A DNA stretch of 64,000 nt from Tropicimonas isoalkanivorans (GTDB lineage: Bacteria; Pseudomonadota; Alphaproteobacteria; Rhodobacterales; Rhodobacteraceae): assembly GCF_900112335.1 (NCBI RefSeq), contig NZ_FOLG01000018.1, positions 1 through 64,000 on the forward strand. The letters run 5' to 3'. The notes under the pieces are model-generated. The model saw nothing but the letters and a program-made list of their open reading frames with translations, ran no database searches and was not told where the DNA came from. Below, piece after piece: positions 1 to 64,000 of this stretch (position 1 is the stretch's first letter; every line of letters begins with the position of its first letter). Both the position numbers and the translations under genes were made by a program.

Positions 1-140
1 AGCTCCACCATCTCGGCCGCCTCGGCCAGCGCGCAGGCGATACCCACCACTTTGAAGCCCTCCACCCGTTCGGTGAAACGGCGGTGCAATTCGGCGATCC
101 TTGGATCGTCCTCCACGATCAGCACCGAAATGGCGGTCAT
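1..140 (-). CDS. Response regulator, N-terminal fragment (CitB/DcuR type)
   Basis: Only the first 46 or so codons lie in the window; the gene runs off the left edge. The translation starts MTAISVLIVEDDPRIAEL, the standard beginning of a receiver domain, with the acidic pair at residues 11-12 that binds Mg2+ next to the phospho-acceptor Asp further on. Its ATG overlaps the stop of the upstream sensor kinase (shared ATGA at 137-140), so the two are co-transcribed and translationally coupled. By its partner it should be a CitB/DcuR-type regulator with a C-terminal DNA-binding domain, but that part is not visible. Confidence 0.85.
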   Translation of the reverse strand, partial: MTAISVLIVEDDPRIAELHRRFTERVEGFKVVGIACALAEAAEMVE

Positions 141-1783
141 GCGCCCGACTCCTCCGCATCCGTTGACTGGTGGTACTTGGGGATGGCCACGGTGAAAAGG
201 GCGCCGCCGGTGTCGGCACGTCCCAACGTGACGTAGCCGCCCAGCTCGTCCACCGCCCGGCGCACGAGGAAGAGTCCGTACCCGTGCCGCGCCCCGCCCT
301 TGGACGACACACCCTTTTCGAAGATGGACTCGAATTTCTCCGGCGGCACCCCGTCGCCGGAATCCTCGACGTCGAAGACCAGTTCGTCACCGAGATCGGT
401 GAAGGAGAGCAGGACCTTCCGGCGCTCCTGCGGCTTGCCCGAGACCGCGTCGAAGGCGTTGTCGAGAAGGTTGCCCAGAACGGTCACCAGCCGCTCCTGA
501 TCCACCCCGGCGGGCACGTCGATCATCTGACTGTCGGGGGCGATGCCCAGATCCACCCGCAACTCGCGCGCCCGGGCGTATTTGCCGAGGATGATGGCTG
601 CGATCACCGGATGAGGGACGGCGTCGTGCAGGAAACGGATCAGTTGCTGGTAGCCGCTGTTCTCGCGGAAGACGAGATCCTGCGCCTCCTGGAAGGCGCC
701 GATCTCCAGCAGACCGGCGATCATGTGGAGCATGTTGGAATGCTCGTGGCTCTGCGCCCGCAGCGCCTCCACGTAGCCTTGCACGCGCACCAGTTCGCGC
801 GCCATCCGGTCCACCGCGTCCTTCGGGCGGAAGGTCGCGACTGCGCCATGGACGCGGCCGTCCTCCTCCACCGCCACCGCATTGACCAGCATGTCCCGGC
901 CGCCGATCGGGCGATCCTCGTCCACCATGGCCCCGCCGGTTTTCAAAAGCTCCTCCAGCCCGAGATCCGGATAATTGCTGCTGGCCGGTTTGCCGACGAC
1001 GTCGCTGTGACCTTCCGCGGCTGCCGCCGCCACCGCCGCTCGGTTGGCCAGCCGAACGACGCCCGCCTCGTCGATGGCGACCACGCCCTCGCGGATCGAC
1101 TGGAGCACCGCGCGGCGCTGGAGGTAGAGCTGGGTGATCTCCTCCGGCTCCAGCCCGAGCGTGCGCTTCTTGAGCGTGCGGGCGACGTAGATGGCCCAGA
1201 GGATTCCGAGCCCGACCAGCAGCATCACGAAAAGCGCGGGCTGGCGCAGGTAGTGTTGCAGGACGCCGCGAACGTCCTCGACCAGGTAGCCGACACTGAC
1301 AAAGCCGATGATGTCGCCAGTCCAGTTGTGGATTGGAGAGAAACCGCGGATCGCCGGGCCGAGGGTGCCGGTGGCCTGTGAAATGTAGGAGCGACCTTCG
1401 GTGAGCGCCGCCGCGGTGTCGCCGCCGACGAAGGTCTTGCCGATCCGCTCGGGGACGGGGTGGGAATAGCGCACGCCGTCCCTGTCGGCGACGACAATGT
1501 ATTCCGCGCCGACCTTGCGGCGAAGGTCCTCCGCCAGTGTCTGGATCCCGCCACTACGGTCTTCGGCGGCCAGGCGAGTGCGGATCTCGGGCATTTCCGC
1601 CACGGCAATCGCCGTCTGCAGGGCGCGCTGGCCCATCTGTTCCTGCACGATGCCGGAGACGGCATGGGAGATCACCACCCACGTCACCGCGAACTGCAAC
1701 AGCACCATGCCCGCGATCATGACCATGAGGTGACCCTGGAGGGTCAGTCCTCCCGTGCCGACGATGCCGCGCAGGTGCTTCAC
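137..1783 (-). CDS. CitA/DcuS-type sensor histidine kinase
   Basis: Membrane sensor kinase of about 548 residues. A transmembrane helix at about 14-38 is followed by an extracytoplasmic CACHE/PAS sensor (about 40-178, with the CitA-like stretch VADRDGVRYSHP), a second helix at about 182-202, a cytoplasmic PAS domain (about 222-320), an SpoB-type dimerisation box with SHEHSNMLH around residues 345-353, and an ATPase with NLLDNAFDA (about 438-446), a DSGDGVP box and a GYGL box. The family senses citrate, C4-dicarboxylates or related acids. I chose the GTG at 1783 because GGAAGGAA sits just upstream and the helix starts at the right distance; the frame is open further upstream but without a ribosome site. 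The ligand cannot be read from sequence; the tct transporter in this window is 15 kb away, and the true target may lie left of the window. Confidence 0.9.
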   Translation of the reverse strand: MKHLRGIVGTGGLTLQGHLMVMIAGMVLLQFAVTWVVISHAVSGIVQEQMGQRALQTAIAVAEMPEIRTRLAAEDRSGGIQTLAEDLRRKVGAEYIVVADRDGVRYSHPVPERIGKTFVGGDTAAALTEGRSYISQATGTLGPAIRGFSPIHNWTGDIIGFVSVGYLVEDVRGVLQHYLRQPALFVMLLVGLGILWAIYVARTLKKRTLGLEPEEITQLYLQRRAVLQSIREGVVAIDEAGVVRLANRAAVAAAAAEGHSDVVGKPASSNYPDLGLEELLKTGGAMVDEDRPIGGRDMLVNAVAVEEDGRVHGAVATFRPKDAVDRMARELVRVQGYVEALRAQSHEHSNMLHMIAGLLEIGAFQEAQDLVFRENSGYQQLIRFLHDAVPHPVIAAIILGKYARARELRVDLGIAPDSQMIDVPAGVDQERLVTVLGNLLDNAFDAVSGKPQERRKVLLSFTDLGDELVFDVEDSGDGVPPEKFESIFEKGVSSKGGARHGYGLFLVRRAVDELGGYVTLGRADTGGALFTVAIPKYHQSTDAEESGA

Positions 1784-2115
1784 GGGTGCCGTTCCTTCCA
1801 ATGCGGTTTCGCGTGCCCCATTGTTCGAAACCCTTACCCCACGGCAGTCAGGAACGCGCGGATTTTCGACGCGTGGCCCAGATGACCCGGTGTCGCGGGC
1901 CGATACTCTGCAAGTCTTGCAAGTTGCATGGGCGCGCGGATGCTCTATTCTTGGGCACCTGATGCAGTGTTCTGAAGGACCCTCCGTGAAGTCAGCGGAC
2001 CGAACCACCTGAATGACGCCCTGCGCTTCGCGCCGGGGCAGTAGCGCGTCGCGCCTCGCGACCGCGCGGATTCCGCGTGCATGCGCGCGTTCATCATCAC
2101 TTCAGGGAACTGCAA
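1784..2115. other. Intergenic region between sensor kinase and catB
   Basis: Divergent intergenic stretch of about 330 bases without a convincing gene. It holds a 13-bp perfect palindrome, TGCAAGTCTTGCA (1909-1921), about 125 bases upstream of the kinase start, a possible operator for the two-component system or another regulator. No other clear structure was seen. Confidence 0.4.
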
Positions 2116-2751
2116 ATGAACAACTACTTCGAAAGCCCCTTTCGCGGGGAGACCCTTGATCGGCAGGTGTCCAACCCGAACATAAAGGTCGGGCGCTTCA
2201 GCTATTACTCGGGCTACTACCATGGTCACAGCTTCGACGACTGCGCCCGTTACCTCCTGCCTGACGAAGGTGTCGATCGCCTCCTGATTGGCAGCTTTTG
2301 TTCGATTGGGAGCGGCGCGGCCTTCATCATGGCGGGCAACCAGGGCCACAGGAACGACTGGATCAGTACGTTTCCGTTCTACTGGATGTCGGAGGTGCCC
2401 GCATTCGAGGGGGCCGAGAACGGCTACCGGCCTGCCGGTGATACGGTCATCGGCAATGACGTGTGGATCGGGTCAGAAGCGATCATCATGCCCGGCGTGA
2501 AAATCGGCGATGGCGCGGTGATCGGCACGCGCGCCGTGGTGACCCGCGATGTCGCGCCTTACGCCGTTGTGGGCGGCAATCCGGCCAAGACCATCAGGAA
2601 AAGGTTCGAGGATGGGCTTGTCGCTTTGCTGCTTGAAATGCGGTGGTGGGAGTGGTCCGAAGATCAGCTTCAGGTCGCCATGCCCATCTTGACGAGCGGC
2701 AATGTCGAGAACCTGCACCACTATTGGACCCGTCACATCCGCTCCGTCTGA
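2116..2751 (+). CDS. catB: Type B (xenobiotic) chloramphenicol O-acetyltransferase
   Basis: A 211-residue left-handed beta-helix acetyltransferase that uses acetyl-CoA to acetylate a hydroxyl of chloramphenicol or related compounds. The start [11 protein letters not shown], the segment [17 protein letters not shown], the hexapeptide-repeat stretch GSFCSIGSG and the catalytic His in GNQGHR (His78) are hallmarks of the CatB/Vat family, and the length matches. The ATG at 2116 follows CAGGGAACTGCAA; an in-frame ATG 39 bases upstream lacks a ribosome site. It stands alone, with no integron or IS context visible. Chromosomal and plasmid CatB homologues are common in environmental bacteria, so clinical-level resistance should not be assumed. 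Confidence 0.9.
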
Positions 2752-2848
2752 GCAGAAAGCACTCGCCCTACCCATGTGGGGCGGGTGCATCACAGTTAGC
2801 CTTTCCTTCCCGCTCTCCGGTCGCGCCAGCGATAGGATGCAGCGCTGA

Positions 2849-3637
2849 CTAGGGCTGCTGTGCTGAGACGGGGCCGCGGTGGACGCTGGCGCCGGCAATG
2901 TAGGGCGCGAGCGGGCCCTCAGGGTCGAAGTGCTCGTCGGTACAGATGTGGTCGTAGTCCGCAAGGTCGCTGAACCATTCCGGTTTTACCAGGCCGAACT
3001 TGGTGGAATCGACCAGCAGGGCGCGGGACTGGGCGTTCTCCATCGCAAGGGTCTTGATCGCCACTTCGAAGAAGTTGGAGCAGCTTACGCCCCCTTCCGC
3101 GTGGACGCCGCCGGCAGAAAGGAGGGCGAGGTTGATCCGCATCCGCCGCAAGGTCTCCAGCGCCTCCGGGCTGGAGAAGGCGGCGGAGGAGCCGTGATAG
3201 AGCCCGCCGAGCAGAATGACCCGGATGCCCGGCTTGCGGCACAGGATCTGGGCAACGTTCATTGAGTAGCAGATCACCGTCAGGCCGGTATCGTGCGGCA
3301 GCAGCCGGGCCAGATGTGGCGTCGTGGTCCCGCAGTCGATGAAAAGCGTGTCCTCCGGCCGGATGAGGTCGAGCGCGGCGCGGCTCGCGGCCCGCTTCAG
3401 TTCGGTGTTGGTCTCCTGCTCGCGGTTCAGGATATACCCCATCCCTCCCGGCGATTCCGGGCCGGCGGCGATGTAGCCGCCAAGGTAACTGAACCGGCCG
3501 TCGCCGGTCGCAAGGTCGCGGCGGACGGTCATTTCGGACACGCCAAGCGACTCCGCCGCCTCCTTCAGACGCAGAAAACCCCCGTCCGTGAGTAAGTGCG
3601 CAAGATGGTCCAGCCGTTCGGCTCTTTTCCGGTACAT
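2849..3637 (-). CDS. DeoR-family transcriptional regulator of the deoC-ABC operon
   Basis: A 262-residue DeoR-family repressor. The N-terminal helix-turn-helix carries the family signature (RLKEAAESLGVSEMTVRRDL, about residues 25-44), followed by a ribose-phosphate-isomerase-like effector domain with FIDCGTTTPHLARLL, the usual sugar-phosphate site. GGGAGGG directly precedes the ATG at 3637. It is divergent from deoC and the sugar transporter, the normal position for a local regulator, so it probably responds to a phosphorylated intermediate of that pathway (deoxyribose 5-phosphate is the natural guess). Effector identity is inferred from context only. Confidence 0.88.
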   Translation of the reverse strand: MYRKRAERLDHLAHLLTDGGFLRLKEAAESLGVSEMTVRRDLATGDGRFSYLGGYIAAGPESPGGMGYILNREQETNTELKRAASRAALDLIRPEDTLFIDCGTTTPHLARLLPHDTGLTVICYSMNVAQILCRKPGIRVILLGGLYHGSSAAFSSPEALETLRRMRINLALLSAGGVHAEGGVSCSNFFEVAIKTLAMENAQSRALLVDSTKFGLVKPEWFSDLADYDHICTDEHFDPEGPLAPYIAGASVHRGPVSAQQP

Positions 3638-3834
3638 GAGCCCTCCCGTTGGAAAGCCTACACGCTTCGCGGCCCCGGGTGGCGTCGTCCAGCGCGGCAA
3701 ATCGACGTCGCCGTACCGATGTTTTAAACTTGACGTGGGAACGGCGAGATGTAACTCAAGGAACATAAAAGTGTTACGAATTTAACATAATCGTGCGCCG
3801 AGGCAAGCGAGGTCGAGGCGAGGGAGGGGACGAA
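3638..3834. promoter_or_regulatory. Divergent promoter/operator region for deoR-type gene and deoC operon
   Basis: AT-richer than its surroundings. It contains a TTGACG -35-like box (3729-3734) facing deoC and several half-sites of the form TGTAAC / GTTACG / TTAACA between about 3750 and 3790, which could be DeoR operator half-sites. The GGGAGGGG at 3822-3829 is the deoC ribosome site. The assignments are by eye. Confidence 0.4.
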
Positions 3835-4509
3835 ATGGGCGCTGCACGGGATCTGCGGAGCAATTTCGACATTGCGGGGATCATAGATCACACGTTGCTG
3901 CGTCAGGACGCGCTGCCGTCCGAGGCTGACGCGATCTGCGACGAGGCGATGGAATACGGGTTCAAGGCGGTCTGCGTGAACCCCGTCTACCTGCCGCGCG
4001 TTGCCAAACGGCTCGCCGGCAGCGGCGTGGCCCCCTGCTCCGTCATCGGCTTCCCCTTCGGCGCGGACCCCACGGAGATCACCGCCGCGGAAGCGGCCTG
4101 GGTTGTCGCGAACGGTGCGCAGGAAGTCGACATGGTCATCGCGCTCGGCCTGCTGAAGGCGGGCGAGACGGACGCGGTGACGGCCGACATCGCGGCGGTC
4201 AAGGCGGCGTGCGGCGACGCGCTGCTCAAGGTAATCATCGAGGCGACCCTGCTCGACGACGAGCAGAAGGTGCGCGCCTGCCGCTGCGCGATGGAGGCCG
4301 GCGCGGATTTCGTGAAGACATCGACGGGATTCGCTGGCGGTGGTGCGACGGTCGAGGACGTGGCGTTGATGCGGCGGACGGTCGGTCCCGACATGGGCGT
4401 GAAAGCGTCCGGCGGGGTCCGCACCACGGCAGACGCGAAGGCAATGGTGGAAGCCGGCGCTTCCCGCATTGGGGCGAGCGCAAGCATCGCTATAGTAACC
4501 GGCGATTGA
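3835..4509 (+). CDS. deoC: Deoxyribose-phosphate aldolase
   Basis: Class I aldolase, 224 residues, cleaving 2-deoxy-D-ribose 5-phosphate to glyceraldehyde 3-phosphate and acetaldehyde. The Schiff-base lysine is in DFVKTSTGF (Lys161), the proton-relay lysine in VKASGGVRT (Lys190) and the conserved Asp in EVDMVIALG (Asp99), all in the expected order. The start at 3835 has a strong GGGAGGGG; an in-frame ATG-less extension upstream is not needed. It is first in an operon with a CUT2 transporter, a mutarotase-like protein and a PfkB kinase, which suggests it serves uptake and breakdown of deoxyribose or a close analogue rather than nucleoside salvage, since no nucleoside phosphorylase or phosphopentomutase is present here. 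Confidence 0.94.
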   Translation: MGAARDLRSNFDIAGIIDHTLLRQDALPSEADAICDEAMEYGFKAVCVNPVYLPRVAKRLAGSGVAPCSVIGFPFGADPTEITAAEAAWVVANGAQEVDMVIALGLLKAGETDAVTADIAAVKAACGDALLKVIIEATLLDDEQKVRACRCAMEAGADFVKTSTGFAGGGATVEDVALMRRTVGPDMGVKASGGVRTTADAKAMVEAGASRIGASASIAIVTGD

Positions 4510-4610
4510 GACGGAGGGACGGGGTCCACGCGCCGGAGGAGCGCGGGGCCGCGTGTGGCAATCGAAAACGGGCGACACAGCAATAGCCCACACTCAGGAG
4601 GAGACGAACC

Positions 4611-5657
4611 ATGACCAAGCTGTTTACCTCGCTCGCGATCGCGGGCGTTATGGCATCGGGCGCCGCCCTTGCCGAAGGCGTGCTGGAAACGCCGGGACAG
4701 ATTGATGCGCTGACGAAGGATTCCGTCGGCAAGGAATATTCCATCGCCACCGTGGTAAAGGTCGACGGCATCGCCTGGTTCGACCGGATGCGCGATGGCG
4801 TGAAGCAGTTCGGCGATGACACGGGCCACGACACGTGGATGGTCGGCCCGAGCCAGGCCGACGCCGCGGCGCAGGTGCAGATCATCGAGAACCTGATTGC
4901 CCAGGGCGTGGACGCGATCACGGTGGTTCCGTTCTCGGTCGAGGCGGTTGAGCCGGTGCTCAAGAAGGCCCGCGACCGTGGCATCGTGGTGATTGCGCAC
5001 GAAGCATCGAACATCCAGAACGCGGACTACATCCTCGAAGCCTTCGACAACCACGCCTATGGCGCGAAGCTGATGGAAGTTCTGGGCGGCTACATGAACG
5101 GCGAGGGCCAGTACGCCGCGACCGTCGGCAGCCTGACGTCGAAGTCGCAGAACGAATGGATCGACGGTGCCATAGCCTACCAGGAAGAGCACTTCCCGGA
5201 CATGGAGCTGGTGACGGATCGTCTGGAAACCTATGACGACGCCAACACCGACTACAACAAGCTGAAGGAAACGCTGACGACCTATCCCGACCTCAAGGGG
5301 ATCGTCGGTGGCCCGATGCCGACGTCGGCTGGCGCTGGCCGTCTGGTGGCCGAGCGCGGGCTTCAGGACAAGCTGTTCTTCTCCGGCACCGGCCTCGTGT
5401 CTGTCGCGGGCGAATACCTTGCCAATGGCGACATCCAGTACATCCAGTTCTGGGACCCGGCGGTCGCGGGCTACGCGATGAACATGCTGGCCGTCATGGC
5501 GCTGGACGACAAGGCCGAGGACATCAAGCCGGGCCTCGACCTGGGTCTGCCGGGCTACACCGATCTGTCGCAGCCTGAAGATGCCACCACGAACATCTTC
5601 TACGGCCAGGGCTGGGTCGGCGTGACCTCCGAGAACATGGATCAGTACGACTTCTGA
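4611..5657 (+). CDS. CUT2-family sugar ABC transporter substrate-binding protein
   Basis: Secreted periplasmic-binding protein of 348 residues. A signal peptide ends at about residue 21 (MTKLFTSLAIAGVMASGAALA), followed by a type I fold of the Peripla_BP_4 class, nearest in style to the LsrB/RhaS group (segments WMVGPSQADAAAQVQIIENL and VVIAHEASN). It delivers a monosaccharide to the permease pair downstream. The ligand is unknown; the operon (deoC plus PfkB kinase) favours deoxyribose or a related pentose, while similarity to LsrB means automatic pipelines may call it autoinducer-2 binding, which I do not follow because the lsr processing genes are absent. AGGAGGAG precedes the ATG. Confidence 0.88.
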   Translation: MTKLFTSLAIAGVMASGAALAEGVLETPGQIDALTKDSVGKEYSIATVVKVDGIAWFDRMRDGVKQFGDDTGHDTWMVGPSQADAAAQVQIIENLIAQGVDAITVVPFSVEAVEPVLKKARDRGIVVIAHEASNIQNADYILEAFDNHAYGAKLMEVLGGYMNGEGQYAATVGSLTSKSQNEWIDGAIAYQEEHFPDMELVTDRLETYDDANTDYNKLKETLTTYPDLKGIVGGPMPTSAGAGRLVAERGLQDKLFFSGTGLVSVAGEYLANGDIQYIQFWDPAVAGYAMNMLAVMALDDKAEDIKPGLDLGLPGYTDLSQPEDATTNIFYGQGWVGVTSENMDQYDF

Positions 5658-5672
5658 TCTCGTGCCATCGGT

Positions 5673-5697
5673 CCGGGGCGGCCTGACGCCGCCCCGG
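5673..5697 (+). terminator. Intercistronic hairpin after the binding-protein gene
   Basis: Perfect 10-bp GC stem CCGGGGCGGC / GCCGCCCCGG with a CTGAC loop, 15 bases after the binding-protein stop and about 50 before the ATPase start. There is no U-tract, so it more likely stabilises the upstream mRNA or partly attenuates transcription than ends it. This would keep binding-protein levels above those of the membrane components. Confidence 0.6.
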
Positions 5698-5745
5698 GAC
5701 TCCGGCTTCGCGAACCCGCCCCAACCCCAGACGAGCGGACGTGCC

Positions 5746-7248
5746 ATGACAGATCCCTTCATCGAGCTGCGCAACATCCGCAAGGAATTCGCCGGCGTCG
5801 TCGCGCTGGACGACATGTCGCTGACGGTCCGCGAGGCGGAAATCCATTGCCTTGCCGGCGAGAACGGCTCCGGAAAGTCGACCATCATCAAGGTGATGAG
5901 CGGCGTCTACCAGCCCGACCGGGGCGAGATCCTGATCCGGGGCCAACAGGTGCCGCGGCTCAACCCGATTGCCTCCATCGACCACGGCATTCAGGTGATC
6001 TATCAGGACTTCTCGCTGTTCGGGAACCTGACGGTCGCCGAAAACCTGGCGATGAACGTGCAGCTTCGCGAAAAGCACCGGCTGATGAACTGGCGCCGCA
6101 CCCGCGAGATCGCGCGTGAAGCCGTGGACCGGCTGGGCGTAGAGCTGGACCTCGACGCGGAAGTCGGCCACCTGCCGACCGCCGGCAAGCAGCTCGTCGC
6201 CATCGCGCGGGCGCTGATGTCCGACGCGCGGCTCATCATCATGGACGAGCCGACCACGGCGCTGACGCGGCGCGAGGTGGAAACGCTGTTCCGGATCGTG
6301 CGGGACATCCAGTCGCGCGGGATCGCGGTGCTGTTCGTCAGCCACAAGATGCGCGAGATGCTGGAAATCAGCGAGACCATCACGGTGATGCGCAACGGCT
6401 CGCTCGTGGCCGACGGCCCGACCTCGGAGTTCGACGAGGCGCTGATCACCCGCCACATGACCGGCTCCGACATCATATCGGAGCCCTACGTCTGGACCCC
6501 GCCGTCCGGCGCGCCGCAGTCGCCTCGGCTCGAGGTGCGTGGACTGGGGCTCAAGGGCGCGTACGAGGATGTGGACCTGACGATCCGCCCGGGCGAGATC
6601 GTTGGGCTGACGGGGCTTATGGGCTCAGGCCGCACGGAACTGGCGCTGTCGCTTTTTGGAATGGCGCCGGCCGATCATGGCGACGTGAAGGTGGACGGCA
6701 AACCGGTCGCCCTGCGCACCACGCAGGAGGCGATCGCCGCCGGCATTGCCTACGTGCCCGAGGATCGGCTCTCGGAGGGACTGTTCCTGACGCAGAGCAT
6801 CGACCGCAACATCCTGTCGACCTCCTATGAGGCCCTGTCGCCGGGTCTGACCATCGATAAGACGCGCGCCGCGGAGATGGCGGCGGAAACCATCGACACG
6901 ATGCAGATCGCGACCCCCACCGGCGACAAGCTGGTCAAGGAGCTGTCGGGTGGCAACCAGCAGCGGGTGGTGTTGGGCCGCTGGCTGCTCACCGATGCGC
7001 GGGTGCTGATCCTGAACGGGCCAACCGTGGGGGTGGACGTGGGCTCCAAGGCCGAGATCCACCGCAAGATCCGGGACCTCGCGCGGGAGCAGGGGCTGGC
7101 GGTTCTGATGATCTCGGACGACGTGCCGGAGCTCGTGCAGAACTGCAACCGGCTGGTGCTGATGCACCGCGGCCGGCTGGTCGAGGAATTCGAGAGCGCC
7201 GGGACCTCCGAGGAGGCAATCGGCGACAAACTCAAGGCGTTCAGGTAG
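5746..7248 (+). CDS. CUT2 sugar ABC transporter, twin ATPase subunit (RbsA-like)
   Basis: A 500-residue protein with two ABC domains in tandem, as in RbsA/XylG/MglA. The first has Walker A GENGSGKST and Walker B LIIMDEPTTAL; the second has the degenerate A-loop GLMGSGRTEL typical of this family, with the signature LSGGNQQ. The ATG at 5746 gives the family length; an in-frame GTG at 5662 would add 28 residues overlapping the hairpin and has no support. It ends 12 bases before the first permease. It energises import for the deoC-linked transporter. The normal length contrasts with the related ATPase at 61627, which carries an extra domain. Confidence 0.93.
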   Translation: MTDPFIELRNIRKEFAGVVALDDMSLTVREAEIHCLAGENGSGKSTIIKVMSGVYQPDRGEILIRGQQVPRLNPIASIDHGIQVIYQDFSLFGNLTVAENLAMNVQLREKHRLMNWRRTREIAREAVDRLGVELDLDAEVGHLPTAGKQLVAIARALMSDARLIIMDEPTTALTRREVETLFRIVRDIQSRGIAVLFVSHKMREMLEISETITVMRNGSLVADGPTSEFDEALITRHMTGSDIISEPYVWTPPSGAPQSPRLEVRGLGLKGAYEDVDLTIRPGEIVGLTGLMGSGRTELALSLFGMAPADHGDVKVDGKPVALRTTQEAIAAGIAYVPEDRLSEGLFLTQSIDRNILSTSYEALSPGLTIDKTRAAEMAAETIDTMQIATPTGDKLVKELSGGNQQRVVLGRWLLTDARVLILNGPTVGVDVGSKAEIHRKIRDLAREQGLAVLMISDDVPELVQNCNRLVLMHRGRLVEEFESAGTSEEAIGDKLKAFR

Positions 7249-7260
7249 GGGAGAGCACGC

Positions 7261-8238
7261 ATGGCCTGGCTTCGCAGATCCGAGGTCGTCATCGCGGGCA
7301 TCCTGTTGCTCGCCATGATCCTGATCGGGCTCGTCAACCCTGCCTTCTGGCAGGCCGACAACCTGTTCAGCCTGATGCGGTCGAACGTCATCATCGGTAT
7401 TATGGCACTCGGGGTGCTGATGATCATGATCTCGGGCGGCATCGACGTCTCCTTCCCCGCCTTCGCGGTGGCGGCGATGTACCTGACGGTGAAGTTCATG
7501 CTCTGGTCGGGGTACGAGGGCATTGCTTTCGCCTTTGCCATGGCAGCAATGATCGGGCTGCTGCTGGGCGCGATCAATGCCTTCTTCGTCTACAAGTTCC
7601 GGATGATCCCGCTGATCGTGACGCTGGGGACGGGCAGCATGGTGCGAGGCTTCCTGCTCGGGGTCGTGGGCACCTCGATGATCAACATCAACAAGATGCC
7701 CGACGGGCTGATCGACTTCGCCAAGATCGACATCGTGTCCATGACCAAGGCGGACGGAACGACCTATGGGCTGACGGCGATGGTGCTGGTCTACCTCGGG
7801 CTGGCGTTGATCGTGCACATGGTGCTGCGTTACACGATGGTCGGGCGCGGCGTCTATGCCTACGGCGGAGATCCGGAGGCGGCGAGCCGGGCGGGCTTCG
7901 ACATCCGGCTGATCCTGTTCTTCATCTACTGTTTCGCTGGCGCGCTGGCGGGCTTCGCGGGGCTGCTGCACGCCGGGATGATCTGGCTCGCGAACCCGCG
8001 CGACTTCGTCGGGCTGGAGCTCGACGTGATTGCGGCTGTGGTGCTGGGCGGCGCGTCCATCTTCGGCGGGCGCGGCTCGGTGCTGGGGACCATGCTGGGT
8101 GTCTTCATGCTGGTAATGGTCAAGAACAGCCTGATCATCATGAAGATCGACACCACGTGGCAGCGCGTCGTCGTCGGCGTCATCATCATTATCGCGACGG
8201 CCGTGACCGCCTGGCGCGACCAGAAACGCAAGGCGTGA
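7261..8238 (+). CDS. CUT2 sugar ABC transporter permease 1
   Basis: A 325-residue integral membrane protein of the BPD_transp_2 (RbsC) family, with hydrophobic helices throughout and the conserved cytoplasmic loop SGGIDVSFPAFAVAA near the start, equivalent to the GGIDLSVG loop of RbsC. The C-terminal VVLGGASIFGGRGSVLGT is also diagnostic. GGGGAGAGC precedes the ATG. It pairs with the permease at 8249 as a heterodimer in the inner membrane. Confidence 0.93.
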   Translation: MAWLRRSEVVIAGILLLAMILIGLVNPAFWQADNLFSLMRSNVIIGIMALGVLMIMISGGIDVSFPAFAVAAMYLTVKFMLWSGYEGIAFAFAMAAMIGLLLGAINAFFVYKFRMIPLIVTLGTGSMVRGFLLGVVGTSMININKMPDGLIDFAKIDIVSMTKADGTTYGLTAMVLVYLGLALIVHMVLRYTMVGRGVYAYGGDPEAASRAGFDIRLILFFIYCFAGALAGFAGLLHAGMIWLANPRDFVGLELDVIAAVVLGGASIFGGRGSVLGTMLGVFMLVMVKNSLIIMKIDTTWQRVVVGVIIIIATAVTAWRDQKRKA

Positions 8239-8248
8239 GGAGGGGAAG

Positions 8249-9241
8249 ATGACCCGACAGTTCGATTTCCGGTCGTTCCTCAACCGCGACAACAACATCG
8301 CGCAGTTGATCGTGATGACGATCCTGATCTTCGTGGTGATGTCGCTGCTGAGCCCCGACAAGTTCCTGCGCTACTACAACTTCGAGTCGATCACCTACAT
8401 TTTTCCCGAACTGGGCCTGCTCTCCATCGCGATGATGATCGCGATGCTGACCGGCGGGATCGACCTTTCGGTGGTGGGAATCGCGAACCTGTCCGGCATC
8501 CTTGCCGGGATCCTCTTTCAGAAGATCGCGGGCGAGGGAGGGGTGGCCGCGGCCGGGCTGCCGGCGGTGCTCCTGGGTGGCGCGGTAGCGCTGCTGACGG
8601 GCCTGACGGCAGGGGCGCTGAACGGCTTCCTGATCACGAAGGTCAAGATCACGCCGATCCTGGCCACGCTTGGCACGGGGCAGGTGTTCACGGGGCTCGC
8701 CATCGTGATGACCGGCGGGCCGGCGATCGTGGGCTTCCCCGTGCTGTGGTCCTGGGTGGGCAACGGCAAGATCCTGGGGCTCGCCACGCCCTTCGTGCTC
8801 TTCGTGCTGATCGCCGCCGCGGTCGCCTTCGTGCTGACGCGGACGCCGCTCGGCGTGAACCTGATGCTGATCGGGACCAACCCGAAGGCGGCGCTCTTCG
8901 CCGGGCTGAAACGCGAGCGGATGATCTTCTACAGCTACATGATGACGGGGGTGCTGGCCTCCATCGCGGGGATCATGCTCTCGGGGCGGACCAACGCTGC
9001 CAAGTCGGACTACGGCACTTCCTACCTGCTGCAGGCGGTGCTGATCTCGGTGCTCGGAGGCACCAATCCGGCCGGAGGCAAGGGCACGGTGCTGGGGGTC
9101 TCGCTGGCGGTGGTGGCGCTCATGCTGCTGTCCAGCGGGTTCCAGGTGCTGCGCTTTTCCAACCACCTGATCGACTTCATCTGGGGCGTGTTCCTGCTGC
9201 TGGTGATCGCGCTCAACGCCTACAAGAACCGCGCCCGCTGA
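8249..9241 (+). CDS. CUT2 sugar ABC transporter permease 2
   Basis: Second RbsC-family permease, 330 residues, with the loop TGGIDLSVVGIANLSG and the C-terminal motif SVLGGTNPAGGKGTVLGV. GAGGAGGGG lies in the 10-base gap after permease 1. CUT2 systems with two different permeases form heterodimers (AraH-like single permeases form homodimers), so both genes are expected to be needed for transport. Confidence 0.93.
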   Translation: MTRQFDFRSFLNRDNNIAQLIVMTILIFVVMSLLSPDKFLRYYNFESITYIFPELGLLSIAMMIAMLTGGIDLSVVGIANLSGILAGILFQKIAGEGGVAAAGLPAVLLGGAVALLTGLTAGALNGFLITKVKITPILATLGTGQVFTGLAIVMTGGPAIVGFPVLWSWVGNGKILGLATPFVLFVLIAAAVAFVLTRTPLGVNLMLIGTNPKAALFAGLKRERMIFYSYMMTGVLASIAGIMLSGRTNAAKSDYGTSYLLQAVLISVLGGTNPAGGKGTVLGVSLAVVALMLLSSGFQVLRFSNHLIDFIWGVFLLLVIALNAYKNRAR

Positions 9242-9263
9242 GGCCGGAGAGGGGAGGGGGCTC

Positions 9264-10349
9264 ATGTCCGACGTGACCAAAATCGACCTGCGCAGAAGCT
9301 TCGGGGAGCGGGAGCGGACCGTTGCGGAGGCGCACGGCATCACCGCGAGCCTGTTCCGCTATGACAGCGGCATCGAGGCGCTGCGGCTCTCCAACGGGCG
9401 TGGCCACCTCGTGGTGTTGCCGTTCTACGGCCAGATGGTGTGGGACGCGGTGTTCGACGGTGTGGACCTGACGATGGCGAACATGTTCGACATGCCGCGC
9501 CCGGCAGACTCCATCGCGGGAACCTATGGCTGCTTCGCCTTCCACTCCGGGCTTCTGACCAACGGCTGCCCCGGCCCGGAGGACAGTCACCCGCTCCACG
9601 GCGAGATGCCGTGTGCGCCAATGGATGCGGCGGGCCTCGAGATCGGCACGGACGGGGAGGGGCCTTACGTGGCCGTGACGGGGTTAAGGGAATACGTGAT
9701 GGGCTTCGGCTCGCACTACGCCGCGCGCCCGCGTGTGATCCTGCGGCCCGGGGCGACGCTTTTCGACATCGAGATGTCGGTGCAGAATCTCTCCGAGGCA
9801 CCGATGGAGCTCATGTACATGGCCCACGTCAATTTCGCCTTCGTCGAGGGCGGGCGGATCGTACAGCCCGCGCCCTTCACGCCGGAGGCGACGGCGGTGC
9901 GCACCAAGGTCCCGGCCCATGTGCCGCGCAACCCGGCCTACGATGCGCTTCTGGAGGAACTGGCGTCCGATCCCGCGGGGATGGAAGTGCTGGATGAGCC
10001 TGAACGGTATGACCCTGAGCAGGTGTTTTACATCCGCGGGGCGGGTGCCGGCTCGGATGGGCGCACCGCGCAGATGCTCCGCCGACCGGAGGGCGATGGC
10101 TTCCACATTGCTTGGGACCCGGCCGAACTCCCCGTGACCGCCCGCTGGGTGCTGGTCAACAGTGACCAGAAGGTCTGCGCCTTCGCGCTGCCGGCCACCT
10201 GCGAGCCGGAGGGCCATGCCGCAGAGAGCGCCAAGGGCAACGTCCAGTCGCTGGGCGGGGGCGAGACGCGGCACTTCGCCGTGCGGCTGGGCTACGTGAC
10301 GAAGGCGGAGGCCGATGCGGCCGAGACCGCCATCGGGAACATGGGTTGA
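9264..10349 (+). CDS. DUF4432 / aldose 1-epimerase-like protein
   Basis: A 361-residue protein of the galactose-mutarotase-like superfamily (DUF4432 group). Features include the opening strands around SNGRGHLVVLPFYGQMVWD, conserved FHSGLLTNGCPG and LHGEMP segments, and MAHVNFAF in the C-terminal half. Members are usually linked to sugar uptake and kinase genes and may interconvert anomers of the imported sugar before phosphorylation. Here it lies between the permeases and the kinase, and its stop overlaps an in-frame TTG of the kinase frame, so it belongs to the same operon. Catalytic activity is inferred; the family is poorly characterised. Confidence 0.8.
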   Translation: MSDVTKIDLRRSFGERERTVAEAHGITASLFRYDSGIEALRLSNGRGHLVVLPFYGQMVWDAVFDGVDLTMANMFDMPRPADSIAGTYGCFAFHSGLLTNGCPGPEDSHPLHGEMPCAPMDAAGLEIGTDGEGPYVAVTGLREYVMGFGSHYAARPRVILRPGATLFDIEMSVQNLSEAPMELMYMAHVNFAFVEGGRIVQPAPFTPEATAVRTKVPAHVPRNPAYDALLEELASDPAGMEVLDEPERYDPEQVFYIRGAGAGSDGRTAQMLRRPEGDGFHIAWDPAELPVTARWVLVNSDQKVCAFALPATCEPEGHAAESAKGNVQSLGGGETRHFAVRLGYVTKAEADAAETAIGNMG

Positions 10350-10363
10350 GGGAGAGCAGAGCC

Positions 10364-11293
10364 ATGGCAGGAAAGATCGCCGTCGTCGGCAGCAACATGG
10401 TGGACCTGATCACCTATACCGACCGGATGCCCGGGGCGGGAGAGACCATCGAGGCGCCGCGCTTCGAGATGGGCTGCGGCGGCAAGGGCGCGAACCAGGC
10501 CATCGCGGCGGCGCGGCTGGGCGCCGAGGTGATGATGGTGACGAAGGTCGGCGACGACATCTTCGCCGACAACACCATCCGCAACTTCGAGACCTCCGGC
10601 ATCGACACGCGTTTCGTGGAGCGGGTGCCGGGGACGTCGAGCGGGGTGGCGCCGATTTTCGTGGAGCCGTCGGGTGAGAACTCCATCCTCATCGTCAAGG
10701 GCGCCAACGCGCTGCTGTCGCCGGAGGACCTCGACCGGGCGGAGGAGGCGCTGAAGGACTGTGCGCTCATCGTCATGCAACTCGAGGTGCCGCTGGAGAC
10801 GGTCTATCACGCGGTGGAACTGGGCGCGCGCCACGGCATCGAGACGCTGCTGAACCCCGCACCTGCCTCGCTGGAGCTGGACCCGTCCCGGATCGAAAGC
10901 CTGACGTTCCTGGTGCCCAACCAGACGGAACTCGCGACGATCTCCGGTCTGCCTGTGAGCGACGAACGGGAGGCCGAGGCCGCGGCGCGGCATCTGATCG
11001 GCCGCGGCATCCGCACCGTCATCGTCACCCTCGGCGGGCGCGGCGCGCTGCTGGTGGATGCCGACAAGGACGCGCGCCACATCGAGGCCGTTCCGGTGAC
11101 GCCGGTCGATACCACGGGTGCGGGCGACGCCTTCATCGGCAGCTTTTCGCGGTTCTATGTGCAGGACGGCGACATGCAGGGCGCGCTGGAGAAGGCCGTG
11201 CGCTATGCCGCTGACAGCATCACCCGGCCGGGTACGCAGAAATCCTACGCCGACGCGGCCGCGTTCGAAGCGTTCCTCGCGCGAAGCGCCTGA
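10364..11293 (+). CDS. PfkB-family (deoxy)ribokinase
   Basis: A 309-residue PfkB carbohydrate kinase. It has the N-terminal GCGGKGANQAIAAARLG (about residues 38-54) that binds sugar in ribokinases, and the C-terminal DTTGAGDAF (249-257), with Asp255 the catalytic base and GAG the anion hole. The ATG at 10364 follows GAGGGAGAGC; a TTG at 10346 overlapping the previous stop is less likely. It would phosphorylate ribose or 2-deoxyribose at O5; combined with deoC in the same operon, deoxyribose is the more economical reading. It is the last gene of the operon. Confidence 0.9.
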   Translation: MAGKIAVVGSNMVDLITYTDRMPGAGETIEAPRFEMGCGGKGANQAIAAARLGAEVMMVTKVGDDIFADNTIRNFETSGIDTRFVERVPGTSSGVAPIFVEPSGENSILIVKGANALLSPEDLDRAEEALKDCALIVMQLEVPLETVYHAVELGARHGIETLLNPAPASLELDPSRIESLTFLVPNQTELATISGLPVSDEREAEAAARHLIGRGIRTVIVTLGGRGALLVDADKDARHIEAVPVTPVDTTGAGDAFIGSFSRFYVQDGDMQGALEKAVRYAADSITRPGTQKSYADAAAFEAFLARSA

Positions 11294-11318
11294 ACGCGGG
11301 TGCACGGCGGCGCGCGCC

Positions 11319-12056
11319 TCAGCTGACGCCGGCCCTCATGAGGACCATGAAGGAGCTGTCGAAATGCTCCGCCATGGCCGCCTCTGCGCGAGCAGCATCC
11401 TGTTCGATGACCGCCGTGGCGATCCGTTCGTGGCACTTTATATTCTCCACACGGCTCTCATGGCTTCCGCGAGCACGCCAGCCGATGTGCCATGTCTGCC
11501 GTGTGATCACTCGGAAACTATCGACCAGCACTGAATAGAGCGGGTTGCCCGAGGCGCGCGCGATGATCTCGTGGAACCGGATGTCCAGATCCATCACGCT
11601 GTGGGGATTGTCGCGCTGGACGGCTTCCATCATCCCCTCGATCGTCTGCAGGAGCGCTTGCGCCTCCTCGGCGCTGCGATGCAGGGCGGCGAGGCTGACC
11701 GTGCGCATCTCCAACGTGCGGCGGACGTCCTGGATTTGAACCACGGATAACTGCCGGGTGTAAGCGGTGTGGTCGAGAATGGCGCTTAGCGTCTCGGAGG
11801 TCGCCCCGGCGACCCGTGCGCGCCGGCCGCTGCCGACCTCGAGGATTCGAAGTGCGGCGAGTCCCCGCAGGGCTTCCCGCGCGACGGTGCGTGAGATCCC
11901 CAGTTGCGCGGCCAGCGCATTTTCAGAAGGCAGCACGTCGCCGACTCGCAACCGGTTGTCTCGAATAAGATTTCGTATGTCGACCATCGTTCTCTCGACG
12001 AGGCTCGACGGGGATTTCTCCGCCGTTGTCCCAGGTTGTATGACAGCTTTTTCCAT
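11319..12056 (-). CDS. GntR-family (FadR/FCD) transcriptional regulator
   Basis: A 245-residue regulator with an N-terminal winged helix-turn-helix (LPSENALAAQLGISRTVARE, about residues 42-61) and a C-terminal helical FCD effector domain with the metal-binding residues in DLDIRFHEII and further His residues toward the end. It is divergent from the sugar-acid dehydratase and SDR genes and most likely represses them, releasing DNA on binding the sugar acid or its keto product. It converges with the PfkB gene, so it does not belong to that operon. Confidence 0.88.
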   Translation of the reverse strand: MEKAVIQPGTTAEKSPSSLVERTMVDIRNLIRDNRLRVGDVLPSENALAAQLGISRTVAREALRGLAALRILEVGSGRRARVAGATSETLSAILDHTAYTRQLSVVQIQDVRRTLEMRTVSLAALHRSAEEAQALLQTIEGMMEAVQRDNPHSVMDLDIRFHEIIARASGNPLYSVLVDSFRVITRQTWHIGWRARGSHESRVENIKCHERIATAVIEQDAARAEAAMAEHFDSSFMVLMRAGVS

Positions 12057-12076
12057 ACGGTCTTATCAATATTCCG

Positions 12077-12110
12077 ATACGATCTTCAAAACGGTAGCAC
12101 ATCATCGTAT
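12077..12110. promoter_or_regulatory. Candidate GntR operator between divergent genes
   Basis: Inverted repeat ATACGAT (12077-12083) and ATCGTAT (12104-12110) in the AT-rich gap between the GntR gene and the dehydratase. TGTATGA and CATACGG related half-sites lie nearby. The site would cover the dehydratase promoter. Assigned from symmetry and position only. Confidence 0.4.
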
Positions 12111-12177
12111 GAGACGACACCGGAGGCGTCGACTCGGATCGGCCGCCTTCGGCAATCCTCTGAGGAGGGGACTCGAC

Positions 12178-13374
12178 ATGAAGATCACCGCCGTTCGGAC
12201 CTTTCGAATAGAGGCGCATCAAAACGTCCTTTGGGTGCATATCGAAACCGATGCCGGCGTGAGGGGCTTGGGAGAGACGTTCTACGGCGCCGCGGCGGTG
12301 GAGGCGCATATTCACGACACACTGGCCAGCCGCCTGCTTGGACAGGACCCGTTGCGGATCGAGGCACTGCACCGGGAAATGCTGATGCTGCCCAACGCGC
12401 AAAGCTCCACCGGCGTCGAATACCGCGCCACCTCGGCCATCGACATCGCGCTTTGGGATCTGTTCGGCAAGGTTTGCGGCCAGCCGGTGCACCAGATGCT
12501 GGGCGGGCTGTGTTTCGACCGGATGCGCGTTTACAACACCTGCGCCGGCACCGGGTATGTTTCCACGAACAAGATCAAGCCGGTGGACACCTGGAATTTC
12601 GGCGAGGACGGCAGGTATGAGGATCTGCAGGGTTTCATGACCGACGCCGGCGCGCTGGCGGAGGACCTGCTCGACGGCGGCATCACGGCGATGAAGATCT
12701 GGCCGTTCGATCCGCCCGCGATTGCCAACAAGGGCCTGCACATCACCGCCGAGGAGCTGAAGACCGCGCTGCGGCCCTTCGAGCTGATCCGCAAAGCGGT
12801 GGGCGACCGGATGGAGATCATGGTGGAGCTCCACTCGCTGTGGAACCTGCCCATGGCCAAGAAGATTGCCCGGGCCCTTGAGCCCTTTGAGCCGACGTGG
12901 TTCGAGGACCCGATCAAGATGAATGCGCCGCAGGCGCTGGCCGAGTTCGCACGCTCGACGCCGGTTTGGACGTGCGCCTCCGAAACCCTGGGCTCTCGCT
13001 ATGCCTTCAAGGAGTACCTGGATCGCGACGCCTGCGGCGTGGTGATGGCGGACCTCTGCTGGACGGGCGGGTTGACCGAAGGCCGCAAGATTGCCGCGAT
13101 GGCAGAGACCTACCACCGGCCGTTCGCGGCGCACGACTGCATCGGCCCGGTGGGCTTCGCGGCCGCGATCCACATGAGCTTCAGCCAGCCCAACACTCTG
13201 ATTCAGGAGTCGGTGCGCGCGTTCTATAAGGGCTGGTATCGGGACCTCGTGACGGAAGTCCCCCGGATCGAGGACGGCTTCGTGTATCCGATGGAAGGGC
13301 CGGGGCTCGGCACTGAGCTTCAGCCAGGCTTCTTCGACCGGTCCGACCTGAGCGTGCGTCACTCCGACCTATAA
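12178..13374 (+). CDS. Enolase-superfamily sugar-acid dehydratase (mandelate racemase/MLE family)
   Basis: A 398-residue enolase-superfamily protein: alpha+beta capping domain, then a TIM barrel. Likely catalytic and metal positions are Lys173 (TAMKIWP), Glu217/His219 (MVELHSLWN), Glu243 (FEDP), Glu269 (CASETLG) and His319 (AAHDCIGP). A His on strand 3 with another on strand 7 is the pattern of acid-sugar dehydratases such as the mannonate/gluconate/galactonate groups, which remove water from a sugar acid to give a 2-keto-3-deoxy acid. GAGGAGGGG precedes the ATG. With the SDR downstream it forms a two-gene operon. The exact sugar acid is not determinable. Confidence 0.85.
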   Translation: MKITAVRTFRIEAHQNVLWVHIETDAGVRGLGETFYGAAAVEAHIHDTLASRLLGQDPLRIEALHREMLMLPNAQSSTGVEYRATSAIDIALWDLFGKVCGQPVHQMLGGLCFDRMRVYNTCAGTGYVSTNKIKPVDTWNFGEDGRYEDLQGFMTDAGALAEDLLDGGITAMKIWPFDPPAIANKGLHITAEELKTALRPFELIRKAVGDRMEIMVELHSLWNLPMAKKIARALEPFEPTWFEDPIKMNAPQALAEFARSTPVWTCASETLGSRYAFKEYLDRDACGVVMADLCWTGGLTEGRKIAAMAETYHRPFAAHDCIGPVGFAAAIHMSFSQPNTLIQESVRAFYKGWYRDLVTEVPRIEDGFVYPMEGPGLGTELQPGFFDRSDLSVRHSDL

Positions 13375-13384
13375 GGGCAATACC

Positions 13385-14152
13385 ATGAGCCTCACCCTCT
13401 TCGATCTCAGCGGAAAAACGGCCCTGATTACCGGATCCTCCCGCGGACTTGGCCGCGCGATGGCCGAGGGGTTGGCACAAGCCGGCGCCCGGATCGTCCT
13501 GAACGGCCACAACGCCGAGCGGCTTCAGTCTGCGGCGGAGGAAATGGCGCGGGCGGGCGCGGAGGTGATCGTCGCCCGGTTCGACGTGGCCGACGAGGCG
13601 GCTGTGGTGGCAGCCTTCGAGGCGCTCGACGCGGATGGCGTGGCGGTGGATATCCTCGTCAACAACGCCGGCATCCAGTTCCGCAGGCCGATGCTGGACC
13701 TCGAGACCGCGGACTGGCAGCGGGTGATCGACATTAACCTGACCGCGTCCTTCGTCGTCGGTCGGGAGGCTGCTAAACGGATGGCCGCCCGCGGCCGCGG
13801 CAAGATCATCAATATCGCGTCTCTGACCTCCGAGCTCGCGCGCGCAACCGTTGCGCCCTACACGGTCGCCAAGGGCGGCATCAAGATGCTGACCAAGGCG
13901 ATGGCGGCGGAGTGGGGCGAGAAGAACATCCAGGCTAACGCCATCGGCCCGGGCTACATGGTGACCGACATGAACGAGGCGCTGCTGAGCAACCCGGACT
14001 TCGACGCCTGGGTAAAAGGGCGCACGCCGATGCGCCGGTGGGGCCTGCCGGAGGAGCTGGTAGGCACCGCAATCTACCTGGCCTCCGATGCCTCGAACTA
14101 CGTCTCCGGGCAGGTCATCTATGTCGACGGGGGCATGGTCTCGGTGCTCTGA
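13385..14152 (+). CDS. SDR oxidoreductase, gluconate 5-dehydrogenase/KduD-like
   Basis: A 255-residue classical short-chain dehydrogenase. It has the nucleotide-binding TGSSRGLG (about 17-24), NNAG (93-96), the catalytic Ser in INIASL and the YxxxK pair in PYTVAKGG (Tyr159, Lys163). The start MSLTLFDLSGKTALITG is typical of gluconate 5-dehydrogenases and 2-deoxygluconate 3-dehydrogenases. It lies 10 bases after the dehydratase and probably interconverts a keto and a hydroxy sugar acid in the same path; substrate inferred from context. Confidence 0.87.
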   Translation: MSLTLFDLSGKTALITGSSRGLGRAMAEGLAQAGARIVLNGHNAERLQSAAEEMARAGAEVIVARFDVADEAAVVAAFEALDADGVAVDILVNNAGIQFRRPMLDLETADWQRVIDINLTASFVVGREAAKRMAARGRGKIINIASLTSELARATVAPYTVAKGGIKMLTKAMAAEWGEKNIQANAIGPGYMVTDMNEALLSNPDFDAWVKGRTPMRRWGLPEELVGTAIYLASDASNYVSGQVIYVDGGMVSVL

Positions 14153-14204
14153 CGGGCAAGCCGGCAGCATCCACGCCCGGCGCTTGGGTCCACCGTGGGG
14201 TCCG

Positions 14205-15710
14205 TCACTCGCCGCGAGGGTAGCGCGCGCGGTGCTCCACCTCGTTCAGGTCCATGTGGTTTCGCATGAACCGGTCGCTGGCCTGTTGCAGCGGCTGGTA
14301 GTCCCACGGGAAATAGGCGCCGTTCCGCAGTGCCTCGTAGACCACCTTTCGGCGAGCCTGACTCTTGCGGACTTCGGCGTCGAAGCGCGCGAGATCCCAG
14401 CGGGCGTCGGCTTGGGCACGTAGCCGGGCGAGGGCCTTGGAATGGGTGGGGTCCTGGGCCAGGTTCTGCAACTCGTGCGGGTCGGCTTCCAAATCGAAGA
14501 GCTGTTCCGGGTCGAGCGCGCAGCGGGTGTACTTGTAGCGCCCGTCGCGGATCGCCACCAACGGCGCGTAGGAACCTTCTGCGGCGTATTCCATCAGCAC
14601 CGGACCGCGCTCCGCACCGTCCGCCACAGGCAGCAGGCTTTTTCCCGCCGTCCAGGGCGCGACCTCCTCCATGCTGACGCCGGCCAGCGCACAGAGCGTC
14701 GGGCAGACGTCGATCGTGGAAACCGGCGCCTCCACCCGTCCAGGCTCAAGTCCCGGCGCGGCCAGCATCATCGGCACCCGCGACGATCCCTCGAAGAACG
14801 ACATCTTGTACCAAAGCCCGCGCTCGCCCAGCATGTCGCCGTGATCGGACACGAAAAGAACCGCCGCCTCCTGGTGCGTCGCTTCCAGGATGTCGAGAAA
14901 CTGGCCGATCTTCTCGTCGAGATAGGAGATGTTGGCAAAGTAGGCCCGGCGGGCGGCGCGAATGTGGGCCTCCTCTACGGTGTAGCTGCGCCAGTCATTG
15001 GCGTCAAAGAGCCGTTGCGAGTGCGGGTCGTGCGCCTCGTAGGGGATCGCCGGCACCTCCGGCTGAAGATGGTCGCACCCCTCGTAGAGATCCCAGAACC
15101 GCCGCCGTGCGAGGTAGGGGTCGTGCGGGTGGGTAAAGCTGACCGTCAGGCACCACGGACGCGCGTCGTGCCGGCGGGCGAGGTCGTAGAGCTTGCGGGC
15201 GGCGCAATAGGCGACCTCGTCGTCATACTCCATCTGGTTGGAGATTTCCGCGATCCCCGCGCCCGTGACCGAGCCCATGTTGTGATACCACCAATCGATC
15301 CGCTCGCCCGGTGCGCGGTAGTCCGGCGTCCAACCGAAGTCGGCGGGATAGATATCAGTGGTCAGGCGTTCCTCGAACCCGTGCATCTGGTCGGGGCCCA
15401 CGAAATGCATCTTGCCGCTCAGACACGTATGGTAGCCAGCTCGGCGCAGGTGATGGGCATAGGTGGGCAGGTCCGAGGGAAACTCGGCGGCGTTGTCATA
15501 GACCCCGGTGACGGAGGGCAGTTCGCCCGACATGAAGCTCGCCCGCCCGGGCGCACAAAGCGGGGACGCCGTGTAGCAGGTGGAGAACCGGACCGACCGC
15601 TCTGCCAGACGCCGCAGGTTCGGCACATGCAGCCAGTCCGCCGGGCCGTCGGGAAACAGCGTGCCGTTGAGTTGGTCCACCATCAGGATCAGGATGTTTG
15701 GCTGGGTCAT
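14205..15710 (-). CDS. betC: Choline-sulfatase
   Basis: A 501-residue type I sulfatase that hydrolyses choline-O-sulfate to choline and sulfate. It starts with the metal-binding NILILMVDQLNG and has the formylglycine site PLCAPGRASF (Cys52 of C-x-P-x-R). Full-length similarity to rhizobial BetC is clear, for example GFEERLTTDIYPADFGWTPD and the C-terminal ALRNGAYFPWDYQPLQ. Formylglycine formation needs a separate maturase. The start at 15710 gives the family length. Unusually, no betA, betB or betI gene is adjacent, so choline oxidation would rely on genes elsewhere. Confidence 0.93.
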   Translation of the reverse strand: MTQPNILILMVDQLNGTLFPDGPADWLHVPNLRRLAERSVRFSTCYTASPLCAPGRASFMSGELPSVTGVYDNAAEFPSDLPTYAHHLRRAGYHTCLSGKMHFVGPDQMHGFEERLTTDIYPADFGWTPDYRAPGERIDWWYHNMGSVTGAGIAEISNQMEYDDEVAYCAARKLYDLARRHDARPWCLTVSFTHPHDPYLARRRFWDLYEGCDHLQPEVPAIPYEAHDPHSQRLFDANDWRSYTVEEAHIRAARRAYFANISYLDEKIGQFLDILEATHQEAAVLFVSDHGDMLGERGLWYKMSFFEGSSRVPMMLAAPGLEPGRVEAPVSTIDVCPTLCALAGVSMEEVAPWTAGKSLLPVADGAERGPVLMEYAAEGSYAPLVAIRDGRYKYTRCALDPEQLFDLEADPHELQNLAQDPTHSKALARLRAQADARWDLARFDAEVRKSQARRKVVYEALRNGAYFPWDYQPLQQASDRFMRNHMDLNEVEHRARYPRGE

Positions 15711-15859
15711 GGCGGTTCGTGTTCCTTTTTGTCGACGGCCGGGTTCGGCGCGGGACCGCCGCAAGGGAGTGGTAGCAGAGCGCCGCTCGCCTTGCCATCG
15801 GTGGAACCTCCGCCGATGCGCCGCGTTGGCCTTGCGGGATGCAACAACGGAATACCGCA

Positions 15860-16333
15860 ATGCTTCGGAAAAAATTGGCGGCCACCCTCGTATGCGCGAC
15901 GTTCGCCACATCGGCCGCGGCAGAGGTCGTGGGCAACATCGACGTGGACTGGCTCGGCAACGACATTCTCATAGAGGCGTTCGAGGACCCCAAGGTTCCA
16001 GGCGTCACGTGCCATGTGGCCTATTTCGAGCGCGGCCTCTTCGACCGGCTCCAGAAAGGCAACTGGTTCGAGGACCCGTCCAACACGTCCATCGCCTGCC
16101 GCCAAACCGGACCTATCTCGGTCGGTGACATCGACCTGTCGCGCGAGGGCGAGACGGTCTTTTCCGAGCGACGGTCGATCATCTGGAAGTCGATCCGGAT
16201 CACCCGGATCATGGACCAGGAACACGACACCTTGGTCTACCTCTCGCATGCCCGCGACGTACAGAACGGCTCCGCCAAGATGTCCATCTCCACTGTGCCG
16301 CTTTATGGCGCGGACAACGGGCAGCAGAACTGA
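15860..16333 (+). CDS. creA: CreA-family periplasmic protein
   Basis: A 157-residue protein with a signal peptide ending near AAA-EVV (about residue 20), followed by the CreA-family core: VGNIDVDWLGNDILIEAFEDP, VPGVTCHVAYFERG and the second conserved Cys in TSIACRQTGPI. The two cysteines probably form a disulfide. Function in the family is unknown despite the name (catabolite regulation protein A of E. coli). The ATG at 15860 is chosen; one at 15839 in frame would add seven residues and has no better ribosome site. It is divergent from betC. Confidence 0.85.
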   Translation: MLRKKLAATLVCATFATSAAAEVVGNIDVDWLGNDILIEAFEDPKVPGVTCHVAYFERGLFDRLQKGNWFEDPSNTSIACRQTGPISVGDIDLSREGETVFSERRSIIWKSIRITRIMDQEHDTLVYLSHARDVQNGSAKMSISTVPLYGADNGQQN

Positions 16334-16962
16334 GCGCGGACACGTTACTGCGTCGAGCCAAGACGCCGAAAACTCAGGAACCCGGACCGGGACGTCTGGC
16401 CTACGCCACGAGGCTTTTCGTACGACGCCATCCTCTTGAATACGGCAGCGAGGACGTGGACCGCGGGAGCAGCGGGATACGCCCGCTAAGGGCGGCTTTC
16501 AAGTCGTCCACCGTCGGCCTCCTGTTCACGCCGTAAGAACGGGATAATCCTCCCCGGGGAGTTGCGCGGCGCCTTCCGTTCCGCTGGGCTGCCGCCGCCG
16601 GAAGCTGGACGGGTTTCTGCTCCGTGTCGGTCTCGACCCGGATCGTTGGCTATCCGCGATGCTTCAAGGCTTCAGCAAAGAACAACCAGTTCCCGGAGTT
16701 CCATGGCGTCGAGAACCGCCCGCTCATGCCTCCCGCCGTTACGTGGGAGTCATATGGTGAATCCCTCGGCCGATTTGCGCAACAGCGCCCACTTCGATCC
16801 CGGACAGCCGAGCTTTGAAAGAACGTCTACCGGAATAATGCAACCGATCTTTGCAATTGTTGAAATGCCCTGCCTGGTATGTAGTCCACGGACAAGATTA
16901 GGCAGCGTGAACGCCTACGTCGCCCGTATCAGCGGACGATTAAAGTAAAAGGAGGAGATCCA
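16334..16962. other. Intergenic region upstream of tctCBA, no convincing gene
   Basis: About 630 bases. Short open frames occur (for example 16562-16948), but none has a ribosome site, a recognisable motif or typical codon use. The last 150 bases are AT-richer and precede the tctC ribosome site AGGAGGAG (16952-16959), so the tct promoter is probably here. It could hold decayed coding sequence; I cannot assign it. Confidence 0.5.
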
Positions 16963-17943
16963 ATGACAAAGTGGCTCGCGGCCGTGGCCGGAGTTATTAC
17001 CGCTGTTGGGCCGGTCTTTTGCGGCATGGCCCAAGCCGCGGAATACCCGCGTCGCGCGGTAGAGATGGTCGTGCCGTTCGGCGCCGGGGGCGCCAGTGAC
17101 GTCTTTGCCCGGCAGTTTTCCGAAATTGCCTCCAAATACCTTGGAGCACCGATCACCGTTGTCAACAAAGGCGGCGCAGGCACCATAGAAGGTCTGGCCT
17201 ATGCTTACAGCGCCCCGGCCGACGGCTACACCATCCTGGAAGTGACGCCGTCCCTTCCAATCGTTGAAGCCCAGAATCGAAGCTCGATCAAGTTCCGCGC
17301 CGAATTTGAGCCTATCATGCGCGTCCAGGCCGACGTGCAGTTGATCGGCGTTCCGAAGGACAGCCCGTTTCAAACCATCGAAGATCTGGTGGCCTTCGGA
17401 AAAGAAAATCCGAAAAAGCTGAAAATCGGCGGCATTTCTCCAGGTGGACTGGACGACTATATTGCCCATGGTTTCGCCAAGGCGGCTGGATTTGAGTGGA
17501 ACTACATCCCCTACAAAGGCTCCTCGGTGATGAAGGCCGCCGTTCTTGGTGGCGAGCTCGACGTCTACCAGGACAAGCTGATCTCGTTCATGAGCCTCGT
17601 CGAGAGTGGTGATATTCGACCGCTTGTCGTGATCAGCGACCAGCGGATCGACGTGCCGGAGTTGAAGGACGCACCCTCAAGTGTGGAAAAGGGTATCGAT
17701 TTCACACAAGGCTCGTGGCGCGGTTTCGTTGTCAAGCGTGGCACTCCGGAGGAAATCAAGGCCAAGATCATCGACGCTTTCGAGCAAGCCTATGCCGACC
17801 CCGCCTACAAAGAGGTCGAGAAGCAGCAGATGACCAACATCCTGCCCGGCCACTTGGCGTCCGACGAGTTCGAGACGCTGCTCGACGAAGAGTTCGAGCA
17901 CTTCCGGGCAATGTTCGAAGAACTCGGGCAGGTCAAAAAATAG
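16963..17943 (+). CDS. tctC: Tripartite tricarboxylate transporter substrate-binding protein
   Basis: A 326-residue secreted TctC/BugT-family binding protein. A signal peptide ends at about residue 26 (CGMAQAAEYP), followed by the family core: VPFGAGGASDVFARQF (carboxylate-binding loop near the N-terminus), NKGGAGTIEGLAYAYS, and the second loop around YIPYKGSSVMKAAVLGGELD. It delivers a carboxylate ligand to TctAB in a secondary, ion-driven transporter. AAAGGAGGAG precedes the ATG. Codon use is visibly less GC-biased than in neighbouring loci. Confidence 0.92.
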   Translation: MTKWLAAVAGVITAVGPVFCGMAQAAEYPRRAVEMVVPFGAGGASDVFARQFSEIASKYLGAPITVVNKGGAGTIEGLAYAYSAPADGYTILEVTPSLPIVEAQNRSSIKFRAEFEPIMRVQADVQLIGVPKDSPFQTIEDLVAFGKENPKKLKIGGISPGGLDDYIAHGFAKAAGFEWNYIPYKGSSVMKAAVLGGELDVYQDKLISFMSLVESGDIRPLVVISDQRIDVPELKDAPSSVEKGIDFTQGSWRGFVVKRGTPEEIKAKIIDAFEQAYADPAYKEVEKQQMTNILPGHLASDEFETLLDEEFEHFRAMFEELGQVKK

Positions 17944-18025
17944 CCCTTCGGAAAAAAAGTGTCCGGATTGCCTTTTCCGATTGGCGATCCGGATCTTTCC
18001 AAACCTGCCGGGAGGAGGTGTGGCC

Positions 18026-18511
18026 ATGCGTGCCGAACTCATTTTCAACGCGTTTGTGGGTTTCTTTCTGTCATTCCTGCTTTTCAATGCTTTGATGTTG
18101 CCGGGCTCGGACAATCCAAGCGACCTCTTGGGAGCGGGTGGTTTTCCCACCGTCCTTTGCATCCTCGGGCTGGTCGTTCTGGCGTTTATCACGCTACGGG
18201 TGCTGCGGTATCAAAAAGCGATACATGTGCCATTGTTTGACGCGCGCTCAGTGGACGGGCGGGCCGCTGCATTGAGCGTGCTGCTGCTACTCGCCTACAT
18301 TCTGGTGCTGGATATCATCGGGTTCATCCTCGGAACCCTTTTGTATCTGCCGATTGCCGCTTGGTTGATTGGCTACCGCAGCCCAGTACGCGTTGCGATC
18401 TACACCATCGCCGCCACGGTCGTGGTGACAACCGTCTTCGGCATCCTGTTTCTCGTTCCCCTTCCGCGTGGCATCGGCCAGCTGCGGGAACTGAGCTACC
18501 TGATCTACTGA
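18026..18511 (+). CDS. tctB: Tripartite tricarboxylate transporter small membrane subunit
   Basis: A 161-residue four-helix membrane protein matching TctB in size and position. Hydrophobic segments lie at about 5-25, 37-55, 73-110 (a pair) and 120-145. The start at 18026 is fixed by GGAGGAGG at 18011-18018; an earlier in-frame ATG at 17981 lacks one. It sits between tctC and tctA in the canonical order and works with TctA in the inner membrane. Confidence 0.88.
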   Translation: MRAELIFNAFVGFFLSFLLFNALMLPGSDNPSDLLGAGGFPTVLCILGLVVLAFITLRVLRYQKAIHVPLFDARSVDGRAAALSVLLLLAYILVLDIIGFILGTLLYLPIAAWLIGYRSPVRVAIYTIAATVVVTTVFGILFLVPLPRGIGQLRELSYLIY

Positions 18512-18526
18512 CCGGAGAACGCAAGA

Positions 18527-20029
18527 ATGGAACATCTGTTTGAAGCATTCGGAGCGGTCTTCAATCCGCTCTCGGCAGCGCTGGTGATCGTCGGTACGGT
18601 TTTCGGTATGATTTGCGGCACCTTGCCCGGAGTCAGCACCTCTCTCGCCATCATTCTCTGTCTGCCGTTCACCTACACGATGGACCCTGCCTCCGCCGTG
18701 GTTCTGCTTATCTCCGTCTATGTGGGCGGGGCTTGCGGGGGTTCGATCGCCGCTATCCTGATCAAGACGCCAGGGACGCCGGAGGCTGTGGCGACCACCT
18801 TCGACGGTTACCCGATGGCGCGAAAAGGCGATGTCGGCAAGGCGCTCGGCCTCGCGGTCACCGCGTCGTCGTTCGGGACGATATTCTCTGCCGCCGTGAT
18901 GCTCGTGGCTGCTCCCTTGCTCGCGAAAATCGCGCTGACCTTCCAAAGCGCGGAGTACTTTGGGCTCGGCCTGCTCGGGTTGAGTTGCATCACCTCCATC
19001 TCGGCCAAGGACGAGGCAAAAGCCTTCCTCTCGGTGATCCTCGGCCTTCTGATCTCCACCGTTGGCATCGATACGATCGACGGTACGGAGCGTTTCACCT
19101 TCGGTGAACCGTTCTTGCTCAACGGCATCAACTATATCCCCGTGATGATCGGCGCGTTCGCTGTCGCCGAAGTGATAAGAAACATTGAGGAATATAGACT
19201 TCGCGACACCACGAAGACCGTCGGCACCGTATCGATCAAACTGATGAAGTTCGCCGAGATGCTCCGCATGTGGGCGACCTTCGTCAAGGCTTCGATCATC
19301 GGTGTCGTTGTCGGCATTATCCCGGCGGCCGGTGGTTCAATTTCAAGCCTGATCGCCTACGGCGAAGCGGCGCGGTCCAACAAGAACGATCCGATCCCGT
19401 TTGGAGAAGGCAATCCCCGGGGCATCATCGCGCCCGAAGCTGCGAACAATGCCGGTGTCGGCGGCTCCTTGGTGCCTACGATGGTGCTGGGGATCCCCGG
19501 CAGCCCGGTTACGGCGGTGATAATGGCCGCTTTCATCATCGTCGGGCTGCGCCCCGGTCCGCTGCTGCTCCGGGATCAGCCGGTGCTTCTCAACACAATC
19601 TTCCTCGGGCTCATCTTCTCGGCGCTGTTGCTCTTCCTCGGCGGGCGTTTCGTGACCCAGCAATTCGGCCACATTCTGAAGCTGCCCTACCCGCTGCTCG
19701 CTCCGCTTATCATCGTGCTTGGCCTCGTCGGTGCGTATTCTCTCGAGAACAGCATCTACGCCGTCTTCGTGATGTTCATCTTCGGGCTCATTGGGTACCT
19801 ATTCGACAAATTCCAGTATTCCAATCCAGCTTTGATCCTCGGGCTAATTCTTGGCGAACTGGTCGAGAACTCGCTGCGCAAACAGATCATTATCGCCGAT
19901 GGAAGCTTCTCGGGCTTTTTCGAACGCCCGGTCTCTCTTGTTATCCTGATCATCGTCCTGCTGATCTTTGCCTGGCCAATGATCGCCCGGCTCACCGGGA
20001 TCGGCAGCCCTCGGGGCAAAAAGGGATAG
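18527..20029 (+). CDS. tctA: Tripartite tricarboxylate transporter large membrane subunit
   Basis: A 500-residue polytopic membrane protein with 10-12 predicted helices and the two TctA signature repeats: GTLPGVSTSLAIILCLPFTY near residue 30-49 and GIIPAAGGSISSLIAYGEA near residue 265-283, plus GNPRGIIAPEAANNA, the most conserved TctA motif. It forms the transport path for the acid captured by TctC. GGAGAAC precedes the ATG. It is the last gene of the operon, followed by a good terminator. Confidence 0.94.
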   Translation: MEHLFEAFGAVFNPLSAALVIVGTVFGMICGTLPGVSTSLAIILCLPFTYTMDPASAVVLLISVYVGGACGGSIAAILIKTPGTPEAVATTFDGYPMARKGDVGKALGLAVTASSFGTIFSAAVMLVAAPLLAKIALTFQSAEYFGLGLLGLSCITSISAKDEAKAFLSVILGLLISTVGIDTIDGTERFTFGEPFLLNGINYIPVMIGAFAVAEVIRNIEEYRLRDTTKTVGTVSIKLMKFAEMLRMWATFVKASIIGVVVGIIPAAGGSISSLIAYGEAARSNKNDPIPFGEGNPRGIIAPEAANNAGVGGSLVPTMVLGIPGSPVTAVIMAAFIIVGLRPGPLLLRDQPVLLNTIFLGLIFSALLLFLGGRFVTQQFGHILKLPYPLLAPLIIVLGLVGAYSLENSIYAVFVMFIFGLIGYLFDKFQYSNPALILGLILGELVENSLRKQIIIADGSFSGFFERPVSLVILIIVLLIFAWPMIARLTGIGSPRGKKG

Positions 20030-20076
20030 CGGCTGAGTACGCTCGAGTTATCGAACCGTGGGCCCAATCGAAGGTG

Positions 20077-20110
20077 GGATTGCAGGCAAAGCTTGCAATC
20101 CCCAATTTTT
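20077..20110 (+). terminator. Rho-independent terminator after tctCBA
   Basis: A perfect 9-bp stem GGGATTGCA (20077-20085) / TGCAATCCC (20095-20103) with a 9-base loop, followed by AATTTTT. It lies 48 bases after the tctA stop. It separates tctCBA from the isomerase gene downstream. Confidence 0.85.
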
Positions 20111-20527
20111 CAAATATGAAATTCCCGCACCTTGTTTGTCGGATTTACGATAAATTAAGCTGCCACCGCTTTGTTTGCTACAGTCGGCGATAATCCAACC
20201 GATTTTAAGACGAGCGATAAAGCAACGCGGTTTGCATACGAGCCATCCACCTCGGGTTGTAACGGCCGGAAATCAGCCGAAAATGGTCAATTGGGCTGCC
20301 AACATCCGGTTTTGCTTTGCTCGGCAAGCCTCCTCCACCAATGGAATTTCCTGTCCTTCGCAAACGTGGTGACTCCAAAATTTTCCATTTGATGCGAATG
20401 ACGCATCAGTCGTCAAAAAGATCGGAATTATTCTGGTCGGTCTAAAAGGGTAGGCTGCCGTTGTTGGAATTATGCCGTAAATCAGCCGCTCACGAAGCGA
20501 GCGCGGTGCACCGCTCAACCCTTGTGA
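20111..20527. other. AT-rich intergenic region upstream of the PrpF-like gene
   Basis: About 415 bases, noticeably AT-rich for this replicon and without a supported gene. It probably holds the promoter of the isomerase gene and binding sites for the LysR regulator at 21781. Short frames on both strands lack ribosome sites and motifs. Confidence 0.45.
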
Positions 20528-21628
20528 ATGATGTCGTCGATGCCACAGAGATCCATACCCTTTATCTTCATGCGAGGCGGAACTTCTCGCGGCCCTTACT
20601 TCCTGCGCAGTGACCTGCCGGAGGACCGGGAGAAATTGGCCGAAGTCTTGCTGGCGGTTATCGGCGCCGGCCATCCGTGGAATATCGACGGCCTGGGCGG
20701 TGGCACTGCAGTGACATGCAAAGTTGCGATGTTATCGCGGTCGGATGATCCTTCGGCAGATGTCGATTACTTTTTCGCTCAAGTGGTTTCGGCGAAGCGG
20801 GAGGTCGATTTCTCACCATCCTGCGGCAACATCCTTTCGGGAGTCGGGCCGGCCGCAATCGAGATGGGGTTGGTCGAACCGGGCGACGGCCAAACAACCG
20901 TGCGCATCCGGGCGGTCAACACCGGGTCGCTTATCGAAGCCGAAATCCAGTCTCCGGGCGGCGAAGTCGAATACGAAGGCACCACAGTGATCGACGGCGT
21001 GCCGGGAACGGCGGCGAAGATTCGACTGACGTTCTCCGAAGTGGTGGGCTCCAAATCGGGACGGATGTTTCCCACAGGAGCATGCATGGAGGAGATTGGC
21101 GGTATCCCGCTTACCTGCATCGATGTTGCCATGCCGATGGTCGTTGCACGGGCGTCGGACTTTGGCCTGACCGGACACGAAACCCCTGCCGAGATCGACG
21201 GAAATCGGGCGTTCTACGAGCGAATGGAGCCGATACGGGTGGAGGCCGGTCGGAGAATGGGGTTCGGGGACGTGTCTGAAAGCGTGGTGCCAAAATTTGC
21301 CCTGCTTGCACCTCCGCGCGCTGGAGGCACGGTAACATCGCGATATTTCATGCCTTGGGACTGCCATCCAAGCTATGCCATTACCGGCGGCATCTGCCTC
21401 GCCACATGTGTGCTCGCAGCAGGGACCATAGCCGAAACCGTTGTACCGCAGCGCTTTGACGGACCCGCCGCCTCGATCGTCATCGAGCATCCGTCCGGCC
21501 ATATGGAGATCGTCGCGGATTTCGACGTCGACGGAGAGCAGCTCGGTCTGCGAAAAATCGGTACCATTCGAACGGCTCGAAAGCTTGCTTCAGGTCAGGT
21601 CTTCGTCCCGGCCGGCATCTGGAACTGA
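20528..21628 (+). CDS. PrpF/GalD-family isomerase (4-oxalomesaconate tautomerase or aconitate isomerase type)
   Basis: A 366-residue protein of the PrpF family (diaminopimelate-epimerase fold) that moves a double bond in unsaturated tri- or dicarboxylates. Diagnostic segments are IPFIFMRGGTSRGPYFLRSDLP near the start, DGLGGGTAVTCKVA, and FSPSCGNILSGVGPAAIEMG, where the Cys is the catalytic acid/base. Family members include PrpF (2-methylaconitate) and GalD (4-oxalomesaconate). Being between a tricarboxylate transporter and a LysR regulator suggests the imported acid is its substrate or precursor. The start is uncertain: ATGs at 20528, 20531 and 20540 are all possible and no strong ribosome site is visible. 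Confidence 0.85.
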   Translation: MMSSMPQRSIPFIFMRGGTSRGPYFLRSDLPEDREKLAEVLLAVIGAGHPWNIDGLGGGTAVTCKVAMLSRSDDPSADVDYFFAQVVSAKREVDFSPSCGNILSGVGPAAIEMGLVEPGDGQTTVRIRAVNTGSLIEAEIQSPGGEVEYEGTTVIDGVPGTAAKIRLTFSEVVGSKSGRMFPTGACMEEIGGIPLTCIDVAMPMVVARASDFGLTGHETPAEIDGNRAFYERMEPIRVEAGRRMGFGDVSESVVPKFALLAPPRAGGTVTSRYFMPWDCHPSYAITGGICLATCVLAAGTIAETVVPQRFDGPAASIVIEHPSGHMEIVADFDVDGEQLGLRKIGTIRTARKLASGQVFVPAGIWN

Positions 21629-21780
21629 ATTTCTCCTTCACGACGAACCACGCAACATCTTGCTATCCCTCGGTGGCATGAAGCTGCTTGTGGTCCGGAT
21701 CGCGTCGGACTTGATTTGGGCCGCTGGTTTGGTATGGGTTTGCGCAGGTTCGCTGAAATTGTTGATTAGGGGGCGGCGGA

Positions 21781-22677
21781 GTGCGCGTCAATTTCGAACT
21801 CCTCGACCTCCGTGCCTTCATCGCTGTCGTCGAACTGGGTAATTTCCGCAAGGCAGCCGAGGCGATGAACCTCTCGCAGCCGGCCTTCTCCCGACGGATC
21901 AAGTCGCTTGAGCTGGAACTCGGCGGCCCGCTTCTGGAGAGGTCGACGCGCCATGTGGCGCCCACTGCCTTCGGACGTGAAATCGAACCTCTGGCGCGGC
22001 GCCTCATTGACGAGTTCGAGAACCAGATTCTCTCCATATCCGGGGTGGGCGATCAGCAGGCAGGCCAAGTCACCATCGCGTGCATCCCGACTGCGGCATT
22101 CTACTTTCTCCCAAAGGCGATCAAGCAATTCAACAGCCGCTACCCACACATCCGTTTTCGTGTCCTCGACGTGTCGTCGGGTCCGGGTCTGGACAGTGTC
22201 GCCCGGGGTGAAGCGGAGTTCGGAATTAACTTTATCGGGGCATCTGGGGGTGATCTGAATTTCTCTCCGTTGATTGAGGACCCATTTGTCCTCGCCTGCC
22301 GGCGCGACCATCCTTTGGCCAAACATCGTTCCTTGACCTGGTCAGACCTTGAGGATCAGCAACTCATCGGGGTCAGCCGGGCCAGCGGCAATCGGGTCCT
22401 CATGGACACTGCGCTGGCAAGAGCTCCAGTCCGCCTGAGATGGTTCTACGAGGTCAATCACCTGTCCACATCCTTAGGTCTGGTGGAGCGGGGGCTCGGC
22501 GTCTCTATTCTGCCATTGCTGGCGACTCCGCCGGAAGAGCATCCTTTGCTGATGACAATCCCGATCGTCGATCCGGTGGTAACCAGGGTCATTGGGATCG
22601 TCGAACGTCCGTCCGGGCGGTTGTCACCGGCAGCACAGCGGTTCCGGGATATGCTGGTGGAAACCTGGAAAACCTGA
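21781..22677 (+). CDS. LysR-family transcriptional regulator
   Basis: A 298-residue LysR-type regulator with an N-terminal winged helix (FRKAAEAMNLSQPAFSRRIK, about residues 22-41) and a type II periplasmic-binding-like effector domain. A GTG start with AGGGGGCGGCGG upstream is used. It follows the PrpF-like gene on the same strand and is the likely activator of the tct/isomerase genes, with an organic acid as co-inducer. That pairing is inferred from proximity. Confidence 0.88.
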   Translation: MRVNFELLDLRAFIAVVELGNFRKAAEAMNLSQPAFSRRIKSLELELGGPLLERSTRHVAPTAFGREIEPLARRLIDEFENQILSISGVGDQQAGQVTIACIPTAAFYFLPKAIKQFNSRYPHIRFRVLDVSSGPGLDSVARGEAEFGINFIGASGGDLNFSPLIEDPFVLACRRDHPLAKHRSLTWSDLEDQQLIGVSRASGNRVLMDTALARAPVRLRWFYEVNHLSTSLGLVERGLGVSILPLLATPPEEHPLLMTIPIVDPVVTRVIGIVERPSGRLSPAAQRFRDMLVETWKT

Positions 22678-23071
22678 AGCGTTTCGCGCTTAATTTGAGG
22701 CGCATGCGGGCGAAGTGGCATGCCGCGATAGAGTTAGCGAGGTGGGAGCGGTACCGAGTGATCAAACACGTCAGAGATCGGCTTGGGAGTGAAAGCGCGC
22801 GCCACCGATCCTGAGGCTCGAAACGCTGCCATGCCCCGCAACACCCTGGACCGTCCGGTCGCTTACGCCGAAATAGGCCGCGAGTGCTGTAAAATTCACA
22901 TAATATTAGTTACCGGTCCGTTCGAACGCGGTATGCCCCGCCTCGTCTGGTCTATCTTTACGCTTGGGAAACGGCGTCCAGAGAAGAGTTGGTGAACCTG
23001 AGGTCGCGATAAAGTTCAGCCAAATTGTACAATCCCGTACCGCGCGAGGCCGCGTGCCACGGGTCAAAGCG
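22678..23071. other. Intergenic region, nothing recognised
   Basis: About 390 bases between the LysR gene and the convergent DUF1349 gene. The only open frames are short and without ribosome sites or motifs. The AT-rich patch near 22890-22910 could be a promoter but has no gene directly after it. Confidence 0.4.
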
Positions 23072-23689
23072 TCAGGCGTGCAGTTCGCGGACCTTGGGCT
23101 CACTGACTTCGAACGACGGGAAGCGTGCCGTGAAGCCACCCCGCTGGGGCGAGCAGAGGTAGAGGCCGACGTCGACTTGAGCTGGCTCGACCGGCCACGG
23201 TGCAAGTCGTTCCATGCGCCAGCCTGCATCCCCTTCCTGCGACTGCAACAACAGTGCATCCCCGATCCGGGTCGCGCGGATGGTAATGGTGCGGTGCATC
23301 GCCTCGGGCATCGCCCGGGCGGACCAGTCCGAGACGCCGTGCGTGACCACGCAGCTCAGGTTTGGAACGCCGTCGGTCACCTCGACCCCGAACTTTACCC
23401 AATGCTCCGGACCGGCGCGCAGCATCAACCCAGCCTGGTCGTAGAGCGTCTCGTAATCGCCCGCGAAGGTCAGGGTGGCGGTGAACTCCCCCAATCGCGG
23501 CGTCAGCAATGCGTGCCCGTCATCGCGAATGAACCCGTAGTGGGTGCGGCGCCAGAAGTCGGTCTGCTTGCCCGAACAGGCGTGGACCGTGCCGTCGGCA
23601 TCCACAGACCAGTTCGGGGGCGGATTCGTCCATTCGGCTCCCTCAAGAGAGCGTGGCAGGGATCGGGAAGGCGGAGTCCGGTCCGTCAT
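23072..23689 (-). CDS. DUF1349 (concanavalin-like) protein
   Basis: A 205-residue cytosolic beta-sandwich protein of the DUF1349 family, recognisable from DFWRRTHYGFIRDDGH, YDQAGLMLRAGPEHWVKFGVE and the C-terminal VGLYLCSPQRGGFTARF. Members resemble concanavalin-A-like lectins and are often found beside glycan-utilisation genes. It lies just downstream of the LacI regulator gene on the same strand (187-base gap) and thus next to the xylo-oligosaccharide unit, consistent with a carbohydrate-related role. No enzymatic residues are evident. AGGAGATACC precedes the ATG. Confidence 0.82.
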   Translation of the reverse strand: MTDRTPPSRSLPRSLEGAEWTNPPPNWSVDADGTVHACSGKQTDFWRRTHYGFIRDDGHALLTPRLGEFTATLTFAGDYETLYDQAGLMLRAGPEHWVKFGVEVTDGVPNLSCVVTHGVSDWSARAMPEAMHRTITIRATRIGDALLLQSQEGDAGWRMERLAPWPVEPAQVDVGLYLCSPQRGGFTARFPSFEVSEPKVRELHA

Positions 23690-23876
23690 TGGTATCTCCT
23701 GAGGTCAACTCTCCGAAGCATAGGCGGAGTGAGTGCGTCGGCAGAAGTCTATTCCGTTGCGGCCTGTCGTCCGGGTCAGACCGCGGGTTCACCCCCTGAG
23801 CCTTTGCCCGGCAGGACTCGGGCCCGGGATTGAAAAACGCGCAAATCTATGTCCGCCGCTGCTGCGCCGGAAAGCT

Positions 23877-24959
23877 CTACTCCGAAGAACGCCGAGACTT
23901 CGCGGAATGCGCCTTCCCGCGTTTGGAGTGGGCACGGACCCGCTCTGCCGACTCGCCCGGGCGGGACGTCGAGTCGCGGTTGACCAGGTGCGTGGGCAGA
24001 ATGGTCTGGCGGGTGGGAAGATCCAGCCCCACGATCAGTGCAAGCAGCATGTTCACGGCGGACCGGCCCATCTCCTGCAATGGTTGGCGAACGGTCGTCA
24101 GTGCCGGATACACTTGGCTTGCCAACAGGATGTCATCGAAGCCGACGATCGAAATATCTTCCGGTATGCGCAAACCCGCCTCGCGGACTGCGGCCATGGC
24201 GCCGAGCGCGCTCAGGTCGTTACAGGCAAAGATGGCGGTCGGGCGCTCTGGCAGCGCAAGCAGCGCGCTCGCCGCATCGAACCCCCCTTTCTCGGAATAG
24301 TTCCCATCCGCAATCAGACCTTCGTCGGCGTCCAGGCCAAATTGCGCCACCGCGTCCCGGTACGCTTGGAGACGGATGCGCGCAGACGTCAACTGGCAGT
24401 TGCCCGTAATGATGCCGATCCGCCTGTGCCCGAGTTCGGAGAGGTGGATCATGGCCTGGCGCCCGCCCTGGTAGCTGTCGGCGCTCACCGAAGGAAAGGT
24501 CGACTCGTCCTCCCGGGTATCCACAGTCACGACGGGAACGGATGCGTTCGCCATAATCTCCAGGTAGCCCGCTTCGTAGGGCAGAATTGCGATCACCCCG
24601 TCGGAGATCTGTTGCAGCAGGCTCAGAACGCTCCCGGGCGGTTGGCTGTGGTTCTCCGGCAGGGAATAGACCAGCATCTCGTACCCCATCCCGCGCGCCT
24701 GGCTTCCGATCCCGAGCACCAGATCCGAGGTAAAGGGCGTGTGGAACTGGGCGATGACGCCAATGATCCGCGTTTTCCCGGCGGACAGCTTCTGGGCCAT
24801 GGGATTGGTGACATATCCCATTTCATCCGCGATCCGCAGAATGTCCTCCCGCGTCTTCTCGGACAGGCCGGGCTGGTTGTTCATCGCGCGAGATGCGGTC
24901 ATGCGGGACACGCCCGCAACCTTGGCCACTTCCGCCAGAGTTGGCTTGCGCTTGGTCAC
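23877..24959 (-). CDS. LacI-family regulator of the xylo-oligosaccharide operon
   Basis: A 360-residue LacI-family repressor. The helix-turn-helix TLAEVAKVAGVSRMTASRAM and hinge NPMAQKLSAGKT open the protein, followed by a ribose-binding-like effector domain with IVGFDDILLASQVYPALTTV near the end. A basic tail (about the last 25 residues, rich in Ser, Arg and Lys) extends beyond the usual end. It is divergent from the CUT1 transporter, GH3 and xylose isomerase genes and probably senses a xylose-containing sugar. AACGTT-type operator repeats lie in the intergenic region. Confidence 0.9.
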   Translation of the reverse strand: MTKRKPTLAEVAKVAGVSRMTASRAMNNQPGLSEKTREDILRIADEMGYVTNPMAQKLSAGKTRIIGVIAQFHTPFTSDLVLGIGSQARGMGYEMLVYSLPENHSQPPGSVLSLLQQISDGVIAILPYEAGYLEIMANASVPVVTVDTREDESTFPSVSADSYQGGRQAMIHLSELGHRRIGIITGNCQLTSARIRLQAYRDAVAQFGLDADEGLIADGNYSEKGGFDAASALLALPERPTAIFACNDLSALGAMAAVREAGLRIPEDISIVGFDDILLASQVYPALTTVRQPLQEMGRSAVNMLLALIVGLDLPTRQTILPTHLVNRDSTSRPGESAERVRAHSKRGKAHSAKSRRSSE

Positions 24960-25151
24960 GGGAGGCCAGCCTGATCCAGCCGGTTGGCCGGATCTTGTTC
25001 ACGAGGGCGGCGCCGAGACACATCACGTGCAGGCGGCCACCAAGACTGCATGGGGTCTTTCGCCGCATCTGGAGAGGGGCGCACACTCGCACATTTCCTC
25101 ACAGTCCGCGGAACGTAATCGGGGCGTTCGGACACAGTCACTGTCCCGTGC

Positions 25152-25328
25152 CTCATAACGTTGCTCATAACGTTCAGTTTCCCCCCGCTCCCTTATCCCA
25201 CTTACAAGATTCGCCGCTAAACGCCCGCTTGTCCACCGTTTGCGTTTCCGAGCTGTGGTAACGGCGTCGCCCGGACCTGTGGCAAAGTGCAAATTGACAT
25301 CCTGTAACGTTACCGATACCGTAACATA
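25152..25328. promoter_or_regulatory. LacI operator cluster between lacI-type gene and CUT1 operon
   Basis: Two tandem copies of CTCATAACGTT (25152-25162 and 25164-25174) lie nearer the regulator. Nearer the transporter, a perfect 10-bp palindrome GTAACGTTAC (25304-25313) overlaps an imperfect one, GTTAC-N7-GTAAC, just downstream. The central AACGTT/TAACGTTA is a typical core of alphaproteobacterial LacI operators. The layout suggests autoregulation at one end and repression of the transport operon at the other. The whole 24960-25367 gap (about 400 bases) contains no gene. Confidence 0.6.
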
Positions 25329-25367
25329 TGTGACGAACGGTTTCCAGTCATCGCATGGGAGGAAGAC

Positions 25368-26663
25368 ATGCAATTCAGACCGACCGCAAAAGCCGCGAAG
25401 CTGCTCAGCTGCGCCGCACTCGCCAGCATCCTGCCGCTGGCAGGGTATTCTCAAGATGTGAAGACCCTCACGTCGTGGGACCTGCAGACGCAGGAAGACA
25501 CCGTCAAAGTCATCCGGAACGGGATGGACAGGTTCGAAGCGGCGAACCCGGGCTTCAAGGTCGAAGACTCGCACTTTGCCAACGACGCCTACAAAACCAA
25601 GCTGAAGATCGCCTTCGGTGCCGACGAGGCGCCGTGCATCTTCTCGTCCTGGGGCGGCGGACCGCTGCGGGAATACATCAAGTCCGATCAGGTCGTGGAT
25701 CTGACGCCGTACCTGGACGAGAATCCGGAGTTCAAGGACCGCTTCATGCCGGCCAGCTTCACGGCGGTGACCTACGAAGACCACATCTACGGCCTGCCGG
25801 CCGAGACGTCGGCCGTCGGCGTCATCATCTACAACAAGGAACTCTTTGCCGAGAACGACATCACGCCGCCCGAGACCTGGGACGAGCTGATGGACGTCGT
25901 CGCGCAATTGCAGGAGAAGAACATCGCGCCGTTCGCGCTGGCCAATAAGACCAAGTGGCCGGGGTCGATGTACTTCGTCTACCTCGCCGACCGGATCGGC
26001 GGGCCCGAGACCTTCCTGAATGCCGCCGAACGCGCCCCCGGTGGCAGCTTCGAAGACCCGACCTTCATCAAGGCCGGCGAGATGCTGCAGGATCTGGTGA
26101 AAGCCGGCGGTTTCGCCCGCGGCTATAACGGTCTGGACTACGACATCGGCGGGTCGCGCCGCCTGCTCTATTCCGGCCGTGCGGCCATGGAGCTCATGGG
26201 CACCTGGGAATTCTCGACGATCGCCAACGAGAACCCGGACTTTGCTGACAAGATCGGCTTCTTCCCGTTCCCGTCCGTCGAAGGCGGCAAGGGGGATCCC
26301 AACAACGTCGTCGGCACGCTGGGCGACAACTTCATCAGCATCGCGTCCTCTTGCGAGTATCCCGACGCCGCCTTTGATCTGCTCATGCACCTGACCGACG
26401 ACATCGCCGTGGAGAAAAAGCTAGAGGACAACGGGATCATGCCCGTCAAGAACCTCGAGGTCGACGATCCGTTCCTGTCGGGCGTGATGGACATGGTGGC
26501 GGACGCCCCCAGCGTCCAGCTCTGGTACGACCAGGAACTGCCGCCGGCGCTGGCGGAAGTTCACAAGGACACGACCCAGCAGCTTCTCGGCCTTTCGATC
26601 ACACCGGAAGAAGCCGCTGCGGCGATGGAGGCGGCTGCGAAGGCGCAGGACTCCTCCAACTGA
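25368..26663 (+). CDS. CUT1 oligosaccharide ABC transporter substrate-binding protein
   Basis: A 431-residue extracellular binding protein of family 1 (MsmE/XylF-like). A signal peptide covers about the first 28 residues (ending GYSQD). It has the SBP_bac_1 segments [22 protein letters not shown]-type (about 142-160) and [16 protein letters not shown]. It captures an oligosaccharide; with a GH3 glycosidase and xylose isomerase in the operon, xylo-oligosaccharides are the best guess. GGGAGGAAGAC precedes the ATG. It is first in the operon and separated from the permeases by a strong hairpin. Confidence 0.9.
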
Positions 26664-26701
26664 TCGGCTGAATAGCCCTTCACCCAAGAACAGGCATTGA
26701 T

Positions 26702-26731
26702 CCGGCCGCTGTCGCATGCGGCAGCGGCCGG
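26702..26731 (+). terminator. Intercistronic hairpin after the CUT1 binding-protein gene
   Basis: A 10-bp perfect stem CCGGCCGCTG / CAGCGGCCGG (26702-26711, 26722-26731), extendable inward by a few pairs. There is no U-tract. It lies between binding protein and permease genes, where such hairpins protect the upstream mRNA and attenuate downstream expression. The 5.7-kb locus has the same arrangement. Confidence 0.65.
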
Positions 26732-26758
26732 AGGCATGCCTAACGAAAGGCGGCATTC

Positions 26759-27694
26759 ATGTCTTCCGCTGAAATTGCACCCACTGAATCGGGGCACCGT
26801 CAGTCGAGCAGACGGTTTCGCAGAGCGCAAAAGGTAGCACCCTTTGTCTTCCTAGCGCCCGCGGTCCTGCTGTTGCTGGTGTTCCTTCTCTACCCTCTCG
26901 TGTCGAGCTTCCGGCTGTCGTTCGTAAGCTGGAACGGCCTTGGCGACGGCGGCGACTTCGTCGGGTTTCAGAACTGGGTGCGACTTGCGCACGACACGCT
27001 CTTCTGGCGCTCCGCCTTGCACAACATCCTGCTCGCGGTCTTCTCGGTGGTGGTCCAACTCCCCATCGCGGTGGTGCTGGCGGTGGTTCTGGACGAGGCG
27101 AGCAAGGGATCGAGAATTCTCAAGATCCTCTATTTTCTACCACTTCTCATGTCGAGCGTGGCCCTGGGTGTTCTGTTCAAGAACATCTACGACCCCAACT
27201 TCGGCCCGATCAACGGCATCCTGTCCGAGCTTGGCCTTTATAGCTGGACGCAAGACTGGCTCGGCGATCCGCGGCTTGCATTGGCCTCCGTGATCGCAGT
27301 CGTCTCCTGGCAGTACATTCCGTTCTACATGGTGCTCTTCCTCGCGGCCCTGTCGTCCTTCCCGCGGGAGATCACCGAAGCCGCACGCCTCGACGGGGCC
27401 AGCGGGCGGACGATCTTCTGGCGCCTGAAGCTGCCTCACCTGCAGGGCACCTTCCGAACGGCCGCGTTGCTCGTGCTGATCGGCTCGATGCGTTATTTCG
27501 ACCTGATTTACGTGATGACCGGCGGCGGACCCGAAAACGCCTCGGAGGTCATGGCGACCTACATGTACAGGACCGTCTTCGCCTCCTTCGAGCTCGGCTA
27601 CGGCAGCACGATCGCCTCGGCCATGTTCTTCATCATCATGGCGATCTCGATCGTCTCCCTGCGTGTCTCCCAACGCTTTGAAACGGAGGTGTAG
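26759..27694 (+). CDS. CUT1 sugar ABC transporter permease (MalF-like)
   Basis: A 311-residue inner-membrane permease with six helices and the EAA-type cytoplasmic loop [20 protein letters not shown] (about residues 204-223), which docks onto the ATPase. The N-terminus has a short basic cytosolic stretch. It pairs with the permease at 27700. Confidence 0.93.
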
Positions 27695-27699
27695 GGACG

Positions 27700-28533
27700 A
27701 TGGCCCATAGATCCTTCAAACTTTCCCGCCTCTCCATCCCGGTGCTCGGCCTGTTCTGGCTGGCTGTGACCACCCTGCCCTTCCTGTTCGTCGTCTTCAC
27801 CAGCATGAAGACCCTGCAGGAGACCTATACAAACCCCGTCTGGGCCCTGCCGGAATCGTTCAGCCTGGATAACTACATCCGGGTGATCGAGGGGTCCTAT
27901 CTGACGTACCTGCGCAACAGCGCGTTCGTCATCACGATATCGGTGATCCTGATCGTCATCGTCAGTTCGATGGCAGCCTATGCCCTGGCGCGACTGAAGT
28001 TCCGATTCAACACGGCCCTGTTCGGGCTGATCGTCGCCGGGATGATCGTGCCGCTCCACGTGACGCTGGTGCCGGTCTATCTCATGACCCGCGCCATGGG
28101 CCTCTATGACACGCTCTTCGCGCTGATCGGCCCCTACGTGGCGACGAGCCTGCCTGTCTCCATCTTCATCCTGACGGAGTTCATGCGGCAGGTCCCGCGG
28201 GAACTGGAAGAAGCGGCGCTGCTCGACGGCTGCGGTCCGTTCAAGATCTTCGCAAAGATCTTCTTCCCGCTTTCCACGCCCGGCATTTCCACCGTGGCTA
28301 TCTACAACGGCATCATGCTCTGGAACGAGTTCGTCTTCGCCTACGTGCTGACCTCGTCGCCGGAGACCCGGACGTTGCCGCTCGCCGTCTGGGAATTCCA
28401 GGGCCAGTACGCCGCAGACATCCCGACAATCCTCGCCGTCGTCACCCTCAGCACCCTGCCGCTGATCATCGTCTACGCGATCGGTCAGGAACGCATTGTC
28501 AACGGCATGATGGCCGGCTCGCTGAAAGGCTAA
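27700..28533 (+). CDS. CUT1 sugar ABC transporter permease (MalG-like)
   Basis: A 277-residue six-helix permease with the EAA loop [20 protein letters not shown] (about residues 168-187). It starts 5 bases after the previous stop. It completes the heterodimeric membrane channel of the xylo-oligosaccharide importer. Confidence 0.93.
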
Positions 28534-28550
28534 GGGACAGGAAACGAACA

Positions 28551-29696
28551 ATGACCAGCATTACACTCAACAATGTCGAAAAGAGTTTCGGCAAGGTGAC
28601 CGTCCTCCACGATATCGACCTGATGATCGAAGACGGCGAATTCTGCGTCTTCCTGGGGCCGTCCGGCTGCGGAAAGTCCACGCTGCTGCGGATGATCGCC
28701 GGCATCGAGACGGTGACCTCCGGGGATCTGCGGATCGGCGGCGAGCGCATGAACGACGTTCTCCCGTCCGAACGCCGGGTCGCCATGGTGTTCCAGAACT
28801 ACGCGCTTTACCCGCACATGAGCGTCTACGAAAACATGGCGTTCGGTCTGAAACAGGCCAAAACCCCGAAGGACGAGATCGCCAAACGCGTGCAGATCGC
28901 CGCCAAGACGCTGCAGATCGAGCCGCTCCTTGAACGGCGGCCGAAGGAGCTTTCCGGCGGCCAGCGTCAGCGGGTCGCCATCGGGCGCGCCATCGTGCGG
29001 CAACCGGCAGTGTTCCTGTTCGACGAACCGCTGTCGAACCTGGACGCGGCCCTGCGCGTTCACATGCGGACCGAGATCGCGAACCTGCACCGCGACTTTC
29101 CTCACGCCAGCATGATCTACGTCACCCACGACCAGACCGAAGCGATGGCGCTGGCCGACAAGATCGTTCTGCTGCGCTCTGGTGAAGACGTGCTGACCAA
29201 GGGAAGTATCGCCCAGTCCGGAAGCCCGCTGGAACTCTATCACCGGCCGAAAAACCGGTTCGTGGCCGGGTTCCTGGGCTCGCCGTCGATGAACTTCCTC
29301 CCGGTCACTCTGGTGAACGCCAACACGGAGGGCGCAACAGTGCGCCTTGCATCGGGTGAGATCATCGACGTTCCGGTAGACGCGCGCACGCTGTCTGCCG
29401 GGGCGCCGCTCACTCTGGGCGTCCGGCCGGAACACATGGTCCCTGCCCCTCCGGGAACCGACACGCAGGTGATCCGCAAGGTCGTCCATTCGATCGAGAA
29501 CTTTGGCGAGCACAGCTATCTCTACCTGTCCGATACGCCCGACGAGCCCTGTATCGCCAAGGTGGCCGACGACGTTCTCGAAACGGCCGAGGGGCCGGTG
29601 GCGTTCCGCGTCCGGCCCTCCGCCTGCCACCTGTTCGACGCCAACGGTGACGCCCTGCCGTACTTGGCCGACGCGACCTCGCGCACCTTCGCCTGA
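28551..29696 (+). CDS. CUT1 sugar ABC transporter ATPase (UgpC/MsmK-like)
   Basis: A 381-residue ABC ATPase of the MalK/UgpC type. Walker A is GPSGCGKST (about residues 37-45), the signature [16 protein letters not shown], Walker [14 protein letters not shown], and the switch His in [13 protein letters not shown]-terminal TOBE/OB regulatory domain follows (about 240-381). It energises the transporter; ATPases of this class can serve several CUT1 systems. AGGGACAGGAAACGA precedes the ATG. Confidence 0.94.
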
Positions 29697-29744
29697 TCGC
29701 ACCCCTTTATCGCGGCCACGGCCGCGCAACCTGATGGAATTACC

Positions 29745-32156
29745 ATGACTGACCTCTACAAAGACCCGGCACAGTCCATCGAGGCACGTGTCGACGACCT
29801 TCTGGCGCGCATGTCGCTCGAAGAAAAGATCGGACAGATGCACTCGGTGTGGCTGTTTCTCAACGAGAATGGCCAGCACACGACCCGCAGCGATCAGTTC
29901 ACCGGCTCGTCCGACCAGGATACGCTGAAGGACATGCTGAACACCGGCCTGGGGCAGATCACCCGGCCCCTCGGCACCCGCACCGTTGAGCCGGCGGCCG
30001 GCGTTCGCGCGCTGAACAGCCTGCAGAAGTACCTCGTCGAGGAAACACGGCTGGGCATCCCGGTGATGTCGCACGAAGAGTGCCTGTCCGGGCTCATGAT
30101 CAGCGGCGCCACGCTCTTTCCGTCGGCGCTGTCCTTCGGCGCGACCTGGAACCCGGAGCTGGTCGAACGTGTCGGCGATGCGATCGGTGCCGAGCTGCGC
30201 ATGATCGGCTGCCACCAGGGGCTTGCCCCGGTGCTCGACGTTGCCCGCGACTCGCGTTGGGGCCGCACGGAGGAGACTTTCGGCGAAGATCCCTACCTCA
30301 CCGGTGTCCTCGCGACCCGCTACGTAAGAGGGCTGCAAGGCGAAAAACGCGACGTGCTTGCAACGCTCAAACACTACGCCGGTCACTCCGCCAGTGAAGG
30401 CGGCCGCAACCATGCGCCGGTGCACATGGGATGGCGGGAGTTGAACGACACGTTCCTGTTGCCGTTCGAAATGGCCGTGAAGCTCGGCAATGCCGGCTCC
30501 GTGATGCCGGCCTATCATGATATCGACAACGAACCCGTCCACGCCTCCAAGCACCTCCTGACCAAGGTGCTGCGCGACGACTGGGGCTTTGATGGCATCG
30601 TCGTTGCCGACTACGTCGGCGTCAGCCTGCTCTACCAGCACCACGGCATCGCCACGGATACCGCGGAGGCCGCGGCCCTCTCGTTCAATGCGGGCCTCGA
30701 CGTCGAACTGCCGGGCAATGACTGCGCCAAGGACCTCAAGCTGGCTATCGAACGCGGCCAGATCTCTCTCGACAAGGTTGACGAGGTGGTGCGCCGCGTC
30801 CTGACGGAGAAATTCCGCATCGGGCTGTTCGAGAAGCCCTATACCGACGACGCGGCAATCGAGCTTCGATCCGACGCGGCAGTGCAGGTCGCCCGCGAGG
30901 TCGCGGAACAGTCTGTGGTCATCCTCGACAACAACGGCGTGCTGCCGCTGGACGACCGGGCGAAGGTGGCGGTCATCGGCCCGACCGCCGACGATCCGCT
31001 GGCGCTCCTTGGCGACTACAGCTTCCCCGTGCACCTCATCCACAATGAAGAAACGGATGACGTGGCGACCGTCGTCACCCCGCGCGCGGGCCTCGAGGCG
31101 GCGCTCGGAGACGGCCGGGTCGTCTACGCCCGGGGCTGCAATATCCTCGATGAGCGCAAAGCCGGCGCGCCGGTCTTCCCCGGCGATGTTGACGACAGCA
31201 CGAGCCTGCAGCAAGCGTCGCCGCTGTCCTCCCGGCTCGACATGATCCCCGAGGCCGTGGCTGCCGCCGAAGCCGCGGATGTCGCCATCGTCTGTGTCGG
31301 CGATCTGTCCGGCATCTTCCAGACCGGCACCGTCGGCGAAGGCTCCGATGTCGACACGCTGGAACTGCCGGGGGTGCAGCAGCAATTGCTGGACGCCGTG
31401 GTCGCCACCGGCAAGCCCGTCATCGTGGTGGTGATCAGCGGTCGCCCCTACAACCTCGGCGGCCTTGAGGACAAGATCGCGGCCCAGGTCTGGGCATTCT
31501 TCGCCGGGCAAGAAGGCGGGACAGCGCTCGCAAGCGTCCTAACCGGCGCGATCGAACCTTCCGGGCGTCTCACGCTCTCGGTCCCGCGAAGCGTTGGCGC
31601 CGCGCCGTACTTCTACAACCACGCCTTCAAGAGCTCCGGCACGCCAATCGCCCGCCACTTCGGCAGCCGGTATCCGTTCGGCCACGGCCTGGCGTACACG
31701 GACTTCGAGTTCGCCAACCTGGAGCTGGAAGCGGATACCGTGGACATCGAAAGCGGCGACGTTCGCCTGTCTTTCGAGATCCGCAACACCGGCAAGCGCG
31801 ACGGCGTGGCCGTTCCGCAGCTCTACGTCCGCGACGAACTTGCCAGCGTCGTTCGCCCGGTCAAAGAGCTGAAGGCATTCGGCCGGGTGAGCCTCAAGGC
31901 CGGGGAAACCGCGCGTGTTACCTTCAGCGTTCCCAGCGACATGCTGAGTTTCACCGGGCCGGAGGGCACGCGCATCGTCGAGCCCGGCTTCTTCACGCTG
32001 ATGGTCGGTGCGTCGAGCGGCGATATCCGGCTGACCGGACGTGTAGAGGGGACCGGCGCCCGCCGCACGCTCCCCAAAGACTGGCGGATGGAAAGCACGT
32101 GTGAATTCGAAACCATCGCGACGTCCGCGCAAGCCGTCGCTGCAACTGGAGTGTGA
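29745..32156 (+). CDS. GH3 beta-glycosidase (beta-xylosidase/beta-glucosidase)
   Basis: An 803-residue glycoside hydrolase family 3 enzyme. The N-terminal TIM barrel has the family start ARVDDLLARMSLEEKIGQM and the nucleophile in GFDGIVVADYVG (Asp289); the alpha/beta sandwich domain begins around residue 390 (SVVILDNNGVLPL), and a C-terminal fibronectin-III-like domain ends the protein. No signal peptide is present, so it acts on imported oligosaccharides in the cytosol. Linked xylose isomerase points to beta-xylosidase activity, but GH3 specificity cannot be read from sequence alone. It lies 48 bases after the ATPase gene. Confidence 0.92.
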   Translation: MTDLYKDPAQSIEARVDDLLARMSLEEKIGQMHSVWLFLNENGQHTTRSDQFTGSSDQDTLKDMLNTGLGQITRPLGTRTVEPAAGVRALNSLQKYLVEETRLGIPVMSHEECLSGLMISGATLFPSALSFGATWNPELVERVGDAIGAELRMIGCHQGLAPVLDVARDSRWGRTEETFGEDPYLTGVLATRYVRGLQGEKRDVLATLKHYAGHSASEGGRNHAPVHMGWRELNDTFLLPFEMAVKLGNAGSVMPAYHDIDNEPVHASKHLLTKVLRDDWGFDGIVVADYVGVSLLYQHHGIATDTAEAAALSFNAGLDVELPGNDCAKDLKLAIERGQISLDKVDEVVRRVLTEKFRIGLFEKPYTDDAAIELRSDAAVQVAREVAEQSVVILDNNGVLPLDDRAKVAVIGPTADDPLALLGDYSFPVHLIHNEETDDVATVVTPRAGLEAALGDGRVVYARGCNILDERKAGAPVFPGDVDDSTSLQQASPLSSRLDMIPEAVAAAEAADVAIVCVGDLSGIFQTGTVGEGSDVDTLELPGVQQQLLDAVVATGKPVIVVVISGRPYNLGGLEDKIAAQVWAFFAGQEGGTALASVLTGAIEPSGRLTLSVPRSVGAAPYFYNHAFKSSGTPIARHFGSRYPFGHGLAYTDFEFANLELEADTVDIESGDVRLSFEIRNTGKRDGVAVPQLYVRDELASVVRPVKELKAFGRVSLKAGETARVTFSVPSDMLSFTGPEGTRIVEPGFFTLMVGASSGDIRLTGRVEGTGARRTLPKDWRMESTCEFETIATSAQAVAATGV

Positions 32157-32159
32157 CCC

Positions 32160-33470
<1,311 letters not shown>

Positions 33471-33521
33471 GACCTGCGGTTCCGCCGTCGCGAGGCGGCC
33501 GGGACATCGATCTGAACCGGG

Positions 33522-33562
33522 GACCCGGCCTCCCGCCTCACGGTGGGGGGCCGGGTCTTCTT
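33522..33562. terminator. Terminator hairpin between xylA and convergent lysR-type gene
   Basis: Stem GACCCGGCC (33522-33530) / GGCCGGGTC (33549-33557), extendable inward by CCC/GGG, followed by TTCTTCGT. It lies in the short gap between two convergent genes and probably ends the xylo-oligosaccharide transcript. Confidence 0.75.
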
Positions 33563-33580
33563 CGTACCGCCCTGCCCTCC

Positions 33581-34483
33581 TTACCCGGCCCGATACCGCA
33601 GCGCATCGGCCAGCAGGCGGAACGATGGGAGGCGCTGACGGCGGCTTGGGAAATAGAGGTGATAGCCTGGGAACGGCGGGCACCAGTCCGTGAGGCAGGC
33701 GACGAGGTCCCCCCGCGCCACGAGGTCCCCCAAGTGGTCCTCCGGCAGGAAGACGAGTCCTTCGCCGGCAATCGCCGCAGCGATCATCAGATCGGGATCG
33801 TTGGAGGTGAACTGCCCCTCCACCCGCACGTTCAGCGCCTGCCCGTTCTTCTCGAATTCCCACGCATAGAGCCCGCCCAGCGTCGGCAGGCGCAGGTTGA
33901 TGCAGTTGTGCTCCGTCAGGTCGCGCGGCGTCTCCGGCGCCGGGCGGCGAGCGAAATAGGCGGGGCTCCCGGCGACGATCATCCGCATGTCAGGACCGAT
34001 ACGGATCGCGATCATGTCCTTCTCCACCTCCTCGCCGAGGCGGACGCCGGCATCGAACCCTTCCCGCACGATATCCACCAGCCGCTGGTCGATGTTGATC
34101 TCGATATTGAGGCCCGGATAGGCCGCCATCAACGCGCTCACGGCGGGCATCAGGATGTCACGGGCGACATTTCGGCTGGCCGTGATGCGGATGGTTCCGC
34201 TGGGCTGGCTGCGCAGTTCGTCAAGTTCCATGAGCCGGGACTCGATGTCCTCGAAGGCCGGTCCAAGGGTTTCGGCAAGCCGCAGCCCCGCCTCCGTCGG
34301 CGCGACGTTCCGCGTAGTGCGCGTGAGCAGCCGAATGTCCAACCGCTCCTCCAGGCGCCGAACCACGTGGCTCAACGCGCTTTGCGAGGTGCCGAGACGG
34401 GCGGCTGCACGGGTGAAACTGCGTTCCTCGGCCACCGCGAGGAACGCCATGAGGTCGCCAAGTTCATCCCGACGCAAGGGCAT
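33581..34483 (-). CDS. LysR-family transcriptional regulator
   Basis: A 300-residue LysR regulator with an N-terminal helix-turn-helix (FTRAAARLGTSQSALSHVVR, about residues 22-41) and an effector domain of the CrgA/YafC-like subgroup (SGTIRITASRNVARDILMPA). The start at 34483 gives the usual MPLRRDELGDLMAFLAV opening, with GGAG upstream. It is divergent from the cupin and alcohol dehydrogenase genes, which such regulators commonly control. Confidence 0.88.
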   Translation of the reverse strand: MPLRRDELGDLMAFLAVAEERSFTRAAARLGTSQSALSHVVRRLEERLDIRLLTRTTRNVAPTEAGLRLAETLGPAFEDIESRLMELDELRSQPSGTIRITASRNVARDILMPAVSALMAAYPGLNIEINIDQRLVDIVREGFDAGVRLGEEVEKDMIAIRIGPDMRMIVAGSPAYFARRPAPETPRDLTEHNCINLRLPTLGGLYAWEFEKNGQALNVRVEGQFTSNDPDLMIAAAIAGEGLVFLPEDHLGDLVARGDLVACLTDWCPPFPGYHLYFPSRRQRLPSFRLLADALRYRAG

Positions 34484-34619
34484 GAAGTCGGACTCCTGCC
34501 GATTGATGAATGATCGATATAGGCACAATAGGCAATTCATCTCTAATCCGGAAGGGAGCAGGACCTATACTTGTCAAAGCCCGACATGTGACCCGGTGCC
34601 TGTGACGAAAGGAAACCCG

Positions 34620-35015
34620 ATGAAGATCCTCACCCCGAGCGACCAGCCCTCCGCCCAGGGACCAGCGGAGACGTTCTCCGGGCAAGTCCGGATCGACGGC
34701 ATGTTCGCCATGCCCGACCCCGCCTCCGGCGCCGCAGCGCTGGTCACCTTCGAGCCAGGCGCCCGCACGGCCTGGCACACCCACCCGCGCGGCCAGCTTC
34801 TGCTCGTCGTCTCTGGCGAAGGCTGGGTGCAGACCGAGGGTGGACCGAAACAGACGATCCGCGCGGGCGACACCGTTTGGTTCGATCCCGGCGAGCGCCA
34901 CTGGCACGGCGCGACGGCTCAGAATGCGATGAGCCATGTCGCCATCCAGGAGCGGGAGAACGGCTCCCCCGTCGACTGGCAGGAGCATGTCACCGACGAG
35001 GACTACCTCTCCTGA
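34620..35015 (+). CDS. Cupin-domain protein
   Basis: A 131-residue single-domain cupin. The metal-binding motif 1 is at TAWHTHPRGQLLLVVSGEGW (His-x-His, about residues 49-51) and motif 2 at PGERHWHGA. Homologues are often annotated as quercetin- or mandelonitrile-lyase-like cupins and co-occur with dehydrogenases and LysR regulators. AAAGGAAACCCG precedes the ATG. Function unknown; probably in a two-gene operon with the alcohol dehydrogenase. Confidence 0.85.
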   Translation: MKILTPSDQPSAQGPAETFSGQVRIDGMFAMPDPASGAAALVTFEPGARTAWHTHPRGQLLLVVSGEGWVQTEGGPKQTIRAGDTVWFDPGERHWHGATAQNAMSHVAIQERENGSPVDWQEHVTDEDYLS

Positions 35016-35105
35016 GGCCACGCCTACCCGCACCGGCCTGACACCATTCTTCACCCGTCAAAGCAGCGCCGCCCGCGCCCTGCCCGACTCATCAAGGAAA
35101 GTTCC

Positions 35106-36122
35106 ATGTACGCCACCCTCATGCATGCCCCCGGCGACGTCCGCTACGAACGCGTCGACGATCCGAAAATCCTCAAGCCCACCGACGCAATCATCGAGCT
35201 ATCGGCCACTTGTATCTGCGGATCGGACCTCTGGCCCTATCGCGGCGCTCAGCCCTTCGAGGAGCCCATGCACATGGGCCACGAGTATTGCGGCAAGGTA
35301 ATCGAGGTGGGCAGCGAGGTCCGCACGATCCGCCCGGGGCAATTCGTCGTCGGCTCCTTCGTGATCTCGGACAACACCTGCCCGCATTGCCAGTTCGGCT
35401 ACCCGTCCTCGTGCGAACAGCGGGAATTCATGTCCGGCGCACAGGCGCCCTACGCTCGCGTGCCACTGGCCGACGGCACGCTCGTCGCCACCGAGGAAAT
35501 GCCGACTGACGAACAGATCCCCTACATGCTCGCAAGCTCCGACGTGCTTGGCACGGGTTACTACGCAGCCGAAGCCGCCGGTGTAACCAATGGCTCGACC
35601 GCCGTCGTGGTCGGGGACGGAGCGGTGGGCCTGATGGCCGTCCTCTCCGCCAAAATGCGCGGCGCCGAGCGCATCATCGCCATGAGCCGGCACGAAAGCC
35701 GCCAGAAGCTCGCCCGGGAATACGGCGCGACGGACATCGTCGCCTCCCGTGGTGAGGAGGGCATTGCCGAAGTGATGGACCTGACCAACGGCGTCGGCGC
35801 CGACGCGGTGCTGGAATGCGTGGGCCTGCAGCAGTCCATGGATCAGGCCCTCGGCGTCTGCAGGCCCGGCGGCGCGGTCGGCTTCGTCGGCGTGCCGCAC
35901 GAGGTGACCTTCACCGGCGAGGGGCTCTTCTTCGCCCAGAAGCGCCTGTTCGGTGGTCCGGCCCCGGTACGCCGCTACCTGCCGGATCTGATGCAACGCG
36001 TGTTGGAAGGCGAGATCAAACCGGGCAAGGTCTTCGATCTGGAACTGCCCATCGCCGAGGTGGCGGACGGCTACCGCGCCATGGACGAGCGCCGCGCGAT
36101 CAAGACCCTGCTCCGCGTCTGA
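35106..36122 (+). CDS. Zinc-dependent alcohol dehydrogenase family protein
   Basis: A 338-residue MDR-superfamily oxidoreductase. The catalytic zinc site has Cys in CICGSDLWPYRG and His-Glu in MGHEYCGKV. The structural-zinc loop reads CPHCQFGYPSSC, so one of the four usual cysteines is absent and structural zinc binding may be lost or altered. The Rossmann motif is VVGDGAVGLMAV. Substrate unknown. It lies 90 bases after the cupin gene and probably shares its LysR regulator. Confidence 0.87.
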   Translation: MYATLMHAPGDVRYERVDDPKILKPTDAIIELSATCICGSDLWPYRGAQPFEEPMHMGHEYCGKVIEVGSEVRTIRPGQFVVGSFVISDNTCPHCQFGYPSSCEQREFMSGAQAPYARVPLADGTLVATEEMPTDEQIPYMLASSDVLGTGYYAAEAAGVTNGSTAVVVGDGAVGLMAVLSAKMRGAERIIAMSRHESRQKLAREYGATDIVASRGEEGIAEVMDLTNGVGADAVLECVGLQQSMDQALGVCRPGGAVGFVGVPHEVTFTGEGLFFAQKRLFGGPAPVRRYLPDLMQRVLEGEIKPGKVFDLELPIAEVADGYRAMDERRAIKTLLRV

Positions 36123-36459
36123 AACCTCGCAGGCCTGCGGCGCGCCCCGATCCCGCGTCACAGGCCACCTCCCAGCCGCTTCGCCCGAATTCCGCGGCGC
36201 AGCGACGCGGGGGGAGTGGCATTGCGGCCAGTGGTTTACAAACGGCTCGTCGCCGTACCATGCTTGCGCCGACTCTCCGGCTCACATGGCGGTAATCCGG
36301 GTCGTAACGACTCCCCTGCGGCCCGCGCGCCCGACTGTTCGCGATACACCCCGACCGTATCGCACTTCGGCGTGCGACATCCTCCTCGGTCCGGCGCGGC
36401 GACTTGTATTGGATGCGGCGGTCCGGGAGCGGCCTCCGGATGGGAAGGAGATCTGGCGG
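36123..36459. other. Intergenic region upstream of CoA-transferase genes
   Basis: About 340 bases with no supported gene. An open frame in phase with the CoA-transferase extends upstream to 36286 but lacks a ribosome site and family similarity. The promoter of the CoA-transferase operon is expected here; no clear operator stands out. Confidence 0.4.
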
Positions 36460-37113
36460 ATGAAGACAGCGAAGAAACCCCGCGAGCTGGCGGAGATGGT
36501 GCCCGAGGGCGCCGTTCTGCTGATCGGCGGGTTCATGGCCGTGGGCACGCCCGAGCGGATGATCGACGCGCTGGTGGAGCGCGGCGTAGGCGGCTTCACG
36601 GTGGTCGCGAACGACACCGCCATGCCGGGCCACGGCATCGGTAAGCTGGTGACAGCGGGCCTTATCTCCCGCGCCATCGTTAGCCACATCGGGCTCAACC
36701 CCGAAACGCAGGCCAAGATGATCGCAGGCGAGATAGACGTGGAGCTGGTGCCACAAGGCACGCTGGTGGAACGCATCCGCGCCGGCGGCGTGGGCCTCGG
36801 CGGAGTGCTGACGGCGACCGGCCTCGGCACGCCGGTGGCCGACGGCAAGCCGGTGGTCGAGGTCGACGGCAAGAGCTTCCTGCTGGAGAAACCGATCCGC
36901 GGCGACTTTGCCCTGATCCGCTGCAAACACGCGGACTACAAGGGGAACCTCGATTACGCTCTGACCGCACACAACTTCAACCCGATCATGGCCATGGCCG
37001 CCGATACGGTGATCGCCGAGCCGCAGGAGATCGTGCCGATCGGCGCCATCCCGCCGGATGCGGTGAAGACGCCCGGCATCCTGGTCGATCACCTTCTGTC
37101 GCGGGGGAACTGA
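36460..37113 (+). CDS. 3-oxoacid CoA-transferase subunit A
   Basis: A 217-residue alpha subunit of a family I CoA-transferase (AtoD/ScoA/PcaI type). It shows the family glycine-rich loop AVLLIGGFMAVGTPERMI near the N-terminus and FLLEKPIRGDFALIRCKHAD in the C-terminal half. It moves CoA from succinyl- or acetyl-CoA to a 3-oxo acid with subunit B. The ATG at 36460 follows GGGAAGGAG. The acid used (acetoacetate, 3-oxoadipate or another) cannot be told from sequence. Confidence 0.91.
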   Translation: MKTAKKPRELAEMVPEGAVLLIGGFMAVGTPERMIDALVERGVGGFTVVANDTAMPGHGIGKLVTAGLISRAIVSHIGLNPETQAKMIAGEIDVELVPQGTLVERIRAGGVGLGGVLTATGLGTPVADGKPVVEVDGKSFLLEKPIRGDFALIRCKHADYKGNLDYALTAHNFNPIMAMAADTVIAEPQEIVPIGAIPPDAVKTPGILVDHLLSRGN

Positions 37114-37114
37114 C

Positions 37115-37768
<654 letters not shown>

Positions 37769-38052
37769 CCGCCCCGCGTCGCCGCTCCCAGTGGTGGGCG
37801 GCGGCGTCCGGCGGCGGGTCACGGACGCGCCCAACCGAAGCCGTCAGCCGTGCTTCCGCCGGATCGTCACGAACACAGTGCGGCATCGAAGTCCCGATCG
37901 CGCGCCCGCCCACTGCCCCCTTCCCTCTGATAGACCCGCCGCCGCCGGAGCATTCCCCGGCGACGCTGTGTTTCCAAAGCGGGAACCGGCCGGCCAACTT
38001 TTCGCCCATTTGTTGGCCAAGTCTGGTCATTCATCTTAATTGGCAGGTACCC

Positions 38053-38250
38053 ATGACGACGAGATTTGGTCAGGACGGATTTCAGACGGCTGTCGCATTC
38101 TTCAAGGCGCTGCCATCACAGCTTCTCACCAAACACCAGGAGGCGCGGGACGAACGGCACATCCGCCGCATGGTTGACGAACTCGACTGGCGCAACGAAG
38201 GGCCCAGGAAAGCCGTGCGCCGAAAGAACAATCCCCTGAGCCGACGCTAA
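38053..38250 (+). CDS. Small hypothetical protein
   Basis: A possible 65-residue basic protein (TTRFGQDGFQTAVAFFKALP near the start, KAVRRKNNPLSRR at the end), no signal peptide or membrane helix. GGCAGG precedes the ATG at a workable distance. No family recognised. The reading frame is plausible but short, so it may not be a real gene. Confidence 0.4.
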   Translation: MTTRFGQDGFQTAVAFFKALPSQLLTKHQEARDERHIRRMVDELDWRNEGPRKAVRRKNNPLSRR

Positions 38251-38269
38251 CCTCTTCGCCGTCCCGGCG

Positions 38270-39274
38270 TCAGGTCGCCTCCTCCACCTCGGGGAGCGTA
38301 TACGTCCGGTCGAGCACAGCCTGACCCGGGCGGTAGATGCGCATCAGGAAGTTCCAGCCCCGGGTTATGTCCACCCGGTTCGGCTGGTCGCCGCAAAGCG
38401 CCTCGGGGCCGAAATGAACGGTGAACGTGCCGTCCTCGTTCAGCGTCACGTTGCGGTCGTTGACGATGTTGGTGTCGCTCTCCATGAACCCGTCCGCGCC
38501 ATAGACGGTGATCGACCAGAAGGCGTCGTTCGGCGGCACGTCGTAGGTCGCGGTGTAACAGGCATCCTCCGACTCCGGGCCGGTGTAGTTGATATAGACG
38601 GCATCCTTCTCCGGGAAGAGGCCCCACGCTCCCGCCACCGCAAGATGCCGCGTCTCCTCGTTCACCGTGCCGCGCGGCCCCATCCAGTCCGGCTCGTACT
38701 GGGTATAGGTCTGGAATTCCTCCTCGTACTCCGCCCGCAGGTCGAGCATGCTGTCCACGTCCCACTCAGGGTCCGGGAACAGGTCATGGCTCGAACCCTC
38801 TATGACGAACGCATTCTGCATTTCGTTGACGAGCGCGATATCGTCCGGATTGCCCGGGTCCATCATCTGGATGCGCATGATCAAAGCGACGTACTTGGTG
38901 TCACCCGGAATGTCGTATGTCCCCGGCTCGTAGAATACGGCCGGCGCGTAATGGTCGTTGTCGATGACCAGAACAGAAAAATACCGGTCGTCCGGAAACT
39001 CCGGAATGGTGATCGTCGCCCCGCCCTCGGTGTCCACAACGGCGCCCGCATAAAGCGTGTCGCGGTTCATACGCACAACCGCCTGTTCGTCCAGCGGCGT
39101 CGGCTTCCGGATGTAATAAAACCGGTTCACGTCGCTGCCCGCCTTCAACTGGAAAACGGCGAACGACATGTCGACCTCGGCCCGAATGTAAGTTTCCGGT
39201 GTTACCATTTCCTGCGCCGGAACTGGAAAAGATGTGAGCGCAAGGAGGCCCACGACCGTAGCAATGCTTTTCAT
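38270..39274 (-). CDS. Secreted DUF1254/DUF1214-type protein
   Basis: A 334-residue protein with a signal peptide ending at about residue 20 (PVPAQE). The DUF1254 region has VRMNRDTLYAGAVVDTEGG and FPDDRYFSVLVIDNDHY, and the C-terminal DUF1214 region has AFWSITVYGADGFM and YRPGQAVLD. Such proteins are widespread, periplasmic or lipidated, and have no firm function. It is monocistronic, convergent with the CoA-transferase operon side. Confidence 0.85.
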   Translation of the reverse strand: MKSIATVVGLLALTSFPVPAQEMVTPETYIRAEVDMSFAVFQLKAGSDVNRFYYIRKPTPLDEQAVVRMNRDTLYAGAVVDTEGGATITIPEFPDDRYFSVLVIDNDHYAPAVFYEPGTYDIPGDTKYVALIMRIQMMDPGNPDDIALVNEMQNAFVIEGSSHDLFPDPEWDVDSMLDLRAEYEEEFQTYTQYEPDWMGPRGTVNEETRHLAVAGAWGLFPEKDAVYINYTGPESEDACYTATYDVPPNDAFWSITVYGADGFMESDTNIVNDRNVTLNEDGTFTVHFGPEALCGDQPNRVDITRGWNFLMRIYRPGQAVLDRTYTLPEVEEAT

Positions 39275-39504
39275 CGAATGGTCCTTTTCATGACCCGAAA
39301 CGGTGGGAATGCCTTAATACACTAATAAGAGATACGCTGGACAACGCGTCGGTCAAACACCAATCGAGTCCCGGCCGGGCGGCAAACTGCCCTGTCCGGC
39401 GCCGCGCACTTCGCGCGGTATTCGATCTTGCCACTGCATTGTGGCCGCATTTCACCCGCAACGTGCGGCGACTCGACCGAGATCCAGCCGACCAAAGGGG
39501 CGGA

Positions 39505-39906
39505 ATGTCACGATACGTCGACAGCCACCTCGCCCTGGCCAAACGGCTCTCCAACGAAACCGGCCGTCCCATTGCCGACTGCATGGCCGAGGCTGCGGAG
39601 ATCCTCGTCCGCCGGCGGCGCGCCTCCCGCCTGCCAAAGACCAGTGCCCTGCTGATTTTCCTCGCGGCGGCCTTCGCCGTGAAAACCGCCGATGCCGTGG
39701 CCTACGCCGCGGGGACTGGCGGCCAGCTCCCCCCATTCGCCTCCGTCGCCCTCACCGGGGCCGCACTTGCGGGGATCTTCTGCCTCGCTCCGGAACTGCC
39801 GCTGCTGTCGCGGCTCTGGACCCGCCTCAATACCCCCCTCTTCATGGCCTCCATGATCTGGGTTCTGCTCGGCGATCCGACCGGCGCTTCGGCCCTTGTC
39901 GGTTAG
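39505..39906 (+). CDS. Small membrane protein, probably truncated by an in-frame amber codon
   Basis: A 133-residue protein with an N-terminal soluble stretch (residues 1-45) and about three hydrophobic segments (LLIFLAAAFAVKTADAVAYA, SVALTGAALAGIFCL, LFMASMIWVLLGD). AAAGGGGCGG precedes the ATG. The frame stops at TAG (39904-39906), but the same frame continues open to 40032 for 41 codons that look coding (LASAAYFAIATHAALSG, a further hydrophobic segment, then a basic tail). The ancestral protein was therefore probably about 175 residues, and the copy may be a nonsense mutant. Family not recognised. Confidence 0.6.
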   Translation: MSRYVDSHLALAKRLSNETGRPIADCMAEAAEILVRRRRASRLPKTSALLIFLAAAFAVKTADAVAYAAGTGGQLPPFASVALTGAALAGIFCLAPELPLLSRLWTRLNTPLFMASMIWVLLGDPTGASALVG

Positions 39907-40190
39907 CTGGCGAGCGCCGCCTACTTCGCCATCGCCACCCACGCCGCCCTGAGTGGTGCCTTGGATCCCGATCGCGCGCTCGACCTCCGTTCCAGGCTCA
40001 GCCAGAAGCCTTTCTGGAACCCTTGCGGCTGAATCCCCAAAGCCGCCGTTCCCAGCGGCGAGCGGGTCTATCGCAAAGTTCAGCGGGAGGCCACCCGGCG
40101 GCACGGTCGCCCGCGCCGCCAACTGGCTCTTGCATCAAGCCGGCGGCCGCGCGGGGCTGCAACGCCACGCGGCCGCCGATCACGTCGGCC

Positions 40191-41183
40191 TCAGAGGTCG
40201 AGCGCGACGGGCTGTCCCGTTTGGGCCGACCGCGTGGCGGCCTCCGCCAGGGCAAGGGCCTTGATGCCGTCTTCCAACGTCACCGGCATGTCGGTCCCAT
40301 TCAGAACAGCGCTAACGAAGGCATCCCATTCGGCGACATAGGCGGGCATGTATCGTTGCAGGAAGAAGTACGTGGGCTTGGCGCCGACGACACCCTCTGC
40401 GGTCGCTTTCGAGACCGTATTCTCCAGCATGTTCGCCGCCGAGAGCAGACCCTCGGAGCCCAGCAGTTCTACCCGCTGGTCGTAACCATAGGCGGCGCGG
40501 CGGCTGTTCTTGATCACCCCGAGGCGTCCGTCGCCATAGGTCAGCGTGACCACGGCGGTATCGACGTCGCCCGCAGCGCCGATCTCCGGATCGACGATGG
40601 AGGTGCCGACCGCCTGCACCATCACCGGCGCATCCCCCATGATAAACGCCGCCATGTCGAAATCGTGGATCATCATGTCCCGGAACAGCCCGCCGGACAC
40701 CTTGACATAGGCCACGGGCGGTGGCGCGGGGTCGAAAGAGGTGATCGACAGTAGCTCCGCCTTGCCGATCTCACCCGCTTCCAGCGCGGCCTTCACGGCA
40801 GCGAAGTTCGGGTCGAACCGGCGGTTGAAGCCGATCATCACCGGCTGGCCGCTCGCCGCAACCTTCGCCTGGCAGGCCTTGGCCCGCTCCAGCGACAGGT
40901 CCACCGGCTTCTCGCACAGTACCGCCTTGCCGGCCGCCGTGGCCGCTTCGATCAGGCCCGAGTGCGTGTCGGTGGATGTGGCCACGAGGACGGCGTCGAT
41001 GGACGGGTCCTGAAGGATCTCCTCCGACGTCCGCGCCTCAGCGCCGAACTGCGCCGCCAGCTTTTCGGCCGCCTCGGCATTGATGTCGGACACGGCGACC
41101 AGTTCGCTCTGCGCGTGACCGGCGATATTCACAGCATGCACCTGTCCGATACGGCCGGCGCCCAGCAACCCAACTTTCAGCAT
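40191..41183 (-). CDS. iolG: Gfo/Idh/MocA oxidoreductase, myo-inositol 2-dehydrogenase type
   Basis: A 330-residue NAD(P)-dependent dehydrogenase. The Rossmann motif is GLLGAGRIGQVHA, the catalytic lysine lies in LCEKPVDL (about residue 95), and the substrate region has GGLFRDMMIHDFDMAAF, a segment highly typical of IolG. It oxidises myo-inositol to scyllo-inosose, or acts on a related polyol. GGAGGAG precedes the ATG at 41183. It stands alone, without the other iol genes, so downstream steps must be elsewhere or the true substrate differs. Confidence 0.85.
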   Translation of the reverse strand: MLKVGLLGAGRIGQVHAVNIAGHAQSELVAVSDINAEAAEKLAAQFGAEARTSEEILQDPSIDAVLVATSTDTHSGLIEAATAAGKAVLCEKPVDLSLERAKACQAKVAASGQPVMIGFNRRFDPNFAAVKAALEAGEIGKAELLSITSFDPAPPPVAYVKVSGGLFRDMMIHDFDMAAFIMGDAPVMVQAVGTSIVDPEIGAAGDVDTAVVTLTYGDGRLGVIKNSRRAAYGYDQRVELLGSEGLLSAANMLENTVSKATAEGVVGAKPTYFFLQRYMPAYVAEWDAFVSAVLNGTDMPVTLEDGIKALALAEAATRSAQTGQPVALDL

Positions 41184-41238
41184 ATGCTCCTCCAGAATCG
41201 CGGCCCCTCGCCGCGCTTTGCCGGGAAATTCTGCCGTT

Positions 41239-41277
41239 TTGCACGCGCGTGCAACAAGTTTCTGCTCGCGTGTGCAA
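41239..41277. promoter_or_regulatory. Paired LacI-type operators between iolG and its regulator
   Basis: A perfect 16-bp palindrome TTGCACGCGCGTGCAA (41239-41254) and, 23 bases on, a second copy CTGCTCGCGTGTGCAA (41262-41277) matching it at 13 of 16 positions. The central CG and even symmetry are the hallmark of LacI-family operators. They lie in the 168-base divergent gap and would allow one dimer-of-dimers or two dimers to control both genes. Confidence 0.75.
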
Positions 41278-41351
41278 TTCGTCATGTCGCCCCCACCGTA
41301 TTCGCTTCAATCGCCCTAAATGCGGGGATAGGATGCCACGAGGAGAAGCCG

Positions 41352-42374
41352 ATGGCGCGGGATGACAGGACCTTACCGGAAGCGCACGTGACCGCCGACG
41401 ACGTGGCCACGGCGGCCGGCGTCTCCCGTTGGACCGTCAATCGCGCCTTCCGGAAGGATGCGTCGATCTCCGCCCGGAGCCGGGAAAAGGTCATGCAGGC
41501 GGCAACCCGGCTCGGCTACGTGCCGGACATGCGCGCGGCCAGCCTTGCCTCCGACCGCTCAAATCTGGTCGCGCTGCTGGTCGACGACTTTTGCAACCCC
41601 CACAAGCTGGTCGTTCTCGAACATCTGACCCGCAGCCTGCGTCGCGCCGGATGGGACACGCTGCTCGTCAACACGTTGGACGAGGCCGACGCCGGGCCCG
41701 CCTTGCTCAACGCCAGCCAGCGCCGCGTCGACGCTGTCATCCTGATCGGCGTGCAGTTCGACGACGAGGCGCTCAAGACTGCCATCGCCGCGCGGCGGTT
41801 CCGCAAGCTGATCGTCTTCGCCCGCTTCTCCCGGAATCCCGACACGATCAACATTGCCGTGGATGACGTGGCCGCCATGACGGAACTTGCCGAATACGTG
41901 GCCGCGCGCGGGTACCGGCGGCCCATGTTCCTCGCCGGGCCGCGCACCTCTTCCGCGCATCTGGACCGCAAGGAGACCTTCCTGGCGTTCTGGCAAGCGC
42001 GCTTCGGCACGGAGCCGCCCTGCACCTCCGTCGCTGCCTACAGTCCCACCCTCGCCACAGAGGCCGTGACAACGGCGCTCTCCGACCGCCCCGCCGCCGA
42101 CCTGCCGGACGTGATCGTCTGCGAGAATGACGCCCTCGCGATCGGCGCGATGGATGCGATCCGCCACACTCTTGGGCTGCGCGTGCCGGAGGACGTCGCA
42201 GTCACCGGTTTCGACGATGCGCCCCAAGCGCGCAGCGTGGCCTACCGGATCACCTCATTCACGCAACCCGTCGCCGAGATGGCGGATTACCTTGTGGAAG
42301 TGCTGGACAGCAGCGAAGACCGCGACTTCAGCCGCCTGTTCCTTGGCCAGCTGAAGCCGCGCGCCAGCGCCTGA
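41352..42374 (+). CDS. LacI-family transcriptional regulator
   Basis: A 340-residue LacI-family regulator. The DNA-binding domain is TADDVATAAGVSRWTVNRAF, with the hinge PDMRAASLASDRS, and the effector domain has CENDALAIGAMDAI and VTGFDDAPQARSVAY. The start at 41352 follows GAGGAGAAGCCG. It is divergent from the iolG-like gene across a pair of palindromic operators and is presumably its repressor. Confidence 0.9.
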   Translation: MARDDRTLPEAHVTADDVATAAGVSRWTVNRAFRKDASISARSREKVMQAATRLGYVPDMRAASLASDRSNLVALLVDDFCNPHKLVVLEHLTRSLRRAGWDTLLVNTLDEADAGPALLNASQRRVDAVILIGVQFDDEALKTAIAARRFRKLIVFARFSRNPDTINIAVDDVAAMTELAEYVAARGYRRPMFLAGPRTSSAHLDRKETFLAFWQARFGTEPPCTSVAAYSPTLATEAVTTALSDRPAADLPDVIVCENDALAIGAMDAIRHTLGLRVPEDVAVTGFDDAPQARSVAYRITSFTQPVAEMADYLVEVLDSSEDRDFSRLFLGQLKPRASA

Positions 42375-42396
42375 GCCTTGCCTCACAGCCCGTCCA

Positions 42397-42422
42397 CCCG
42401 TATATACAGAAAGATACACGGG
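42397..42422. promoter_or_regulatory. Imperfect palindrome upstream of the antitoxin gene
   Basis: CCCGTATAT (42397-42405) and ATACACGGG (42414-42422) form an inverted repeat with 8 of 9 positions matching, ending 11 bases before the antitoxin ATG. Toxin-antitoxin operons are normally autoregulated by the AbrB-type antitoxin through such a site. The ribosome site GGGAGAG overlaps its right end. Confidence 0.55.
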
Positions 42423-42433
42423 AGAGCCGCGCC

Positions 42434-42658
42434 ATGATCGAGACCAAAATTCGCAAGGTGGGAAACTCGGCCGTCATGACCCTGACGACAGAAATGCTAA
42501 CGATCCTGGACGCCAAGGAGGGCGACACCCTGTTCGTGGCGCGCGGAGATGACGGCAGCCTAAAGGTCATGGCCCACGACCCCTCCGTCGCGGCGGCTCT
42601 AGAAGCCGCCGAGATCGTCATGGACGAGAACCGGGATATGCTCCAGGCCCTCGCGTGA
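42434..42658 (+). CDS. AbrB/MazE-type antitoxin
   Basis: A 74-residue protein whose first 45 residues form a swapped-hairpin AbrB domain (IRKVGNSAVMTLTTEMLTIL, then EGDTLFVARGDDG). The acidic C-terminal tail (AAEIVMDENRDMLQALA) is the likely toxin-binding segment. Its stop overlaps the Doc start (GTGA at 42655-42658), a classical antitoxin-toxin coupling. It should neutralise Doc and repress the operon. Confidence 0.88.
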   Translation: MIETKIRKVGNSAVMTLTTEMLTILDAKEGDTLFVARGDDGSLKVMAHDPSVAAALEAAEIVMDENRDMLQALA

Positions 42659-43041
42659 CACCCCCCGTCTGGGTACCGCTGGCCGCGGTCGTCGTCATCC
42701 ACGACCGGCAGATCTCCCGGCATGGCGGCACCCCCGGCCTGCGTGACCGGGCGCTGCTGGAAATGGGCTGTGCCCGCGCCATGAACCTCGCCGCCTATTC
42801 GAAGGCCGGCCTGGCCGAGATCGCTGCGGCCTATGCGTTCGGTATCGCCAAGGCCCACGCCTTCGTCGACGGCAACAAGCGCACCGCCTTCGTGACCGCC
42901 GTCACCTTCCTGCGGCTGAACGGCCATGCCTTCCGCCCTGCCCCGGTCGAGGGCGTGCGGATGATGGAGGACCTGGCCTCGGGCCGGATCGACGAGGCCG
43001 CCTTTGCCGCCTGGCTCACCGCAGGCTGGCGACCGATCTGA
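42655..43041 (+). CDS. doc: Doc-type toxin (Fic/Doc family)
   Basis: A 128-residue death-on-curing protein. The catalytic motif HAFVDGNKRTAF (residues 68-79) matches HxFx(D/N)GNKRTA; in Doc this fold phosphorylates EF-Tu. The N-terminal VVVIHDRQISRHGGTPGLRD is also typical. A GTG start overlaps the antitoxin stop. On a replicon with its own partition system it probably serves as an addiction module. Phd is the textbook partner; here the antitoxin is of the AbrB family. Confidence 0.9.
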   Translation: MTPPVWVPLAAVVVIHDRQISRHGGTPGLRDRALLEMGCARAMNLAAYSKAGLAEIAAAYAFGIAKAHAFVDGNKRTAFVTAVTFLRLNGHAFRPAPVEGVRMMEDLASGRIDEAAFAAWLTAGWRPI

Positions 43042-43148
43042 CCAAACAAAGCACTGGGCCCCCTCCTCCGTGCGCCCGGAGATTGACGCCCGCAGGCCGG
43101 CATGATCCAACATCGGGACGTTTTTAGCGAGCGCCGGGGCTACTTTCC

Positions 43149-44261
43149 ATGTCAACAGACCGCTTTCGGCACGGAGCCGGGGATCTCTACAGGGCGCTCC
43201 CCAACATCTGGTCCGCCCCGATGGATCGCCACATGCGCCGCAAGTATCGGGACCGCGCGCCCACGCGGCTGGATGTGATGAGCTCCATCGCCGGCCCCAA
43301 TCCGGACGTGCTCCAGGTCCTCCTGCTCACCCTGTCCGAAATCCACCCCCGCGACGAGATCGTCTTCTGGCTGCTGGAACAGAACCTCGGCCCCGGAAAA
43401 ATCGCGGCCCTCGAGCGGTTCTGTGCCGGGCTCGGAAACATCACCCTGCGCCCGCTCCGGATTCCGGACGCCGAGGCATTCGACCGGCTGAAACAGCTTG
43501 GCGGCAAGCCCGACAGCGCCCGCTTCCTCTGGTTCGTCGCGCACCAACACCTGCCGGACGACATAAAACGCGTGATCTACCTCGACGCGCTGGACCTTCT
43601 GGTGACGGACGACCTCGTGCCGCTCCTGAACCATCCCTTCCTCGGCCGATATCTCGTGGCCTGCCGGGAGTCGCTGAAGGTGCCACCGCTGCTGATCGGG
43701 CCAGCGCGCCGCGCCCATGCCCTGGGCCTGCCGGCCATTATCGTTCGGCACATCGCCCAGGGGCTCCTCAACAGCGGCTCCATCGTGCTCAACCTCGACA
43801 AACTCAGGCGGGACGACATCGGGCTGGACCACTACCTCGCGGTCGCCAAATGGGCGCGCAAGACGCTCGACCTCGACTTCGGCGACCAGGGTCTGTTCTC
43901 GCTGACCCACGGCAGCCACTACGTGCAGGCGCACGACCGGTACAACCACCGCTTCTACAACGAGCGGCCTGGCCACGTCATGCAGCGGCCGGCCGTGATC
44001 CACTACGCCGGACAGGTCATCAAACCCGCGCGGTGGCGGCTGTCGCCCGAGCTGGAGCAGCGGGTTCTGGAGCATCTGCAGCATATCGGCAAGCCCGAGA
44101 TAGCCCTGAACGACTGGGCCCGCCTGCCGCCCACTCATATCCCCTACCTGCGCAAATGGTGGGACATCTGCGCGCGGACGCCCTGCCATGCACGGATCGC
44201 GCCGCAGGCAACGCAACGCATGACCCGGGCGCTGGCGCGGGCGGGAGTTGATGTCGACTGA
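43149..44261 (+). CDS. Glycosyltransferase family 8-like protein
   Basis: A 370-residue protein whose core resembles GT8 enzymes: RVIYLDALDLLVTDDL, where GT8 normally has YLDAD (the metal-binding DxD); LLNSGSIVLNLDKLR, like the FNSGVLLINL strand; DQGLFSLTHG; and VIHYAGQVIKPARW, like the His-x-x-G-x-x-KPW segment. Here the first motif reads D-A-L-D (146-149), one residue longer than DxD, so metal coordination could differ. The N-terminal half is divergent. Donor and acceptor unknown. It stands alone after the toxin gene. Confidence 0.75.
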   Translation: MSTDRFRHGAGDLYRALPNIWSAPMDRHMRRKYRDRAPTRLDVMSSIAGPNPDVLQVLLLTLSEIHPRDEIVFWLLEQNLGPGKIAALERFCAGLGNITLRPLRIPDAEAFDRLKQLGGKPDSARFLWFVAHQHLPDDIKRVIYLDALDLLVTDDLVPLLNHPFLGRYLVACRESLKVPPLLIGPARRAHALGLPAIIVRHIAQGLLNSGSIVLNLDKLRRDDIGLDHYLAVAKWARKTLDLDFGDQGLFSLTHGSHYVQAHDRYNHRFYNERPGHVMQRPAVIHYAGQVIKPARWRLSPELEQRVLEHLQHIGKPEIALNDWARLPPTHIPYLRKWWDICARTPCHARIAPQATQRMTRALARAGVDVD

Positions 44262-44273
44262 CGCCGAGCCGTG

Positions 44274-44660
44274 TCAAAGCTGCGCAGCAACGGCGGCAGT
44301 GTCGATCACCGACCACACGGACCGGATGCGGCCGCCGTCGAATTCGTAGAACACATTCTCGCAGAACTGCACCCGTCTGCCGTTCACCGGCAGGCCAAAG
44401 AGCATCCCCACCGGCGTGCACTCAAAGGCCAACCGGCTCGCAACCATCGGGGGCTCGCATACCAGAAGCTCGAGTACGAATGTCAGATCGGGGATCGCCC
44501 GAAAGTCCTCCACGAGCAATGCGCGATATCCCTCCAGCCCGAGCGCCTGCCCGTTCCGCCGCACATCCTCGTCCACATACTTGCCGAGGTTGCCCCAGTC
44601 CTGCCGGTTCAGGCAGTCAATGTAGCCGCGATAAATCTCCGAAAGGTCCGCGCCGGTCAT
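44274..44660 (-). CDS. SnoaL-like (NTF2-fold) protein
   Basis: A 128-residue protein of the NTF2-like superfamily: ADLSEIYRGYIDCLNRQDWG and the polyketide-cyclase-style RALLVEDFRAIPDLTFVLE, with GLPVNGRRVQFCENVFYEF in the C-terminal half. Members bind small molecules in a conical pocket and are of uncertain function. The start at 44660 is chosen over an upstream in-frame ATG that overlaps the neighbouring gene. It lies downstream of the hupE-like pair on the same strand, with a 13-base gap, so it may share their transcript. Confidence 0.82.
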   Translation of the reverse strand: MTGADLSEIYRGYIDCLNRQDWGNLGKYVDEDVRRNGQALGLEGYRALLVEDFRAIPDLTFVLELLVCEPPMVASRLAFECTPVGMLFGLPVNGRRVQFCENVFYEFDGGRIRSVWSVIDTAAVAAQL

Positions 44661-44673
44661 GTCACCCGGGCAC

Positions 44674-45276
44674 CTACGCAATTGGGGCGAACTGCAGGGC
44701 GAGCATGATCGCGGAAATCGCCGCAAGCCAGGCCGCCGCGACCCGCAGGCCGACGTCCACCCAAACCCGCGAGACCTTGTCGGTCAGGATCACCCGCGCC
44801 CCGACGACATAGAGCAGGCCGGCATTCGCCCCGAGAAAGGACCCGGCCATCGCGACAAGCCGGTCCCGTAGCGGACCTGCCTCAGGGACCGACGCCGCGC
44901 CGATACAGACGCCGCCCAGAAGCGTGAGCGCCGCCACCGTCGGCAACAGCCGTCCCGGCGCCAGGGCCGCTTGCACACAGGCGAGGAAGGCAATGGCGAA
45001 CATGACCTCGTCCAGCCGGCCAAACCACCGCCCCGTCGCCATCCCCAGAACCGTCGCCGCACAGAAGAGACCGAGCCACTTGCCGAAAGATTGACCCTTC
45101 AATCCGCCGATCAACAGGCCGACCCCCAGCAACAGCATCACCTGCGCCGGGGTAGAGATCGGGTGCAGCAGGCCGGAATAAAACCCGTCAACACCGGGTA
45201 TCGCGGAATGCGCCTGCGCCGTCCCGGGAACAGCAAACCCCATGAGGGCAGCCAGCCGGAGTGCGCGTGTCCTCAT
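44674..45276 (-). CDS. HupE/UreJ-like membrane protein, second copy
   Basis: A 200-residue protein with a signal-peptide-like start (ending TAQAHS) and about six hydrophobic helices. The N-terminal HSAIPGVDGFYSGLLHPISTP matches the HupE/UreJ pattern, although the GWDH metal motif of the first copy is absent, so it may not bind nickel itself. Its ATG overlaps the stop of the upstream HupE/UreJ gene (ATGA). The two probably form one membrane complex. Confidence 0.8.
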   Translation of the reverse strand: MRTRALRLAALMGFAVPGTAQAHSAIPGVDGFYSGLLHPISTPAQVMLLLGVGLLIGGLKGQSFGKWLGLFCAATVLGMATGRWFGRLDEVMFAIAFLACVQAALAPGRLLPTVAALTLLGGVCIGAASVPEAGPLRDRLVAMAGSFLGANAGLLYVVGARVILTDKVSRVWVDVGLRVAAAWLAAISAIMLALQFAPIA

Positions 45277-45872
45277 GCCATGCCGGTCAGGAAGGCCATG
45301 CCAGCGAGCGAAATCACCCCGCCCGCGCCCCGCACCACCAGGCGGCCAGCTGGCCACTTGACGAGAAGCCCGATGGCGATGCCCGTCAGGTGCAACAGCC
45401 CGGTCGCAATCACGAACCCAGCCGCAAAGGCAAAGGCATTCGCACTCGCGGGCAGCTCCGTCCCGTGTGCGTAGCCGTGGAAGATCGCGAAGAGACCCAC
45501 GAGCACGGCCGAGACCCAGACAGACGGTTTCGCCGCGAAGACGATCATCAGTCCCAATACGACCGCCGACAGCGCGATGCCCGTTTCAACGGCCGGAACC
45601 GGGATACCCAGAATGCCCATAACGGCCCCGAACGCCATGACCAACGGAAAGACGACCGGCAGCAGCCAGATTGCGGGAGCGCCCAGAAACGCCCCCCAGA
45701 GCCCGACGGCGACCATCGCCGCCACGTGATCCCACCCCAGAATGGGATGGGTGAAGCCGTTGACGAAGCCACCGCCATAGATCTCCCCGGTGTGGGCGAG
45801 GGACGCGCTGGCACACAGCGCGGTGACAAGCAGCGCCGTGAGGAAAAGGGGTGCCTTGCGGAAACTCAACAT
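45273..45872 (-). CDS. HupE/UreJ family (nickel/cobalt) membrane protein
   Basis: A 199-residue inner-membrane protein of the HupE/UreJ family: a signal-like N-terminus ending CASASLAHTG, the metal-binding motif FTHPILGWDHVAAM (His and Asp-His), and HGYAHGTELP further on, with about six helices. The family mediates Ni2+ (or Co2+) uptake for hydrogenase or urease. No urease or hydrogenase gene is in the window. The ribosome site is weak. It is divergent from the cytochrome-like gene. Confidence 0.88.
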   Translation of the reverse strand: MLSFRKAPLFLTALLVTALCASASLAHTGEIYGGGFVNGFTHPILGWDHVAAMVAVGLWGAFLGAPAIWLLPVVFPLVMAFGAVMGILGIPVPAVETGIALSAVVLGLMIVFAAKPSVWVSAVLVGLFAIFHGYAHGTELPASANAFAFAAGFVIATGLLHLTGIAIGLLVKWPAGRLVVRGAGGVISLAGMAFLTGMA

Positions 45873-46072
45873 GACGTCTTCGGCTTTCTTCTGGAGTGGA
45901 GTTGGTACGACCCAAGCGTTACAAAAGATCGCCGCTTGGTTCACGCGGTTTCTGGCGTTAGGCAGGGCCTTGCCCTCCCCTGCCCCGCCATCCCGTGACG
46001 GTCTCATGCCTAAAGCACCCGCGTCCCGCGATACTCGAAGGTCTTGGTTCCGTCAGTTTGGGAGGACTCGGA

Positions 46073-46471
46073 ATGACTAGCCTTATCCTGAAAATGCAAG
46101 TCATTGCCGCACTGGTCCTGGCCAGTTATCCAGTCGTCGCCGAAATCTCGGGCGAGCACGAATACAAGGTCGCTTGCGCGGGCCGCCACGCCGAAAGCGC
46201 GATGGGGGACGGACCTCTTGCCACCCTCCTCAATATCTCCATCCCCAGCCTGGTGGACCTGTCGCAATCCAACGACGGCGCCTTTCCGTTCGAGGCGGTG
46301 CTGACCACGATCGACGGCCGCGACGGTGTCAGGGCGCACGGCAGCGCGATGCCGATCTGGGGCGAGCGCTTCCAGAACTCCGCGACCAGCCAACGCGGAG
46401 AGACGTCCGACATGGTGGCGCGCGGCCGGATCCTGTCGCTTGTCTACTACCTGCAGTCGATCCAGCAATAG
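46073..46471 (+). CDS. Cytochrome-c-like periplasmic protein with a broken haem motif
   Basis: A 132-residue secreted protein: a hydrophobic signal peptide to about residue 23, then EYKVACAGRHAESAMGDGPLA, which aligns with the haem site of small cytochromes c (C-x-x-C-H) except that the second Cys is Arg38 (C35-A-G-R-H39). The rest of the fold is intact: PSLVDLSQSNDGAFPF, the methionine ligand region GSAMPIWGERF and the last helix RGRILSLVYYLQS. Single-Cys haem attachment or a haem-free protein are both possible. GGGAGGACTCGGA precedes the ATG at 46073. Confidence 0.75.
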   Translation: MTSLILKMQVIAALVLASYPVVAEISGEHEYKVACAGRHAESAMGDGPLATLLNISIPSLVDLSQSNDGAFPFEAVLTTIDGRDGVRAHGSAMPIWGERFQNSATSQRGETSDMVARGRILSLVYYLQSIQQ

Positions 46472-46543
46472 GCCCCGGCAGATTGAACGGGGGATCGGTA
46501 GTAATCCATTTAGCGCCGCGAAATCAATACCTTGTGCGGCGTT

Positions 46544-47254
46544 CTACCCGTGCGTCACGGTGATGGACGACACCGAAGCATCCACCTGACGCACCGCGGA
46601 CAGCAGCCGCCCGTTCAGGTGCCCCTGCACATAGCTTGCGTGAAACCGGCTCGGGGCGTGCAACAGCAACCGGTCCCCGGTCCGCGCCGCCCGCGTCAAC
46701 GCCGCGAACCAGGCCGCGTGCAGGTTGGCATCCTCAGCATAGAGCAGTCCGGAGGCGAGCGCCCATTCATCGTCCGACGACACGTCGGGCGGCTTTGGCC
46801 GCGTCGCGCCGGGAAAGGCGACGATGGTCCCCTGCCCCGCCGGCGCTTCGCCCGTTTCCGCCGCGCCCATCCGAACCGCGAAATCCTCGCCCACATTCGC
46901 CCAGGCTGGCGCGGTATCGGCCAGAATCCGTTCCAGGCACAACTGATACACCGTGATACGCCCGCGCGCGGCCGGGCGCTTGACCGCAATCCACCCCAAG
47001 GCCTTAAGCCGCGCAAGTTCCCGTTTCACCGTGCGCTCATCGACGCACCACAGCCGCGCCATCTCCCGGCGGCCGACCACCAGTTCCTCTGTGCGCCAGT
47101 TGTATCGCGCCGTAATCAGTGTCAGCAGCCTCAGGCTGCGTTTCTGTTGCGACCTGTCCCCTGGCCCGGCCGCGAGCGCATGGGCGCCTAGAGCGGTCAG
47201 GATATCGTATTTCATCGCCGAGGCATTTCGCCCGACGGGTTTCGTTTGGATCAT
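46544..47254 (-). CDS. DnaA-like plasmid replication initiator (Rhodobacterales type)
   Basis: A replication initiator of the DnaA-like plasmid class described from Rhodobacterales. It has an N-terminal winged-helix region (ELVVGRREMARLWCVDERTV and KRELARLKALGWIAVKRP) and a C-terminal domain resembling DnaA domain I (WFAALTRAARTGDRLLLHAP then SRFHASYVQGHLNGRLL). It has no AAA+ ATPase motif. I use the ATG at 47254, which has AAGGA eight bases upstream and gives 236 residues; ATGs at 47317 and 47365 are in frame but have no ribosome site. Together with divergent parAB it identifies the replicon as extrachromosomal. Confidence 0.85.
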   Translation of the reverse strand: MIQTKPVGRNASAMKYDILTALGAHALAAGPGDRSQQKRSLRLLTLITARYNWRTEELVVGRREMARLWCVDERTVKRELARLKALGWIAVKRPAARGRITVYQLCLERILADTAPAWANVGEDFAVRMGAAETGEAPAGQGTIVAFPGATRPKPPDVSSDDEWALASGLLYAEDANLHAAWFAALTRAARTGDRLLLHAPSRFHASYVQGHLNGRLLSAVRQVDASVSSITVTHG

Positions 47255-47716
47255 CCGCCCGATCCTTGCCAAGATACCGGTCACCCGGGTCGCTGCCTCT
47301 GCGGTCACGCCGCTCATGGTCTGTCGTTGGAGGTCAAACCAACGCTTTTCGCCATTTGACGGCAATTAGCGTCTCGTATCTCGATTCTGTCAAGGATTTT
47401 CAAGCCATCGCCGATCTCGGCCTCAAATCCGAAGGATAAGAATCGGTTTCATTGGTATAGGGGGACGTTCTGGCTGTCCCCCTATTTCGGGGTTTTGTCC
47501 CCCTATATGTCGTGTGGCACGCCGAAGTGTCCCCCAATCACCAGCCGCCCCCTGCCCCATTTTGCGGCCGCCCGGCGTAGCGCGCGCGAATCGCCTGCAG
47601 CTCAGGTTTTCAAAGGCGTGGGGCATTCCACCCGCAACACGCATCAAGAATAATAGGTTTTGCAAAAACGTGCAAATCCGCGTAAATCCGAAATCACAAC
47701 GAAAATACGTCCGATC
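47255..47716. other. Putative origin/control region between the initiator gene and parAB
   Basis: About 460 bases without a gene. It holds a cluster of a 10-bp repeat (47457-47538, listed separately) and, near parA, an AT-rich stretch with repeated GCAAA and GTAAATCCG-like words (about 47650-47700). This is the natural place for initiator or ParA/ParB binding and possibly the origin. Promoters for both divergent transcripts must lie here. Confidence 0.6.
47457..47538. repeat. Iteron-like cluster of GTCCCCCTAT
   Basis: The 10-mer GTCCCCCTAT occurs at 47476-47485 and 47497-47506, as its exact inverse ATAGGGGGAC at 47457-47466, and as GTCCCCCAAT at 47529-47538. The first two copies form a perfect 10-bp inverted repeat with a 9-base gap; the two direct copies are 21 bases apart, two helical turns. 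Such spacing suggests cooperative protein binding. Confidence 0.8.
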
Positions 47717-49027
47717 ATGAGGCGCGCAGTGACTTACACCCATGAAGACCTGTCCCGTCTGCAGGCGAACTCCCTCAAGATGCAGAGTTGGATCCGCCGT
47801 CAGACCTTCTCGCCGGAACTGGAAAAGACCCTCCGTCGGTTTTCGAGCTGGGAAGTGTCCGAGCTGATCCTCAAGGTGAACCAGTCGACCTTTCGCGGTC
47901 GTCTCGCCGCCGATCCATCCTTGCCCGCCGGCGAGGTCGTGGGAGATGGCCGTCAGCGTTGGTACACCCTCGAAGAGATCAACGAGATGCGGCGCCGGAT
48001 GAAGGTCAACCGCCGCTCCCTCCTGCCCCGCCGCCCGACGGGCAAGCGGGCCTTCCGGGCGGCCGTTGCGAATTTCAAGGGCGGCGCCGGCAAATCGACC
48101 GTCGCGCTGCACTTCGCCCATGCCGCCGCGCTGGACGGCTATCGCGTGCTTGTCGTTGATTTCGACCCCCAGGCCACGCTGTCCCACTCCATGGGGCTTT
48201 CCGACGTGGCGGAGGAATACACCGTCTGGGGCATCATGGCCCGCGACCTCGTGCGGGAGACGGACCGGATGAACGAGGCGCCCACTGCCGCCGAGTCCGG
48301 CGCCTCCCTGCCCCGCCGCCAGATCCCGTCTTCGATCCGGGACATGGGCCTTGGCACGCTCCGGGTGCCGGACTTCATCAAGCCCACGGCCTGGTCCTCC
48401 ATCGACATTATCCCCTCCTGCGCCAACGCGGCCTTCGTGGAATTCGCGTCCGCGCAGTACCGGCACCTGAATCCGGACTGGTCCTTCTTCGCGGCCGTCT
48501 CACGCTACCTCGACGGACTGGCACCGGATGCCTACGATCTGGTGATTTTCGACTGCCCTCCGGCCATCGGTTACCAGTCGATGAACGCGGTGTTCGCGGC
48601 CGACATGCTCTACATTCCTTCCGGCCCGGGCTACTGGGAATACGATTCCACCACCTCCTTCATCGGCCAACTCGCCGAGGCGCTGGAGGATCTGTCCGCC
48701 GGGTTCCCCGCGGGGAACCTGCCATTGCCCAAGGCCTTCCTCGAGATCCGCTTCCTGTTGACCCGTTACGAGCCCGGCAACGACCTGCACCGTGCAATGT
48801 TCGACGCCTTCCGCAAGGTCTTCGACGGGCATGTCGCCGAACACCCGATCGAGATGACCCGAGCCGTGGAGCAATCCGGCCGCTTCCTGTCCTCCGTCTA
48901 CGAGATTGATTATCGCGATATGACGCGGGAAACCTGGCGCCGCGCGCGCACCACATTCGATCAAGCCTACGCTGAATTCCGGGACACCGTGCTCTCGGCC
49001 TGGGACCGCCTGGAGGACGTGGCATGA
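47717..49027 (+). CDS. parA: Plasmid partition ATPase ParA (RepA-type, with HTH domain)
   Basis: A 436-residue type Ia ParA. An N-terminal DNA-binding region (about 1-105) includes FSSWEVSELILKVNQSTFRG and YTLEEINEMRR. The Walker ATPase has the deviant A box KGGAGKST (121-128), A-prime DFDPQATLSH (148-157) and Walker B YDLVIFDCPP. The start at 47717 gives MRRAVTYTHEDLSRLQ; an in-frame TTG at 47660 falls inside the repeat region. An 18-bp palindrome (candidate parS) lies inside the gene. It overlaps parB by 4 bases. Confidence 0.94.
   Translation: MRRAVTYTHEDLSRLQANSLKMQSWIRRQTFSPELEKTLRRFSSWEVSELILKVNQSTFRGRLAADPSLPAGEVVGDGRQRWYTLEEINEMRRRMKVNRRSLLPRRPTGKRAFRAAVANFKGGAGKSTVALHFAHAAALDGYRVLVVDFDPQATLSHSMGLSDVAEEYTVWGIMARDLVRETDRMNEAPTAAESGASLPRRQIPSSIRDMGLGTLRVPDFIKPTAWSSIDIIPSCANAAFVEFASAQYRHLNPDWSFFAAVSRYLDGLAPDAYDLVIFDCPPAIGYQSMNAVFAADMLYIPSGPGYWEYDSTTSFIGQLAEALEDLSAGFPAGNLPLPKAFLEIRFLLTRYEPGNDLHRAMFDAFRKVFDGHVAEHPIEMTRAVEQSGRFLSSVYEIDYRDMTRETWRRARTTFDQAYAEFRDTVLSAWDRLEDVA
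48702..48719. promoter_or_regulatory. parS: Candidate parS site inside parA
   Basis: Perfect 18-bp palindrome GGTTCCCCGCGGGGAACC, identical to the one just after parB at 50132-50149. The flanking base on the left also matches. Two identical perfect palindromes at a parAB locus are best explained as ParB binding sites. Confidence 0.75.
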
Positions 49028-50124
49028 GCAAGAAGCGGCGCGTTTTCGATATCGACTTGCCCGACGATCTCTCCTCTGACCCGCCGGCTGCTCCCGGGTC
49101 CGCCACGGCGGCGTCCGTGGCCCGCCGTGGGCCGATGGCCTCCGCAGTGCGGGAGAATGCGGAGTCCCTCAGCAACCGAGCGGACATGGAAGCCCGTATA
49201 CGCGCGGAGAATGATCGACTTGCCCATGAACACGTCCGTCTCAAAAAAGCGGGCCTGATCACCGACCTTATTCCGACCGAGGCGATTTCAACGACCAAGC
49301 TGATCCGGGATCGCAACTTCGATGGCACGGACGACCTGTCCGAACTCAAGGCGTCTATCGAGGCAATCGGCCTGTCCAATCCGATCCAGGTCGAGCAGGT
49401 CGGTGAGGGGGCGTACGAACTCGTGCAGGGCTTGCGGAGGCTGTCGGCGTGGCGCGAGCTGCGGATTGCGTCCGGCGGTAGCGATGAACGCTGGACCCGG
49501 ATCCCGGCCACGATCATCGCCAGTGGCGAGGCGTTGGAGCAGCTCTACCGTCGGATGGTGGACGAGAACCTCGTTCGGAAGGACATCTCTTTCGGCGAGA
49601 TGGCGGTGCTGGCGCGGGACTATGCCGCTGACCAGCAGACCAAGGTTGACGACGTGGACGCGGCGGTTCTGGAGCTCTACCGGTCGGCGGGCAAGCAGAA
49701 ACGCAGCTACATCCGCGCCTTTGCTCAACTCTTCGAAATCATCGGCGCCCATATCCAGTTCCCGCAGGCAATTCCGCGACAACTCGGGCTCGATCTTCGC
49801 AAGGCTTTCGAGGTCCAGCCCGACTTGGCCGAGCAGGTTCTCGCGGACCTCGCAGCGCTTCCCGCGCCACGCCAGCCAGAGGACGAGAAGCGCGTGCTGA
49901 GCGGCTATGCCCAAGCAGCGGGTAACACGGAGCGATCGAAGGGGCCGGGGGCGAAACCTCGGCCGGCGCGAACGACTTTCCGCATCGAGCGGCCGGGCGG
50001 CTCGGCGAAGGTCACCGCGTCCCACGGGCGGCTGGAGGTTCGGTTGAACACGGATTTCTCCGCCAAGGATCGACGCATGCTGGAAGCCGCATTGGAAGCG
50101 TTCCTCGCCCAACTCGATGAATAG
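49024..50124 (+). CDS. parB: Plasmid partition protein ParB (RepB-type)
   Basis: A 366-residue ParB. The ParB/Srx domain spans about residues 80-180 (DLSELKASIEAIGLSNPIQV, then ELVQGLRRLSAWRELR, where the family has GERR in the CTPase motif and this copy has GLRR), followed by a helix-turn-helix region (about 185-250, SFGEMAVLARDYAAD) and a C-terminal dimerisation domain. The ATG overlaps the parA stop (ATGA). It binds parS and works with ParA to segregate the replicon. Confidence 0.92.
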   Translation: MSKKRRVFDIDLPDDLSSDPPAAPGSATAASVARRGPMASAVRENAESLSNRADMEARIRAENDRLAHEHVRLKKAGLITDLIPTEAISTTKLIRDRNFDGTDDLSELKASIEAIGLSNPIQVEQVGEGAYELVQGLRRLSAWRELRIASGGSDERWTRIPATIIASGEALEQLYRRMVDENLVRKDISFGEMAVLARDYAADQQTKVDDVDAAVLELYRSAGKQKRSYIRAFAQLFEIIGAHIQFPQAIPRQLGLDLRKAFEVQPDLAEQVLADLAALPAPRQPEDEKRVLSGYAQAAGNTERSKGPGAKPRPARTTFRIERPGGSAKVTASHGRLEVRLNTDFSAKDRRMLEAALEAFLAQLDE

Positions 50125-50552
50125 GGCAGGGGGTTCCCCGCGGGGAACCATGCTTGCAGACCTGCGACTCGCCGATCGTTCACGCGGTCGCGGTGGGGCC
50201 ATACTACAGCGGAGAAAAGATAGTGAAAACCCGACGCGCGGTTGTCCGGGAGGGCCGGGGACCACGAAGACTTTCCGAACCATGGGGCAGGGGAGGGCGG
50301 TCGGTCAAAGCGGCCCGGGTGCGTGTGCAATTGACTACGTACATGCGGAGCGCGACGTGGCGTGAAGTAAATTTAAAATAATAAAATCAATATCTTAAGT
50401 AGACTTCAAAACCGGATGCGTGAAGTCCTCAACCGCGCGCCGATCTCGCGACAGGTCCACTGCCGGGGATGCGAACACCCCGGCAGGGCCACTACCTGCG
50501 CAGGCGGGGACACCCGAGACGGACGCAGCCGGCACGTTCCCTGAGCCCGACC
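50125..50552. other. Non-coding region downstream of parB with AT-rich island
   Basis: About 430 bases with no supported gene. It contains the parS candidate (50132-50149) and a striking AT-rich island at about 50365-50411, flanked by direct repeats of GCGTGAAGT (50360-50368 and 50418-50426). Such an island in otherwise GC-rich DNA is a candidate duplex-unwinding element for the replication origin. Confidence 0.55.
50132..50149. promoter_or_regulatory. parS: Candidate parS site downstream of parB
   Basis: Second copy of the perfect 18-bp palindrome GGTTCCCCGCGGGGAACC, starting 7 bases after the parB stop. Its position right at the end of the partition operon is classical for parS. Confidence 0.8.
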
Positions 50553-51308
50553 TCAGCAAGCGGACAGCCAGCCGAGGCCAGCGTCCGTCGTCGTGCGAGG
50601 TTTGTACTCTGCGCCGAGCGGCGTCTTGTAACCCAGCGTCTCAAGATGGGCATAGATATGCGGGTAATTCACTTCGCCGCAGTCTGGCTCCGAGCGGTCC
50701 GGCACGGAGGCGATCTGGATGTGCCCGATTATCGGCAACCTTTCGGTCAGGTGCCGGGTCAAATCCCCCTCCATGATTTGCAGATGGTAGCAGTCGAACA
50801 TGAGCTTCACGTTCGGGCGGGCGACGTCTTCGAGGATCGCGGCCGCCTGGGAGCTGGTTTGCAGGAAGTACCCGGGGGCATCGTAGCGATTGAGTGGCTC
50901 GATCAGAATGGTGATGCCGTGCGGTGCGGCCTGGGTACTGGCGTATCGCAGGTTGGTCACGAAGGTCGCCCGTGCGTCTGCGCCTTCGGCAAATCCGGCC
51001 ATGACATGCACGTTGGGCGTGCCGATGGCCCTGGCATAGGCGATGGCCTGGTCGATCGCGTCGCGAGCCTCTTGCTGCCGTTGGGGCAGGGCGGCAAGAC
51101 CGTTCTCCCCCGGCTGTCCGCGCACGGTGTTCAGCCCAAGCATGGGCAGGCCGGTCTCCCGCAGGGCCACGGCGACCTCCTGTGGCGGGGTGTCGTAGGG
51201 CCAGTGGCATTCGACGGCCTGGAATCCGGCCGCCTTTGCGGCCCGGATGGCATCGGGCAGGGGCAGTTCGGTCCACAGGAAGCCGAGGTTTGCAGAAAAA
51301 GCCGTCAT
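50553..51308 (-). CDS. otnI: 2-oxo-tetronate isomerase (OtnI; Hyi family)
   Basis: A 251-residue TIM-barrel isomerase of the hydroxypyruvate isomerase family. Visible segments are FSANLGFLWTELPLPDAI, GFQAVECHWPY, ILIEPLNRYDAPGYF (metal-binding Glu) and VKLMFDCYHLQIMEGDL, the last with the conserved Asp and His. Hyi-family members beside OtnC and OtnK convert 2-oxo-tetronate to 3-oxo-tetronate in L-threonate/D-erythronate breakdown; that context is why I prefer OtnI to hydroxypyruvate isomerase. Start chosen at 51308; an ATG three codons earlier overlaps otnC. Confidence 0.87.
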   Translation of the reverse strand: MTAFSANLGFLWTELPLPDAIRAAKAAGFQAVECHWPYDTPPQEVAVALRETGLPMLGLNTVRGQPGENGLAALPQRQQEARDAIDQAIAYARAIGTPNVHVMAGFAEGADARATFVTNLRYASTQAAPHGITILIEPLNRYDAPGYFLQTSSQAAAILEDVARPNVKLMFDCYHLQIMEGDLTRHLTERLPIIGHIQIASVPDRSEPDCGEVNYPHIYAHLETLGYKTPLGAEYKPRTTTDAGLGWLSAC

Positions 51309-51309
51309 G

Positions 51310-51963
51310 TCAGTCATCCCACTCGACATTGAATTTGGAAACCAGGCCTCGGATCTCCGCCTCGTTCAGCAAGCGGGGAGAGAGGCCGCGGGTCAGCATG
51401 GCGAGCTTCGCCGTCTCCTCCAGCTCCTCCATGGCATAACAGGCGGCCTCCAGGTCCTTGCCGGCGACGACGGGGCCGTGATTGGCCAGCACGACGGCGC
51501 TGCGCCTGCCTGCGAGGCCGCGAATGGCATCGCCCATCGCCGGATCGCCCGGCATGAAGTAGGGCAGGAGCTTCACCCGCCCGAGCTTCATCACGCCGTA
51601 GGCGGTGATCGGGGGCAACATGTTCTCCGGATCGGTATCGGGCAAAACCGACAGCGCCACCGAATGGGAGGAATGGAGGTGCACGACCGCGCCGGTCTGC
51701 TGCGGGCGCGTCTCGTAGAAGGCGGCATGCAGCGGCACTTCCTTGGTGGGTGCGTCGCCGTCAATTAGGGTCATCCGGGCGTCCAGCACCGAGAGGCGCG
51801 CCGGGTCGAGGCGGCAGAAGCAACTGCCGGTGGGTGTGACCAGAAGGCGGTCTGCGTCAAGCCGGGCGGAGATGTTGCCGCTGGATCCGACGGTCAGTCC
51901 GCGGTCGAACATGGATTTGGCGAGCAGGCAGATCTGTTCGCGCAGGCGGGCCTCGGCGCTCAT
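51310..51963 (-). CDS. otnC: 3-oxo-tetronate 4-phosphate decarboxylase (OtnC; class II aldolase fold)
   Basis: A 217-residue class II aldolase/adducin-family protein. The zinc-binding histidines are in VVHLHSSHSVALS and LANHGPVVAG; GLTVGSSGNISAR near the start and TPTGSCFCRLDP bind phosphate. In the otn pathway it decarboxylates 3-oxo-tetronate 4-phosphate to dihydroxyacetone phosphate. The ATG overlaps the otnK stop (ATGA), fixing the start at 51963. Confidence 0.9.
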   Translation of the reverse strand: MSAEARLREQICLLAKSMFDRGLTVGSSGNISARLDADRLLVTPTGSCFCRLDPARLSVLDARMTLIDGDAPTKEVPLHAAFYETRPQQTGAVVHLHSSHSVALSVLPDTDPENMLPPITAYGVMKLGRVKLLPYFMPGDPAMGDAIRGLAGRRSAVVLANHGPVVAGKDLEAACYAMEELEETAKLAMLTRGLSPRLLNEAEIRGLVSKFNVEWDD

Positions 51964-53237
51964 TCGGCGGCCTCCAGTTTTGCGAAGGCGTCGGAAAAGA
52001 AGGTTTCGGTGCCGAAGTTGCCGGATTTTAAGGCCATGGCGATGTCGTGGCCACCGCTGCGGCACCACGTCCAGGGGACGCCCGGCGCGATTTCCTCGCC
52101 GATGGACATCCGGGTCACGCCGAGCGCCTTGGTGACCGCGCCCGCCGTCTCGCCGCCGGCGACAACGAACCGGCGCACGCCGAGGTCACGCGCATCGGTG
52201 GCAAGCTGCGCCAGGGCGGCCTCGACCACCGCGCCGGCACGCGCCGCGCCGAGCTCGGCCTGCGTGGCCGCCACGTCGGCGGGCTCGGCCGTGGCATAAA
52301 CGATCTTGGGGGCCTCCGCGGGCTGTTGGGCGAGCCAGTCCCGCGCGGCTTGCGGCCCCGATCTGGCCAGTTCCAGCGGATCGAGCTTCAGGGCGGAGGC
52401 CTGCGGCAGGTACTGCGCGACCTGGGCGCGGGTCATGGCGGAGCAACTGCCAGACAGCACGATGGAGCCCGCGCCGACGGGGGGAGGGGCCTGCCGCCGG
52501 GCGCTCCGGGCAATGGCACCGTCGCGCAGGTAGATGCCGGGCAGGGGCATGGCCAGGGCACTGCCGCCGGTCATCAGGGGCATGTGGGCACAGGCCTCGG
52601 CGAGAATTCTGAGGTCATCGTCCGCCACCGCGTCCAGCACAACGTGGGCGATGCCGTCGCGCTCCAGATCGGCCAGCCGCGCCCGTACGGCATCCGGTCC
52701 GCGGGCAACGGTGAGCCGGTTGACCAAGCCGACCTTGCCCCGCACCTGCGGCGCCAGAAGCCGCATGAGGTTGCTGTCGCGCATCGGGGTCAGGGGGTGA
52801 TCCTTCATCGGGCTCTCGGCAATCGGCTGTTCGCCGACGAAGAGGTAACCCATGAAGACACTGCGCCCGTTCTCGGGGAAAGCTGGGCAATAGACCGTCT
52901 GCGTTGCGCCGAGATCGGCCATCAGCGCCTCGGCAACGGGGCCTATGTTGCCGTCCGCGGTGCTGTCGAAGGTCGAGCAATATTTCCAGAAGATCCGCTG
53001 CGCCCCGGCGCGGCGCAGCCAGTCGAAGGCGGCGCGGGTGTCGGCCACGGCCTCGGCAACGGGTATGGTGCGGCATTTAAGGGCGATGATCTCGAAGGCG
53101 GCGGTTTCCGCGGTTTCAGGCGGCGCGTCGGGAATTCCCATCCGCAGCGAGACGGCGATACCGCTGCGGGCGAGCAGCCCGGCAAGGTCCGTTGCGCCGG
53201 TGAAATCGTCGGCGATGCATCCAAGAACGACAGCCAT
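51960..53237 (-). CDS. otnK: 3-oxo-tetronate kinase (OtnK; DUF1537 family)
   Basis: A 425-residue four-carbon acid sugar kinase. The N-terminal LGCIADDFTGATDLAGLL is the DUF1537 signature, followed by FWKYCSTFDSTADGNIGPVA and the C-terminal nucleotide-binding FVVAGGETAGAVTKALGV. It phosphorylates 3-oxo-tetronate at O4. The start at 53237 follows GAAAGGAAGG. It is the first gene of the otnK-otnC-otnI operon. A tetronate dehydrogenase of the usual LtnD type is not present here. Confidence 0.92.
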   Translation of the reverse strand: MAVVLGCIADDFTGATDLAGLLARSGIAVSLRMGIPDAPPETAETAAFEIIALKCRTIPVAEAVADTRAAFDWLRRAGAQRIFWKYCSTFDSTADGNIGPVAEALMADLGATQTVYCPAFPENGRSVFMGYLFVGEQPIAESPMKDHPLTPMRDSNLMRLLAPQVRGKVGLVNRLTVARGPDAVRARLADLERDGIAHVVLDAVADDDLRILAEACAHMPLMTGGSALAMPLPGIYLRDGAIARSARRQAPPPVGAGSIVLSGSCSAMTRAQVAQYLPQASALKLDPLELARSGPQAARDWLAQQPAEAPKIVYATAEPADVAATQAELGAARAGAVVEAALAQLATDARDLGVRRFVVAGGETAGAVTKALGVTRMSIGEEIAPGVPWTWCRSGGHDIAMALKSGNFGTETFFSDAFAKLEAAE

Positions 53238-53306
53238 CGGTGGCCTTCCTTTCGGTTCTTCCATCTGCCTGCGAGGGCAGTCTTCTATTGCGCGGCCGGG
53301 CCCGCT

Positions 53307-53323
53307 GTGCGCCCTGGGCGCAC
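53307..53323 (-). terminator. GC hairpin between gntR and otnK
   Basis: Perfect inverted repeat GTGCGCCC-T-GGGCGCAC in the 109-base gap between the GntR stop and the otnK start. It lacks a U-tract; it could attenuate read-through from gntR into otnK or act as a protein-binding site. Confidence 0.4.
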
Positions 53324-53346
53324 GGACATGGTGGCGGCGCGCTTCG

Positions 53347-54087
53347 TCAGGAGATGTCTCCCTTGGTCATGAGCGACCGGGTGGTCGCGTAGACGTGCCG
53401 GAGGTGCCGTGCGAAGGCCGCGCCGGCGGCAGCGGGGTCGCGGGCCCTCAGTCCGTCCAGAATCTCCGCATGTTCACGGCAGCTCGCCTCGATAACGCCG
53501 GGCACGGCGACGACCTGACGCCTGCGTGTCATTTCGTAGCCGTAGAGGTCCGCGACGAAGTCGGTCAGGACCGGGTTGCCGCTGGCCTCGTAGATCGTCA
53601 GATGGAATCCCCGATCGCTGACGAGGAAACGGATCGGGTCGTTTGTCATGCCGAACTGGGCATCCAGCATCTCCTCCAGCTTGGCGATGGTCGCGTCGTC
53701 GATCCGCAGAGCGGCGCTGCGGACAACCATGTCTTCCAGCATGGTCCGGGCGGTTTCGACGTCTTCGAGGGAATAGGCGTTGATCCGTTGGGCCTGCCGG
53801 GTGTCGGGGGTCACGTCGGCCGATATAACGCGGGTCTTGACCCCCTGGGCGATGGACAGGACGCCCTTCGCGGCCAGGAATTGCAATCCGCTGCGCACGC
53901 TCGATCGGCTGATGTTGAAGGAGACCGCGAGTTCGCGTTCGCTTGGAAGTTCGTCGCCGACGCTCAACGCTCCGGTTGCGATGAGGGAGGCGATTTTTCT
54001 CGCGACCAGATCCCGGGCAGAGGCCGGTTTCAGCGCCTCGTCGAAATGTGGCTTTTTGTGCTCCGGGGTATCCAAGGTCGTCTCCAT
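53347..54087 (-). CDS. GntR-family (FadR/FCD) regulator of the otn operon
   Basis: A 246-residue FadR-type regulator. The winged helix contains LPSERELAVSFNISRSSVRS (about residues 47-66) and the C-terminal FCD domain carries DRGFHLTIYEASGN plus later His residues that bind metal and the ligand. It lies directly upstream of otnK on the same strand, and a strong palindromic operator overlaps its own promoter, so it probably autoregulates and controls the otn genes in response to a tetronate. Confidence 0.9.
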   Translation of the reverse strand: METTLDTPEHKKPHFDEALKPASARDLVARKIASLIATGALSVGDELPSERELAVSFNISRSSVRSGLQFLAAKGVLSIAQGVKTRVISADVTPDTRQAQRINAYSLEDVETARTMLEDMVVRSAALRIDDATIAKLEEMLDAQFGMTNDPIRFLVSDRGFHLTIYEASGNPVLTDFVADLYGYEMTRRRQVVAVPGVIEASCREHAEILDGLRARDPAAAGAAFARHLRHVYATTRSLMTKGDIS

Positions 54088-54108
54088 CTGGTATGTAGGA
54101 CATACCAG
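54088..54108. promoter_or_regulatory. GntR (FadR-type) operator
   Basis: Perfect inverted repeat CTGGTATGT-N3-ACATACCAG directly in front of the GntR start codon. TGGT...ACCA ends are the consensus for FadR-family operators. Its position would block the regulator's own transcription and thereby the otn genes behind it. Confidence 0.8.
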
Positions 54109-54272
54109 TGGACCAGTGATAGCGGTGCGTGCCGACGGGTGTCAATACGGCCGCGGCACGGTAGGGCAGGGGGCATGGAGGCTCCCGTACAACATTTTGA
54201 TTTAAAACGAAATCTCCGCGGCGCAGCCACGATCCTGGGGTGATGCCCTGGATCCGACCGGTCCGGAGCTGC

Positions 54273-55055
54273 TCAGGACATGATCAAGCCACCGTCCACG
54301 TTGACCGTCTGGCCGGTGATGTAGTCGGCGTCTTCACTGGCGAGGAAGGCGACGAGGCCGGCCACGTCCTTGCCGAAGCCCGCGCGTTTCATGGGAATGT
54401 TCTGCACCCATTCCGCCATCAACTCGCCGGGTCCGTAGTCTCCCAGCATTTTGCCCCAGACACGGTCATTGTAGTCCCACATCTCGCTGTAGATGATGCC
54501 GGGGCAGATTGCGTTGACGGTGATCTTCTCCAGAGCGACTTCCTTGGCGAGGCTTTGTGTCAGGCCCATGACGCCGAACTTGGAGGCAGCGTAGTGCGGG
54601 GTGTAGATGAAGCCCTCGCGGGCCTGACCGGAGGCGGTGTTGACGAGCTTGCCTCCGCGGCCGTGCCTGCGAATCCGTTTGATCGCCTCCTGGCAGCAGA
54701 GGAAGCAGCCGGTCGTGTTGACCGCAAGGGTCTTGTTCCATTCATCGAGGCTCACGTCCTCGAGCTTGGAGATATAGATCACGCCGGCGTTCTGGATCGA
54801 GATATCGATGCTGCCGAATTCCGCCTCGGCCGCATCGTAGAGGCTAACGACCTGGTTCGGGTCCGTGACGTCGCAGAGCACGCCAAGCGTCCGGGCGCCG
54901 GACTTCGCAAGCTCGTCCGCGGCCTCTGTGACCTGCGGCTCGTAGGAGGCGATCGCGACATTCGCACCTTCCGCCGCGAACCGCTCGGCTATCGCGTAGC
55001 CGATGCCCTTGTTGCCACCGGTCACCACGACCGTTTTCCCGGCGAAGCGTTCCAT
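54273..55055 (-). CDS. SDR polyol/sugar dehydrogenase
   Basis: A 260-residue classical SDR: TGGNKGIG (about 11-18), NAGVIYISKLEDV, and the YxxxK pair in HYAASKFGV. The C-terminal ITGQTVNVDGGLIMS is typical of sugar alcohol dehydrogenases such as sorbitol or acetoin-type enzymes. AGAAGGAG precedes the ATG. It is the last gene in a line with the SorC regulator, FGGY kinase and split transketolase, so it probably oxidises a polyol to the ketose that the kinase phosphorylates. Substrate unknown. Confidence 0.87.
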   Translation of the reverse strand: MERFAGKTVVVTGGNKGIGYAIAERFAAEGANVAIASYEPQVTEAADELAKSGARTLGVLCDVTDPNQVVSLYDAAEAEFGSIDISIQNAGVIYISKLEDVSLDEWNKTLAVNTTGCFLCCQEAIKRIRRHGRGGKLVNTASGQAREGFIYTPHYAASKFGVMGLTQSLAKEVALEKITVNAICPGIIYSEMWDYNDRVWGKMLGDYGPGELMAEWVQNIPMKRAGFGKDVAGLVAFLASEDADYITGQTVNVDGGLIMS

Positions 55056-55069
55056 CCATCGGACTCCTT

Positions 55070-56041
55070 CTACTGGTTTGTGTCGGCACATCCCTTCACG
55101 AGGCGGCCGGCAGTAAAGACATCGGTGATAAGCACATCGATGCAGCGGGTTTTCAGTGCAGCGTGGATCGCCTGGGTCTTGGCGGCGCCACCGGCCAGGG
55201 CGATCACGCGGTCGACCTTGGCGAGATCCTCCAGCGGCATACCGATCACGCGGTCGTCCAGCGGGGTCTTCACCAGTTTGCCCTCGGTGTCGAAAAACCG
55301 AAGGCTCATGTCACCGACGGCGCCGGCGCGGGTCAGTTCGGCGAGCTCGTTGGTGGTGAAAACGTTGCCGCTCCGCGCGAGCATCGACGACGGTTCGATG
55401 GCCCCGATCCCCACAATGGCGAGGCTGAGTTTTCCGTAAAGGTCCATCGTCTCGCGCACGTAGGTGTCGCTCAGCAGGACAAGTTTCGCTTCGCGTGACT
55501 GGGCGACCCCCGGCGCGGACAACAGGCGCGACTCGGCCCCCGTCAGGCGGGCAAGCCGGGTGATGAGTTGCGTCGCATGGGTCTGAACCGCCGGGTCCCC
55601 CATGCCGCCGAGCGTCTGGACGACATATTTCGCCCGGCCGGAGCGCATCGGGTGGATGTTGTCGACCATTTTGAGAATGGTCTCGCTCCAGCTCGCGACT
55701 CCGATGATCTCGTCGGGCTGTAGGGTCGCTTCCAGGAAATGGGCGGCGCCTTCGCCGATCCGGGACATGATCGGCCCCGGACGGTCTTCGGTGCATTCGA
55801 CCACGATCGCCTCGGAGAGGCCGTAGCACTCCCGCAGGCCTGTCTCCAGGTCCGCATATGTGCCGGAAGGAGCGACGACCGTCGTGCGCACGATACCTTC
55901 CTCGACAGCCTTCTTCAGCATGCGAGAGACGGTCGCTTGTGAGATGTGCAGGTGTTTCGCGATGTCGCCCTGGCGGCGACCTTCGGTGTGGTACATCTGG
56001 GCGACACGCGCAATCAGCCTGAGTTCGTTCACTCGAGCCAT
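55070..56041 (-). CDS. SorC/DeoR-type sugar-binding transcriptional regulator
   Basis: A 323-residue SorC-family regulator. The N-terminal helix-turn-helix is YHTEGRRQGDIAKHLHISQA with TVSRMLKKAVEEGIV, and the sugar-binding domain has VGVASWSETILKMV-like phosphosugar loops, YVVQTLGGMGD and the C-terminal VDRVIALAGGAAKTQAIHAA. CAGGAG precedes the ATG at 56041. It lies between the SDR and kinase genes and probably controls this operon and the divergent transporter in response to a phosphorylated ketose. Confidence 0.9.
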   Translation of the reverse strand: MARVNELRLIARVAQMYHTEGRRQGDIAKHLHISQATVSRMLKKAVEEGIVRTTVVAPSGTYADLETGLRECYGLSEAIVVECTEDRPGPIMSRIGEGAAHFLEATLQPDEIIGVASWSETILKMVDNIHPMRSGRAKYVVQTLGGMGDPAVQTHATQLITRLARLTGAESRLLSAPGVAQSREAKLVLLSDTYVRETMDLYGKLSLAIVGIGAIEPSSMLARSGNVFTTNELAELTRAGAVGDMSLRFFDTEGKLVKTPLDDRVIGMPLEDLAKVDRVIALAGGAAKTQAIHAALKTRCIDVLITDVFTAGRLVKGCADTNQ

Positions 56042-56091
56042 CGAGGACTCCTGGGTTGGGTAGGATCGAGAGCGGACCCTACCCTGAATTT

Positions 56092-57564
56092 TTATTCCGG
56101 TCCAAGGGTCGCTCGGGCAATCGCCATCCGCCACCCCGCCAGGTCGCGCTCGCGGTCTGCCGCCGAGATGGTCGGAGCGATTTCGCGACCATGCCCTTCC
56201 AGCGCGCCCACGGTTTCGAGGTCCGGCCAGAGGCCGGTGGCCAGGCCCGCCAGATAGGCCGCGCCCTGGGCCGAGGCTTCGGTGCTTTCGCCTACGATCA
56301 CCGGGTGGTCGATGTAGTCGGCGACCATTCCCATCAGGAAGGGATTCTTGCTTGGCCCGCCGTCAACGAAAAGCCGGCCGATGCCCCGACCGGAGTTCCG
56401 CACAACGATTTCAAAGATGTCGGCGACCTGAAAGGCGATGCTCTCGGCCGCGGCGCGAGCGATGTGCGCCTTGCCCGCATTGAAAGACAGCCCGCAGATC
56501 AGCCCGCGCGCGTCGGAGTTCCAATGCGGCGAGCCAAGGCCCACATGTGCCGGCACGAGCATGACGCCGAGCGTCGTGTCGACGGTCTGCGCCAGATCCA
56601 GAAGGGCAGTGACGTCCGACTGGGCGAGCAGGTCCGCCGTCCACGGAAGGATCGAGGCGCTGACGAAGATGTTGCCCTCGAACGCATAGGTCGGCTTGCC
56701 ATTCAGGGACCAGGCAATCGTCGTGGTGATGCCTTTCGGCGGGACGATGAACGCCGGGAGCGTGGTCATGACCGAGGAGCCGGTGCCGAACGTGACCTTG
56801 CCGTCTCCGAGGGTGTAAGCGCCGTGGCCGAACAAGGCTCCGTGCGAGTCGCCGATCGCTGACGCGACCGGCAACCCGTCCGGGAGGACGTCCACGCCCG
56901 AGGTATGGGCGAAGACGTGGGAGGAGTCGTGGACCTCGGGCAGGGCCTCTGCTGGGACATTGAAGATGTCGCAGAGGGTGTCGTCCCAGTGGCCTTCGGA
57001 GATGTTGTAGAGTTGGGTGCGGGCGGCGTTGGAGGTGTCGCAGGCGTGGACTGTGCCGCCGGAGAAGTTCCAGATTAGCCAGGAATCCACGGTGCCGATG
57101 CAGATGTCGCCGGGCGCCTTGCCGGCACAGTGGGTTTCCAGCAACCACCTCACCTTGGTGGCCGGGAACATGGGGTCGAGCGGAAGACCGGTGCGGGCGA
57201 TCACCTCGTCCTCGTGACCGGCCGCCTTGAGGGCGTCGCAGGCCGCCGCCGTCCGGTGGCACTGCCAGGTCACGAGCGGCCCAAGGGGCTCGCCGGTCTG
57301 CCTGTCCCAGATCATGATCGACTCGCGTTGGTTGGAGATGCCGATGGCGTGGATCTGCACCTCCGGCCCGTTTGCAAGGCACTCCCGAATCGCGGCGACC
57401 GTGCTGGTCCAGACCTGTTTCGCGTCCTGGTCGACCCAACCGGACTGCGGATGCCTCGTCTCAACCGGGTGGGACCCACGCCCGACGATTTCACCGCTCT
57501 CCAGCACCAGAATCGCTTTGCTATTCGTCGTGCCTTCGTCGATGGCCAGAACCGCTCGCTCCAT
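56092..57564 (-). CDS. FGGY-family carbohydrate kinase (glycerol-kinase-like subgroup)
   Basis: A 490-residue FGGY kinase. ATP-binding motif LAIDEGTTNSKAI starts the protein; GISNQRESIMIWDRQTGEPL and VTWQCHRTA match glycerol-kinase-like members; VDGGPSKNPFLMGMVADYI is the FGGY signature 2 region. Substrate is not readable: glycerol, or a ketose such as xylulose, ribulose or apulose. Linkage to a transketolase, which needs a ketose phosphate, favours a ketose. The ATG at 57564 follows GAGGGAGGGTGTG; a GTG one codon earlier is also possible. Confidence 0.87.
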   Translation of the reverse strand: MERAVLAIDEGTTNSKAILVLESGEIVGRGSHPVETRHPQSGWVDQDAKQVWTSTVAAIRECLANGPEVQIHAIGISNQRESIMIWDRQTGEPLGPLVTWQCHRTAAACDALKAAGHEDEVIARTGLPLDPMFPATKVRWLLETHCAGKAPGDICIGTVDSWLIWNFSGGTVHACDTSNAARTQLYNISEGHWDDTLCDIFNVPAEALPEVHDSSHVFAHTSGVDVLPDGLPVASAIGDSHGALFGHGAYTLGDGKVTFGTGSSVMTTLPAFIVPPKGITTTIAWSLNGKPTYAFEGNIFVSASILPWTADLLAQSDVTALLDLAQTVDTTLGVMLVPAHVGLGSPHWNSDARGLICGLSFNAGKAHIARAAAESIAFQVADIFEIVVRNSGRGIGRLFVDGGPSKNPFLMGMVADYIDHPVIVGESTEASAQGAAYLAGLATGLWPDLETVGALEGHGREIAPTISAADRERDLAGWRMAIARATLGPE

Positions 57565-57594
57565 CACACCCTCCTCCCTCTACTCAGGATCTCT

Positions 57595-58554
57595 TCACGA
57601 TTTCCGCTGGACCAATGCGGTCGCCGTCGTCGCGATGCCGTCCGGCGACATACCGAATTCGTCAAGGAGGAAATTGGCCGAGCCCGTCGGAGGGAAGGTG
57701 CCGGGCACGCCGAGTCGTTTCATCGGCACGGGCGCATGGTCGACGACCACTTCCGCAACCGCGCTGCCGAGCCCGCCGAAAATCGTGTGCTCCTCGCAGG
57801 TGAGAATGGCGCCCGTCTCTTTCGCGGCCTTGATGATGGCCTGCTCGTCGATCGGGCGGACGCTGGCCATGTTGAGGACCCGCGCTTCTATGCCCTTGGC
57901 GGCGAGCAGCTCGGCGGCTTTCAGCGCCCGGTGGGTCAGCGTGCCGTTGGCGATGAGGGTGACGTCGGAGCCGTCGCGCAGCAGGTTGGCCTTGCCGAGT
58001 TCGAATGTGTGTCCATCCGGCAGAAGCTGCGGCACGCCAACGCGGCTGAGGCGCAGGAAAATCGGCCCTTCGAACGCGGCGGCGAAGGCAACCGCCGCGG
58101 CCGTCTCGACGTTGTCACATGGGGCGACGACGGCGATGTTGGGAATCGCCCGGAGCCAGGCGAAATCTTCGGTCGAGTGATGAGTCGGCCCGAGCTCGCC
58201 ATACGCCATGCCAGAGCTGATACCGATGAGTTTCACGTTGGTGTTGGAATAGGCGACGTCGGCCTTGATCTGTTCCAGCGATCTGCCGGTCAGAAAACAC
58301 GCCGCACCGCAGACGAACGGGATCTTGCCACCGTTGGCAAGGCCGGCACCGACGCCGACCAGCGTCTGTTCGGCGATTCCGACGTTGATCAGACGTTCGG
58401 GAAACCGGTCGCGGAAGCCTGTCAGCTTCGAGGAGCCGACCGAGTCGTTGCAGACGGCGACGACGTTGGTGTCTTCGGTCGCCAGCGCTTCCAGCGTTTC
58501 GGTGAAAGCGTCGCGGCAATCGAACAGTTTCACTTTTTCGGCGATGGCGTTCAT
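57595..58554 (-). CDS. Transketolase, C-terminal (pyrimidine-binding) subunit
   Basis: A 319-residue protein equal to the second half of transketolase. The pyrimidine-binding domain has INVGIAEQTLVGVGAGLANG, with the conserved catalytic Glu that activates thiamine diphosphate, and GPTHHSTEDFAWLRAIP; the C-terminal domain has VRPIDEQAIIKAAKETGAIL. It starts inside the stop of the N-terminal subunit (ATGA), so the pair is translated in a fixed ratio and forms a two-subunit enzyme. Confidence 0.92.
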   Translation of the reverse strand: MNAIAEKVKLFDCRDAFTETLEALATEDTNVVAVCNDSVGSSKLTGFRDRFPERLINVGIAEQTLVGVGAGLANGGKIPFVCGAACFLTGRSLEQIKADVAYSNTNVKLIGISSGMAYGELGPTHHSTEDFAWLRAIPNIAVVAPCDNVETAAAVAFAAAFEGPIFLRLSRVGVPQLLPDGHTFELGKANLLRDGSDVTLIANGTLTHRALKAAELLAAKGIEARVLNMASVRPIDEQAIIKAAKETGAILTCEEHTIFGGLGSAVAEVVVDHAPVPMKRLGVPGTFPPTGSANFLLDEFGMSPDGIATTATALVQRKS

Positions 58555-59372
58555 TGGTTGGCCTCCTCGAGTTCGGCCATGGCCTGTTTGTATTGCTCAG
58601 CGTTCGGCACCTTGTGGTGCCAGGCGACGTTGTCGGACATGAACGAGATGCCGTTGCCCTTGTTGGTGTGGGCGACGATGCAGCGCGGTTTGCCGGGGAC
58701 CACCTTTTCGGGCGAGAGCGCCGCGACGATCTGGTCCATGTCGTGGCCGTCGATCTCCTCGACCGCCCAGCCAAAGGGTTCGAGCTTCGGCGGGAAGGGG
58801 GCCAGGTTGTTGGTTTCTGCCAGCCGGGCGCCCTGTTGCAGGCGATTATGGTCGATGATGAGCGTCAGGTTGTCGAGCTTGTATTGGGCGGCCGAGGCGA
58901 TGGCCTCCCAGTTGCTGCCTTCCTGCATTTCGCCGTCGCCGGTGACGACAAACGTCCGCCAGGACGCATTGTCCAGCTTCGCGGCCAGAGCCATTCCGAC
59001 GGCCACGGGCAGACCATGGCCGAGCGGGCCGGTGTTCGTTTCCACTCCGGGCACTTTGGTCCTGTTTGGATGACCGTTGAGGCGCGAATGGGGCTTGAGG
59101 AAGGTCTTGATCTCGTCCTTCGGGATGAAGCCCTTCTCGGCCAGAACGACGTAGAGCGCGCAGGCGGTGTGCCCCTTGCTCAGAACGAAGCGGTCCCGCG
59201 TCGGGTCCTGCGGGTTCTCCGGGTCGACCCGAAGGACGTGAAAATACAATGCCGTGAGGATGTCGATGACCGACATCTCTCCGCCGATATGCCCTGCGCC
59301 GGCCTCGAATACCGCCTGAAGGTCGCGGCGGCGGATCGCGTTGGCCAGCCTCCGAAGATCCTGGGTGTCCAT
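58551..59372 (-). CDS. Transketolase, N-terminal (thiamine diphosphate-binding) subunit
   Basis: A 273-residue first half of transketolase, with the ThDP/Mg motif GDGEMQEGSNWEA (about residues 149-161), the substrate-phosphate/His elements HIGGEMSVIDILTALYF and LSKGHTACALYV, and GPLGHGLPVAVGMALAA. The start at 59372 follows GGAGGG; an ATG 12 bases upstream lacks one. Split transketolases of this type occur in catabolic operons for unusual sugars, among them the apulose 4-phosphate transketolase of the D-apiose path. It is the promoter-proximal gene of the operon running to the SDR. Confidence 0.92.
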   Translation of the reverse strand: MDTQDLRRLANAIRRRDLQAVFEAGAGHIGGEMSVIDILTALYFHVLRVDPENPQDPTRDRFVLSKGHTACALYVVLAEKGFIPKDEIKTFLKPHSRLNGHPNRTKVPGVETNTGPLGHGLPVAVGMALAAKLDNASWRTFVVTGDGEMQEGSNWEAIASAAQYKLDNLTLIIDHNRLQQGARLAETNNLAPFPPKLEPFGWAVEEIDGHDMDQIVAALSPEKVVPGKPRCIVAHTNKGNGISFMSDNVAWHHKVPNAEQYKQAMAELEEANQ

Positions 59373-59560
59373 GTGACCCTCCATGAATAACTATTCTGGT
59401 AACTCTAAAAATACATATTTGGCCTCATGTCAAGGATCATGTTTTTCCTGACGGGAATGATATATGGGAATTACCTCAGAAAATATTTGACATGTCCTCC
59501 GGCGGAGCGATAGGAATGATACGTCACTAAAGAATAAATATGCATGTTTGGGAGGGGCCA
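59373..59560. promoter_or_regulatory. Divergent promoter region between transketolase and transporter operons
   Basis: Very AT-rich. It contains CATGTCAA (59426-59433) and its exact inverse TTGACATG (59487-59494), 61 bases centre to centre, close to six helical turns; the second copy also includes a TTGACA -35 box for the transporter genes. A SorC-type regulator could bridge such sites. GGGAGGGG (59550-59557) is the permease ribosome site. Confidence 0.5.
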
Positions 59561-60541
59561 ATGAATGCGATTGCCAAGGACGGTTCGACAAGGCCGTTGT
59601 TCGCCAATCTCTTTTCTTTGGGCGGGGCCACCGGCCCGTTGATAGGATTGCTCCTGCTGTGCGCGGTCCTTTCCCTTGCCACAGACTCCTTCCTGTCATT
59701 CAGAAACTTTCTGAACATTCTCGACCAGATCACCGTGCTCGGAATCATGGCGGTCGGTATGACCTTCGTGATCCTGATCGGGGGCATCGACCTGTCAGTC
59801 GGGTCCGTGTTGGCGCTTTCGATGATGGTTCTCGGCTATCTCAACGTCGAAGCGGGAATGCCCATGTCCATCGCGATTGGGGGGGCATTGGTGGCCTCGA
59901 TGGTGGCGGGGGCCGTCTCGGGCTTAATGATAACCGCCTTCAGGGTACCGGCCTTCATTGCCACGCTCGCGATGATGTCGATTGCGCGCGGGCTCGCCAA
60001 CATGATCACCAACGGGTCCCAGATCATCGGCTTCCCGGCGTGGTTCAACATGGGCGCCATCATCCGCTACGGCGGCTTTCTTACGATGACGGTCGCCGTC
60101 ATGCTGATCGTCTTCGTCCTGGCGCTGCTGTATCAGCGGTATCGGGAGGGGGGACGTGCGCTCTACGCGATTGGCGGCAACGCCGAAGTCGCCCGCCTGG
60201 CCGGGATCAACGTCAGCCGGGCAACCGTCGCTGTCTATGTCGCATCCGCCTTTCTGTCGGGATTGGCCGGTATCCTCATGGCGGCTCGCCTGGATGCGGT
60301 GCAGCCGAGCTCCGGCGTGGCCTATGAACTCGATGCAATCGCGGCGGTGGTTATCGGCGGTACGAGCCTTTCAGGCGGCACCGGGGGTGTCGGCGGCACC
60401 ATCGTCGGCATCCTGATCATCGGCGTGCTGAGAAACGGCCTGAACCTGCTGAACGTCTCGCCGTTCCTGCAGGCCGTCATCATCGGTCTGGTCATCGTCC
60501 TGGCCGTCGCGGCGGAGACCTTCAAGCACAACCGCCGCTGA
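59561..60541 (+). CDS. CUT2 sugar ABC transporter permease
   Basis: A 326-residue RbsC-family permease with about ten helices. The conserved loop is LIGGIDLSVGSVLALSMMVL (about residues 68-87) and the C-terminal motif VVIGGTSLSGGTGGVGGT. The ATG at 59561 follows GGGAGGGG; one 21 bases upstream lacks a ribosome site. It is a single permease, so the channel is probably a homodimer. First gene of the transporter operon. Confidence 0.92.
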   Translation: MNAIAKDGSTRPLFANLFSLGGATGPLIGLLLLCAVLSLATDSFLSFRNFLNILDQITVLGIMAVGMTFVILIGGIDLSVGSVLALSMMVLGYLNVEAGMPMSIAIGGALVASMVAGAVSGLMITAFRVPAFIATLAMMSIARGLANMITNGSQIIGFPAWFNMGAIIRYGGFLTMTVAVMLIVFVLALLYQRYREGGRALYAIGGNAEVARLAGINVSRATVAVYVASAFLSGLAGILMAARLDAVQPSSGVAYELDAIAAVVIGGTSLSGGTGGVGGTIVGILIIGVLRNGLNLLNVSPFLQAVIIGLVIVLAVAAETFKHNRR

Positions 60542-60651
60542 AAATTCGGGGCGGCGGTGGTTCCGCCCGCTCCGTCAAATTGGTCCGAATCTTCTGGACC
60601 GCACCACGGGTGCAGCGCGTAGCGGCCCGACACAAAGAGGAGGAAACACCC

Positions 60652-61587
60652 ATGAACATCACCTTCAAGGCCCTGATCGCGGCAACAGCTCTGGCCACGA
60701 TCGCCGGTGCCGCCTCGGCAGACGAGGTCAAGAAGCTCGGCGTCGCCGTGCCCAACCTGCAGGCGGATTTCTTCAACCAGATCAAGCTCGGTGTGGAGGC
60801 CTACGCCAAGGAAAAAGGCATCGAGACCATCGTCGTGGATGCCAAGAACGACACCGCGACGCAGGTCAGCCAGGTGCAGGACCTGATGACGCAAGGTATC
60901 GACGCGTTCATCTATATTCCTGCCGGTGCCGCCGCCGCTGCGGTTCCGACCCGCTTGGCCCGGGCCGAGGGCATCCCGGTGATCAACGTCGACCGGACGC
61001 CGGATGGAGAGCCGGGCGACACGTTCATCGCCGGCGAGAGCGTGGAATCCGCGTATGAGGTCTGCAAGACCATCATCGAGATGGCCGGTGGCGAGGGCAA
61101 GATGGCCATCATCCACGGTCAGAAGGGGACGACGCCGGAAGTTCTGCGGCATGAGGGTTGCCTGCGCGCCGTCGAGGAAAACCCGGGCGTCGAACTCGTC
61201 GCCGAGCAGTGGAGCCAGATGTGGTCTCCGGACGAAGGGTTCTCGATTGCGCAAAACATGCTGCAGGCCCATCCCGACATCAAGATCATCTTCGGTCAGG
61301 CGGATGGACTTGCCATGGGTGCGGCGAAGGCGGTCGACGTGGCCGGGTTGTCGGACCAGGTCGTGATCGGCGGCTATGACGGCGACGTCGCGGCGCTCGA
61401 GTACCTGGCGAAGTGCGAAGGCCCGTTCAAGGTGACTGCCACCCAGAGCACGCAGCTGATGGGACGCCTGGCCGTCGACTCGGCGATCAAGAAGGCAGCG
61501 GGCGAAGACCTGCCGGAGCGGCAGACCCCCAACGCGGTGCTCACCACCTGTGAGAACGCGCCGGAATTCGTGGCGGAGCACCCGTAA
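60652..61587 (+). CDS. CUT2 sugar ABC transporter substrate-binding protein
   Basis: A 311-residue secreted Peripla_BP_4 protein (RbsB-like). A signal peptide ends at about residue 23 (GAASADEV), followed by LGVAVPNLQADFFNQIKLGV, DAFIYIPAGAAAAAVPTRLA and VIGGYDGDVAALEYL. It binds the sugar or polyol used by the linked SDR-kinase-transketolase genes. AGAGGAGGAAACACCC precedes the ATG. A GC hairpin (GGGCGG/CCGCCC, 60549-60568) lies in the gap to the permease gene. Confidence 0.9.
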   Translation: MNITFKALIAATALATIAGAASADEVKKLGVAVPNLQADFFNQIKLGVEAYAKEKGIETIVVDAKNDTATQVSQVQDLMTQGIDAFIYIPAGAAAAAVPTRLARAEGIPVINVDRTPDGEPGDTFIAGESVESAYEVCKTIIEMAGGEGKMAIIHGQKGTTPEVLRHEGCLRAVEENPGVELVAEQWSQMWSPDEGFSIAQNMLQAHPDIKIIFGQADGLAMGAAKAVDVAGLSDQVVIGGYDGDVAALEYLAKCEGPFKVTATQSTQLMGRLAVDSAIKKAAGEDLPERQTPNAVLTTCENAPEFVAEHP

Positions 61588-61626
61588 GACCATCCGCACC
61601 GGCACCGTGACGCGAAAGGCACCGCC

Positions 61627-64000
61627 ATGACCACCGAAGGCAATTCCCCGATCCTATCGCTGCGTAACATCCAGAAATCCTACGGGCCGATCCAGGTTCT
61701 GCACGGGATCGACATGGATTTCTACGCTGGGGAGGTCGTGGCCTTGCTGGGCGAGAACGGCGCCGGCAAATCGACGGTCTCGAACGTGATCTCCGGCACG
61801 ATCCGTCCGACATCCGGGACAATGACATGGCAGGGCGCGGCTTACGCGCCCGCCACTCCGAAAGAAGCGATCGATTCCGGTGTCGGCATGATCCACCAGG
61901 AACTCATGCTGCTGCCGCACCTGACGATCGCCGAGAATATTTTCGTGGGCCGCTACCCGAAAACCGCCGGGCGCGTCGACCGCAGAAAGATGGAAGAGCG
62001 CGCCCACGAGGGTCTTGAGCGGCTTGGTCTCGACATCTCGCCGCGACGGGTGGTCGAAGGCCTCTCCACCGCGAACCAGCAGCTGATCGAGATTGCGAAG
62101 GCGCTCACGCTGAACGCAAAGCTCCTAATCCTTGATGAACCAACGGCAGCCCTCGGTGGCGCCGAGACCAAACTGCTGTTCAAGCAGATCGAAAAGCTGA
62201 AATCCGAAGGCGTGGGCATCGTCTACATTTCGCACCGCCTGGAGGAGATCAAGCAAATCGCGGACCGCATTGTGGTCATGCGGGATGGTGAAAAGGTCAA
62301 GGAATTCGACAGCGCCGACATTCCCATCCGAACCATCGTCGAGGCCATGGTCGGCCGGTCGCTCGGGCGCATGTTCCCGAACATTCCCACCCCGTCCGAG
62401 GAGACGGTGCTGGAGGTGCGCGATCTCTCCTCGCCGCACGGCACCTTCGCCGGTGTGAACTTCGCGGTGAAGAAGGGCGAGATCTTCGGTGTCGCCGGGC
62501 TCGTTGGCGCCGGACGGACCGAACTCGTGCGCGCCATCGCCGGCGCCGATCCGATCGAGACAGGCCAGGTGCTGTTGGGCGGCACGGACATCACGCCGCG
62601 CACCCCGCGCGCAGCCATCGACAACGGAATCGTCCTCGTACCGGAAGACCGCAAGTTGCAGGGCGTCATCCTCAACCAGAGCATTCAGGAGAACATCGCC
62701 TACGCGAACTTCGAATCCGTCGGCCCGTCCGGTTGGGTCCGGCAAGGCCGGGTCCGGCAGTTTGCCAACGAGAACATTCGGAAATTCGGGGTCAAGGGGC
62801 AGGGGCACCAGAACGCCAGCGAGATGTCTGGCGGCAATCAACAGAAGGTCGTGATTGCAAAGTGGCTCGCCCGCAACCCGCGCGTGGTGCTTCTCGACGA
62901 GCCGACCCGCGGCATTGACGTCGGTGCGCGGTCCTCGATTTACGACATCATCGTGGGATTGGCCGAGCAAGGCGTCGCTGTCATCGTCGTGAGTTCGGAC
63001 CTCGACGAGGTGCTGGGCGTCTCAAACCGTATCATGGTGATGGCGGCCGGACGGCAGACAGGCATTCTCGACCGGAGCGAGGCCAACGACGTCTACGTCA
63101 TGGAATTGGCAACGTCCGGCCGTGCACGCTCGTTCGACCAGAAAGATCTGATCACACCGATCAAGCAGCGGTTGGAGTTCGTGTTCATCCCCAAGGTGGT
63201 TCATCCCTGGTACGAGGTTGTGGCCAAGGGCGCCGAGAAGGCCGTGGAGGAGTTGAAGCGAGACGGCATTGATGTGCGGGTCACATGGGATTGGCCGCCG
63301 AAAGCGCAGGTCGCCGACCACAATCGCCGCATCATGGAGACCCTGGAGCGCAAGCCTGATGGGGTGGCGGTCGCCTGCCTTGATCCGGTTTCGGAGATAC
63401 CGACGATCCAGAAGGCGGTGGACGAGGGTGTGAATGTCATTACCTTCGACACGTTCTGCTCCGACGCGTTTCCCTTCGTCGGCAACAAGTCCGACCGCCA
63501 GGATGGGGCGGAACTGGGCGAATTCCTCGCGGCCCGGATCGGCGGGGCGGGCAAGGTCGCGATCCTTGCTGGCAGCCCGACGGCCACCAACCACGCCGCC
63601 CGTGTTGCAGGGTTCAAGGAGGCAATCGCCGCTTATCCGGACATCGACATCGTCTACGAGGAAGCGGACAACGACAACCCGGATACCGCGGTGCGTCTGA
63701 CCGAGGCGGCGCTCGCGGCCCATCCGGACCTCGCCGGCATCTTCGGCTGCGATGCCTCCAATCCCATTGGCGCGGCACGTGCGGTGTCGGATGCCGGACG
63801 GGCGGGCGAGGTAGTGATCGTTGGCATGGACGATCTGCAGGAGACCCTGAAGTACATCGAGGCCGGCGTGATCGCCGGGGTGAAGGCGCAGCGTCAGTGG
63901 GAGATCGGCTACTGGACGGTCAAGAACCTTGTGGCGATGAACCAGAACCATACGGTCCCGCACGAGCACCTGACGGGCTCCCAGATGTTGACCAAGGCGC
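61627..64000 (+). CDS. RbsA-type ABC ATPase fused to a sugar-binding-protein domain (3' end cut by window)
   Basis: A single uninterrupted frame of at least 791 codons, open to the window edge. Residues 1-500 form a complete CUT2 twin ATPase: Walker A GENGAGKST (42-50), Walker B LLILDEPTAAL, second-domain degenerate loop GLVGAGRTEL, signature MSGGNQQKVVIAKWLA and Walker B VVLLDEPTRGIDVG. After a short linker (about 495-512), residues 513 onward are a type I sugar-binding domain: RLEFVFIPKVVHPWYEVVAK, GVAVACLDPVSEIPTIQKAV, VNVITFDTFCSDAFPFVGN, AILAGSPTATNHAARVAGF and VVIVGMDDLQETLKYIEAG. No signal peptide or helix lies between, so the domain must be cytosolic. Related RbsA proteins end at about 500 residues. 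The fusion suggests allosteric sensing of internal sugar. Confidence 0.9.
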   Translation, partial: MTTEGNSPILSLRNIQKSYGPIQVLHGIDMDFYAGEVVALLGENGAGKSTVSNVISGTIRPTSGTMTWQGAAYAPATPKEAIDSGVGMIHQELMLLPHLTIAENIFVGRYPKTAGRVDRRKMEERAHEGLERLGLDISPRRVVEGLSTANQQLIEIAKALTLNAKLLILDEPTAALGGAETKLLFKQIEKLKSEGVGIVYISHRLEEIKQIADRIVVMRDGEKVKEFDSADIPIRTIVEAMVGRSLGRMFPNIPTPSEETVLEVRDLSSPHGTFAGVNFAVKKGEIFGVAGLVGAGRTELVRAIAGADPIETGQVLLGGTDITPRTPRAAIDNGIVLVPEDRKLQGVILNQSIQENIAYANFESVGPSGWVRQGRVRQFANENIRKFGVKGQGHQNASEMSGGNQQKVVIAKWLARNPRVVLLDEPTRGIDVGARSSIYDIIVGLAEQGVAVIVVSSDLDEVLGVSNRIMVMAAGRQTGILDRSEANDVYVMELATSGRARSFDQKDLITPIKQRLEFVFIPKVVHPWYEVVAKGAEKAVEELKRDGIDVRVTWDWPPKAQVADHNRRIMETLERKPDGVAVACLDPVSEIPTIQKAVDEGVNVITFDTFCSDAFPFVGNKSDRQDGAELGEFLAARIGGAGKVAILAGSPTATNHAARVAGFKEAIAAYPDIDIVYEEADNDNPDTAVRLTEAALAAHPDLAGIFGCDASNPIGAARAVSDAGRAGEVVIVGMDDLQETLKYIEAGVIAGVKAQRQWEIGYWTVKNLVAMNQNHTVPHEHLTGSQMLTKA

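Follow-up and report, generated by a model that had tools for sequence, protein, structure and literature searches.

For low-copy plasmids to coexist, each ParB must read the centromere, parS, of its own plasmid. Intragenic parS sites are known in other bacteria (e.g. within spo0J of Bacillus subtilis). The closest described plasmid systems are the RepABC replicons of the Alphaproteobacteria, whose parS sites are palindromic, follow a 16-bp consensus, GTTNNNNGCNNNNAAC, and lie in or beside the partition operon; in Rhodobacterales they tend to sit between repB and repC, or after repC (PMC9040568). The palindromes of RepABC plasmids are type-specific, and have been linked to compatibility groups (PMC5613091). 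In chromosomal ParB and Noc proteins, specificity resides in a few residues in or near the recognition helix, one of which, residue 173, recognizes a base at the edge of the site (Jalal et al. 2020; PMC7383237). Within the portions of the literature that we compared, which did not extend to the founding paper (10.1093/molbev/msq310), type-specific palindromes are described for RepABC plasmids and none were found for DnaA-like plasmids; one figure of PMC9044938 may show palindromes of the latter.

Here, we describe the partition locus of a DnaA-like plasmid from Tropicimonas isoalkanivorans. The stretch of DNA that was analysed, ‘the window’, comprises 64,000 nucleotides of a 77,960-bp contig. 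The ends of this contig are identical over exactly 95 bp (bases 1-95 = 77866-77960) and therefore it looks like a complete circular plasmid of ~77.9 kb. The features of the locus are listed in Table 1. The replicase matches Pfam DnaA_N with only 18.8 bits, below the cut-off of 24.6. It shares 51% identity (residues 38-270) with the replicase of pGal_A255 (NC_023138.1), a plasmid classed as DnaA-like-I (PMC4148982), versus 37.8% with that of pDSM14862_d (NZ_CP084955.1), classed as DnaA-like-II (PMC9025767), and on this sequence comparison we assign the plasmid to the DnaA-like-I kind. The gene order, with the replicase divergent from the adjacent parAB on an extrachromosomal circle, is that of DnaA-like-I plasmids. 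Membership of the RepABC family was considered and rejected on family scores: the NCBIfam equivalog models gave 205.3 for RepA (TIGR03453; cut-off 348.45) and 35.2 for RepB (TIGR03454; cut-off 201.5). By eye, no open reading frame 3′ of parB resembles RepC. The frames on the minus strand at 50553-54087 resemble, on inspection by eye, an operon for sugar-acid catabolism (isomerase, aldolase, kinase and GntR-type regulator). For parA, the in-frame ATG at 47717 is likelier as the start than the TTG at 47660; ParA codons are numbered here from the TTG, and are 19 lower if counted from the ATG.

Table 1. Features of the partition locus (positions in the window)
Feature	Position	Strand	Remarks
Replicase, DnaA-like-I by homology	46544..47365	-	Weak Pfam DnaA_N match; homology to pGal_A255 replicase; divergent from parAB
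parA (ParA/RepA-like ATPase)	47717..49027	+	ORF 47660-49027; alternative TTG start at 47660
parS candidate 1, perfect 18-bp palindrome GGTTCCCCGCGGGGAACC	48702..48719	.	Inside parA, touches codons 348-354; same codon position in most relatives
ParA loop codons TTC CCC GCG GGG AAC (FPAGN)	48704..48718	+	Within the palindrome; low-confidence loop of AlphaFold2 model
parB (ParB_N domain)	49024..50124	+	ParB_N above cut-off; start overlaps parA stop codon
ParB K224-Q225 codons	49693..49698	+	First residues of predicted recognition helix (224-243); covary with parS bases
parS candidate 2, identical 18-bp palindrome GGTTCCCCGCGGGGAACC	50132..50149	.	7 bp past parB stop codon

A preliminary description of this DNA had pointed to two identical, perfect 18-bp palindromes, one inside parA and one just past parB, sharing one extra flanking base, and had proposed them as parS. 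Both are present as exact copies, and the shared base is a G (48701 and 50131). That two copies are improbable by chance, as it supposed, is borne out by dinucleotide shuffling: no shuffle of 100 contained two matches (mean 0.09). With up to three mismatches allowed, no further match to GGTTCCCCGCGGGGAACC occurs in the window, and with up to two, these are the only two places in the entire genome (4,976,641 bases; 51 contigs). The many copies scattered over the chromosome that would speak against a centromere were thus not found in the genome. The inner 14-mer of GGTTCCCCGCGGGGAACC, with at most one mismatch, occurs at one further place in the genome. The contig contains five perfect palindromes of 14 bp or more, among which GGTTCCCCGCGGGGAACC alone is repeated, and alone reaches 18 bp. 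Both copies also fit the published RepABC consensus, a fit that by itself proves little because the consensus is loose: the window matches it three times, a number that was also reached in 5 of 100 shuffles.

ParB homologues occur in 56 of 198 family genomes at E ≤ 1e-40 and in 94 of 394 at E ≤ 1e-60 (overlapping sets), and in 599 of 72,556 plasmid records at E ≤ 1e-5. We took 100 loci from genomes, including the window's own, and 80 named loci, the best 80 of 467 relatives; among these 80 the closest is that of Tropicimonas marinistellae (ParB 73%). Collapsing loci with identical last 250 ParB residues reduced the 180 to 165 distinct loci, the window's included, a set in which close relatives remain. 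In 143 of the 165, the fetched stretch contains perfect palindromes of 14 bp or more, with seven related cores mostly built around CCCCGCGGGG; in the other 22, none of the counted cores is present as a perfect copy. These palindromes cluster at parAB, with 372 copies in the 736 kb of sequence that begins 2.5 kb before parB and ends 1 kb past it versus 5 in 861 kb farther off, a comparison that favours the former since the cores were picked from those seen at the loci. A perfect copy lies 0-60 bp past parB in 66 of the 165. Against the centromere reading stand core matches elsewhere: across 15 whole genomes, hand-picked among those with a locus, 65 core matches were found, 16 of them away from parAB, 11 in one genome (G001), 3 in another (G182) and 2 in a third (G010). 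The other 12 genomes have matches only at parAB. The eleven in G001 (L240-L250) are scattered, perfect GTCCCCGCGGGGAC palindromes, at least 2 of which are covered by no open frame of 100 codons; they may be repeats dispersed in the genome, terminators or additional ParB sites.

Palindromes differ in type from locus to locus, and the types go hand in hand with residues of ParB. To assign types, we relied on copies other than the one in parA, and on eight cores chosen after the data had been seen; 140 of the 165 loci could be typed, and 7 of these, having no -8 base, were left out of the -8 count. Of all ParB columns, residue 224 tells most about the -8 base, accounting for 1.23 of ~1.42 bits (0.74 when normalised; next column, 0.38). 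Among 133 loci, Y accompanies C in 68, R accompanies T in 37 (TG flank), K accompanies G in 14, and P or A accompanies T in 10, so that 129 fit a simple rule. The exceptions (G with Y in three, G with R in one) are L076 and three loci with RepABC-type palindromes, L061, L179 and L204. In the latter three, GTTGACAGCTGTCAAC palindromes occur nearby, there is neither a parA site nor the expected CTTCCCC, and ParB has Y224-Q225, against the code; the GTTGACAGCTGTCAAC palindromes may belong to another module. For the -5 base, residue 225 ranks first by a narrow margin (0.47, versus 0.47 for G168 and 0.46 for L256). Among 140 loci, Q is found with C in 114 and with G in 3, and S, T or V with A in 17; in the remaining six of the 120 loci with C, residue 225 is not Q (S in 4, N in 1, T in 1). 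Serine is an ambiguous predictor, occurring with A in 8 loci and with C in 4.

The types follow the ParB tree, on which the -8 base changes ~8 times and residue 224 ~9 times. Phylogenetically independent pairs number 3-4 in the same direction, none in the opposite, and 1-2 without difference for the -8 base, too few for significance; the corresponding figures are 2/0/1 for the -7 base, and a single pair is available for -5. In the ParB model, residue 224 opens helix 224-243, and residues 221-230 have a mean pLDDT of 94. Searching PDB sequences with ParB returned two weak Noc matches only (E 0.007), and comparison of the model's fold returned Noc, ParB and KorB structures, with E down to 8e-8 and low TM-scores. 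By eye, ParB residues 224-226 match residues 171-173 of Jalal et al. (2020).

The rule was written down before 14 unused plasmids were fetched, none an exact duplicate of a training locus, although some have near relatives there. In all 14, the sites agree with the flank predicted from residues 224-225. In L254 and L266 the parA site is the sole evidence, and in L266 it is a near-palindrome. Stray palindromes off the rule were seen in L255 (one, of another core) and L260 (one of three, with C for T at -8). The published plasmids pGal_A255 and pPGA1_262 fit the rule too, both having been seen before it was written.

Like known parS sites, then, these palindromes are repeated and lie at parAB, and their type covaries with residues of the putative ParB recognition helix. 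The parS reading of the preliminary description gains comparative support from their clustering at homologous parAB loci, from this covariation and from the held-out plasmids. We regard it as very probable, judging by sequence comparison, that these palindromes serve a DnaA-like-I plasmid as its parS centromeres, and that one copy resides family-wide in parA. Two other roles seem improbable: that of operators bound by another protein, for instance a repressor or the DnaA-like replicase, and that of a terminator or RNA hairpin past parB. The copy just past parB could form a hairpin, and 32 of the 165 loci have perfect copies no more than 400 bp upstream of parA, on the replicase side. Yet a scan of 47000-50500 found one terminator-like site, at 47125-47139, and none at the palindromes, on which ground we reject the terminator reading; a copy inside coding sequence suits neither role well; and the half-site types covary with residue 224 of ParB.

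The copy in parA occupies a fixed position. Protein alignment allowed this position to be mapped in 161 loci, including three that look DnaA-like-II (L089-L091); four (L087, L088, L122 and L133) were unmapped. A 14-bp palindrome at ParA codon 351 is perfect in 81 of the 161, and has one mismatch in 61, giving 142 with at most one mismatch over the 14 bp. This count is slightly low because two further loci, L086 and L124, have a perfect site 6-7 bp off the mapped point, owing to alignment slips. Of the other 17, 3 have two mismatches and 14, including the three DnaA-like-II-looking loci, have no site, and the parA site is therefore dispensable. A CACG centre accounts for 36 of the 61 single mismatches, 31 of these in Paracoccus. 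In a position control with the first 95 mapped loci, 58 perfect palindromes were found at codon 351 versus 32 at 1,364 other parA positions combined. The parA site is also, as a rule, of the same type as its neighbours: over positions -7 to -3, one or both arms agree with copies elsewhere in the same locus in 117 of 121 cases (mean with shuffled labels 50.7; maximum 68 in 10,000 shuffles), and for the outermost base both arms agree in 102 of 114 cases, against a mean of 44.3 and a maximum of 62 with shuffled labels.

Within parA, the palindrome must also be read as codons. The preliminary description held that its presence constrains codon choice, and the otherwise rare codons TTA and ACA at the site confirm this; it understated the constraint, for the amino acids follow the DNA as well. 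Sites with GTTCCCC encode FPAGN; those with CTT or TTT encode FPAGK, or FPTGK when the centre is CACG; TGTCCCC sites encode VPAGT; CTTACCC sites mostly encode LPTGK; and CTTATCC sites encode LSADK. Among the 142 sites, which are preselected for having at most one mismatch, leucine is TTA in 20 of 20 near-palindromic sites versus 1% elsewhere in the same genes, threonine is ACA in 36 of 43 versus 10%, and glycine is GGG in 120 of 138 versus 19%. In three loci with leucine here and no palindrome (L072, L135 and L217), the codon is not TTA.

An opposite view is that ParA residues 349-353 are conserved for the function of the protein, with the palindrome a by-product of favoured codons. P-A-G is indeed found at these residues in 86 of the 161 mapped loci, and these genes commonly use CCC and GCG. 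However, all 86 fall within the 142, and CCC-GCG-GGG encodes the tripeptide in 75 of them versus 2.7 expected; when synonymous codons are drawn with the peptide held fixed, 8.5 perfect palindromes are obtained among the 142, preselected as they are, versus the 81 seen. The peptide also changes with parS type, and TTA, ACA and GGG are codons to which these genes otherwise rarely resort. Whereas the rest of the protein is ~80% identical, this stretch varies and contains indels. On codon usage and the dependence on parS type we reject this explanation, whose probability we put lower still than that of an operator or hairpin. The AlphaFold2 model of ParA (mean pLDDT 66.9) suggests that the site lies in a loop, a low-confidence one between helix 311-327 and strand 343-348, with pLDDT <50 at residues 330-337, where the site falls. 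Chance duplication can be dismissed: GC-rich sequence does make such palindromes commoner, and one of the 15 genomes has 11 scattered core copies, but no shuffle in 100 yielded two matches, and the comparative data, with conservation at one codon across relatives, contradict it.

Taking the palindromes as parS, the likely mechanism is that of a standard ParABS centromere, and what appears new is where one copy sits and what this does to the protein. Most likely, a ParB dimer binds each palindrome, placing one recognition helix on each half-site; residue 224 would read the outer bases, and residue 225 would help to read the -5 base. ParB so bound would nucleate a partition complex that ParA moves, and its loading within its own operon might also provide autoregulation. 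The parA copy would be shared across the family and tied to one codon, within a flexible loop that tolerates indels and whose codons and amino acids are set by what the DNA requires. If so, a change in ParB specificity should bring either a change in the loop peptide or decay of the site. Possible signs of the latter come from the held-out plasmids, 5 of which (L257, L260, L263, L264 and L265) have a parA site with two or more mismatches. Four of these five have K224 and GTT palindromes elsewhere, and their ParA peptide is still VPPGT or LPSGT, which might be a relic of an earlier TGT site. Together with L062, L257, L263, L264 and L265 form a group of possible relics of TGT specificity, with VPPGT, LPSGT or VPAGT, no usable palindrome, and GTTCCCC at their other sites.

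We think it likely, in sum, that DnaA-like-I plasmids keep a functional centromere at one parA codon, where the preference of ParB dictates the ParA loop; that residues 224 (Y, R, K or P/A) and 225 (Q, or S/T/V) constitute a simple code for the parS flank; and that switches in specificity rewrite ParA or leave relics. Our confidence in this is held lower because residue 225 leads its rivals narrowly. If it is true, the parS type of a plasmid, and hence its likely compatibility, could be predicted from the sequence of ParB alone. The family is large and natural, relates ParB residues to centromere sequence in a short and readable way, and offers many plasmids as test cases. Its parA site would also illustrate clearly how a protein can be shaped by a DNA-binding site inside its gene.

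The parA site has limits. It is present in the two published DnaA-like-I plasmids, pGal_A255 and pPGA1_262, and absent from DnaA-like-II pDSM14862_d, RepB-I pPGA1_78 and RepA-I pPGA1_65 (one plasmid of each kind). A second RepA-like ATPase in the window's genome (L005) aligns here with a shorter stretch. In pDSM14862_d, GGTAACCCATGGGTTACC lies directly past parB (L234, 3222-3239), and L090 has similar GTAACCC palindromes; these perhaps represent a different parS class, associated with M before K-R/K-S-Y-I-R in ParB.

Compared with known systems, the window's palindromes resemble RepABC parS sites in sharing the 16-bp consensus and the location in or beside the partition operon, and differ in that their family has a copy fixed in the parA coding sequence and a DnaA-like replicase. 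The nearest published plasmids, pGal_A255 and pPGA1_262, have the same replicase family, parAB, and the parA site, which in their case reads GTCCCCGCGGGGAC and encodes VPAGT; they combine GTCCCC with ParB R224, whereas the window combines GTTCCCC with K224. In contrast to the switching of specificity between ParB-parS and Noc-NBS, what we see here is a natural plasmid family in which at least four outer-base classes appear tied to residue 224. What appears to be new is that the parA site is fixed in position, that the ParA peptide depends on it, and that a rule relates residues to bases.
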